From positions 1-40,655 of the forward strand of contig JAKURM010000009.1 in NCBI GenBank assembly GCA_022449945.1: a stretch of 40,655 nt of DNA, read 5' to 3'. Every line of letters starts with the position of its first letter. Within the stretch, counting starts at the first letter, position 1. The notes beneath the pieces were generated by a model, which did not search any database, was not told where the DNA came from, and saw only the letters and a program-made list of their open reading frames with translations. Source of the DNA: Candidatus Thalassarchaeum sp. (GTDB taxonomy: Archaea; Thermoplasmatota; Poseidoniia; Poseidoniales; Thalassarchaeaceae). Both the position numbers and the translations under genes were made by a program. Positions 1 to 40,655 of the stretch are shown one piece after another.

Positions 1-20
1 GGCGACTCGGGGATGATTGA

Positions 21-596
21 ATGGTGACACGCGAAGAGGCTGAGAATGCAGTGCAAACTCTGCTTGCGTACATCGAAGATGATGTATCAAGAGAGGGTCT
101 TATTGAAACGCCTGCAAGGGTGATTAAATCATGGGAAGAGGTCTTCGCAGGGTATCATCAAGCTCCTGCTGATGTCCTCGATTCAACATTCAACGCCGAG
201 GGTTACAATGGCATTGTACTGCTAAGGGACATGGAGTTCCACAGCACGTGCGAGCATCACCTACAGCCATTTTCAGGAAGAGGCCACATAGCATACATTC
301 CTGTTGACAGGATTGTAGGAATCAGCAAACTAGCAAGACTATTGGACATGCATTCCAAGAGGATGCAGAACCAGGAGAGGATCACGAAGGGAGTCGCAGA
401 TGACATAGAGAAGCACCTCAATCCTCTTGGAAGCGCGGTTATTCTTGAGGCCCAGCACGGCTGCATGCGGTGCAGGGGCGTGAAAAAGCAGAATGCCGTG
501 ATGACGACAAGTGCGATGCGAGGAGTATTCTTCGACAGGCCTGAGGCAAGGACAGAGCTTCTCCAGTTAATCAGAACAGCTCCTATACAGGGGTGA
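21..596 (+). CDS. folE: GTP cyclohydrolase I (type I FolE)
   Basis: It converts GTP to 7,8-dihydroneopterin triphosphate, the entry step to pterins and, in this operon, to preQ0. The 191 residues match the homodecameric type I family. STCEHH supplies zinc ligands Cys77 and His80, HGCMRC supplies Cys148, and the QNQERIT segment is conserved. The ATG follows a GGATGATT Shine-Dalgarno. It lies 4 bp before queE, so the two are probably cotranscribed. Most Euryarchaeota use the unrelated MptA or FolE2-type enzymes instead, so a bacterial/eukaryotic-type FolE suggests ancient transfer (inference). The upstream promoter is outside the window. Confidence 0.96.
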   Translation: MVTREEAENAVQTLLAYIEDDVSREGLIETPARVIKSWEEVFAGYHQAPADVLDSTFNAEGYNGIVLLRDMEFHSTCEHHLQPFSGRGHIAYIPVDRIVGISKLARLLDMHSKRMQNQERITKGVADDIEKHLNPLGSAVILEAQHGCMRCRGVKKQNAVMTTSAMRGVFFDRPEARTELLQLIRTAPIQG

Positions 597-600
597 TTGA

Positions 601-1197
601 ATGCCGACATATCCAATTGTAGAGATATTCCACTCTGTTCAGGGCGAGGGATTCCACAGTGGGGTGCCCCACGTATTCGTAAGATTCGGAAATTGCAACC
701 TCCGATGCGAGTGGTGTGATACAGACTTCATGACCTTTGAAGAGATGGAACTCGAAGAAATCGTCGACCGAGTCATTTCATTCGAATGCGACAGGGTGAT
801 TTTCACAGGGGGCGAACCAGCTATGCAAGACCTAGAAACCATCGGGAACAGGATGAAGGCTCATGGTATACACCTCTCAATCGAGTCAAACGGCACAATC
901 CCCATTGATCCAGTAATTGACTGGATATGCATTAGCCCCAAGGATCAACTGTACCCAAATGTCTCGATAAAACAGCGTACTGGAGACGAGTTGAAAGTAG
1001 TCTACTGCGGACAGGACATGGCCATGTATGATGAGTACAGGGAAGGATTCCAACATAATTTCATCCAGCCATGCTATATCGAGGAAGACTCAGTAGAGCA
1101 AAACGGAGTCAACTTCAGAGTGGTAGAGGAGCTGGTAAAAAACAGCCCCGGCTGGAGACTAAGTCTTCAGACCCATAAGTGGATGGGGGTGCTCTGA
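601..1197 (+). CDS. queE: 7-carboxy-7-deazaguanine synthase (radical SAM)
   Basis: QueE rearranges 6-carboxytetrahydropterin to 7-carboxy-7-deazaguanine using S-adenosylmethionine and a 4Fe-4S cluster. The CxxxCxxC cluster motif is Cys32, Cys36, Cys39, and FTGGEP is the SAM-binding GGE motif near residue 64. At 198 residues it is a short, typical QueE with the usual opening EIFHSVQGEG. The ATG follows GGGGTGATTGA, an extended Shine-Dalgarno. Its TGA stop directly abuts the TTG start of queC, implying coupled translation. Confidence 0.96.
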   Translation: MPTYPIVEIFHSVQGEGFHSGVPHVFVRFGNCNLRCEWCDTDFMTFEEMELEEIVDRVISFECDRVIFTGGEPAMQDLETIGNRMKAHGIHLSIESNGTIPIDPVIDWICISPKDQLYPNVSIKQRTGDELKVVYCGQDMAMYDEYREGFQHNFIQPCYIEEDSVEQNGVNFRVVEELVKNSPGWRLSLQTHKWMGVL

Positions 1198-1977
1198 TTG
1201 AGGGCACTGATGTCCCTTTCAGGTGGAATGGACAGCACGGCTCTCCTCATGAGAATGCTCGCCGATGGGTACGATGTCACATGCATAACGTACGATTACG
1301 GGCAGAAGCACTCGGTCGAGATCGAGAGGGCCAAGGCAAATATCGCCTATTTACTCGAGCAGGGGATTAACGTGGGACATATCGTTATAGATCTGAATTC
1401 AGCCATGGGTTCACTCAACTCTGCACTGACCACCGATGGAATTGATGTTCCCGAGGGCCACTATGAGTCAGAGCAGATGAAGCAGACCGTAGTGCCAAAC
1501 AGGAATGCCATATTCACCTCGATCATGTACGGCCACGCACTGAGCATATCCGAATCAGAGAAAACCGACGTCGTGATTGCCTTGGGCGTACACAGCGGGG
1601 ATCACGAAATATACCCGGACTGCCGACCAGAGTTCTACGAATCTCTAGAGGGGGCCTTTTCGATAGGAAACTGGGGGAGTGAGAGAGTGTCACTCCACCT
1701 TCCGTACATTAGTGGGGATAAGTCTACAATACTAGTAGACGCGAACGATTCGATATCGTCTCTGGGTCTGGACTTCGACACCGTGTTCAGGAACACCAAT
1801 ACATCGTACAATCCAGACGACAGTGGAAGGAGCTCTGGCAAGTCAGGTGCTGACGTCGAGAGAATTCTAGCATTCCACTCCATTGGTAGGAAGGATCCAG
1901 TACAGTACATCGAGGGCTGGGACTCAGCACTCTCCGGTGCTCAGTCAGCACAGAGGGAACACGAGGAATCATCATGA
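1198..1977 (+). CDS. queC: 7-cyano-7-deazaguanine (preQ0) synthase, zinc site lost
   Basis: QueC converts 7-carboxy-7-deazaguanine to preQ0 with ATP and ammonia. The PP-loop SGGMDS (residues 8-13), the VVPNRN segment and the C-terminal ERILAFHSIGRKDP block identify the family. The start is TTG, immediately after the queE stop. Unusually, the four conserved C-terminal zinc cysteines are all replaced: Ser203 (TSY instead of TCY), then Ser213, Ser216 and Asp219 where CGKCxxC is expected (here SGKSGAD). Flanking residues align without a gap, so this is substitution and not a frameshift. The last ~20 residues are Ser/Glu-rich. The 3' end overlaps msrB by ATGA. Confidence 0.93.
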   Translation: MRALMSLSGGMDSTALLMRMLADGYDVTCITYDYGQKHSVEIERAKANIAYLLEQGINVGHIVIDLNSAMGSLNSALTTDGIDVPEGHYESEQMKQTVVPNRNAIFTSIMYGHALSISESEKTDVVIALGVHSGDHEIYPDCRPEFYESLEGAFSIGNWGSERVSLHLPYISGDKSTILVDANDSISSLGLDFDTVFRNTNTSYNPDDSGRSSGKSGADVERILAFHSIGRKDPVQYIEGWDSALSGAQSAQREHEESS

Positions 1978-2399
1978 GCGACAAATACCCCAGATTCGAC
2001 CCTGATAGGGATCAAGAGTGGCGTTCGAGACTTACGGACCTGCAGTATCACGTAACTAGGGAATCCGGCACCGAGAGGCCGAACACTGGGACGTACTACA
2101 TGGAGGATAGGTTGGGCGATTATCACTGCATATGCTGCAGCCATCTACTATTCACATCTGAGATGAAGTACCACTCAAGATGTGGTTGGCCAGCATTTCA
2201 CACAGAGCATCCAGACGCAGGAATAAGAAGGCTAGAGGATAGAGCCTTTGGAATGCTGAGAGTCGAAGTTAGGTGCGGTTCATGCGATGCCCATTTAGGG
2301 CATGTTTTCGACGACGGTCCCCTCGAACACGGGGGCGAACGGTACTGCATCAATTCTGCTAGCATGGAATTCACTAGGGGTGATGACAATGGCAACTAG
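1974..2399 (+). CDS. msrB: Peptide-methionine (R)-S-oxide reductase
   Basis: MsrB reduces methionine-R-sulfoxide in proteins. The catalytic cysteine is Cys125 in RYCINSAS. Structural zinc pairs are Cys52/Cys55 and Cys101/Cys104, and Cys70 in HSRCGWPAF is the likely resolving cysteine. The 141-residue length is normal. It starts inside the queC stop (ATGA overlap) and its stop lies inside queD, so it is an integral member of the preQ0 operon although it has no known deazaguanine role. It may protect the oxygen-sensitive neighbouring enzymes, or be there by chance (inference). Confidence 0.95.
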   Translation: MSDKYPRFDPDRDQEWRSRLTDLQYHVTRESGTERPNTGTYYMEDRLGDYHCICCSHLLFTSEMKYHSRCGWPAFHTEHPDAGIRRLEDRAFGMLRVEVRCGSCDAHLGHVFDDGPLEHGGERYCINSASMEFTRGDDNGN

Positions 2400-2844
2400 G
2401 ATCCGCAGGTGGGTAGAGACCGATACGGGACACAGGGTCCCGAACCACAAGAGCAAGTGCCGGCACATGCATGGCCACAGGTATAGGTGGGAGGCCGAGC
2501 TCGAGGGAGACGTTGTAACTGAGAAGGACGTATCAGATGAGGGTATGCTGATGGACTTCTCCGATATTTCTGAACTATTGAATGAGCATATCCACGATGT
2601 GGTCGATCACGCATTTATCGTCTATGAGAATGACACTGATGCCATCAATGCACTCTCTTCAATGGGAGATGGCCATCGTACGGTAATTGTGCCATTCGTT
2701 CCTACTGCAGAGAACCTCGCAAAGTGGGCATTCGAGCAGGTAGAGCCACACATCAGGTCATCAAACGGGAACTCACTGAGCCTGAGGGCATTCCATGTGA
2801 GGGAGACTCCTAAATCATGGGCAAGTTGGTCTAAATCTGAATAA
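2389..2844 (+). CDS. queD: 6-carboxytetrahydropterin synthase
   Basis: QueD turns dihydroneopterin triphosphate into 6-carboxy-5,6,7,8-tetrahydropterin, the QueE substrate. In the chosen 151-residue protein, His15, His28 and His30 are the zinc ligands (motifs GHR and HMHGH) and Cys24 is the catalytic cysteine. The ATG at 2389 is preferred because AGGGGTG lies about 7 nt upstream; an in-frame ATG at 2383 is too close to it. The far upstream in-frame start (2302) is buried in msrB and adds unrelated residues. It closes the operon: its TAA is one base from the trmJ stop on the other strand. Confidence 0.93.
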   Translation: MATRIRRWVETDTGHRVPNHKSKCRHMHGHRYRWEAELEGDVVTEKDVSDEGMLMDFSDISELLNEHIHDVVDHAFIVYENDTDAINALSSMGDGHRTVIVPFVPTAENLAKWAFEQVEPHIRSSNGNSLSLRAFHVRETPKSWASWSKSE

Positions 2845-2845
2845 A

Positions 2846-3616
2846 TTAATTCCTACCGAATGAATCTGCTGATAGAGCAATTAATCCGATTATTCTGTGT
2901 ATCTCATCGTCCTTGGGAAGGCCCCTGAGTATCACCCGTAGCAGCGTCTCCTCTATCCCCTTGCGCTTGTGTTCCTTCGTGGGCATTGACTCCACTAGCC
3001 TCTTGATCTCTGACCTCAGCTTGCTCCTTAGGTTCGGGTCAAGTAGCCTTCCTCCCGACCCAGAAGGCTTCGAAGCGTCGGTGTTTACGTACCACGAGAA
3101 GCAGATTATTGATACGGCATGGCTAAGGTTGAGTATCGGATAACCATCCCATGTAGGGATTGTCACGAGAAGGTCACACATCGCTAACTGCTCATTCAGT
3201 AGGCCCTTGCCTTCCGGGCCGAAAACGATAGCGACCCTACCATCGACCCCAGATAGCCTATCCGGCAGCTCTTCGGGGAGGAGGAAATGCCTCATCGCCG
3301 TCTTGTCGCCATCTTCTCTCTTCCCAGAGGTCCCTATAACTAAGGAGCAGTCTGAAACCGCCTCTTCAATGGACTCAACCGTTTTGGATGAATCAAGAAC
3401 CTCCTGGGCGTTCTTTGCCCTCCTCCGAGTCTCCCCTGACCATTCTCCCGTTTTTCCCACAACCCTAAGGTCGATTATACCGAAGTTGAGCATGGAACGT
3501 GCCACTGCACCGATGTTCCCATCGTGCTCGGGATGCACTAGAACCACGCAGACGTTCTCGGAGAATGAGGGGAGAGCTCCCTCCCTCCTGTCACCCATGG
3601 AATCGCGAGACCGCAC
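2846..3616 (-). CDS. trmJ: TrmJ/SpoU-family tRNA 2'-O-methyltransferase
   Basis: This SPOUT methyltransferase transfers methyl from SAM to a ribose 2'-OH; TrmJ acts on position 32 of tRNA. The three family motifs are visible: NIGAVARSMLNFG near the N-terminus, VIFGPEGKGL in the middle, and ILNLSHAVSI in the knot. Its 256 residues include the C-terminal extension typical of TrmJ. The GTG at 3616 is used because it is the outermost in-frame start after the rps17e stop; an ATG at 3600 is the alternative, and neither has a clear Shine-Dalgarno. It is the last gene of the ribosomal-protein run. Confidence 0.88.
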   Translation of the reverse strand: MRSRDSMGDRREGALPSFSENVCVVLVHPEHDGNIGAVARSMLNFGIIDLRVVGKTGEWSGETRRRAKNAQEVLDSSKTVESIEEAVSDCSLVIGTSGKREDGDKTAMRHFLLPEELPDRLSGVDGRVAIVFGPEGKGLLNEQLAMCDLLVTIPTWDGYPILNLSHAVSIICFSWYVNTDASKPSGSGGRLLDPNLRSKLRSEIKRLVESMPTKEHKRKGIEETLLRVILRGLPKDDEIHRIIGLIALSADSFGRN

Positions 3617-3634
3617 TACATGATGAGTGGTGCG

Positions 3635-3829
3635 CTAGTCTACTCTTCGCTGCTTGTACCTGGTGATGTATCCTGCTATCCAGTTCCTCATGCGCTTGTT
3701 GTCCCCAACGTCCGAGAACTCGGATACGAGGTGCTTGTTCGTCTCAAAGTCGTCAGTGAATTGGTCGGGGTAGGTCTCCACCAGCCTCAGAGCCCTTGTC
3801 TTGATGAATGAAGGCCTGATGTTGCCCAT
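3635..3829 (-). CDS. rps17e: Ribosomal protein S17e (eS17)
   Basis: This is a small-subunit ribosomal protein found in archaea and eukaryotes. The 64 residues start [10 protein letters not shown] and contain the signature [12 protein letters not shown] and IAGYITR, matching the whole archaeal family length. It begins 3 bp after the rpl31e stop, so the two are translationally linked. Nothing is missing. Confidence 0.95.
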
Positions 3830-3832
3830 TAC

Positions 3833-4096
3833 TCAGTCCTCCAGTAGCTTGACTTCCAGCGGGAAGCCCTCTTCCCGGGTGCAGATGACCCTAATCTTAC
3901 GTGGAGGGTGCTGCATGCCCCGCGACCAAATAGCGTGATTGACAGACTCGTCTATCCAAATGTCTTCGTCCTCGGTCTTCTTCATGTGCTGTGCAACGTG
4001 GTTCTTGACCTCGGCCATTGCCCTCTTGGCTCTATTCGTTCGAGGTACGTTCCATGCTGCCCTAAGAGGAATCGTCATCTCCTTTGTCTCAGCCAT
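3833..4096 (-). CDS. rpl31e: Ribosomal protein L31e (eL31)
   Basis: A large-subunit protein near the exit tunnel. The 87 residues carry the family features TIPLRAAWNVPRTNRAKRA, a Glu/Asp-rich middle, and VNHAIWSRGMQHPPRKIRV. Its Shine-Dalgarno GAGGTGA overlaps the stop of rpl39e, which ends 4 bp upstream. L39e-L31e adjacency is classical in archaea. Confidence 0.95.
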   Translation of the reverse strand: MAETKEMTIPLRAAWNVPRTNRAKRAMAEVKNHVAQHMKKTEDEDIWIDESVNHAIWSRGMQHPPRKIRVICTREEGFPLEVKLLED

Positions 4097-4100
4097 TCAT

Positions 4101-4256
4101 TCACCTCTGTAGCTTGGAACGTCTCCACATGTGTCGCTTTGGATGGGTGTTTGTCCTGCGATTTGTCTTCATGACAACCCAAACTGGGACTCGCTTATTC
4201 TGCTTGGTCACCTTGTTCAGGCGCAGCTTCTTCGCGAAGGGCTTGTTCCTAGCCAT
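4101..4256 (-). CDS. rpl39e: Ribosomal protein L39e (eL39), 51 aa
   Basis: This is a very small gene, easily missed. Translating the minus strand from the ATG at 4256 gives 51 residues beginning [15 protein letters not shown], with the family core [14 protein letters not shown] and ending [11 protein letters not shown]39e lines the peptide exit tunnel and is always about 50 residues and Arg/Lys-rich, as here. It starts 1 bp after the S19e stop and ends 4 bp before L31e, the conserved archaeal order. GGGGT upstream, within the S19e 3' end, serves as ribosome-binding site. Confidence 0.95.
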
Positions 4257-4257
4257 G

Positions 4258-4728
4258 TTAGTACCCCTTCAACCCCGGATATTTCTTCTCGGCCGCAGAT
4301 CGTACCGAGTGTGCCACCTCGTCTAGGAGGCTCTGTCCCTTCGGACTCACTATCTTACCATGATTTACTGTTCCTGCAGTGTTCATCGACTCGACAACAA
4401 GTCCTGACTCTGATAGTTGCTGCAGAATCTTCCGCGAGATGTTTCTGGAGCCAGCCACAGCCTTGTTCTTCTTCACTCCTCTATCCTTCACGCCACCGTA
4501 CTCCTGGGATATCCTGTTTGCACCTATGGGGCCCTTTACTGCGACTTTCCGCAATACCGCTGCTGCTCTGGTATGCCACCAGTCAACTTGCACTGGAGGC
4601 CTTTCCCGATGCGTCCCGGTCTTGACTTGATCGGCCCACTCGGGAGGGGAAATCTTGCTCTCGCCCTGCATCTTCTCGGCTAGACCGGCAATGAGAAGGT
4701 CCGCTGGAACATCGTAGTACGTGGTCAT
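4258..4728 (-). CDS. rps19e: Ribosomal protein S19e (eS19)
   Basis: A small-subunit protein and the first gene of the ribosomal run. The 156 residues contain the S19e landmarks [43 protein letters not shown] and [19 protein letters not shown]. The ATG at 4728 is chosen because the family begins close to YDVPAD, GGTGACCGA lies just upstream, and a TATA box sits about 35 bp upstream. A longer in-frame reading to 4827 would run through that promoter. Confidence 0.95.
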
Positions 4729-4760
4729 TCGGTCACCGTGCGTGCCGCCCGTCCGACAGA

Positions 4761-4770
4761 CCATATATAA
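4761..4770 (-). promoter_or_regulatory. TATA box of the S19e-L39e-L31e-S17e-TrmJ operon
   Basis: On the minus strand this reads TTATATATGG. Archaeal transcription starts about 25 nt beyond the box, near 4740, giving a leader of roughly 12 nt that still holds the GGTGACC Shine-Dalgarno of rps19e. The core is nearly symmetric, so it might also serve the divergent gene at 4856. Confidence 0.7.
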
Positions 4771-4855
4771 CCGTGATGACACGGTTTTCGGTGGGCTGAT
4801 TGATATCAGACACCCAACGAAAAGCATTGAATAATCTCAGGGCGACCCGGAATAC

Positions 4856-5656
4856 GTGAAGCGCTCACTATCGAAGAATCCGAACATGCTTCGTACTATG
4901 ATTGGTACGGGTATGACCTTGATACTGCTACTATCCTATGCTGTCTACTCGAATACCGTTGATTCGGAGTACTACGGTTACACGACGAGCAACGAGTCGC
5001 TTGAGATGGATCTAAATGTTGAGGAGGAGGGCACTTCTCAATGGTACTACACAACTGACAATGCGATAACATGGGTCAACATTTCCGTAACTGGCGCTCC
5101 CTCGGATTCATTGCTCACAGTCGAGGCAGAAGGAACTAACTGGTCCCATTCTCCAAGTCTGGGCCTGGATGACGCAGCATACATCTGCAACGAGCCGGAG
5201 AGTGACTATTCTTCGATAATTGAGACATGCGAATACAGTCGGGTGCACACGATGGTACTGGATAACGGAACTGGCATTCTGAGAGGTAGGGTATCACTGG
5301 ATCTTCCGATTAGGGGGAAGGGTTACTTGGAGAGCGAAAATCAGGAAAATGCCGAGACTGAGGCTAGGGACCTCATTCAAAGAGAGTCTCAGACTGTCAC
5401 ATGGAAGATCAAGATTGAGTCGGAAGGAGAAATTGCTTCTAGCGAGGGTGTCGACGTTTCTGCATTAGCAGTTACTCACGAATTCGTCTCAATCGAGCAT
5501 TTCCAATTGGAGCCCGTGCAGGAAACTATCTACAGTATCGCTGCATTGGTTGGCTGCTTCTTTCTTGTCTTGGTAATCCCATTGATGATTTACTTCTCGG
5601 CCACTTTCAGAGAAAGGAGAGACGAGTCCCTACGGTCCACAATCGAAGAAGAGTAG
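4856..5656 (+). CDS. Bitopic membrane protein of unknown function
   Basis: I do not recognise this 266-residue protein. It has a basic N-terminus, a hydrophobic helix at about residues 14-31, a ~190-residue acidic extracytoplasmic region with many Asn-x-Ser/Thr sites and three cysteines, then a second helix at about 225-248 and a charged tail. The start is GTG; GAATAATC about 26 bp upstream could be a TATA box for a leaderless transcript. It stands alone between the divergent ribosomal operon and a convergent pqqD-like gene. The form suits an envelope protein; no catalytic motif is visible. Confidence 0.8.
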   Translation: MKRSLSKNPNMLRTMIGTGMTLILLLSYAVYSNTVDSEYYGYTTSNESLEMDLNVEEEGTSQWYYTTDNAITWVNISVTGAPSDSLLTVEAEGTNWSHSPSLGLDDAAYICNEPESDYSSIIETCEYSRVHTMVLDNGTGILRGRVSLDLPIRGKGYLESENQENAETEARDLIQRESQTVTWKIKIESEGEIASSEGVDVSALAVTHEFVSIEHFQLEPVQETIYSIAALVGCFFLVLVIPLMIYFSATFRERRDESLRSTIEEE

Positions 5657-5663
5657 ACAATGG

Positions 5664-5984
5664 CTATTCTGAAGGCCCTATGTCCCAGTCAACATGGCTA
5701 TTGCTGTCCAATATCCTGGCATACCCCAATTCAACAAAATTTCCAACCGAAGCAATTACCCTCTCGGCAACGGGTGCCATCTTCTCGGTAAACAATTGGT
5801 CCATCTCGATGATGATGCTAGCCAGGCTATTCTCACCATCCATCAGTAGCCACAGTTTCGAGTTCATCTCGTCCAGTGGCCTACTGACAGACATCGGAGC
5901 CCGGAGAAGACTTGCAATGTAAGATTCCAGCCGTCCCAGGCGTTTTTCTGAAATTATCACTACATAGCCGCTATCATCTACCAT
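5664..5984 (-). CDS. PqqD-like (RiPP recognition element fold) protein
   Basis: The 106 residues match the PqqD pattern: RPLDEMNSKLWLLMDGENS (residues 35-53), a helical region with the spacing seen in PqqD, then VELGYARI. PqqD proteins are winged-helix chaperones that bind leader peptides and present them to radical SAM or other modifying enzymes. Here no PqqA, PqqE or radical SAM gene is adjacent. The gene is third in a minus-strand unit after an FMN reductase and a micro-membrane protein, separated from the latter by 46 bp. The assignment rests on fold-level pattern, not catalytic residues. Confidence 0.65.
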   Translation of the reverse strand: MVDDSGYVVIISEKRLGRLESYIASLLRAPMSVSRPLDEMNSKLWLLMDGENSLASIIIEMDQLFTEKMAPVAERVIASVGNFVELGYARILDSNSHVDWDIGPSE

Positions 5985-6030
5985 CCATCTAACGGGGGCT
6001 CTGGTGGGAATTGACTCTGAAATCAGTAGA

Positions 6031-6210
6031 TCACATCCTCAGGATTATGGAAAATAGCCACAAGGACGATGCCATACCAACAATGGCCCAGGTTCTGACC
6101 ATGGTTACACTCGAATTGGAGTTAGAGCTCCACCATGTCATGAGTCCACAGAGAGACATCAGAGCCAGCGCGTTTGCCCCTTCGATGGGTAAGGATTCAG
6201 CCACTGTCAT
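6031..6210 (-). CDS. 59-residue two-helix membrane protein
   Basis: This small gene is read directly from the minus strand. It starts MTVAESLPIEGANALALM and ends WLFSIILRM. Two hydrophobic stretches (about residues 13-27 and 38-57) flank a Ser/Asn-rich loop, SSNSNSSV. Its ATG overlaps the stop of the upstream FMN reductase as ATGA, the strongest evidence that it is translated and coupled. I know no family for it. It may anchor or partner the neighbouring reductase and PqqD-like protein. The hydrophobic pattern and overlap are seen; the partnership is inference. Confidence 0.72.
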   Translation of the reverse strand: MTVAESLPIEGANALALMSLCGLMTWWSSNSNSSVTMVRTWAIVGMASSLWLFSIILRM

Positions 6211-6752
6211 CCCCTGAGCTTCTCTGTGCTATCAACCAGAGATTTAGCCATCGAACTCATCCTCTCGCGGAGCTCTTCGTCTAGTATCTCCCCATCTTCG
6301 TCGAATGCACTCTTCACATTAGGAACTGCTACTTGCTCGGGAGTGACCCACCCATGGATCCATCTCACTGCAATTCTCATATGATTGAGTGTGTTATTAC
6401 TGGCCTTCCCACCCAAGGTGCTCATCAATGAAAATACCTTACCCGATGTATGCTTGGAATATAGCCAGTCGAGGCTGTTCTTCATCACGCCACTCATTGT
6501 ACCATGGTATTCTGGGCTTGAAAGAACGAATGCATCGGCAGAAGTGGCCAATTCTTGGAATGCCTTGACGTTCTTGTCATCCCAACTGCCGTCTGCCCCG
6601 ACAAGCGGTAGAGGATTTGCTCCATGATCCCATACAATTGTATCAGCACCGAGACCCCCACATTCACCTAGAATAATCTCCAAAAGCCTGCCATTGGCTG
6701 AATCGAGCTCATAGCTTCCACATATTCCCATAATCAGAATTGGTTCGCCCAC
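6207..6752 (-). CDS. NADPH-dependent FMN reductase family protein
   Basis: The 181-residue flavodoxin-like protein has the family's flavin-binding block SPEYHGTMSGVMKNSLDWL (residues 79-97), followed by the LMSTLGGKAS segment. Relatives (SsuE, ChrR, ArsH type) reduce FMN, quinones or azo dyes with NAD(P)H. The N-terminal phosphate-binding loop reads GICGSYELDSANG, with fewer Ser/Arg residues than GSLRxxS types. The start is GTG. It heads a unit with a 59-residue membrane protein (ATGA overlap) and a PqqD-like gene. The substrate cannot be told. Confidence 0.85.
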   Translation of the reverse strand: MGEPILIMGICGSYELDSANGRLLEIILGECGGLGADTIVWDHGANPLPLVGADGSWDDKNVKAFQELATSADAFVLSSPEYHGTMSGVMKNSLDWLYSKHTSGKVFSLMSTLGGKASNNTLNHMRIAVRWIHGWVTPEQVAVPNVKSAFDEDGEILDEELRERMSSMAKSLVDSTEKLRG

Positions 6753-6839
6753 GGTCCCTCGAAGGGGTGCCAGACTTCAATTATGCCATCGGTCAATGCT
6801 TGAGAATGCTTATCCATACCTGTATTCGCGTTTGTAACG

Positions 6840-8024
6840 ATGGCAACTCACGAGGTAGCCGAGGCGCTGTCTGAGGCAAGGAAGATCGCTGAGGAGGGCC
6901 CCCCTTCAACCGCAATTGATCGTTACCGCTCAATATTGGAAACATCACCAGAAAGTGCCACAGCATGGTACTGTCTTGGTGTGCTATACTCTCAAACAGG
7001 AGACAGTGGATTGGCAATAGAGGCATTCGAAAACTCCGATAGGCTATTCCCAAACCACGGTGCAACGATTTCTAATCTTGCATTCCTGCTCAAATCCACC
7101 GATCCCATCAGGGCTAGGGAATACGCATTGTCCGCATTGGTGCAATATCCAGATGATACAAGGCTAAACGAGATTTCTCAGTCACCTGCAACGGATACCA
7201 AACAAAAGGAGCGTATTTTCATAGAATCTCGCCCTATCGTGCAAGCAATCGATATTCCGGATGCGTTAATCTCGGATTATTCCGGTTCTATGGAGGATGA
7301 GGCCCGCACACTCACCCAAACTGGTGACCACGCCGGTGCAGTCGCAATTTGGAAGGGGATTTTGTCTAACTCACCAAAATCACCAGAGGTCTGGCGCGGG
7401 CTCGCAGATGCATTGCTCGCTGCAGGATATCCCGACAGGTATGAGCAGTGTAATAGGCGGGCCGACTCACTTGATGATGAGCATAGGACGAGTCTAGAAG
7501 AACAGCAACCCGTCGACGAAATAGGCTCAATTAGTCTGATTGATGCGGTGGAGAACGTAAGGGAAGCCGCTGTTGATGTGGTAGAGGATAGAGGCGATAT
7601 TGACGAGGCTATCAGTTGGTTCAATATGGGTACAAACCTACTCAATGAAGGGAACAACGAAGAAGCACTGACAAGCTTCGAGAAAGCCATAGGGGGTTGC
7701 CCCAAGGATGAGACTGAGTTACGGATGAAGGCTCAGAATGGTAGAGGCAATGCTCTGTTCAATGCAGGAAGATATGCCGAAAGCGTGGTAGCATATCATG
7801 CAGCAATTGGGATGGATCCATCGAACGTCTCTGGTAGGACTCTTTTCAATATGGGCTCTTCCTATGCCGCAGTCGAGATGTACGACGATGCCATCAAGTG
7901 CTTCAATCAAGCCATCGGACGTGGAATGGATAAGTCAGAGCACGAACTATGCGAGAAGCAGATCAGCAGATGCCGACTACTGTCCAGAGAACAAGCAAAG
8001 AGGCAGGTACGCCCATCTAATTAG
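6840..8024 (+). CDS. Tetratricopeptide-repeat protein
   Basis: The 394 residues form soluble helical repeats with TPR consensus spacing: AWYCLGVLYSQTGDSGLAIEAF (from residue ~39), EVWRGLADALLAAG (~185), WFNMGTNLLNEGNNEEALTSFEKAI (~262), NGRGNALFNAGRYAESVVAYHAAI and FNMGSSYAAVEMYDDAIKCFNQAI. An acidic linker splits an N-terminal set from a C-terminal set. TPRs are protein-interaction scaffolds, and no enzyme domain or signal peptide is visible. The ATG is probably close to the transcription start. Its stop overlaps the stop of the convergent molybdoenzyme gene by 8 bp. Confidence 0.9.
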   Translation: MATHEVAEALSEARKIAEEGPPSTAIDRYRSILETSPESATAWYCLGVLYSQTGDSGLAIEAFENSDRLFPNHGATISNLAFLLKSTDPIRAREYALSALVQYPDDTRLNEISQSPATDTKQKERIFIESRPIVQAIDIPDALISDYSGSMEDEARTLTQTGDHAGAVAIWKGILSNSPKSPEVWRGLADALLAAGYPDRYEQCNRRADSLDDEHRTSLEEQQPVDEIGSISLIDAVENVREAAVDVVEDRGDIDEAISWFNMGTNLLNEGNNEEALTSFEKAIGGCPKDETELRMKAQNGRGNALFNAGRYAESVVAYHAAIGMDPSNVSGRTLFNMGSSYAAVEMYDDAIKCFNQAIGRGMDKSEHELCEKQISRCRLLSREQAKRQVRPSN

Positions 8025-10320
8025 CAGTGGAAATAGATACTAGAACGGACTTGCTAGTAGGGGTGTTGCTCATATCGGCCACGCTCTCTAGCGGTATCAG
8101 TTCATTCGACTCGGGGAAGTACGTAGCAACGTTGCCGGGAGGAATATTGTACGGGACTAGGTACCATCTCTCGGAAGTAATTACTTTGCCATCGTAGTGA
8201 GATGAGACATTGACTGTTTGCAACTCCTGCCAACCGTTTTCTTCCATGTCTAACTCGTTAACAAAAACAACGCGTCTTCCTCCCTTGACTCCCCTATACC
8301 TGTCATCCAATCCGTAGATGGTGGTGTTGTACTGGTCATGAGATCTTATGGACATCATTACGAATTTGCCAGCATCAGCAGTTATTGACGACATGGGGTT
8401 GGAAATGAAATTTGCTTTCCCAGTAGGGGTATCGAATTTCCTCGAATCCCTAGGGGAATTGGGCAGGTAGAAACCGCCCCTATTCCTTGAACGCTCATTG
8501 TATGAATCAAAACCGGGAATTACAGATTCTATCTCCCTCCTGATATTATCGTAGTCATTTACCAACTCTAACCATGGAATATCCATATGTATGCCTGATT
8601 GATTGAGCTTGCTACCGATCGATGCCACTATCGCTGGCTCTGACATTAGCATGTCGCTCGCTGGTCTTGCATTGCCAACTGACATATGCACAACCCCCAT
8701 TGAGTTCTCAACGGTAACAAACTGGTCGCCAATGCCCGTGGAGTCTCTCTCAGTTCTGCCCAAGCATGGGAGAATTAGAGCCGACTTTCCAGTAATCAGG
8801 TGAGATCTGTTGGGTTTGGTAGAGATCTGAACCGTGAGTTCGCAATTCTGTAGTGCGCTAGCCGTTGCTCTTGTATCGGACATTGCGGAGAGGAAATTAC
8901 CCCCCATAGACATGAAAACGTTGGATTGCCCACTTGACATCCTCCTAACAGCTTCAACTGCATCACAACCCGGTATCCTTGGTGCCTCTATGCCAAAACG
9001 GTCGTCCAATGCATCGAGAAATGTAGCACTGGGGTGGTGATTGATTCCTACGGTCCTATCTCCTTGGACATTGGAATGTCCCCGAACTGGACATAGGCCT
9101 GCACCACTCCGGCCAATATGACCACCAAGAAGGGAAACGTTTGCAATCTCCTGAATTGTCTGGACAGCGTTCTTGTGCTGAGTCAGACCCATTGCCCAGC
9201 AAACAATCATTGATTTACTCTGAGCAATCTTATTTCCAATACGCTCAATGACTTCACGAGCCACCCCTGATAGGGATTCGACATCTCCCCATTCAGTATT
9301 TTGCACTAATTCTGAGTAATCATCAAAGCCATCAGTATGGTCCTCTATGAATTCAATATCGCAAGCATCCTGGGATATAATGGTCTTCGCGAACCCCCTG
9401 AAAAGGGCCATGTCACCGTTTATTCGTAGATTGACATGTTCGTCAGCGATTTTTGTCCCAGAACCTAGAACTTCTAGTGGATTCTGGGGGTGCTTGAATC
9501 TACCCATTCCTGCTTCCTCAAGGGGATTAATGCTCACGACTGAGGAGCCGTTCTTCTTCGCGTCTCTAAGTGCAGTAAGCATTCTAGGGTGGTTTGTCCC
9601 AGGATTCTGCCCCACGATCAATATCAGATCTGAATGAATGAAGTCATCTAGTGTGACAGTGCCCTTCCCTATTCCGATTGACTGGGTCAACGCATGGCCT
9701 GACGACTCATGACACATATTCGAACAGTCTGGAAGGTTGTTAGTTCCCAGCGTTCTGGCTAATAGTTGCCAAAGAAATGCCGCTTCATTGCTAGTTCGGC
9801 CCGATGTGTAAAAAATGGCCTGATCAGGGTCCGATAAGACTGCAAGATTATCTGCAATCATTTCGAATGCATCGTCCCATGAAATCTCTTCATAGTGTTC
9901 GGAGTTCTGATTTAGAACCAATGGATGGGTTATGCGACCCTGCTCGTTAAGCCAAAAGTCAGATTTCCTTGATAGTTCAGAAACCGACCACTTCTTCCAG
10001 AAATCTGGTCCAGCCTTCCTCTTTGTAGCCTCATCCGCTACTGCCTTTGCACCGTTCTCACAGAATTCGGCAAATGTTCTGTGTCCGTCTGGATCTGGCC
10101 ATGCACAGCCGGGACAGTCGAAGCCGTCGAATTTGTTCACTTTGCTCAGGTTAGAAATTGATCTTATTGCGCCCATTTTACGAATACCGTGCTTTGCAGT
10201 AGAGATTATTGCAGGCATTCCTGCAGCCACAACTCTTGGTTTTGAGGTCCTTGGAGCTGAATCCTCGAAGGGGACTGGTGCACTGACGTCACGGACCACG
10301 GTCGCTGATGGAGTTAGCAT
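8017..10320 (-). CDS. Formate-dehydrogenase-like molybdopterin oxidoreductase (FdhF/YdeP-like)
   Basis: The 767-residue protein belongs to the DMSO-reductase superfamily subgroup known as FdhF-like or YdeP-like (oxidoreductase alpha, molybdopterin). The subgroup hallmark GFDCPGCAWPDPDGHRT is present, with Cys69, Cys72 and Cys87; a fourth N-terminal cluster cysteine is not seen. MCHESS places Cys203 at the molybdenum-ligand position occupied by selenocysteine in E. coli FdhH, followed by His204. Later segments (GQNPGTNHPRM, GGHIGRSGAGLCPVRGHSNVQG, SIRSHDQYNT) bind the bis-guanine-dinucleotide cofactor. FdhD, which sulfurates the cofactor, is encoded 1 kb away, supporting formate dehydrogenase-like chemistry. 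The substrate of this subgroup is not established. Confidence 0.92.
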   Translation of the reverse strand: MLTPSATVVRDVSAPVPFEDSAPRTSKPRVVAAGMPAIISTAKHGIRKMGAIRSISNLSKVNKFDGFDCPGCAWPDPDGHRTFAEFCENGAKAVADEATKRKAGPDFWKKWSVSELSRKSDFWLNEQGRITHPLVLNQNSEHYEEISWDDAFEMIADNLAVLSDPDQAIFYTSGRTSNEAAFLWQLLARTLGTNNLPDCSNMCHESSGHALTQSIGIGKGTVTLDDFIHSDLILIVGQNPGTNHPRMLTALRDAKKNGSSVVSINPLEEAGMGRFKHPQNPLEVLGSGTKIADEHVNLRINGDMALFRGFAKTIISQDACDIEFIEDHTDGFDDYSELVQNTEWGDVESLSGVAREVIERIGNKIAQSKSMIVCWAMGLTQHKNAVQTIQEIANVSLLGGHIGRSGAGLCPVRGHSNVQGDRTVGINHHPSATFLDALDDRFGIEAPRIPGCDAVEAVRRMSSGQSNVFMSMGGNFLSAMSDTRATASALQNCELTVQISTKPNRSHLITGKSALILPCLGRTERDSTGIGDQFVTVENSMGVVHMSVGNARPASDMLMSEPAIVASIGSKLNQSGIHMDIPWLELVNDYDNIRREIESVIPGFDSYNERSRNRGGFYLPNSPRDSRKFDTPTGKANFISNPMSSITADAGKFVMMSIRSHDQYNTTIYGLDDRYRGVKGGRRVVFVNELDMEENGWQELQTVNVSSHYDGKVITSERWYLVPYNIPPGNVATYFPESNELIPLESVADMSNTPTSKSVLVSISTAN

Positions 10321-10342
10321 TCATTTCAATTGCTCCATTCAT

Positions 10343-11326
10343 ATGGCTTATCCCTGTCTTCCACTACGGGACATTGTGGACCCGGGTTTTCATGTAGTAA
10401 CTGGTGCATTCGGCTATTCGGGTAGGTGGATAGCCAAGGAGCTCCTAGCAAGGGGCCATCGAGTTAGGACGTTAACAAACGCCATTGGAAGGGATGATCC
10501 ATTCGAAGGAGAGGTCGATGTCCACACTGTCGATTTCAACAATCATTCTGCTTTGGTCCATTCATTGAATGGCGCCGATGTATTGTATAACACATACTGG
10601 GTTAGATACAAGGACCCGAATGGTGGGTATGCACATGATCTAGCAGTTGACAATATACGGAAGCTGCTTGCCGCAGCAAAGGACGCGGGGGTGGGTCGGG
10701 TAGTCCACTTTTCTGTTGCACACCCATCAAAGGCACCTGATTGGTCATATTTCAGAGGCAAGGTCGAGGTCGAAGAGATTCTGAAGTCATCAGGCCTATC
10801 ATACGCAATACTACGGCCCACGGTCTTCTTTGGTGGTGAAAGAGACGTTCTCATAAACAACATGGCTTGGCTTATTCGCAAGTTTCCTGTGTTTGGCCTT
10901 TTTGGATTGGGGAGGTATCCAATTCAACCAGTCCACATTAGTGATGTTGCTAGGATTTCTGCAGAACAGGGTTGTAATGATGAGAACGTAGTGATTGATG
11001 TTGCCGGTCCCGAGAAATATGAGTATCGGCAATATGTAAGATTGATCGCAAAGTCGATGGGTGTTCGAAGGTTAGTTATGCCTGTACCACCAACAGTTGC
11101 TTGGTTAGTAGGACGTTTAGTAGGCGTTTTCTTGGACGATCGTGTAATAACGCGTGCTGAAATTAAGGGGCTGATGCAGGGTCTTATGGCGACCGACGAA
11201 CCGCCGGTTGGTCGAATCAGCTTTGCTGATTGGATAGATGAAAATGGCCATAGTCTGGGAAAAAGATACCAGAACGACATGAAGGAACGCCAGTACAAGG
11301 ACCCTACAGTGAATTCTAATGGTTAA
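10343..11326 (+). CDS. SDR-family NAD(P)-binding protein (NmrA/NDUFA9-like)
   Basis: The 327-residue protein is an extended short-chain dehydrogenase-like Rossmann protein. GAFGYSGR (residues 21-28) is the GxxGxxG dinucleotide loop, and YFRGK holds a YxxxK pair after a VVHFSVAHPS strand. ILRPTVFFGG and QPVHISDVA are typical of the NmrA / NDUFA9-like atypical group, which often bind NAD(P) without classical catalysis. The ATG at 10343 is the first start outside the divergent molybdoenzyme gene; a GTG at 10376 is an alternative closer to the Rossmann strand. It is convergent with fdhD, overlapping 11 bp. The substrate is unknown. Confidence 0.85.
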   Translation: MAYPCLPLRDIVDPGFHVVTGAFGYSGRWIAKELLARGHRVRTLTNAIGRDDPFEGEVDVHTVDFNNHSALVHSLNGADVLYNTYWVRYKDPNGGYAHDLAVDNIRKLLAAAKDAGVGRVVHFSVAHPSKAPDWSYFRGKVEVEEILKSSGLSYAILRPTVFFGGERDVLINNMAWLIRKFPVFGLFGLGRYPIQPVHISDVARISAEQGCNDENVVIDVAGPEKYEYRQYVRLIAKSMGVRRLVMPVPPTVAWLVGRLVGVFLDDRVITRAEIKGLMQGLMATDEPPVGRISFADWIDENGHSLGKRYQNDMKERQYKDPTVNSNG

Positions 11327-12116
11327 CCCTACGAACACCACTGTAAACGGTCAATGAATCGCTTCTTGCGAAGCATCCCAATGTGAGCCCATGCTCCTTG
11401 GCAAGATCGACAGCTAGCGTACTCGGCCCCCCAATAGAAATCATGATTGGAAACCCGATCCTTAGGCATTTTTGCACGAGTTCAAACGACGCACGACCGG
11501 AAACGAATAGCACCTCGGATTGTGGAGTATTTCCATCCGAAACATAAGACCCAACCAACTTGTCCATTGCATTGTGCCTGCCCACGTCTTCGAATATTCT
11601 CAATATTTCAAATTCGGAATTGAAGCTTGCGCATGCATGAGAACCCCCGGTTCGCGAGAATAGAATTTGACTTGTCTTCATTTCTTCCAAGCATTTTCCT
11701 ATTCCTTCAATAGTGACTCTTGTGTTTTCATCAAGCTCGGGACCATGAATATGCTCAGTGTCATCTATGGTGCTACGACCACATATCCCACATGCGGATG
11801 TCACAGTGCCAGATCTACAGTGAATATTCGGGTCGAATGCAGAATCTTCACCCAATAATGCCGTGATTCCATCAGAGTCTTCATCTATGGAGATGATATC
11901 ATCCATGGAATTGATTATTCCCTCCGAGTATAGGAAGCCAATTACAAGGCTCCTGTCTTCTCCCTTCGATCGCATGGTGACTCCAATATTCTGTGTTCCG
12001 TGCTCATTTGTTGCAACAGAAATTGAGAGCCCCTCCTCGCTTGTGACATTGTCCTGCTCCCTGGTTATGCCCGAGACCCCCACCTTCGCGATATCCCTTG
12101 TTTCCAATCCATCCAC
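11316..12116 (-). CDS. fdhD: Formate dehydrogenase accessory sulfurtransferase FdhD
   Basis: FdhD passes sulfur from a cysteine desulfurase to the molybdenum cofactor before it enters formate dehydrogenase. SACGICGRS gives the functional CxxC (Cys109, Cys112). FEDVGRHNAMDKL and SGRASFELVQKC are the other family signatures. The length, 266 residues, is normal. The GTG start lies about 25 bp from ACATATC on the minus strand, suggesting a leaderless transcript. Its likely client is the FdhF-like enzyme at 8017-10320, also minus-strand, with an unrelated plus-strand SDR gene between. Confidence 0.95.
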   Translation of the reverse strand: MDGLETRDIAKVGVSGITREQDNVTSEEGLSISVATNEHGTQNIGVTMRSKGEDRSLVIGFLYSEGIINSMDDIISIDEDSDGITALLGEDSAFDPNIHCRSGTVTSACGICGRSTIDDTEHIHGPELDENTRVTIEGIGKCLEEMKTSQILFSRTGGSHACASFNSEFEILRIFEDVGRHNAMDKLVGSYVSDGNTPQSEVLFVSGRASFELVQKCLRIGFPIMISIGGPSTLAVDLAKEHGLTLGCFARSDSLTVYSGVRRVNH

Positions 12117-12181
12117 GACCCGAGGAGTGGTGACTGATTGATATGTGTGATGTGTACAAAGAGGAACCGTTGAAATAGGGA

Positions 12182-12190
12182 CTATTTATT
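12182..12190 (+). promoter_or_regulatory. TATA-like box before the iscA-ygfZ pair
   Basis: CTATTTATT is the only A/T-rich box in the 83-bp divergent region. A start of transcription about 25 nt beyond would fall near 12212, downstream of the ATG at 12200 but upstream of the GAGGG-preceded TTG at 12230. It therefore bears on the start choice of the iscA-like gene. Confidence 0.5.
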
Positions 12191-12199
12191 CAGTCGTCC

Positions 12200-12586
12200 A
12201 TGGGAATTCTAGGCGGCGAGGGTTTCTCATTGCCGGTCGTCTCAGAAACAGAGGTTGTTTCCGTAGATATCCATTTCACAGAATCAGCAAAATCCGCCCT
12301 AAAGGAGAGCATGAACGGGGATGAGGATACTCATGCTTTGGTAATCAGTGCTCAGTCTGGAGGCTGCTCAGGGTTTCTCTATGACATGAAGATCGCTCAG
12401 GTTGAAAATGATGATGGGTTCCAGAAACTAGACATTGGTGGAATAACAGTCTTAGTTCATAATAAGGACAGTTCCTTACTATCGGGAATTAACGTAGATT
12501 TCAAGGATACCCTAATGGGTGGAGGTTTCCAGATTACCAATCCTAATGCGGACCGGGCATGTGGGTGTGGCCAGTCGTTTGGTTGA
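12200..12586 (+). CDS. iscA: IscA/HesB (A-type) iron-sulfur carrier
   Basis: This is a small A-type carrier that binds and delivers Fe-S clusters. The three conserved cysteines are in SGGCSGFLY and near the C-terminus in ACGCG. The IHFTESAKSALKE opening and the F/Y-rich middle fit the HesB family. The ATG at 12200 gives 128 residues; a TTG at 12230 with GAGGG 7 nt upstream gives 118 and suits the TATA position better, so the first ten residues are doubtful. It is 9 bp from a ygfZ-like gene, which is functionally apt because A-type carriers work with YgfZ/IBA57. Confidence 0.93.
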   Translation: MGILGGEGFSLPVVSETEVVSVDIHFTESAKSALKESMNGDEDTHALVISAQSGGCSGFLYDMKIAQVENDDGFQKLDIGGITVLVHNKDSSLLSGINVDFKDTLMGGGFQITNPNADRACGCGQSFG

Positions 12587-12595
12587 GGTCATCCC

Positions 12596-13504
12596 TTGAC
12601 CGATTATCTAGATCCTATAGCCGGATTGGTTGACAGGAAGTCATCAATTACGGTACTCTCCGGTTCTGATTGTGCCAATTTCCTGAATCGTTCATTGACG
12701 AGCGATATATCAGAGTTTACCCACATGGAACGTCACGACTCCGTTCTATGTGACGCCAATGGAAGGGTTATCGATATTGCATCCTTGTGTAGGTTGGGAG
12801 ACAAGATACTGATGCTATCCCAGTCTCAGGGAGAAATTACACGGAAACGCCTACAATCTGGTATCTCTTGGTCTGAAGATGTCTCAATAATTGACGGTAA
12901 TAATGCATTAACGCATCTTACGCTGACAGGCATGCAATGGCAAAGGGCACTCATTGGAATTGGATTGGATCCAGAGGATCTCGGTGACAATGTTTGGGTC
13001 GAGTTTGGAAATATGCTCATATCGCTCAATCGTGATTTTGACGTAGATATTATTGATATCGCATTACCAACTAATGAGGTATTGGAAGTCACTAGTGCAT
13101 TAATTGATAATGGTTGTAGAGAGATGGGGGACGATAGGTGGGACTACGTTCGTACGAATATAGGCCTAGTTACCATAGAAGAGGCGAATGGTAGGATACC
13201 AGCCGATGTTTCACTGGGGTCATTCATCGACTTGAATAAGGGATGTTACCCAGGACAGGAGATTCACGCAAGAATGGATAGTCGTGGCAAGTCGGCGAAG
13301 CACATCGTTCGATTTCGCGCAAATCGGCCAATTGAAATTGGGAAACACATGGTAGAAGGTATCGGAAGAATCCTGGTCATTTCTTCTATTGAATACAATG
13401 GAAAGTCAGTTGGATTTGCAATTATTCCCCATGGCGTTTCAATTGACGGCCAATTTGAAATTGATGGAAATTCGACTCTGATCGAACATATCATCTCTCC
13501 TTGA
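12596..13504 (+). CDS. ygfZ: YgfZ/IBA57-like folate-binding Fe-S maturation protein
   Basis: A GcvT-fold protein related to E. coli YgfZ and mitochondrial IBA57, which use folate to help build or repair 4Fe-4S proteins. The diagnostic KGCYPGQE is at residues 215-222 with the reactive Cys217. The N-terminal domain shows VLSGSDCANFLNRSLTSDI and LCDANGRVID. The 302-residue length is typical. The TTG start follows GAGGTC. It is cotranscribed with the A-type carrier 9 bp upstream. Its end overlaps the convergent membrane-protein gene by 14 bp. Confidence 0.92.
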   Translation: MTDYLDPIAGLVDRKSSITVLSGSDCANFLNRSLTSDISEFTHMERHDSVLCDANGRVIDIASLCRLGDKILMLSQSQGEITRKRLQSGISWSEDVSIIDGNNALTHLTLTGMQWQRALIGIGLDPEDLGDNVWVEFGNMLISLNRDFDVDIIDIALPTNEVLEVTSALIDNGCREMGDDRWDYVRTNIGLVTIEEANGRIPADVSLGSFIDLNKGCYPGQEIHARMDSRGKSAKHIVRFRANRPIEIGKHMVEGIGRILVISSIEYNGKSVGFAIIPHGVSIDGQFEIDGNSTLIEHIISP

Positions 13505-14564
13505 ACGCTTCTTCGAAGCTCTCTCCAGACTCCACCCAATCAGTTAGTGGCATAAGAGGAACTAGCCTGAGTGAGCCATGGTCTCTATTGAATAAATACA
13601 CCATCGGATTAAACACGGATGACATTTGATTCTGGAACGTCTTCCTCACTGAGCCGCCCCTATTTCTGAAGAAGACGATTTCGACGGTGATTCCGATAAT
13701 TGTAGCTGTGTATAAGACCAATAGTACACTTACAGAGAATGCCACTGGATCGATTAGTAGTTGCCCCGTTCTGATTTTGGAACCGTACATTAACTGCCGG
13801 GAAAGTAGGAACAGTAGCCCCACTCCCACCCAAGGGCCCAACTTATCCTCCACGAATGCATCCATCGGAATTATTCGTCTATTTGTTGGGTCGGCAAAGG
13901 TCAGCGTACTTTCGGTCGCAGCCCTGATTACAGAAATTGCCGATACTAGAATGATGTATACTAGTGCACTGACAAGTAGAACCCTGCCGGAGCTGATTGG
14001 TGCATATGAGACAATAAGGTATGTAAACAAACCCAAAAATACCGTTGTCGGCATTCGATGAATTGAGGCAAGAACCTTTTCAAGCCTTTTTGCACCATCA
14101 TCTAGGCGCGGTATCCCAATAATTTCCCACCGCGTGTACCTCTGAATCAGAATTGCTACGAATGACAATATCTTCCTGTCAATTAGGACCCATTCAATAA
14201 ACCTCAGAAACGGCATCATCGGGATCGTAATAACTGCAGCAAATAGCCCAACGAGTGGCCATAGAATTAGACTAGGGAACAGCAGGAAGTGCTGTACACG
14301 TAATGGATGAAGCAAATCAGACTCAATCCTCGCCTGCCTATCTGAGGTCAAATGGACCTTCCTAGCTTCAGCATCCAGTTCCGACCTATAACGAATTAGC
14401 GGCATGCCTGAATCCAAGACCCTCCGGACCTTTTCTCGGTAGTGCTCCTGTTCTGGCTCGATACCTACCCACCATCTCCATGCGAAGGATACAGGAAGGG
14501 CAAAGAATACGGGTGAAGCCAGTATTAGGACTGATGTTACCAAAGACTCGTAGTCTTCTACCAT
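13491..14564 (-). CDS. Polytopic membrane protein of unknown function
   Basis: I do not recognise a family in these 357 residues. Hydrophobic helices fall near residues 8-28, 92-115, 172-190, 194-215, 245-260 and 275-298, so about six segments. A ~60-residue charged soluble stretch, rich in Arg and Glu, follows the first helix, and the C-terminal ~50 residues are soluble. No transporter or enzyme motif is visible. It lies between ygfZ (convergent) and sod (same strand, 61 bp away). Confidence 0.8.
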   Translation of the reverse strand: MVEDYESLVTSVLILASPVFFALPVSFAWRWWVGIEPEQEHYREKVRRVLDSGMPLIRYRSELDAEARKVHLTSDRQARIESDLLHPLRVQHFLLFPSLILWPLVGLFAAVITIPMMPFLRFIEWVLIDRKILSFVAILIQRYTRWEIIGIPRLDDGAKRLEKVLASIHRMPTTVFLGLFTYLIVSYAPISSGRVLLVSALVYIILVSAISVIRAATESTLTFADPTNRRIIPMDAFVEDKLGPWVGVGLLFLLSRQLMYGSKIRTGQLLIDPVAFSVSVLLVLYTATIIGITVEIVFFRNRGGSVRKTFQNQMSSVFNPMVYLFNRDHGSLRLVPLMPLTDWVESGESFEEAFKER

Positions 14565-14625
14565 ATGTGCTGCATTACGACTACGTCCAATAATGAAGCG
14601 GTCAAATCAGACCCATCGGGGCTGT

Positions 14626-15219
14626 TCAGATTGATGCAAGAAAGTTGTCGTTGACGGAATTCCAATCAACCACATTCCACCAGGAATCGATGTAATCGGC
14701 CCTTGCGGGTCCGAACTTCTTGTAGTATGCGTGTTCCCATACGTCTATTCCTAGAAGCGGGATGCCATCTCCAGACATCAGTGGATTATCTTGGTTTGGA
14801 GTCGAGCAGATGCATAAATTGCCATTGCTGGCACAAAGCCATGCCCATCCGCTACCAAATCTTGTCATGGCCGCCTGGGCAAACTCCTCTTTCATGGATT
14901 CGAACGATCCGAAGCTGGCGTCTATTGCATTTGATATTTCACCATCCGGCGAACCACCGCCACTTGGTGACATAGTCTTCCAGAACATCGAGTGGTTCCA
15001 ATATCCTCCGCCATTGTTTCTTACTGCGGCGTTATCGAAGTGCTCAGTAATCAACTCTTCAATCGATTTCCCGGCCATTTCAGTGCCTTCGATTGCTGCA
15101 TTGAGGTTTGCTGTGTATCCTGCATGGTGCTTTGAATGGTGTATCTCCATTGTTAATGCGTCCAAATGTGGCTCTAACTCATCATATCCATAATCCAATT
15201 CCGGTAGCTCAAAACTCAT
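14626..15219 (-). CDS. sodA: Superoxide dismutase, Mn-type features
   Basis: It dismutates superoxide in the cytosol. Metal ligands are His27 (MEIHHSKHH), His76 (WNHSMFW), Asp159 and His163 (GIDVWEHAYYKK). Gly72 in the GGGYWNHS segment and Gln143 in NQDNPLM are at the positions that favour manganese over iron. The ATG at 15219 gives a normal 197-residue enzyme beginning MSFELPELDYGYDELEPH; a longer in-frame reading runs through the promoter. The leader is about 12 nt from a TATA element shared with the divergent dehydrogenase. Confidence 0.95.
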   Translation of the reverse strand: MSFELPELDYGYDELEPHLDALTMEIHHSKHHAGYTANLNAAIEGTEMAGKSIEELITEHFDNAAVRNNGGGYWNHSMFWKTMSPSGGGSPDGEISNAIDASFGSFESMKEEFAQAAMTRFGSGWAWLCASNGNLCICSTPNQDNPLMSGDGIPLLGIDVWEHAYYKKFGPARADYIDSWWNVVDWNSVNDNFLASI

Positions 15220-15252
15220 GCGTCTCGGCCCCAGTAAGGGGTTTCGGATTTC

Positions 15253-15260
15253 AATTATAC
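15253..15260. promoter_or_regulatory. Shared divergent TATA element (sod / serA-like)
   Basis: AATTATAC on the plus strand reads GTATAATT on the minus. It is the only TATA-like box in the 91-bp gap. It lies about 34 bp from the sod ATG and about 25-30 bp from in-frame ATGs at 15278 and 15284 of the dehydrogenase. One element may be used in both directions; this is inference from position. Confidence 0.5.
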
Positions 15261-15310
15261 TGATGACTTCTCTCAAAATGTTGATGCGGGGTCTCCTTTG
15301 GAATGCAATT

Positions 15311-16279
15311 ATGGGAAGGATTGCCGTTACCGATGGTATGGATGATCAGGCAATAATGACCCTTGAAAATGCAGGACACGAAGTTGCTTCAAATCATTAT
15401 TCAATAGATGAGCTATTAGATGGAGTACTAGCAGAATTTGATGCAGTTGTTGTAAGAAGCGCCACAAAGCTCTCGGCCGATGTAATCGAATCATCATCTT
15501 CAGATGGGTCAAAATTGGGATTCATCGGACGAGCAGGTGTAGGAGTAGACAACATAGATATCAGCGCAGCTACCCAAAATGGCATAATTGTATGCAACAC
15601 CCCGGGAGCTTCTACAAGAAGCGTTGTTGAGATGACTATTGGCCACTTTATCGCCTCTGCTAGAAATATTGCCCGAGCCGATCGTTCATTGAGGGAAGGC
15701 ATATGGGAGAAAAAGGCGCTTAAGGGGACTGAGATAGCTGGAAAGAGCCTGGGCTTAATCGGTCTTGGCAGAATTGCCAGAGGTGTTGCCGATGCAGCAG
15801 CATCATTGGGTATGGATGTCCATGCATACGACCCGTATGTACAATCTTCTCCAGATTGGATAAATATGCATGATGACGTGGATGATGTATTCCGGAGCTG
15901 CACCCACATCTCAGTCCATTGTAATTTATCTGATGAGACTAGGCATCTAGTGAATACTACTAGGATAGGAATGATGCCAGGCGTAGGAAATGATGGTACC
16001 GAATGTGGCAATCATATAGTGAGTTGTGCTCGTGGCGGAATTGTTGATGAGTCAGATGCGGCTATGGCACTAGAGAACGGACAATTACGAACATTGGCCC
16101 TTGATGTATTCGAGACCGAGCCACTGGGTGATAGTCCCTTGCTATCCATGGATGGATTCCATGGCAGCCCCCATATTGCGGCATCAACCTTGGAAGCGCA
16201 GGGCAGGATTGGGACGGAGATGGTCTCGCTTCTAATGGAATACTTCGAGACAGGAAGGCCTAGCACTTCACTGAACTAG
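15311..16279 (+). CDS. serA: D-3-phosphoglycerate dehydrogenase-like 2-hydroxyacid dehydrogenase
   Basis: An NAD-dependent D-isomer 2-hydroxyacid dehydrogenase closest in pattern to SerA, the first step of serine synthesis. Signatures are VVRSATKL, RAGVGVDNID and CNTPGASTRSV. Catalytic residues are Arg241 (CARGG), Glu270 (FETEP) and His288 (SPHIAAS). The Rossmann loop reads GLGRIA, with Ala for the third Gly. At 322 residues it lacks the C-terminal ACT regulatory domain of longer SerA, so serine feedback through ACT is not expected. The ATG at 15311 matches the family N-terminus; in-frame ATGs at 15278 and 15284 would fit a leaderless transcript. The stop overlaps valS by 12 bp. Confidence 0.87.
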   Translation: MGRIAVTDGMDDQAIMTLENAGHEVASNHYSIDELLDGVLAEFDAVVVRSATKLSADVIESSSSDGSKLGFIGRAGVGVDNIDISAATQNGIIVCNTPGASTRSVVEMTIGHFIASARNIARADRSLREGIWEKKALKGTEIAGKSLGLIGLGRIARGVADAAASLGMDVHAYDPYVQSSPDWINMHDDVDDVFRSCTHISVHCNLSDETRHLVNTTRIGMMPGVGNDGTECGNHIVSCARGGIVDESDAAMALENGQLRTLALDVFETEPLGDSPLLSMDGFHGSPHIAASTLEAQGRIGTEMVSLLMEYFETGRPSTSLN

Positions 16280-18763
16280 GTTGTGCATTCCGTATAGTGC
16301 GTGTTCGAATAACCTCAGTTTGTCAGGTATGGATATGCCCTCGATTGGTGCCTTTAGAGAGAGGCCGCTGTCTTTCTTCGCCTTCCAAACATCAGAGTTG
16401 AATGCAGTCAGTTCGGCAGTTAGTCCACGATAACGGTCGAATTCATCGACGCCACAGGAGTTGGGAATACAGGGGAACTCTCGGATGTCAACTGAGCTCT
16501 CTGAGTACAATGTTGTGCTAAGGTAATGGGTAAAGAATGGGCAAATTGGAGTGAACGCACTCAGCAGATCGCGAACAATCCTATGCAGTGTCCATGTTGC
16601 CGACGCATCACCTTCGTATATCCGGGATTTTGACATCTCAAGCCAATGACTAGGGAAAATCCCGGTAGCAAATGATTTGATAGATTGCGCGGCATTGTAG
16701 ATGTCGATATCCGACCAGGCATTATGTACGGTAGTTAGGGTTTGGTCGAATTCTGCAAGAATCCAAACATCCTCCGGAGATAGTACAGGCGGAACCTCAA
16801 GGTCATTGGGTGAATCAAATTGGCTAGCAAATCTGGCAACGTTGAAAATCTTAGTCAATACGCCGTAATACTTAGTTTCGATTTCCTCCGGATTTATGTG
16901 AAAATCATCTCCGACTTGTGCGTCACAGGCTTTCCACAACCTGAAACACTCACTTCCAATTTTGTTTGCCTTTAGGGTGACTTGCTTTCCATCAGCACCA
17001 CGAATTTTCCATGATCCAGTCCGTCCTCCGGCTCCACATTCCAGTACGCTGTCGGCATCGATACCATTACCAAGTGACTTGGACATTTTACGACCCCATG
17101 GATCCATTCCCAAACCATCAACCCAGATGTTCTGGAATCCAGGTTTATCAAGCAGTAAAGCACTCTTCAGCATAGTATAGTATAACCAGGTTCGCACTAT
17201 CTCCTTACCTTGCGGTCTTATTGAAGTCGGGAATGCCTTTTCGAATAGTTCGGGCTCGTTAAGGTAGCCTGATACATAAAGATTGGAATTTGAAGAGTCC
17301 ATCCACGTATCGAACACCTTTTCTTCGCCTACTAGATTTCCAAGTTGTTCACGCATGGATTCAAAATCGCCTAATTCCTTCTTCGAATCCCTTTCCAATA
17401 CTACAGAACCAGGCGGGGGCGACTCCCTCCATGGTTGAACGTAGCTACCCTTCGGAGGTACGACTACCATTGACCTATCAGCAGAATACCATATCGGGAC
17501 TTCGGTATGATACCACCTTCGCCTACTGATCGGCCAGTCGATAGATATTCCATCCATCCAATCATGGAGATACTGCCTATTTCTCTCAGGTATGAATCTG
17601 CATTGTTTTGATAGTTCTGAAAGCCTGTCTAATACAGTTGTCTGTCTGACATACCACTCCTTGAGAAGAATAATCTCTATTGGGTTTCCTCCACGTTCGC
17701 TTACAGGGATCTCCTGCTCCCGTTGTTCGATAGATTTTATCCTCCCCTCATCCTGAAGTATTCTCGTAGCCTCAATCCTTGCATCAACTACCGAAAGTCC
17801 ACTAAGGGGCCCGGATACAGATGTCATTCTTCCATCAAGGTCTATTGCAGCAAACGGACTCAACCCCAGTTCTCGGAATATCGAAACATCATTTTGATCA
17901 CCATATGAGCATACCATCAAAATGCCCGACCCGAAGTCCATCTTTACTGATGGGTGCGTTCGAATCTCAACGAATGAGTCTCTTTCCCTTACAGGAAGTG
18001 GTAGTTTCACATTCTTTCCAATTAGATGCTTATACCGCCCATCATCAGGATGAACAACTACGACTCCGCATGCGCATATCATCTCCGGCCTCGTGGTTGT
18101 AATCACGACATCCGTTCCGTCCTGAGTCGTCCATACGACGTCACATAGGTTCGCCATGCGCTGAATACGCTGAACTTCCGCATCAGCAATCGTAGTCCCC
18201 TCGACTGGGTCGTAGATGTTTGGCCTAAGATCTTCGATAATATCGCCACTCCTGAATAGATCCACGAATATTGATTGTGATACTGCCCTATAGTCTGGCG
18301 AGTCTGTGAGGTATTCATTTTCATAATCACAAGACAATCCCACCCTCTTAGCAGTCTGACGCATCGCTTGTGTGTAACTTTCAATCGTTTCAGAACAGAG
18401 GTCTAAGAATTCAGCCCTATCGTATGTACGCATCTTTCTTCCAGTCTTCTTTTCTACAGTGAATTCAATGTTAATTCCATTCCTATCAACGCCCCAAGGA
18501 AATCGTACTTCCTTGCCAAGAAGCCGCTGACTTCGAGCAATTACGTCAATCATGCTGTATTGGGCGACTGCTCCTATGTGCCATGTGCCACTAGGATAGG
18601 GCGGGGGCGTATCAATAATGAAAATCTCCCTATCACTGGAGGGGTCAAACTTGTATCTTTCAGAATATTCTCCATTGGAAAAGTGATCTGCTTGAATCCT
18701 CTTCTCCAGATCGACGCTCCACCTCTTGTCTGAAATCTTCGGTTCACCCACTTTGGTCACCAA
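16268..18763 (-). CDS. valS: Valyl-tRNA synthetase (class I) with HIGA motif
   Basis: An 831-residue class I aminoacyl-tRNA synthetase that charges tRNA-Val. KMSKS is present near residue 557. The editing-domain block TTTRPEM followed by VVVHPDDGRYKHLIGK, and DTWMDSS, indicate ValRS rather than IleRS or LeuRS. The nucleotide-binding HIGH motif is HIGA (residues 62-65, within PSGTWHIGAVAQYS), with codons CAC ATA GGA GCA. The C-terminal tRNA-binding region is short compared with ~880-residue bacterial ValRS. It is convergent with the serA-like gene and divergent from the RND exporter. Confidence 0.88.
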   Translation of the reverse strand: MVTKVGEPKISDKRWSVDLEKRIQADHFSNGEYSERYKFDPSSDREIFIIDTPPPYPSGTWHIGAVAQYSMIDVIARSQRLLGKEVRFPWGVDRNGINIEFTVEKKTGRKMRTYDRAEFLDLCSETIESYTQAMRQTAKRVGLSCDYENEYLTDSPDYRAVSQSIFVDLFRSGDIIEDLRPNIYDPVEGTTIADAEVQRIQRMANLCDVVWTTQDGTDVVITTTRPEMICACGVVVVHPDDGRYKHLIGKNVKLPLPVRERDSFVEIRTHPSVKMDFGSGILMVCSYGDQNDVSIFRELGLSPFAAIDLDGRMTSVSGPLSGLSVVDARIEATRILQDEGRIKSIEQREQEIPVSERGGNPIEIILLKEWYVRQTTVLDRLSELSKQCRFIPERNRQYLHDWMDGISIDWPISRRRWYHTEVPIWYSADRSMVVVPPKGSYVQPWRESPPPGSVVLERDSKKELGDFESMREQLGNLVGEEKVFDTWMDSSNSNLYVSGYLNEPELFEKAFPTSIRPQGKEIVRTWLYYTMLKSALLLDKPGFQNIWVDGLGMDPWGRKMSKSLGNGIDADSVLECGAGGRTGSWKIRGADGKQVTLKANKIGSECFRLWKACDAQVGDDFHINPEEIETKYYGVLTKIFNVARFASQFDSPNDLEVPPVLSPEDVWILAEFDQTLTTVHNAWSDIDIYNAAQSIKSFATGIFPSHWLEMSKSRIYEGDASATWTLHRIVRDLLSAFTPICPFFTHYLSTTLYSESSVDIREFPCIPNSCGVDEFDRYRGLTAELTAFNSDVWKAKKDSGLSLKAPIEGISIPDKLRLFEHALYGMHNLVQ

Positions 18764-18881
18764 TTAACGGGCGATGCATTGTATTCATGACTATTGCCTA
18801 TGATATGTGAAAATTGAATTCGATGTGATATCTCTGCCGACGGTTTGAAGGTATGCCGATTCGCGTGTCCGTTAGAGAGTC

Positions 18882-21803
18882 ATGCCGGATGAGGAACGGC
18901 CTAGGAGCATCGATGCCTTTGCAGGCTCATTGAAGTCGGGCGTCGAAGACAAAATGAAGTCCATTGATTCAGGGCAGCTTCAGAAGTCATTGGGATTGAT
19001 TCCTAATCGAATAAGGCGGAGTTTCGCTGAAACTGAAAGCACCTCATTACTTACGATGTTTCCAAAGATTGTAGTCGTAAGTACATTGATTTTCACCCTA
19101 TTCGTTGCCCAGTTCTCAGGAATTCTTGACTGCAGGGACGGATTCGACAATGCAATTTGCAACGAAGAGCCAGCATTGAATGTAAATGGCGATCTTGAGG
19201 TATATTTGCCAGATAGTGACGAAGAGGATAGCGTGAAGAATCTAATCGCCTCAGTAGAAGAAGATTGGACTACGAACGTTATGGTAATTTATGTCGAGTC
19301 CGAGAACTACAATGTCTCCCAGAAGCGAATCCTCGATGAAATCGACAAGGTCGAGAGGCAGCTTAATTATGCAATGAATGACGGTGGCGCCGAGGATGAT
19401 TTCATCTACGTTCTTTCAATTTCCACGGTAATCAAGGAGGTCAATTCCAGCGGTGGACGAGTAGTGAAGGCCTTCGTCTCAGGAATTCTTGAGGCATCTA
19501 ACAACGGGCAGCTTTCAGATGAGTTCAATCAGACAATTGATGCTCAAAGTGACTTGATTGGGAACTACGCAATACCCGACGAGCAGGAAAGGATAGACCA
19601 GATACTGCAAGAGATGCCACAAAACGCACTAGACAAGCTAGTCAGAGATGTGGGTACCGAAACTGAAGATAAAGCATACTTCTGGAATAGGGGTGTGATT
19701 ATTCTAGGAATTGCGGACGGAGGGAATAAGACCGTCGGGGAGATTGTCGATGAAACCCAACTTCAGATTAATGGAATCGCACTCAACTCGGGTTGGGAAG
19801 ATATCGCACTGACTATGACTCTGACGGGGCCGGCCCCCCTCACCAATGCAGTTACGGAGGAGTCATTCAAGCTATTTTGGGAAGTTTTCCCTGTCGGTGT
19901 TGGGCTCGTCGCATTCGGGCTGTTCCTATTCCACTGTGACCTGCTACAAACAGGAAGAATACGTCTTGTCCAGGGAATCAAGGTCGTTATCATCTCAGGA
20001 CTTCCCACATTATGCGCCGTATGGGTAACACTGGGGATGATCGGAATAACCCAGTACGAAGTTACCATGACGGTAATACTGGTTGGGCCGATCGTCCTTG
20101 CTTTGGGTGTTTCATATGGCCTACATATCACCAATAGATATGCGGAGTGCAAGGGAACCCCCCAGGAGAAGATGTCCGTAGCACTCAGTTCAACGGGCCG
20201 AGCAGTGTTCCTCTCTGCCATGACCACCATAATTGGATTCATCTCACTCACATTTGCCCCAATGAAACCCATACAGACCGTTGGCTGGGCATTGGCCGGC
20301 GGAATCGTCGTGGTCTATGTGATGACTATGTTGATGGTCCCAAATCTGACTATTCTATTAGACCTGAAGAAACCCTCCCATCCCCCGCCAAAGATTTTCG
20401 TGGCTACTGTAAATATGCCAGTAAAATGGTCTAGAATCACCCTCTCCATATTCCTAATTTTGATGTTGGTTTCGGCGGGTTACAATAGAAACAACGTAGA
20501 AGAGAATATCGATCTTCTGAAGATGGCACCGAACGACAAAGACGATTGCCCTGTATGCCCAGTGGATAAGATGGCCGTCTATTCGGAGGAGTTCGAGGCC
20601 GGACAACCGGGCTTCCTGCTCGTAGAGGCCGATATTAGGGCCGAGCCAGAGATTGGCATCGGTGCCATCACTGCCGACCACCCATATGCAAATCTCGAAG
20701 GTATTGAGAATCTGGAGGGGAATTGCAACGATGTACAGAATGCCACTGCCGTGTCCATCGTTTTCCTCATGAAGGCAATTGCTGTGGGTGTCAATGTTTC
20801 AGGCACACCAATCAATGATATTATCGAGGAAACCCCGCTTCCCGAACCAATCAAGGAGCTTGCTGACCTAATTTTCAATAGAGGACAGTCGGGGAACGTC
20901 TCATTTTGGACGGTACTAGATACGTTGGACGCACAGGAGGATGATGGTGGGAGGCAGGCACAGAACTTCCTCCTATACGTCTTCTACAATAGTATGACAG
21001 AGGAAATGAGGGAATTATTCATTTCCCCCGACTTCCAGAGGACGTTGATATACATCGACATGCCATTTATGGATGTCAAGGGAACTCAGAAGACTACCTC
21101 CCAAATTAATGAATGGGCAAAGGCAGCAGGAGACTCGCAAAATCCAATTCAGGTCAAGGGAGAGAAGTTGATCGGAGTCGCCTCTGTAACTATCGAAGTT
21201 AACGATCTGATTGTTGACTCACAATGGACGTCGCTCGCATTTGCTTTGGGTTTCACAGTTGCCGCACTAGCCCTTGTTTTCAGAGATATGCGCTATGCCC
21301 TACTAACTACCATACCCGTGGGATTCACTGTTGCCATGCAATGGTTGGTCATGGATTCGGGTGGAGTCACCCTATCTCTAGTGACAGTCATGATTGGCTC
21401 AATTCTTGTGGGTGTCGGGATCGACTTCTCCATACATATTGCGAATAGGGTAAAGGAACTTGGTGGCTCATTAGATGCGATCAGAACTGCATGTGCAAGC
21501 ACGGGAATGAGTCTATTCGAAGCGACAACAGTCACCGCAGCAGGATTAACCTGTGCCTATGGGATACCGATTGAGGCAATTACCCCCTTCGTCACTGTCA
21601 TCATTATTCTACTAATTATCGCTGCCCTCTCCGCATTACTACTATTGCCCGCAATATACTCATTCATGGTAACGTCAAATCTAGGTTTAACTGGAGGAAT
21701 GAGTGCAATGGCCAAAACAGCAGGTCTGAGCCAACCCGGTTCTGGGCATTCAGAATCTGTTGCAGACTCTGTATCTGTACAGGGGTCTCGTGAAGCATGG
21801 TGA
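18882..21803 (+). CDS. RND/MMPL-superfamily exporter
   Basis: The 973-residue protein has the twofold RND architecture. It has a ~55-residue cytoplasmic N-terminus, TM1 (~59-79), a large acidic outer loop, then five helices including VGVGLVAFGLFLFH, ALGVSYGLHITNRYAE and FLSAMTTIIGFISLTFAP. A second outer loop and a second helix set follow, with GVGIDFSIHIANRVKE and FEATTVTAAGLTCAYGI. The paired motifs [S/D]-x-G-[L/F]-[H/S]-I-x-NR are typical of the predicted RND exporters of archaea, related to MMPL and HpnN. Such proteins move lipids, hydrophobic compounds or proteins using ion gradients. No periplasmic adaptor gene is nearby. The substrate is unknown. Confidence 0.9.
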   Translation: MPDEERPRSIDAFAGSLKSGVEDKMKSIDSGQLQKSLGLIPNRIRRSFAETESTSLLTMFPKIVVVSTLIFTLFVAQFSGILDCRDGFDNAICNEEPALNVNGDLEVYLPDSDEEDSVKNLIASVEEDWTTNVMVIYVESENYNVSQKRILDEIDKVERQLNYAMNDGGAEDDFIYVLSISTVIKEVNSSGGRVVKAFVSGILEASNNGQLSDEFNQTIDAQSDLIGNYAIPDEQERIDQILQEMPQNALDKLVRDVGTETEDKAYFWNRGVIILGIADGGNKTVGEIVDETQLQINGIALNSGWEDIALTMTLTGPAPLTNAVTEESFKLFWEVFPVGVGLVAFGLFLFHCDLLQTGRIRLVQGIKVVIISGLPTLCAVWVTLGMIGITQYEVTMTVILVGPIVLALGVSYGLHITNRYAECKGTPQEKMSVALSSTGRAVFLSAMTTIIGFISLTFAPMKPIQTVGWALAGGIVVVYVMTMLMVPNLTILLDLKKPSHPPPKIFVATVNMPVKWSRITLSIFLILMLVSAGYNRNNVEENIDLLKMAPNDKDDCPVCPVDKMAVYSEEFEAGQPGFLLVEADIRAEPEIGIGAITADHPYANLEGIENLEGNCNDVQNATAVSIVFLMKAIAVGVNVSGTPINDIIEETPLPEPIKELADLIFNRGQSGNVSFWTVLDTLDAQEDDGGRQAQNFLLYVFYNSMTEEMRELFISPDFQRTLIYIDMPFMDVKGTQKTTSQINEWAKAAGDSQNPIQVKGEKLIGVASVTIEVNDLIVDSQWTSLAFALGFTVAALALVFRDMRYALLTTIPVGFTVAMQWLVMDSGGVTLSLVTVMIGSILVGVGIDFSIHIANRVKELGGSLDAIRTACASTGMSLFEATTVTAAGLTCAYGIPIEAITPFVTVIIILLIIAALSALLLLPAIYSFMVTSNLGLTGGMSAMAKTAGLSQPGSGHSESVADSVSVQGSREAW

Positions 21804-21847
21804 TTTTAATTACGCTAACTTGATTGAGTACTCCACTATCCCATAGC

Positions 21848-22321
21848 ATGGTCAACTATTGGCTGATGAAAAGTGAACCACACGTGTACTCATGGGATGA
21901 TTTGAACGATGACGGGGAGACGCACTGGGACGGGGTAAGAAACTACCAGGCTAGGAACATTATGAGGGATGACATGGCTCTTGGCGATCTAGTATTTTTT
22001 TACCACTCTAATTGCAAGCCTCCACATGTAGCAGGAGTTGCGAGGGTATGCCGCGAAGGATATCCTGACTTCACAGCACACGACCCAGGGTCAAAATACT
22101 TCGATGCTAAGTCATCTCCAGAAAAACCACGATGGATAATGGTAGATATTGAGCCTGTAGCCCCAATAGAACCAATTGTGACGCTTGCCGAGCTAAGGGG
22201 AAATCCAACTCTAGAAGGCATGCCACTACTAAGGCGTGGTCAGAGGCTCTCCGTTCAACCCGTATCAAGGGAGCATTTCGAAATCATATGCAAGATGGGT
22301 GGACATAGCGGAATACCCTAG
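21848..22321 (+). CDS. EVE-domain protein
   Basis: The 157 residues consist of one EVE domain: YWLMKSEPHVYSWDDL, WDGVRNYQARNIM, GDLVFFYHS, AGVARV and RLSVQPVSREHF all fit. EVE is in the PUA/YTH-like superfamily and binds modified bases in DNA or RNA. The ATG at 21848 is chosen because the conserved domain begins two residues later and TTTTAATTA at 21803-21811 is placed as a TATA box about 40 bp upstream. A TTG at 21824 would lie upstream of the predicted transcript start. The stop codon touches the 3' end of the convergent SRP RNA. Confidence 0.93.
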   Translation: MVNYWLMKSEPHVYSWDDLNDDGETHWDGVRNYQARNIMRDDMALGDLVFFYHSNCKPPHVAGVARVCREGYPDFTAHDPGSKYFDAKSSPEKPRWIMVDIEPVAPIEPIVTLAELRGNPTLEGMPLLRRGQRLSVQPVSREHFEIICKMGGHSGIP

Positions 22322-22625
22322 GTGGGCACGTCATCGGTGGACGCTCGTCACTAATGGGAATTCGAAACCGATCTCCTCCGTCCCGCTGTCCCAAGGCATC
22401 CAGCATCCCCGGTCGGGCTGCTCGCTTCCGCGCCTGACCTGGTTCCCGGGTGTAAGACAATTGCCGATTCCCTACGGAACGGGCTCCTGCCAACCTGGAT
22501 CTCTTGGGGGCGAGACATCGACGTCAATCGGATCGTTCCCAATGGCTCGTCTGCGCCGCCCTCAGACTTCGGGTCACCATTTTCGACGATTTGTGAAATA
22601 CAGAGCACGTCAACTCCCCCCCTAG
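22318..22625 (-). ncRNA. ffs: Signal recognition particle (7S) RNA
   Basis: The minus strand at 22407-22442 carries the universal SRP helix-8 signature. It reads CCAGGTCAGGCGCGGAAGCG then AGCAGCCCGACC: GGAA tetraloop, asymmetric loop AGCAGCC and the 5' CCAGGTCAGG side. Upstream, GTGCTCTGTATTTCAC matches the UGUA-containing 5' (Alu) domain, with a TCAC/GTGA stem after it. CTAGGGGGG (22617-22625) can pair with CCCACCTAG (22318-22326), as in archaeal helix 1. The resulting ~308 nt is the usual archaeal size. The ends are approximate: a TATA-like CTTTTATC at 22630-22637 would predict a start near 22608. It scaffolds SRP19 and SRP54 for co-translational targeting. This is the only stretch over 300 bp without a protein gene. 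Confidence 0.93.
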
Positions 22626-22628
22626 CCC

Positions 22629-22638
22629 GATAAAAGCG
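22629..22638 (-). promoter_or_regulatory. Possible TATA box for SRP RNA
   Basis: The minus strand reads CGCTTTTATC. It is the only TATA-like sequence between the ccmE stop and the RNA. It lies only about 10 bp from the 5' end suggested by helix-1 pairing, so either the RNA starts later (near 22608) or this is not the box. Confidence 0.4.
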
Positions 22639-22668
22639 CGATGCAGTCACCTAAGAACATGACCGAGG

Positions 22669-23049
22669 CTATGATTCGTATTTCGAGGGGCATCCAGTTT
22701 GAATCTCAGTCGCCGAAAGGGACCATCCATCGCCATTATCGTATAACTGGCCCCTAACTGCAACGGTTCTTCCTTCATCGAATCCGTCGGGAACTGCAGC
22801 ATTTGAAAAATCAACAAGTAGAATCGATTCTGTTCCACTCAATGAAAATATCATTGATTGAAAATCTACTGAGTTATTTTCTACTGCGCCCCTAACAAAG
22901 ATGTCCTGAGATACGTGCTCACTAGGATTTTCCAATATTTCATCTACGGTATGTTGGACTTGGGGTTCGATGCTGATCATCATGAGTCCCAGTACAGCAA
23001 TTGTGGTTACTAGTACAATTGTCAACCTCGTTGCCCTAGTACCGCCCAT
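22669..23049 (-). CDS. ccmE: CcmE-like heme chaperone, CxxxY type
   Basis: CcmE carries heme outside the membrane for attachment to c-type cytochromes. The 126-residue protein has one N-terminal helix (~residues 8-27), an OB-fold with FVRGAVENNSV, PDGFDEGRTVAVRGQL and SATEI, and ends CPSKYES. Cys120 and Tyr124 form the CxxxY variant known from archaea and some bacteria in place of HxxxY. The ATG at 23049 puts the helix at the N-terminus; longer readings overlap pyrD. It follows pyrD by 22 bp and is probably cotranscribed. No other ccm gene is in the window. Confidence 0.85.
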   Translation of the reverse strand: MGGTRATRLTIVLVTTIAVLGLMMISIEPQVQHTVDEILENPSEHVSQDIFVRGAVENNSVDFQSMIFSLSGTESILLVDFSNAAVPDGFDEGRTVAVRGQLYDNGDGWSLSATEIQTGCPSKYES

Positions 23050-23071
23050 GATTGGATGTCCAGAGTCTGCG

Positions 23072-24175
23072 CTAAATGTGTTTGTACCCGACAGCTTCTG
23101 AGATGCCTGCAAATCCTGATTCTTTGACCCTACCTTTCAGGCCCTTGACGATTTTATAGACGACTGATGGGCCATTGAATACCAATGCCGAATATACTTG
23201 CAGCAAGGATGCTCCCGAAATAACAGCCTCCCATGCTGATTCACTAGAGTCGATTCCCCCTACACCGACTATCGGGACATCGCCCTGTGTCTCCTCAAAA
23301 GCGAGGTTGATGACCTCTAAAGCACGTGATTGAAGCGGTCTACCGGATAATCCCCCATCATTTGAAAATGCTTTACGGGCACTGGTCCCATTAGGTATTG
23401 GGCGCTTGATCGTAGTGTTAGTAGCAACAAATCCATCAATTCCATTTGCCATTGATGTTTCAATGGAGTTTGAAATCTGCTCATCAGTAGAATCAGGTGA
23501 TAGCTTGAGAAGAATAGGCTTACTATCGTCTTTTTTTGTCCGAACCTCATTGCACGCATTCAAAATTTGGATAAGACTGTCATCACTCTGTAATTCTCGT
23601 AATCCCGGAGTATTTGGCGATGAGACGTTCATCACAAACATATCAGCATAGTCCCACAAAATATCTAGCGTTGCGGCATAATCATCAGAAGCATGTTCAT
23701 TGGGGACCTTTTTGGAACGGCCAATATTTGCAGCAACTGGAGACTTGGGCCACTTATCTGCATTCTTCCGAGCCATTAGGCGGTCCCGAACAGCAGATGC
23801 GCCGGGGTTGTTGAATCCCATTCGGTTTACGAGAGCCCTATGCCTATTTGCCCTGAACATCCGAGGCTTGGGGTTGCCATCTTGAGGATAACGTGTGATG
23901 CCACCATATTCACTCCAAGAAAACCCAATTGCTGGCCAAGCAAGAAGTGCCTCGGCACCTTTGTCGAATCCTGCAGCTAGGCCAACGGGATGATGGAATA
24001 GCCGATCAAATACCTCTATTGGCAGTTCAGGTGATTTGTACAAACTTTTGAGTGCGATCTGCCCAGACCGCGACTCCCCTAGGCTCCTCAATGCTTTCAT
24101 CGATAGAGAGTGGGCCGTCTCTGAATCAATGAGCCTTAGAGCAGGATTCGCAAATGTCCACCATGCCAGTCCCAT
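23072..24175 (-). CDS. pyrD: Dihydroorotate dehydrogenase, class 2 (quinone-linked)
   Basis: It oxidises dihydroorotate to orotate in pyrimidine synthesis. The 367-residue form from the ATG at 24175 has the class 2 N-terminal helical segment (RLIDSETAHSLSMKALRSLG), VGLAAGFDKGAEA, NRMGFNNPGA, the catalytic serine in NVSSPNTPGLREL, and IVGVGGIDSSESAWEAV binding FMN phosphate. A catalytic serine and the N-terminal extension mark the membrane, quinone-reducing class rather than the cysteine class 1. Longer in-frame readings reach 24340 but add no family sequence. It implies a respiratory quinone, in keeping with mqnC in this window. Confidence 0.93.
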   Translation of the reverse strand: MGLAWWTFANPALRLIDSETAHSLSMKALRSLGESRSGQIALKSLYKSPELPIEVFDRLFHHPVGLAAGFDKGAEALLAWPAIGFSWSEYGGITRYPQDGNPKPRMFRANRHRALVNRMGFNNPGASAVRDRLMARKNADKWPKSPVAANIGRSKKVPNEHASDDYAATLDILWDYADMFVMNVSSPNTPGLRELQSDDSLIQILNACNEVRTKKDDSKPILLKLSPDSTDEQISNSIETSMANGIDGFVATNTTIKRPIPNGTSARKAFSNDGGLSGRPLQSRALEVINLAFEETQGDVPIVGVGGIDSSESAWEAVISGASLLQVYSALVFNGPSVVYKIVKGLKGRVKESGFAGISEAVGYKHI

Positions 24176-24278
24176 CGATTGGGGTAAAGGCCCATATCCT
24201 TCAATCGTTGCGCTTGAAATTGTGGCTACGACTGAGTATACCAATGAAAGAGCCATTGCTGAATTTGCAAAATTGCTC

Positions 24279-24698
24279 ATGTCATCCAATGACGTCAATC
24301 TGAGTTTACCGGTGATGCCGATAAATGCAGAGCGAGCCATTCCTTTGCATTCGAAGATTTCTGACTTGCTAATTAGAATTCAAGACGAAGTGCCATCAGT
24401 GATCATCTCAGAAATTTTAGAAATTAACAACTATGGTAATATTGTATTTTCAAGTGCTAGTTGCACCTTTACAGAGATTGGTGATTATTGCCCCCCCGAC
24501 CTCAATGTTCTATGGATACCCCTAGATTTCAGTGATCCCGTTAATGGCTATGAGCAGCTTGATGTACTCTGTGAAAAAATCTGGAAATACATCAAGCAAT
24601 TTAGCGAGGCAGGATACCCGGGTTGCGAGGGGTGCATCGATAAAGAGTACCAGAAAACATGGGACGAAGGGGCCTATCGAAGTTCCATGATTAGTTGA
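24279..24698 (+). CDS. Unknown 139-residue protein with cysteine pair
   Basis: I do not recognise this protein. It is soluble and acidic with five cysteines (62, 71, 98, 116, 119), including CEGC after GYPG, which could bind a metal. The ATG at 24279 is chosen because upstream readings run into the divergent pyrD; GTATAC at 24236-24241 could be a shared TATA-like element. It ends 99 bp before topA on the same strand, separated by the CG tract and topA promoter, so it is probably a single-gene unit. Codon use looks like its neighbours. Confidence 0.65.
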   Translation: MSSNDVNLSLPVMPINAERAIPLHSKISDLLIRIQDEVPSVIISEILEINNYGNIVFSSASCTFTEIGDYCPPDLNVLWIPLDFSDPVNGYEQLDVLCEKIWKYIKQFSEAGYPGCEGCIDKEYQKTWDEGAYRSSMIS

Positions 24699-24704
24699 TG
24701 GCCT

Positions 24705-24731
24705 CACGCGCGAGTGCCCGCGCGCGCGCGT
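24705..24731. repeat. Alternating CG tract upstream of topA
   Basis: CACGCGCGAG is followed by CCCGCGCGCGCGCGTT, which contains six perfect CG dinucleotides (24719-24730). Alternating purine-pyrimidine CG runs of this length readily adopt Z-DNA under negative supercoiling. The tract ends about 26 bp before the topA TATA box. Nothing comparable was noticed elsewhere in this roughly 47% G+C window (by eye). Confidence 0.75.
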
Positions 24732-24755
24732 TGGAGTGTAATCTCCTTGCTCATG

Positions 24756-24763
24756 TTTATACA
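24756..24763 (+). promoter_or_regulatory. TATA box of topA
   Basis: TTTATACA is placed to start transcription near 24786, leaving a ~12-nt leader. Within it GGTGATT (24789-24795) is the Shine-Dalgarno for the TTG start at 24798. Confidence 0.7.
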
Positions 24764-24797
24764 TGGTCTGTAACGCCCGAAAAGCCTTGGTGATTGG

Positions 24798-27050
24798 TTG
24801 AAGTTGGTAATCCTGGAGTCCGGTGCCAAGGCAAAGACGATCAAGAAGTACCTTGGCAGGGGGTGGATTGTAGAGGCATGTAACGGACATGTGCAGGATC
24901 TACCATCTAGGGGTTCGAAAGACAGTTCGAAGGCCCGATGGGCCTCAAAGGTCGGGCAGTTGCCCAATCCCCCATGGGGCTGGACCGAAAAGGCTGAGCA
25001 AGTCATTTCCAAGATTGTGAAAAAATCAGTAAGCTCAGGTGTCGATGAAATATACATTGCTACTGATCCAGATCGGGAAGGCGAATTCATTGCATGGCGA
25101 TTGAGTGAGATCCTATCTGACTTCAAATCAGTAAATCGAATAGCATTCAATGAGATTACAAAATCGGCCGTATTGGAATCAATAGAAAATCCCAGAGGAT
25201 TAGACATGCAACTTGTAGAGGCTGCAATGGTAAGGAGATTCATGGACAGGCTTGTCGGATTCAGGTGTTCTAAGTTCTGCCGCTCCTGGAAATTGAGATC
25301 TATGGGCCGAGTTCAAACACCAACACTTGGATACGTCGTAGAAAAAGAATTAGAGAGGGAAGCGCACATTCCTATCGAATACCACTCAGTAGTGGCAACA
25401 TGTAACGATGTTGAAGTGAAAGTACGGTTTCACGATAGTGGTGATGCAGATGCATGGAGGGATGACGACGGAAAGCACTTCCCCGATAGGACTGCAAACA
25501 CGGAGAATGCCGAAGCGGCAGTCGCTATACTCGGTAGTCATAGGCGCATCACATTAGAAGCCGTTTCTGAAAGTGAGGTCGGACGGAAACCAAAACCCCC
25601 CTTTACGACCGATACCATGTTACAGTCAGCAAGCTCGAGGCTTGGATGGTCCATTTCTAAAACTAGCAATATCGCTTCGCAACTATATCAATCCGGCCAC
25701 GTGACATATATTCGGACCGATTCCACAAGAACAACTGAGGATTCGAGAAAAGCGATAAGGGGCCTAATAGAAAATCGATACGGCTCTGATTTCCTAGGAC
25801 CAGGTGTCGGCAATATCAAGGCAAAGAAGTCTAACGTACAGGATGCTCATGAGGCAATTAGACCTACAAATCCTGAGATTTCTGAGATTACCGAGGATAA
25901 GGACATGAGCAAATTATACCGGCTGATTTGGTCAAGATTTGCAGCAAGTCAGATGTCCAAATCAATCAGGCAAAGACGCAGTCTCTCATTCGCGTGTGAA
26001 GATTTGAATGAGAAGCTGTATGGGACATGTAGCTGGAGAACGCATCCCGGCTGGGAAGAAGTGTTCGATTGGGTAGGCTTAACTGCACGAAATCAGCCAC
26101 CATCTGTGGGCTTCGAGATTGGAAAAATTTGGGAAATAACCAATGGCCCAGAATTGATTTCCGATGAGACAAAGCCCCCACGTCGTCTAACTGAGAGCTC
26201 AATTATTCAGCAAATGAAGCAGGCTGGTATCGGTAGGCCATCGACATACGTATCAACAGTATCGAAGCTTGTTGACAGGGAATATATATCGAAGGAAGGG
26301 AGTACACTAATACCTACAGATAATGGAAGGACCCTGTGGATTGACGTTGCGCCATTCTACAACAATTCAACGGATTATGGCGACGGACTATTCTCAACCG
26401 AGTTTACTGCAATCATGGAGCAGAAGCTAGATCAGATAGAAATAGGAAATCACGATGCCTCTGAGACCTGGGAGGAATTTGTGACAATATTTAGCGACAT
26501 GCATAATGTTGCCTTAGAGAAAAGGCGAGAGAAGCCCACAATTAGACAATTACAATACCTTGAGAGAGTAGCCTCACGAATGACAGATGACGATAAGGAT
26601 TCAATTCTCAATGGAAAGAGCCCCGGTGAGATGACTGGTGATGAGGCAAAGGCCGCGATTGAAAAAATAAGCAATTCAGATACTGCTAATGTCCCTCCTA
26701 GTGAGAAGCAACTGGCACTAATTATCAGGCTAATAGACAAGCTTCGGTTAGACATGGCAGCCATTCTTAGTGATAGGGGGTTTTCAGACATTAGTGAATT
26801 AACAGGAGGCCGAGGGGGTTCTGCAAGCGATCTCATTTCGTTCCTGATAGAAATGGATAATGATTCCCCGGCAACTGAAAAACAGAAATCCACAATTGAA
26901 TCCATGGCTGAAGACGTTGGCATATCAGTATCGGAATCCATGGAAATCGTCAAGGCCGAGACAATAGAAACTATCAGCAAGTCAGATGCCAGCGAACTCA
27001 TATCTAAACTGAAGAAGCGAATAAAATCAAAGCCTAAAAGAAAAAGATAG
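24798..27050 (+). CDS. topA: DNA topoisomerase I (type IA), zinc-less, with repeated C-terminus
   Basis: It relaxes negatively supercoiled DNA by transient cleavage of one strand. The TOPRIM domain shows LESGAKAKTIKKYL and TDPDREGE (Asp90, Asp92, Glu94). The catalytic tyrosine is Tyr304 in TYIRTDSTR. DAHEAIRPTNP and GIGRPSTYVSTVSKL are further family motifs. The usual C-terminal zinc ribbons are absent: there is no CxxC in the last ~170 residues. These instead hold three similar segments, each opening P-[TSA]-x-x-[KR]-Q and ending near an Ala/Ser-rich helix before I-x-x-[IL] or LI, then a basic tail KSKPKRKR. The TTG start follows GGTGATT. Reverse gyrase is excluded, as there is no helicase half. 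Confidence 0.95.
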   Translation: MKLVILESGAKAKTIKKYLGRGWIVEACNGHVQDLPSRGSKDSSKARWASKVGQLPNPPWGWTEKAEQVISKIVKKSVSSGVDEIYIATDPDREGEFIAWRLSEILSDFKSVNRIAFNEITKSAVLESIENPRGLDMQLVEAAMVRRFMDRLVGFRCSKFCRSWKLRSMGRVQTPTLGYVVEKELEREAHIPIEYHSVVATCNDVEVKVRFHDSGDADAWRDDDGKHFPDRTANTENAEAAVAILGSHRRITLEAVSESEVGRKPKPPFTTDTMLQSASSRLGWSISKTSNIASQLYQSGHVTYIRTDSTRTTEDSRKAIRGLIENRYGSDFLGPGVGNIKAKKSNVQDAHEAIRPTNPEISEITEDKDMSKLYRLIWSRFAASQMSKSIRQRRSLSFACEDLNEKLYGTCSWRTHPGWEEVFDWVGLTARNQPPSVGFEIGKIWEITNGPELISDETKPPRRLTESSIIQQMKQAGIGRPSTYVSTVSKLVDREYISKEGSTLIPTDNGRTLWIDVAPFYNNSTDYGDGLFSTEFTAIMEQKLDQIEIGNHDASETWEEFVTIFSDMHNVALEKRREKPTIRQLQYLERVASRMTDDDKDSILNGKSPGEMTGDEAKAAIEKISNSDTANVPPSEKQLALIIRLIDKLRLDMAAILSDRGFSDISELTGGRGGSASDLISFLIEMDNDSPATEKQKSTIESMAEDVGISVSESMEIVKAETIETISKSDASELISKLKKRIKSKPKRKR

Positions 27051-27076
27051 TTGTAGTCGAGTCCCTACAGTGGCAC

Positions 27077-28279
27077 ATGGACCGTTACGATGCCATCGTT
27101 GTTGGAGCCGGTCCGGTTGGAGGGTACTTATCACGTAGATTGAACGAACACGGCCACAGCGTTTTGCTCGTTGAAGAACATGCAGAAATTGGAAGGCCAT
27201 TCCAATGTGCAGGACTCGTTAATCCTGCAGCGATGGATAAAGTGAATATGGGTCGTTCTGTCTTATCCAGGATCTGGGGAGCCAATATTCACAGTCCACA
27301 CGGCGTTACTGTATCAATAGGAGATCCCACCAGAAACAGGACCAACTCAGTTTGCAGGAAGATATTCGACGAAGGTGTGGTTTCCCAGTCCATAGCCACA
27401 GGTACGGATTTGATTCTATCGAGCACTGCAGTTTCGGCAGATGTGCACAATGACATGGTAGAAGTGCAGATTGATACACCCGATGGTGAGATTACGGTCC
27501 AAGCGAAGCTGCTTTGTGGGGCAGATGGCGCACACTCATGGGTTCGTAGGCACTTCAAGATGGGGCGACCGAAGGAGATGATGATAGGTTTCCAGATCGA
27601 AGTAACCGGCTATGATGGAGACGCAGGCCGCCTGGATATGTATACTGGCAGTAACATTGCTCCGGGGTTCTTCTCGTGGGCCATCCCATCCGGAGAAACT
27701 ACCCGTGTCGGAACGTGGACTACTCCTGAACTGATGAATGGCAACTCATCAGAGGACTTTCTGAATGTGCTTATTTCGAATAATCAAATCAATCATAGAT
27801 TTGCTGATTGCAGGGAAGTAGGCAGATACTGCGGCCCTGTGCCCAGTGGCATTGTCAGTAAGGTATCAATACCCAGGGTAATCCTATTCGGCGATGCTGC
27901 CGGAATATGCAAACCCACTACGGGTGGGGGTATTGGGCCGGGCTTCGATCAGGTAGACATGATTGTTCCAAAAATTAGTAAAAATATAGCATCAAACTCA
28001 CTTGGCCAGAATCAAGCAAATTCGGTAAATTCACTTATGGCCGACATGAAAAGGCGACAGAGGAGGAAGAAAGCACTCCGTGACGCGTTCCTAACAGAAA
28101 TGAGCGATGATGAGCTAGAAGACGTATTCTCGGTATGGGCTCGTCCCGAAGTGATTGCTCTAATCAATGACGTAGGGGAAATTGAGAATCCCATTCCACT
28201 TGGAATAAAGATGCTGAAGGAGGTACCAGAATTCCGCCGACTAGCTACCAGAGCCGCCAAAGCAATATTGTGGGGCTAA
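27077..28279 (+). CDS. Geranylgeranyl reductase family flavoprotein
   Basis: A 400-residue FAD enzyme of the type that saturates geranylgeranyl chains of archaeal lipids or quinones. VVGAGPVGGYLSRRL is the N-terminal FAD-binding GxGxxG. The family blocks RPFQCAGLVNPAA and ILFGDAAGICKPTTGGGIGPGF are present, the latter binding the FAD ribityl/phosphate. It lies 26 bp after topA and 2 bp before the next membrane protein, so the three may be cotranscribed. Candidate substrates are digeranylgeranylglyceryl phospholipid, or menaquinone side chain given mqnC nearby; the sequence does not decide. Confidence 0.9.
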   Translation: MDRYDAIVVGAGPVGGYLSRRLNEHGHSVLLVEEHAEIGRPFQCAGLVNPAAMDKVNMGRSVLSRIWGANIHSPHGVTVSIGDPTRNRTNSVCRKIFDEGVVSQSIATGTDLILSSTAVSADVHNDMVEVQIDTPDGEITVQAKLLCGADGAHSWVRRHFKMGRPKEMMIGFQIEVTGYDGDAGRLDMYTGSNIAPGFFSWAIPSGETTRVGTWTTPELMNGNSSEDFLNVLISNNQINHRFADCREVGRYCGPVPSGIVSKVSIPRVILFGDAAGICKPTTGGGIGPGFDQVDMIVPKISKNIASNSLGQNQANSVNSLMADMKRRQRRKKALRDAFLTEMSDDELEDVFSVWARPEVIALINDVGEIENPIPLGIKMLKEVPEFRRLATRAAKAILWG

Positions 28280-28281
28280 CC

Positions 28282-29394
28282 ATGTCCCTATCAGTCCAGA
28301 GAATCAGGTATCCACCCTTTGAACACAGCCATATGGAACCCTCCGAAGTACCAATCGTTGAGGCAGTGCTCGATGTTGAAGATGAGAACACTCCTGAATT
28401 CGTCATTGGTTCTGACGATAGCTGGATTGTCGAATGGATACCTTATACGGACAAGTTTGCAAATACTCCACGAATAGTGTCTGACGTCGGCACGGAAACT
28501 CCAAACTTCATCAAAAGGTCTAGAGTAGGGTGGTATATTGATCCGGATCCTCTTCACAATATATCCAGGAGGTTGATAGCACCAACTGTAGTCCTACTGA
28601 TCCTCTCACTATTCGTTCATGCTATCGAGCCAGGTCTGGTTGAATGGGGGATATTATCCCAATCAATAGCCGGCTCATTCAGGGTGGGTCCTCTTGAATA
28701 CCCGAAATTGCTGATGTTCGCATTCCCGGTATTCTTGCTGCCGCTTTTTTTCAGGATGATTGCTAATCTGAGAGACCTCTCACGACAAAAGTCCTTGATG
28801 AACCTTGACTATCAAAGACCTGAAATTTCAATCCAAACAAATCATGGGAGAGAGGCCATATCTCCTGGAAGTGAAGTGGTTTCTATCAACGTAATCAGTA
28901 TCCCCAATGATCTTGTTCTGAAGCGCGCTAGAATACAGGTCGGAGTAGCTATTCCAGAGCGCCGAACAGTTCTGGATGTCCTTGGTAGAACTGAGGGGCG
29001 ACAGCCCTCACCGGGAATGTCTACGCGATTACCTCAACATAGAGTTGCAACTGGTGACTATGAAGGAACCGGAGTAGGCGAGGCGACACCAATGGTCGTA
29101 CCCAATAGAAGGGCAGCCATATTGGAGCCAATGAGGATTATGTCATCTGGCGAGTGGGTTAACCAATATGCAGACTCAATAAATGAGTCGCTTCCCCTCC
29201 CTAATGCTAACTGGCCGGGTACCATTTATTCTTCATTGATTGCGATTCACTGGGAGTTAGTAGTCGAATTCATGAGCACCGGAGGTACCAAATTCAAATG
29301 GGTAGAGCCGATCACAATTGCCCATCATTCTAACAGAACCGAAATTTCTCCTGCTCCCACCAGGAGTGGTCGGGCAGAGTTGTCGAACTACTGA
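28282..29394 (+). CDS. Membrane protein of unknown function
   Basis: The 370-residue protein has a ~97-residue N-terminal soluble region, two helices at about 98-114 and 141-160, and a ~210-residue C-terminal domain of alternating beta-like segments (RPEISIQTN, VVSINVISIP, LVVEFMSTGG). That resembles an arrestin-like or immunoglobulin-like sandwich, but no family motif is certain. The ATG at 28282 is 2 bp after the GGR stop with GGGG upstream, pointing to coupling with the reductase. The stop overlaps the stop of convergent mqnC by 7 bp. Confidence 0.8.
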   Translation: MSLSVQRIRYPPFEHSHMEPSEVPIVEAVLDVEDENTPEFVIGSDDSWIVEWIPYTDKFANTPRIVSDVGTETPNFIKRSRVGWYIDPDPLHNISRRLIAPTVVLLILSLFVHAIEPGLVEWGILSQSIAGSFRVGPLEYPKLLMFAFPVFLLPLFFRMIANLRDLSRQKSLMNLDYQRPEISIQTNHGREAISPGSEVVSINVISIPNDLVLKRARIQVGVAIPERRTVLDVLGRTEGRQPSPGMSTRLPQHRVATGDYEGTGVGEATPMVVPNRRAAILEPMRIMSSGEWVNQYADSINESLPLPNANWPGTIYSSLIAIHWELVVEFMSTGGTKFKWVEPITIAHHSNRTEISPAPTRSGRAELSNY

Positions 29395-30527
29395 TTGGTT
29401 GGAATTCCCATTCGGGCTACCATATTGTATTCTGAATCCCTCTGAGCGGGAACGAATCCTGCGGAAGCAATCATAGTTTCCAACTCTTCAATAGTGGCCT
29501 CAGTTTTTGAGGTACCAGAGGCCGATACGACGTTTTCCTCCATCATTGTGGAGCCTGCATCATCTGCTCCAGCAAACAAGGCCATCTGGGCTACGTCCAT
29601 TCCCATAGTGGGCCAGGATGCCTGAATGTGCAAAATATTGTCGAGGTATATCCTTGATATTGCTACGTGCCTTAGATACTCTATAGCACTGGCACCAAGT
29701 GTGTATCTATTTGTGCCTTGATTGCCCCGCCCCAGGCTGTTGTTCTCTAGCATCACGGGCCACGATATGAATGATGTGAATCCCGGATAGCCAGCATTAG
29801 TGGAGTCTTCTTGCAGTCTTCTAATTCGTTCAAGATGCTCGACCCTGTTATCAAAGGACTCGCCCAAACCAATGACGTTTGTAGCTGATGTGACAAGTCC
29901 AATACTCTGCGCCTCGCCCATAACTCGAATCCAGTTATCGGAAGACCCCTTCTGGGGAGATACACCCCTACGGACATCATCTACCAGCATCTCCGCACCC
30001 CCTCCTGGCAGTCCATGTAATCCTGCTTCAGATAGCTTAGTCAGTACTTCCAATGTACTAATTCCGACGATTTTGGCTATTCCCTCTATTTCTATTGGTG
30101 AGAAGCAATCGAGATCAATAGATGGGTGCCTTTCCCTCAGTCTCATCAATATATCAACATACCAATCTAGCCCAAGATCGGGGTTTACTCCACCCTGCAT
30201 AAGAATCCTCGTCCCACCGATTTCTTCTAGTTCTGCGACCCTGGCACTAATCTGTTCGAATGTCTGGGTATATGTCTCAGAATGTCCGGGTGGTCGGTAA
30301 AATGAACAGAAGTGACAATTAATTGTGCAGACGTTTGTGTAGTTTATATTTCGGTCTACTAAGTACGTCACGGTATTTCCTGGTAACAACAAACGTCTCC
30401 TTTCATTGGCTACATATACCAGATCATTAAGATCTGCATTACGATACAGTTCTACAGCATCCTTACGAAATATCCTAGGAGGAGATTCTGAAACCTGCTC
30501 CTCTAGAATCTTAATCCAACTAGGCAA
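29388..30527 (-). CDS. mqnC: Cyclic dehypoxanthinyl futalosine synthase (MqnC-like radical SAM)
   Basis: A radical SAM enzyme of the MqnC/MqnE/CofH group, with cluster cysteines 67, 71 and 74 (CTINCHFC). RILMQGGVNPDLGLDWY, CFSPIEIEGIAK, GLPGGGAEMLVDDVRR, IQASWPTMG and MEENVVSASG agree best with MqnC, which cyclises dehypoxanthine futalosine in menaquinone synthesis. CofH (F420) is the main alternative. The TTG start follows GGTGAT, which overlaps the pepP stop. No other mqn gene is in the window. It is last in a minus-strand run of four genes. Confidence 0.85.
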   Translation of the reverse strand: MPSWIKILEEQVSESPPRIFRKDAVELYRNADLNDLVYVANERRRLLLPGNTVTYLVDRNINYTNVCTINCHFCSFYRPPGHSETYTQTFEQISARVAELEEIGGTRILMQGGVNPDLGLDWYVDILMRLRERHPSIDLDCFSPIEIEGIAKIVGISTLEVLTKLSEAGLHGLPGGGAEMLVDDVRRGVSPQKGSSDNWIRVMGEAQSIGLVTSATNVIGLGESFDNRVEHLERIRRLQEDSTNAGYPGFTSFISWPVMLENNSLGRGNQGTNRYTLGASAIEYLRHVAISRIYLDNILHIQASWPTMGMDVAQMALFAGADDAGSTMMEENVVSASGTSKTEATIEELETMIASAGFVPAQRDSEYNMVARMGIPTNQ

Positions 30528-30531
30528 TATA

Positions 30532-31836
30532 TCACCTATTAGAGCCTACTAGTGCTTCAATTTCATCTATCTTTTTTGGGCAATTTGCAGTCAATACCAC
30601 TGGACCAGAATCTGTGATAAGGACGTCATCCTCTATTCTGATTCCAATGCCAGAATATCTTTCCGGTATCGTCACGTCAGTCCTCCAACTACCGAAATAT
30701 AGGCCCGGTTCAACTGTAACAACCATGCCAGGTCGCAATATTGGTCCTGGATCATCATCTCCCTGTCTACCTCCTCCTACGTCATGTACATCTAGGCCCA
30801 GCAAATGACCAGTTCCGTGCATGAAGAAATTCCGGTATGGCCCGTTGAAATCATTTTCCTCGCCGATGGCTTCCTCAATTGAGCAATCTAATATGCCCAA
30901 TTCAATTAAACCCGCGGCTAACACCATAGATGTTGCTCGATGCATAGACAGCCATGGAGAACCTGGTTGGCATGCCTCTATCCCAGCTAATTCAGCACTG
31001 AGAACCAATTCGTATATCTCTCGTTGGGCATCAGTGAATTGCCCATTTACTGGCCATGTTCGTGTAATGTCTGATGCATATCCTTCAACTTCACATCCTG
31101 CATCAACTAGTACCAGATCGCCAGATTCGATGGTGCAATCATTTTCTTTGTAGTGTAATATGGTAGCATTGTCGCCTCCTCCGACAATAGAAGGATAGCT
31201 CCATTGACTCTTATTATGGGCGAAGTGCCCCTCAACAATTGCCTGAATCTGCCACTCGCCTATTCCGGCGTAAGTCGATTCAATTGCTAGTATATGGGCA
31301 TTTGATGCAATCGTTGCCGCCTTCATCATTAATTCGATTTCCATTTCAGATTTGACAATCCTATGACCATCAATGTGGCTCTTCGCATCAGATGTATCCA
31401 CGTCGGAAAGTATCATGTCTAACTCAGGGCTTGATCCTTCAATTGTGAATATATCAGTGCAACCCTGGATGAGTATTCGAACTTCTTTTTCTAGATCTAC
31501 TATTGATGCGGCTTCATCAACGGGCCATCCTTCAGATGCGCCCTCCACACCCACACGTATCCCCTCCCATATCTCTGACTTTGTATCTCTAGGCTGGACG
31601 AAAAGAATAGTTTTCCAATTTCCAGAAGATTTTCTGGCTACAAATATCCCATCGGGTTCTGTCCACCCACATAGGTATAGTATGTATGAACTGGCCCTAA
31701 ACGGATATGAAACATCATTTGATCGAACGGCTCTGGGATTTGTTGGTATGAATAATACTGATTCCGAAGGCAACTCGTCGAGTACATTTTTTTGCCTATT
31801 CAGATACTCAGAATCGGTGAATGGAAGTCCCGCCAC
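30532..31836 (-). CDS. pepP: Xaa-Pro aminopeptidase (M24B, aminopeptidase P)
   Basis: It removes N-terminal residues that precede proline, using two metal ions. The N-terminal AMP_N-type domain (RASSYILYLCGW) is followed by the pita-bread domain, with ligands in LVLVDAGCEVEGYASDITRTW (two Asp), MHGTGHLLGLDVHDVG (His), MVVTVEPGLY (Glu) and GIRIEDDVLIT (Glu). The length, 434 residues, is normal, and no signal peptide is present, so it acts in the cytosol. The GTG start follows GGTGAT. It lies between a secreted protein gene and mqnC. Confidence 0.94.
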   Translation of the reverse strand: MAGLPFTDSEYLNRQKNVLDELPSESVLFIPTNPRAVRSNDVSYPFRASSYILYLCGWTEPDGIFVARKSSGNWKTILFVQPRDTKSEIWEGIRVGVEGASEGWPVDEAASIVDLEKEVRILIQGCTDIFTIEGSSPELDMILSDVDTSDAKSHIDGHRIVKSEMEIELMMKAATIASNAHILAIESTYAGIGEWQIQAIVEGHFAHNKSQWSYPSIVGGGDNATILHYKENDCTIESGDLVLVDAGCEVEGYASDITRTWPVNGQFTDAQREIYELVLSAELAGIEACQPGSPWLSMHRATSMVLAAGLIELGILDCSIEEAIGEENDFNGPYRNFFMHGTGHLLGLDVHDVGGGRQGDDDPGPILRPGMVVTVEPGLYFGSWRTDVTIPERYSGIGIRIEDDVLITDSGPVVLTANCPKKIDEIEALVGSNR

Positions 31837-31875
31837 AAAATCACCAGAGCAGATTTCCTATTTGTTCTTTCATAT

Positions 31876-33360
31876 CTATGTCCATTTTGGTATATCCTCA
31901 TTGGGATCAATATCTCTCCGATGATTGTATATGGCATATGAGAGGAATACAGAGGCTGCGATAAACACTACTAGGGAACTAGGAATAGAAAAACTCTCAT
32001 CGGAGTCACTGACTCGAATTGTCAAAATTGAGCTCGCAGAATCGTCATCAATTACTTCCAAAGTTAAGTAGAAAAATCCTGAATCTGAGTCAGGCCAGTC
32101 CAATTCTCGTTGAGCTCCTTCGTATGTTGGACCGTTAGTTATTCGCCAGATATATCTCAGTGAGCCTATGTCATTTTCTGTATCGGTAGAACTCGATGCG
32201 TCGACCATTATCGCATTGTCCCTACGGATTACAACATCATCACCATCGTATACATCTAAACCGTCGACCTGTAATCTTACAACGGGTTGTATGTTCGATA
32301 TTTCCACCGTCAGTGAAGTAGAAGCGCTATTGCCAGCCATATCTACTACAGTTAATGACACGTCGAAAATTCCAGATGAAGTGAGGCTCAAGGAAATATC
32401 CCTAGTGGACTGGCCTGTAGCCATTTCTACGGGAATGAGTCCCACAGGTGTAATCTCCTTCACTGCCCAAATGTATGTAATACCTGAAATTCCCCAATAA
32501 TCGTCTGTTGTTCCACTACAATCAAGCGTCAGACTTCCTATGCCTTCGTTTAGTGCAATAGGGCCAGTGATGACTGGGGTTGGTGAATGATTATCGACTC
32601 TTGTACTGATGCAGAAGTATGCGTAGCCAGCAGTATCTTGCAATTCGGAGAACACTGTAATGTCGTACCAACCATCGGTAAAACCACCAACATCTACACT
32701 AAATGAGAAATCACCATTTTCTTTCCAATCAATGGATTCCTGTTCGATATTGAATGATTCAGCATATGAATTTTGAATTTCGGAGTTACATCTGACATCT
32801 GTTGATTGTTCAATTATGACCCCAATCTCCGGTGTCGATCCACCGATTGACAGAGATTTGCCGTATATCAGCATGGAGTTGCTGTTCCAGTCATCGATAA
32901 TGTCCTGGTATACGTATATTGTTGGCGGTAGTGAATCAGCAACCACACCGAAAAATATTGATCTGATTTGTTTAACCGGCTCCATAGATTCTTCTTGAGC
33001 GAAAAGAATCAGGTTACATGAACATGGAATAACATTTTCAGAGAGTACAGTGAATTGGAATGTCCATCGGGGCCTTACAAAGTCACCACTAGATTCTGAT
33101 ATACTTGATGTCAGAATACCGCTCGATCTGATGCCATGTGAGTCAGAAAGCTCCCACCAGACTGCTGTGGGGGCCTCCTCATTCTCCAAATACCCCGAAA
33201 CAATGACATCAACTGATGTCGATTGTCCATCAGCGATATCCAGATGAATAATTATGGGGTCATCGGAAATTTGCTCATTATCGTCATTATCCTGAGCGAT
33301 GGAATGACTGGATAGCAGTAGGGTCGAGACCACAAATAGCGCAATATATCGTAGACTCAT
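31876..33360 (-). CDS. Secreted, membrane-anchored PKD/Ig-like protein
   Basis: The 494 residues begin with a Sec signal peptide (MSLRYIALFVVSTLLLSSHSIAQ, cleavage near residue 23) and end with a transmembrane helix (~462-482) and a short charged tail. Between them are beta-sandwich repeats. Two are PKD/cadherin-like, with DCSGTTDDYWGISGITYIW and DASSSTDTENDIGSLRYIW followed by strands of the LTVVD and LEVIDD kind. The outer part is acidic with few cysteines. It is probably a cell-surface binding or adhesion protein; no enzyme domain is visible. It sits 39 bp before pepP and 45 bp after the PfkB-like kinase gene. Confidence 0.85.
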   Translation of the reverse strand: MSLRYIALFVVSTLLLSSHSIAQDNDDNEQISDDPIIIHLDIADGQSTSVDVIVSGYLENEEAPTAVWWELSDSHGIRSSGILTSSISESSGDFVRPRWTFQFTVLSENVIPCSCNLILFAQEESMEPVKQIRSIFFGVVADSLPPTIYVYQDIIDDWNSNSMLIYGKSLSIGGSTPEIGVIIEQSTDVRCNSEIQNSYAESFNIEQESIDWKENGDFSFSVDVGGFTDGWYDITVFSELQDTAGYAYFCISTRVDNHSPTPVITGPIALNEGIGSLTLDCSGTTDDYWGISGITYIWAVKEITPVGLIPVEMATGQSTRDISLSLTSSGIFDVSLTVVDMAGNSASTSLTVEISNIQPVVRLQVDGLDVYDGDDVVIRRDNAIMVDASSSTDTENDIGSLRYIWRITNGPTYEGAQRELDWPDSDSGFFYLTLEVIDDDSASSILTIRVSDSDESFSIPSSLVVFIAASVFLSYAIYNHRRDIDPNEDIPKWT

Positions 33361-33405
33361 ATATGTCGACTCGAACTGCCAGTATTGAATACAATGGAAA
33401 TATGA

Positions 33406-34461
33406 TTACCTGTCAGAAATCTGCATTTGCCATGAAAGCTCATCAAGCCATAGGCCTAGAATCCCCTTGTCGATATACTCCTCGCCCGTGTTCGCTGCAA
33501 GCACGCAGTCGCAAGCAGCCGATGCCAACAATGTAGCATCTACCAAGTCTAGACCCGCACCTAATGCGACTGCTAGTGATGCCGCAGCAGCATCATGCAT
33601 GCCAATTTGTTGCTCGGCAGAAGGTGCCATGCAATCAAATTGCGTTATTGTTCCACCTGACTGGTATAATGTGATGCCATCAATCCCCCCCATTACAACG
33701 ATTCCGTCCCATTCGTAATCCTCAATCAGGCTCATGGCCATATCATCTGAGCTTGGAGAGCCCGCCCGTCGAGTCAGCAGTGAAAGGCCACGCTTCTCAA
33801 AAATTACCACTGTAGAGCCACGACTCTTGTCCAATCCGGTTAATTTGGGATCAACGATACAAGGAATATTGGCTTCATTCGCTGCCGATATTAGCGATTG
33901 AGCGCCATCATGTGTCACTACACCTTTGTCATAATCAGAAATTACCAATGCACAACAGTCGGATAGATTGCTCAGTGCGGATGTAGTCAGAGCATCGGAT
34001 ACAGAGGGGTCCAATGGAGATGATGGGCCTCTATCTGCCTGTAGTAGAATCTGCTCCCTATCCAACAAACTCTCCCTACTTCCAAAGAATCTGATCTTGG
34101 TAAGGGTACTCCTATCATCTACCATTTCGATTCCGCCAGTATCGATGCCTCTTTCTTGCAACTGAGATATTAGCAATTTACCCTCGTTATCAGAACCAAC
34201 AGCAGTATGGAATGAAACACCCATTCCGAATGATGAAAGACCAATAGCAATATGGGCAGAAGCACCGGGGCTCTCCTCGGTCCTGGTAACCTTTAGGACT
34301 GGCACAGGAGATGTTGAGTTGAGATTGTTTGCGAATCCATGATGGAATCTATCAAGCATTGTGTCACCAATTAGAGTCACATTCGAGCCCCCAATGGAGG
34401 ACAATAGTGACCTCAGTCTATTCAAGGCCTCGAAGCGCCATGTATTGGCGTCGTCGGACAT
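33406..34461 (-). CDS. PfkB-family sugar kinase, HldE/RfaE-like, altered active-site motif
   Basis: The 351-residue ribokinase-fold protein resembles the kinase half of HldE (heptose-7-phosphate kinase). Shared features are NVTLIGDTMLDRFHHG, STSPVPVLKV (SPEAPVPV in HldE), ESPGASAHIAIGLSSFG, TLTKIRF, and ALVISDYDKGVV. The C-terminal PfkB signature DTxGAGD is degenerate: here QQIGMHDA, so the catalytic aspartate (Asp290) is kept but two anion-hole residues differ (Met288, His289). There is no nucleotidyltransferase domain. Activity may be reduced or altered; the substrate is unknown. It shares a short divergent region with endA. Confidence 0.8.
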   Translation of the reverse strand: MSDDANTWRFEALNRLRSLLSSIGGSNVTLIGDTMLDRFHHGFANNLNSTSPVPVLKVTRTEESPGASAHIAIGLSSFGMGVSFHTAVGSDNEGKLLISQLQERGIDTGGIEMVDDRSTLTKIRFFGSRESLLDREQILLQADRGPSSPLDPSVSDALTTSALSNLSDCCALVISDYDKGVVTHDGAQSLISAANEANIPCIVDPKLTGLDKSRGSTVVIFEKRGLSLLTRRAGSPSSDDMAMSLIEDYEWDGIVVMGGIDGITLYQSGGTITQFDCMAPSAEQQIGMHDAAAASLAVALGAGLDLVDATLLASAACDCVLAANTGEEYIDKGILGLWLDELSWQMQISDR

Positions 34462-34504
34462 ATGTGTGCGATTGAGTGATTACGCATGATATTTGGGGAT
34501 ACCG

Positions 34505-34512
34505 TCTATATC
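34505..34512 (+). promoter_or_regulatory. TATA box of endA
   Basis: TCTATATC lies 23 bp before the ATG at 34535, so the message is predicted to be leaderless or nearly so. The reverse strand reads GATATAGA and could also serve the kinase gene starting at 34461. Confidence 0.55.
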
Positions 34513-34534
34513 GTAATCACTACCCAAGGGGGGC

Positions 34535-35608
34535 ATGGAGCCGCATGATGGTCACTGGTTGTACAGCGGAACAGCCGCAAGCAGGCTTTGGGAAAAGTCG
34601 GCCATTGGCCTATTGAATGGAAACGGGGGGCTTGTTCTAAGCGATGCAGAAGTGATATTTTGTATGAATCATCGTGGAATTGATATCCCATCAGATGAAT
34701 GGTTGCCCGGTCGTGTCCATTCAAACCCGAGTCTGCTACAAGAAGCAGCGATATTGGAGGCTCTAAGGGTTCCAGGAAACAAAATCGTACTTCATAACAA
34801 TCTAGACGCAATTGGGATTAGCCATTCTGGTTCCTGGGCTCTAAGGTGGACATCAAACTCCCATCCAAGTAAAGATGACCCGGTGGCAGAAGTCCTCTGG
34901 TATTTTTCTAAAGATTCGTTAGAAATTCAAAACAAATCATCAACTCTTTCGGACTGGGATGGAAGTGGCGAATTGGAAACCCTGTTGCGATGGTCTGAGT
35001 CCGTATGCAACAATGGTAGGATAGCAGAGATTCTTGTAATCGACGAAGAGCAATCAGTAGTGACATATAGGATCCAGGAAGTAGATCCTAGGGGTAAATT
35101 GGAGCCTCCAACAGCTAGGCAGCTCGAAAGAATCGCACAGATGCCTATGGATCCGCTTTCATGGGCAGGCTCATTCATTGCAACAGACGACTACTGGCCG
35201 AGTGAGGCGATTGGCATTCCACTCCACGGAGGAAGGCAGTTAGATACCATCGAATCCCAAATTTTTAGTTCAATAGTTAGTGATACAGAGGTAGAGGAGG
35301 GTTCCGTATCTTCGAGCGTCCTTCTGGATCTTTGGAACAGGGGGCTAAACACTAGATCTGGGTTCAAATACGGGACGACATGGAGGTGCTACTCAGGGAA
35401 AATTGGTGAAGGGCATGCACCATGGCTAGTTGTAGATCCCTCTCGGGAAGGCCCAATCGACTGGGCTGAGGCTTGCTTGTCATCGAGACTTGCATCCGGT
35501 GTTAACAAGCAGTGGTTGTATCCAATTTATGACAATGGGAAATGGCGCTATCTAGAGATTAGCCGTCCGCCTTCAGACTCAAGGTGGAGTAACCCAAACA
35601 GGCACTAA
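34535..35608 (+). CDS. endA: tRNA-splicing endonuclease, two-repeat form
   Basis: It cuts tRNA introns at the bulge-helix-bulge. The C-terminal unit has the catalytic triad Tyr279 (GFKYGTTWRCY), His294 (GEGHAPWLV) and Lys325 (GVNKQWLYPIYD), ending in YLEISRP. The first ~200 residues form a diverged, non-catalytic copy, giving 357 residues in total: the length of the homodimeric alpha2 type found in some Euryarchaeota rather than the ~180-residue alpha4 type. It implies intron-containing tRNA genes elsewhere. The stop overlaps the M6 protease stop by 4 bp. Confidence 0.92.
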   Translation: MEPHDGHWLYSGTAASRLWEKSAIGLLNGNGGLVLSDAEVIFCMNHRGIDIPSDEWLPGRVHSNPSLLQEAAILEALRVPGNKIVLHNNLDAIGISHSGSWALRWTSNSHPSKDDPVAEVLWYFSKDSLEIQNKSSTLSDWDGSGELETLLRWSESVCNNGRIAEILVIDEEQSVVTYRIQEVDPRGKLEPPTARQLERIAQMPMDPLSWAGSFIATDDYWPSEAIGIPLHGGRQLDTIESQIFSSIVSDTEVEEGSVSSSVLLDLWNRGLNTRSGFKYGTTWRCYSGKIGEGHAPWLVVDPSREGPIDWAEACLSSRLASGVNKQWLYPIYDNGKWRYLEISRPPSDSRWSNPNRH

Positions 35609-37686
35609 TCCTCAGTTCGGGCCGCTGTAGCAACAGACAAGGCAAGAATCATGAATACAACGGTGATGGCATTTGAAGGCACTGAGAGCCATTCAAGATT
35701 ATCCAATAACGGAAATTCGCTATCGGATTGGAGCACTATTGGTATTCTGTACTCTATATTCATTGACGAGACTAGAACCAACTCGCCCCTAGCAATCATT
35801 CCGGGTTCCAATAGGCCATCAGGATCTATGCGAATCTCAATCGGCTCGCCTGGTGAAAATTGTAGTTGGCTAGATACCGTAGCCACCCTATCTGCAGCCC
35901 CAGTAATCGATGCTGAATACGTCATTTCCCCAGTACCATAAGAATCGGGATAGATGTGAACATCCGAAGGAACGTCCCATTTGATTCTGGCAGAGAGTGA
36001 TTCCTCAGAAATTCTATGACTGACCATTTTCCAATTCAATGAAATGTAAATGGATTCCTGGCCATCGCAGCCAACGGTTCCAGAAATGGAACCGGTCCCC
36101 GGTGCGTTAGAAGAATATAATGATGAATTTGCTAAAACGATCGAATGTGTAACTGGAAGGCCCTGGCCGTCAACAATAATCGACTCCGGGATTCCTTCAG
36201 TATCTAAATCAATAGTGAAGTTACAAGGGACATCATAGAATGCCACACTAGCTGAAATTTCTTCACCAGATAGCATGACTATTGGATTTCTAGGCATTGT
36301 GAGGGTGAATGAGCGGTATGGGATGTAATACTCAATTGTTGCATGATCCTCTGTCATATTTGTTACGTTGATCGAAAAACTCACGAGTTTTCCTGTGTTG
36401 TCCCATATCTCATGTCCTCTGTTTCCAAACGAATCCCCCTGAATGAATGCATCCCCAGCACTGCCGTAGTCCCGTGCCCTCATTAGCGCATCGTCCCCAT
36501 CGGCTTCGATTATCCGAACCCAAGGCTTAGATGGATCAGTGTTAACCAGATTTTCTTCTATGGACCCAAAATTCCAATCTTGCTGCTCTACAATGATACC
36601 ATGTCCCGGGATTCCAGAATCAAAGCCATCAGTTGCACGGAATGTTATCCAGAGGTATTCGCCCGGTCCGATCCAAATCTTGAGTGGAACGCCGCCATCG
36701 GGAATTGGCGCTAATGTGAAGGATGCAGACATTCCACTACCAGGTGCCCATTCGCCAGTGAATTCTTGCTCACCAATATTTCCACTTAAGGCTGCATCAG
36801 GATTCATCTGGTCAATTTCGAGTATCGTATATGGGTCAATTGCCCCAATAAGATCCAATGTTGTAGACGAGGGCAGAGAGGGAGTATTCCCGTCGTCAAT
36901 CCAGTTGCCGCTAGACATGACATCCCAGTCACCGAGACCGTGCCACGATCTGCTGGGCGTATCACTATGGACATCATATAGGTCAACAGCACCCATTTGA
37001 TGGAGCATCTCATGGACTACAACCCCTATTCCCCCATGGATTGAGGCCATTGTGTAATGTTCGAATGTATAGCCGTTCAATTTGGGTGGTTCTGTAAATG
37101 TCGAGAAGTGGCTCCATATTGATGATGACTTACCACCCAATTCCTGGGCCTCCCCCGAATGTAGAATTAGTAGCCTGTCTACTGTGCCGTCACCGTCCAA
37201 ATCCCATTTTGACAAGTCTGCATCTTCCATTAGGTAATTGATGGCATTGGCAGCTAGTTGCCTAGCTCCGCCAGAACCGCTTCCAGTGTCACGCTCATGT
37301 TCAGAATCGGAACCCCAGTGTGACTCTGCGGATGGGGACTCCCACACACCCTCAATGAATGTGACATCCAGTGACGAGCTTGAGCCACTAATCTGTTCGA
37401 TGTAGTTCTGTGCGGAATATGACCCTTGGAAGAATCCCTCATCCACATTGGTGGGGAATGCCTTGCCGGGAAATTCAATCCTCAATACAGGCCAACTCTC
37501 AATCGGTTGCAAACCGACTAAATCGCCACTGCCATCATCTGAATTTATTGGTCTATCTAGTGAATCATTGATTGTAGAAGAGAAGATGTTCACAATAAGA
37601 GCAGATGCCATGAGTGCGGCCATGACGATGGCTTTCGTTCTATTCACGAATATTCGCTTACTCTGGCACATTTCAATCCAATGCAT
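35605..37686 (-). CDS. Secreted M6-family metalloprotease
   Basis: The 693-residue protein has an N-terminal signal/anchor helix (~18-38), a catalytic domain with zinc motif HEMLHQMGAVDLYD (His225, Glu226, His229), the flanking DLDGDGTVD calcium-like loop (162-170) and GLGDWDVMSSGNW. A long beta-rich C-terminal region follows, then a final hydrophobic helix. The pattern matches M6 (immune inhibitor A-like) peptidases. It should be tethered outside the cell, degrading external protein. It follows tatC by 34 bp on the same strand. A Met at residue 6 is an alternative start. Confidence 0.92.
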   Translation of the reverse strand: MHWIEMCQSKRIFVNRTKAIVMAALMASALIVNIFSSTINDSLDRPINSDDGSGDLVGLQPIESWPVLRIEFPGKAFPTNVDEGFFQGSYSAQNYIEQISGSSSSLDVTFIEGVWESPSAESHWGSDSEHERDTGSGSGGARQLAANAINYLMEDADLSKWDLDGDGTVDRLLILHSGEAQELGGKSSSIWSHFSTFTEPPKLNGYTFEHYTMASIHGGIGVVVHEMLHQMGAVDLYDVHSDTPSRSWHGLGDWDVMSSGNWIDDGNTPSLPSSTTLDLIGAIDPYTILEIDQMNPDAALSGNIGEQEFTGEWAPGSGMSASFTLAPIPDGGVPLKIWIGPGEYLWITFRATDGFDSGIPGHGIIVEQQDWNFGSIEENLVNTDPSKPWVRIIEADGDDALMRARDYGSAGDAFIQGDSFGNRGHEIWDNTGKLVSFSINVTNMTEDHATIEYYIPYRSFTLTMPRNPIVMLSGEEISASVAFYDVPCNFTIDLDTEGIPESIIVDGQGLPVTHSIVLANSSLYSSNAPGTGSISGTVGCDGQESIYISLNWKMVSHRISEESLSARIKWDVPSDVHIYPDSYGTGEMTYSASITGAADRVATVSSQLQFSPGEPIEIRIDPDGLLEPGMIARGELVLVSSMNIEYRIPIVLQSDSEFPLLDNLEWLSVPSNAITVVFMILALSVATAARTED

Positions 37687-37720
37687 TCGTGTTGCAGAGA
37701 TTCACTATTTTACAAGCGAC

Positions 37721-38449
37721 CTAGCGGGCTGGGGCAGTAGAGGAAATGCGATCTGCAGATATTACAACAATTAATGCAGTCAAAATTCGCAAACCGTCAA
37801 ATTCGTAGGGCAGTGTAAGGATTAGCATACCGCACGATATTGCAAGAATACGCATCCTTAGCCTCGCTTCACCCATCTCAACTAGTCCGAATATCCTTGC
37901 GAGGCTAAGTGTCACCAATGTCAATGACCAGACAATAATTATCCAGGATAGGCCCATTGCCAATGATATGATAGAGGGTGCATCATATCGAACACCAATC
38001 CCTTCGATATTCCCTGAAGAGTCGGCAATTCCGAAAATAATGGGAATTCCAATAGTCCATACACCAAGAATGGCTAATGGGATAATGGCTGTGGCGAATA
38101 CGAGTAAGGCAGAAAGCCATGTCCTTTCATTAGGGAAAAGTCCTCCTCTGGAGAAGCTATAAATTAGTATTGCGCTGAATGGAAGAATGGATATTACAGA
38201 AAGTGTGAGGATTAGCGCCCATCGAGTCTCTACCCAGTCGAAGGGACCGTAGACTGAGAGATTACCATTTGTTGTACTGGTCTGTATTGGTAGGATTTCC
38301 AACCATTCCATGATTAGCGAGGATGATGAATATGACCAGAAAATGCATGCAATGCAAATCCCCAGGGCTGACCTTCTGAATACTATATGCAAGTCATCTA
38401 GATGCGCTTCGATGGGCATTGCAGACGAAAGTTCAAGATTCGATGCCAT
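37721..38449 (-). CDS. tatC: Sec-independent translocase TatC (divergent)
   Basis: TatC is the receptor subunit for twin-arginine export of folded proteins. The 242 residues show the N-terminal EAHLDDLHIVFRR (HLxELRxR in others), six hydrophobic segments, YGPFDWVETRWALILTLSV, ILPFSAILIYSF and GLFPNERTW, in the order expected. The loop sequences are divergent, so the call depends on overall pattern. It starts 1 bp after the upstream choice-of-anchor-V-like gene and precedes the M6 protease. No TatA is visible. Confidence 0.82.
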   Translation of the reverse strand: MASNLELSSAMPIEAHLDDLHIVFRRSALGICIACIFWSYSSSSLIMEWLEILPIQTSTTNGNLSVYGPFDWVETRWALILTLSVISILPFSAILIYSFSRGGLFPNERTWLSALLVFATAIIPLAILGVWTIGIPIIFGIADSSGNIEGIGVRYDAPSIISLAMGLSWIIIVWSLTLVTLSLARIFGLVEMGEARLRMRILAISCGMLILTLPYEFDGLRILTALIVVISADRISSTAPAR

Positions 38450-38450
38450 C

Positions 38451-39473
38451 TCACAATATATCCTGTATTTTCGGCTCCTGCCTACTTGCTAAGAGTGTCC
38501 GGTATACTCCATAGGCAGCCCATGCGCCAACAAAGAACGCGGTGCCAGTGGCAAACTTGGAGAAATCGACGCCTTGGAAATTCATTGGGCCGTCGGAGGA
38601 GGCCCACGAGACAGCGAGGTAGAACGACAGGACCGAGGCAAATGCTCGACGAGCTCCCTGAGGGTAGGCTAGTTCAGCTGCAAGGTATTCGGGGCCATCG
38701 TCATATTTCCTCTCGAGGATCTCTCTCTGAAAAACCGCCCCGACAATCAGTGCAACTAGACTGGTCCAATAGAAGAGATTGCCCTGTGAGAAAACCCTGT
38801 GTGAAAGAGCATCTTGCCTCTCTTGCTCCAATTGTGCATCAGTTACCTCCAGTAAGAATAGGGAGTCATAGCTTCCAACGGAAATTGTCCTAGTCTCTAG
38901 AGTTGACGAGCTTTCGTTGAGAGAAATAGTACCCGGGGGGTTGATAGAAAAGGAGAGTAGGTTCCAATAATCCATGTCATCTGGAATACCAGCCCCGTCT
39001 ACAGAGTTTCCAGCTAGCCAAAATTGCACCGAGCCAACATCACTATCGGGTGCAATCCATGTAAGTTGCCAATTCCCATCATTACTGGGTTCGGAGTGTG
39101 ATACGTCACCCTCCCTACCATCTGCATCCCGGAGGTTCTCAGAGTCATCCCACGAGAATGTACCAATAGAGTCTGATGACATGAGGAATCCTGCCCTAGT
39201 GTTACCATCGCCCCCAGATAGGGTGAGCGAGTCGGCCACATTTATCGTAAAGAGATATTCATCAGATGGCTCATACATTAGTGGAACGCCAGTGATCATC
39301 ACCACAGCCCTATCAGATGTAGCTCCATTGTTGTGGCAACTGCATCCATACTTCACAGTCAACTCGGCATTGGAATTCAATGCTGAGGGGCCAGCGCTCA
39401 TTCCAAAGGCAGGAAGGGCGATAGCAGCGGCGATGACTAAGCAGGCAACGGCCCGTCCAATGCTCACTCGCAT
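38451..39473 (-). CDS. Choice-of-anchor-V-like membrane protein with CSCH motif
   Basis: The 340 residues begin with a signal peptide (~1-28), then KYGCSCHNNG (Cys44, Cys46, His47). A beta domain follows (VPLMYEPSDEYLFTINV, GFLMSSD, HSEPSNDGNWQLTWIAPDSDVGSVQFWLAGN) resembling the reeler / choice-of-anchor V group, whose members have CxxCH at this spot. The C-terminus carries about three hydrophobic segments. CxCH is one residue shorter than a heme c site. It may bind metal or a variant heme, uncertain. It is the first gene of a run with tatC and the M6 protease. Confidence 0.8.
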   Translation of the reverse strand: MRVSIGRAVACLVIAAAIALPAFGMSAGPSALNSNAELTVKYGCSCHNNGATSDRAVVMITGVPLMYEPSDEYLFTINVADSLTLSGGDGNTRAGFLMSSDSIGTFSWDDSENLRDADGREGDVSHSEPSNDGNWQLTWIAPDSDVGSVQFWLAGNSVDGAGIPDDMDYWNLLSFSINPPGTISLNESSSTLETRTISVGSYDSLFLLEVTDAQLEQERQDALSHRVFSQGNLFYWTSLVALIVGAVFQREILERKYDDGPEYLAAELAYPQGARRAFASVLSFYLAVSWASSDGPMNFQGVDFSKFATGTAFFVGAWAAYGVYRTLLASRQEPKIQDIL

Positions 39474-39531
39474 AATTCCACCTAATCACACTCGGTTGGA
39501 GGTGGCACATAACGATTGGGGGGGGTTTGCC

Positions 39532-40655
39532 TCACAAATCCTTGATGGCAGCATTAAGTTCGTTCATCATCTTCTTCCCATCTCCGAAAAGCATCATCGT
39601 CTTATCCTCAAAGAATAGGTCGTTGTCTACACCTGCATATCCAACAGAAAGGCTTCTCTTGATAATGACTACGACTCTGGCTTTGTCGGCATCGATAATT
39701 GGCATACCACCCAGAGGTCCCTCGCCAGTTCTTGCGACGGGGTTGACAGTGTCATTGGCACCAATGACCAATGCAACATCGCATTCTGATATCTCCGAGT
39801 TGATTTGCTCCATCTCTATCAGCTGCTCATATGGTACACTAGCCTCTGCCAATAGTACGTTCATATGACCCGGCATCCTTCCAGCTACAGGATGGATGCC
39901 ATAATTCACCTCAACTCCTTCGGCCTCTAGGAGATCTGCGAACTCCTTCACTGCATGCTGTGCCTGGCTGACGGCCATGCCGTAACCTGGAATGATTACG
40001 CACTTGCTGATACCATCACAAACCATTGCAACCTCCTCTGGGTCGCTACCGACCTTTGTCCTAGTTACAGTCTCCCTACCACCACCACCAAACGATTTGA
40101 ACAGCACCGCACCCAATGTTCGATTCATTGCTTTGCACATGATGAAAGTAAGTATCAATCCTGCAGCGCCAACCATTGAGCCGGCGATAATGAGAACGTT
40201 ATTCTGGATGACGAAACCAGTGAATGCTGCGGCGATTCCAGACATAGAATTGAGCAGGCTAACCACAACTGGCATGTCAGCACCCCCTATTGGAATGACG
40301 AACAAGACGCCTAAGAGGCACGATGTTGCTGCTAGCGCATAGATGTAGTCATGATTATCAGGATGTTGAATTGTCAATGAAATAAGATACAAGGATGCTA
40401 GTAGGAGCAATCCCTTAACCGGATTCAACCATGGAGGTCCCCATGTTGGAAAGCTGACCCACTTGCTACGGCCTCGTTCATCCTTACTAGTGAAAGGAAT
40501 GTAGAAACCTCCCTTCAGTTTGCCCATTGCCATTAGGCTTCCAGTAAGGGTAACCCATCCTACTAGTCCGGACAGGCCTATTGCAATCCATGTAGCATAC
40601 AGTTCGATCCCTGATGGTGGAACATCGCCCGATTGAAGCCTTCCTAGTACCTCAG
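39532..40655 (-). CDS. pntB: NAD(P) transhydrogenase subunit beta (partial)
   Basis: PntB is the proton-pumping, NADP-binding subunit of energy-linked transhydrogenase. The C-terminal half is complete: GGADMPVVVSLLNSMSG, IMCKAMNRT, VIIPGYGMAVSQAQHAV, GIHPVAGRMPGHMNVLLAEA, ALVIGANDTVNPVA, and FFEDKTMMLFGDG. The reading stays open to the window edge, where LTGSLMAMGKLKGG matches internal PntB sequence, so the gene is cut at its 5' end. The ATG at 40533 is internal. About 373 residues are visible of the usual ~460. PntA is expected upstream, outside the window. Confidence 0.95.
   Translation of the reverse strand, partial: EVLGRLQSGDVPPSGIELYATWIAIGLSGLVGWVTLTGSLMAMGKLKGGFYIPFTSKDERGRSKWVSFPTWGPPWLNPVKGLLLLASLYLISLTIQHPDNHDYIYALAATSCLLGVLFVIPIGGADMPVVVSLLNSMSGIAAAFTGFVIQNNVLIIAGSMVGAAGLILTFIMCKAMNRTLGAVLFKSFGGGGRETVTRTKVGSDPEEVAMVCDGISKCVIIPGYGMAVSQAQHAVKEFADLLEAEGVEVNYGIHPVAGRMPGHMNVLLAEASVPYEQLIEMEQINSEISECDVALVIGANDTVNPVARTGEGPLGGMPIIDADKARVVVIIKRSLSVGYAGVDNDLFFEDKTMMLFGDGKKMMNELNAAIKDL

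Follow-up and report, generated by a model that had tools for sequence, protein, structure and literature searches.

A membrane hairpin and PqqD-like protein pair that recurs across Thermoplasmatota and co-varies with an OPT-type transporter

In this work, we analyzed a 40,655-nucleotide stretch of Candidatus Thalassarchaeum sp. (GenBank assembly GCA_022449945.1, contig JAKURM010000009.1, positions 1 to 40,655; hereafter the window), and found that the genes for a 59-residue membrane hairpin (TM59) and for a PqqD-like protein constitute a two-gene module recurring across marine group II (MGII) and other Thermoplasmatota. The presence or absence of the PqqD-like gene follows that of an OPT oligopeptide transporter, represented in the window's genome by a divergent type (OPT2) encoded at another locus. 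Since the pair and this unlinked transporter gene are lost together, the pair probably acts together with the transporter; we assign a probability of about 0.5 to the reading in which it does so with the hairpin tethering an RRE domain that grips a peptide, thereby assembling or gating OPT2.

The original prediction singled out three minus-strand ORFs as one unit. All three are present (Table 1) and evolve as genes: relative to the closest relative (G023), dN/dS was ~0.03 for the C-terminal part of the FMN reductase, 0.29 for TM59 and 0.16 for the PqqD-like gene, and the substitution patterns thus indicate purifying selection on each of them. The ATGA overlap proposed to couple the FMN reductase gene to the 59-residue gene is real (6207-6210), and the two genes are tightly coupled. 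Nearby, the window also carries a molybdopterin oxidoreductase gene (8017-10320) and an FdhD/NarQ-type gene (11316-12116); this formate-dehydrogenase-like set (8017-12116) is missing at this locus in some relatives.

Table 1. Features of the TM59-PqqD locus in the window.
Feature	Position	Strand	Basis or remark
NADPH-dependent FMN reductase family protein (ArsH/YhdA-like)	6207..6752	-	PF03358, E 6.6e-28
TM59, 59-aa two-helix membrane hairpin protein	6031..6210	-	ORF, AF2, profile homologues across Thermoplasmatota
PqqD-like (RRE-fold) protein, 120 aa	5664..6026	-	Inferred CTG start at 6026; AF2 and Foldseek
GGATGTGATC, ribosome-binding-like	6029..6038	-	Overlaps the TM59 stop and precedes the CTG start; aligned with G023 and G010
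M266, membrane protein conserved in MGII, syntenic flank	4856..5656	+	Convergent with the PqqD-like gene
TPR protein, syntenic flank	6840..8024	+	Divergent from the FMN reductase gene

The PqqD-like gene had been delimited as an ORF at 5664-5984; the gene is real, but the ATG start at 5984 is wrong, as it cuts off a conserved segment, PTRxPVxW, that lies upstream in open reading frame and contains the PxR....W motif, invariant in the PqqD-like family. Because of this conserved N-terminal segment, the open frame, and the TTG aligned at the homologous codon in the two closest relatives (G023 and G010), the start is placed upstream, probably at the CTG at 6026 (6024-6026), 4 nt past the end of the TM59 gene. 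The sequence GGATGTGATC preceding it closely resembles the archaeal Shine-Dalgarno GGAGGTGATC. With a CTG start, gene callers restricted to ATG, GTG and TTG would shorten the protein by 14 residues.

By predicted fold and by its homologues, the window's protein belongs to the broad PqqD-like family. Its sequence, like that of TM59, gave no Pfam match; it hit NCBIfam TIGR03859 (PqqD) at E 0.01, and a search of its own genome with PF05402 gave no match because this member is divergent; the same profile was matched by 16 of 22 homologues (best 1e-6), and relatives in other families exceed its cut-off. A family-profile sequence search of the PDB returned nothing significant, PqqD reaching only E 0.92. 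The AF2 model, built from 22 homologues (pLDDT 89.6, pTM 0.79), found its best Foldseek matches in the PDB in TruD, TbiB1 and lasso B1 (probability 0.99-1.00), with TM (target) scores of 0.72-0.76 for the B1 proteins and PqqD itself (3g2b) lower down at 0.80 probability. The Foldseek E-values were weak (best 0.011, none reaching 0.001), as expected for so small a domain, and the identity of the matches was consistent. The predicted model therefore matches RRE structures, and the PqqD fold originally proposed is supported. As in other PqqD/RRE proteins (PF05402, TIGR03859), the fold is shared in prediction and family members match PF05402; unlike them, the window's protein carries extra N-terminal strands and a helix, has a membrane hairpin as partner, and occurs in a system without PqqA/PqqE, SPASM radical SAM, YcaO or a precursor peptide.

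TM59 had been described as a two-helix membrane protein, in agreement with the helices predicted by AF2 at residues 9-31 and 35-58 (pLDDT 78). Across the family, most basic residues lie in the inter-helix loop and the ends are mostly acidic, a distribution that, by the positive-inside rule, probably places the loop in the cytoplasm. The guess that this small protein may serve as an anchor is supported, the anchoring itself being an inference. About 10 relatives lack TM59 yet keep the PqqD-like gene. Several members of the window's genus show this pattern, four of them also keeping OPT2; thus, the hairpin is dispensable.

The PqqD-like protein was found in 51, and the window's FMN reductase in 47, of 60 relatives searched, and gene order was read over 100 loci. 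Within the window's family, the order TPR / FMN > TM59 > PqqD / M266 is conserved, as anticipated for the trio; outside that family the trio is not. In Poseidoniaceae, the order is M266 > large surface protein > TM59 > PqqD, with the FMN reductase, SUMF1-like and ArsC-family genes on the opposite strand, and a third group carries a different, unrelated FMN reductase together with a HEAT protein. The sole constant among these arrangements is TM59 > PqqD, the gap between the TM59 stop and the first PqqD start having a median of 3.5 nt and being at most 20 nt in 87 of 90 syntenic cases with both genes. Their adjacency survives inversions, and also differing neighbours in other Thermoplasmatota families. 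A profile search detected the PqqD-like family throughout the phylum beyond Poseidoniales, where a two-helix ORF of 55-87 aa lies directly upstream of 12 of 18 strong PqqD-like genes, vs 8 of 245 control genes; profile comparison shows homology between these upstream hairpins and TM59 (hhalign 96%, E 2e-9). The FMN reductase being separable in several lineages, the natural unit is TM59 plus the PqqD-like gene rather than the trio.

Several further features of these loci were recorded. In half of the pairs (45/90), the two genes share a reading frame interrupted by one stop codon, and read-through there would yield a fusion of the hairpin with the RRE domain; we draw no conclusion from this, about a third being expected by chance at such short gaps and the genomes being related. 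The pair adjoins a large CARDB-containing surface protein in many MGII genomes, and neither this protein nor M266 was retained as a candidate client, the two being neighbours only in MGII and lacking at the further Thermoplasmatota loci that were read. In a family of the same class (f3; L203, L204, L205 and L206), the pair lies beside another gene, which seems to be of the diphthamide synthase (Dph2) type. In two other Thermoplasmatota loci (L200:5013-6353 and L196:84-1437), a PqqD-like gene is directly 3' of a PyrK-like flavoprotein gene; in the former the two overlap by 4 nt, and a small zinc-ribbon gene comes next.

The FMN reductase accompanies the pair in particular lineages only and is not part of the core. 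Besides its opposite strand in Poseidoniaceae and its replacement in the third group, it is retained by genus g10 after loss of the pair, and genus g4 lacks it and is reported as still having the pair, yet g4 is also listed among the pair-loss genera; its candidacy as a core partner was rejected on these patterns of strand, replacement and retention. ArsH and the azoreductase YhdA (PF03358) are among its nearest proteins by sequence, but an ArsH identity was discarded, the score of 81 bits being below the NCBIfam TIGR02690 cut-off of 292.25; unlike ArsH and YhdA, this reductase sits beside ArsC-family and SUMF1-like genes in Poseidoniaceae. There (L072-L080, e.g., L074:6141-7879), the reductase and the SUMF1/FGE-like and ArsC-family genes are convergent with the PqqD-like gene and may constitute a cluster of their own, of redox or arsenic type, whose SUMF1/FGE-like protein, read by eye, seems to be without the usual active-site cysteines.

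The pair and the transporter are linked genetically. In the window's genome there is one OPT gene, of the divergent OPT2 type (contig G000:C55), which scores below the NCBIfam cut-offs and is not adjacent to the pair; in Poseidoniales, OPT2 does not lie beside it. A separate sister clade is formed by the lower-scoring PqqD-like genes found in other Thermoplasmatota and on haloarchaeal plasmids; most of these adjoin a gene for an OPT oligopeptide transporter (PF03169, E 2e-75 for L208), with a 4-nt overlap in 2 of 3 haloarchaeal plasmids. Furthermore, at two loci (L194 and L197) the TM59-PqqD pair itself is divergently placed beside an OPT gene. The closest known arrangement is this archaeal operon of OPT and a 'PqqD family protein' (e.g., Halobacterium salinarum, Halorientalis plasmids), where a related PqqD-like protein is likewise tied genetically to OPT; there, however, PqqD is directly 3' of OPT, whereas the window's gene follows TM59 and the divergent OPT2 is at another locus. 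Our search of the literature on PqqD with marine group II, Thermoplasmatota and OPT/oligopeptide transporters found no description of the pair or of the OPT-PqqD operon.

Among genomes of the window's family that lie outside its genus, OPT was detected in 19 of the 22 that have the PqqD-like gene vs none of 10 loss genomes, i.e., those in which that gene is missing with the locus resolved, from three genera (Fisher 4.4e-6, uncorrected for relatedness). On the flanking-gene tree, parsimony requires three changes, only two of them imposed by branches with strong support. Outside Poseidoniales, an OPT gene was present in 25/25 genomes with a TM-type PqqD vs 12/42 without PqqD. The PqqD-like-positive genomes with no detectable OPT are G029, G182 and G309 outside the window's own genus, along with several low-completeness members of that genus; in turn, five genomes have OPT and no detected PqqD-like gene (G149, G302, G033, G028 and G053), their PqqD loci being unresolved.

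Where the genes are missing, the sites were read directly. At the PqqD site, M266 abuts the TPR gene in g4; in g10, M266 and the FMN reductase gene are contiguous and followed by the TPR gene where the contig reaches; and one g18 genome has other ORFs at this position. OPT2, located between EamA and eIF5A in genomes with the pair, is missing from six loss genomes read across, in which EamA abuts eIF5A (G174, G293, G030 and G304 of g4; G036 of g10; G275 of g18). The neighbouring genes at the two loci (M266, S19e, TPR, EamA, SurE, SRP54 and eIF5A) are retained where TM59, the PqqD-like gene and OPT2 are missing, and deletion, rather than a gap in the assembly, seems to explain the losses. In G275, the SRP54 gene seems split in two with a gap (L284, G275:C5:33186-34852), perhaps an assembly error or an insertion.

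In the mechanism that we favour, TM59 would be a hairpin in the membrane whose basic loop probably faces the cytoplasm, and the cytosolic RRE domain, translated immediately afterwards, would most likely be held at the membrane by this hairpin. There, in presumed physical contact with OPT2, the RRE groove could grip a peptide strand, supplied by OPT2 itself through its N-terminal cytosolic tail or by a peptide being handled, and in this manner promote the assembly or gating of the transporter. The tail preceding the first membrane helix of OPT2 is strongly conserved (GLxxIExGTLxxxDxxMYxNLNTGxLEQYLEEKN) and is a natural candidate ligand, the transported peptide being the alternative. The more general proposal, that an archaeal RRE domain, tethered to the membrane, serves an OPT-type transporter as an accessory subunit by gripping a conserved cytosolic tail or peptide cargo, is advanced tentatively.

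Various other explanations have to be weighed against this one. The pair might be a membrane-anchored RRE adaptor for another client, such as the tails of secreted or membrane proteins, with the co-loss of OPT2 reflecting streamlining or an indirect pathway link, as lineages without both may simply be reduced. The unlinked position of OPT2 and the pair in Poseidoniales, and the surface protein beside the pair in many MGII genomes, are in line with such a role; we consider it somewhat unlikely, given that the neighbours at both loci persist while TM59, the PqqD-like gene and OPT2 are missing, and that the sister clade has OPT-PqqD operons. Synteny without any joint function is a further explanation, since MGII genomes widely keep gene order around S19e/L31e/L39e, and therefore adjacency to the FMN reductase, M266 and TPR genes needs no function. 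For TM59 and the PqqD-like gene it is quite improbable, as these remain together through inversions and beside different neighbours in other Thermoplasmatota, and are missing together from the empty sites. The PqqD fold is winged-helix-like, and a membrane-tethered regulator of OPT2 or other genes, if lost with its target, would leave the same profile; this we hold to be very unlikely, since family members mostly carry a negative net charge (-12 to +2), unlike most DNA-binding domains, and the best structural matches are peptide-binding RREs.

The original prediction suggested a flavin-dependent, RiPP-like module in which the FMN reductase and the RRE protein would act at the membrane to modify a peptide, TM59 or another. 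In its favour are the adjacent, co-oriented genes of the window's family, the PqqD-like gene following a PyrK-like flavoprotein gene in two other lineages (L196 and L200), and the usual role of RRE domains, which is to present precursor peptides (PMC12710340). Apart from the behaviour of the FMN reductase described above (strand, replacement, and its fate in g10 and g4), this proposal meets with the lack of SPASM and YcaO, the enzyme classes covered by our search, each absent from all 21 relatives (0/21), near-complete ones included, while the controls matched; a RiPP or peptide-antibiotic pathway thus appears unlikely for the pair. No precursor peptide with leader and core was seen in the locus; the unit has a single small ORF, TM59, which is itself without separable leader and core and is missing from some genomes that keep the FMN reductase and PqqD. 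Flavin-dependent peptide modification is consequently not supported and is held to be highly improbable, and the transporter-associated role of the pair is preferred.

Until now, the RRE domain has been encountered chiefly in pathways for peptide natural products; the usual annotation of PqqD-fold proteins is as chaperones of peptide modification, and genome-mining tools count them as RiPP markers. A broad archaeal PqqD branch that co-varies with peptide transporters, and in which no modification enzyme was found, would remove false RiPP calls and would give the PqqD fold a second job. Marine group II archaea are abundant in surface oceans and are thought to live on proteins and peptides, and the pair constitutes a testable partner for one of their transporters; owing to the co-loss at two unlinked loci, its link with OPT2 is directly testable.
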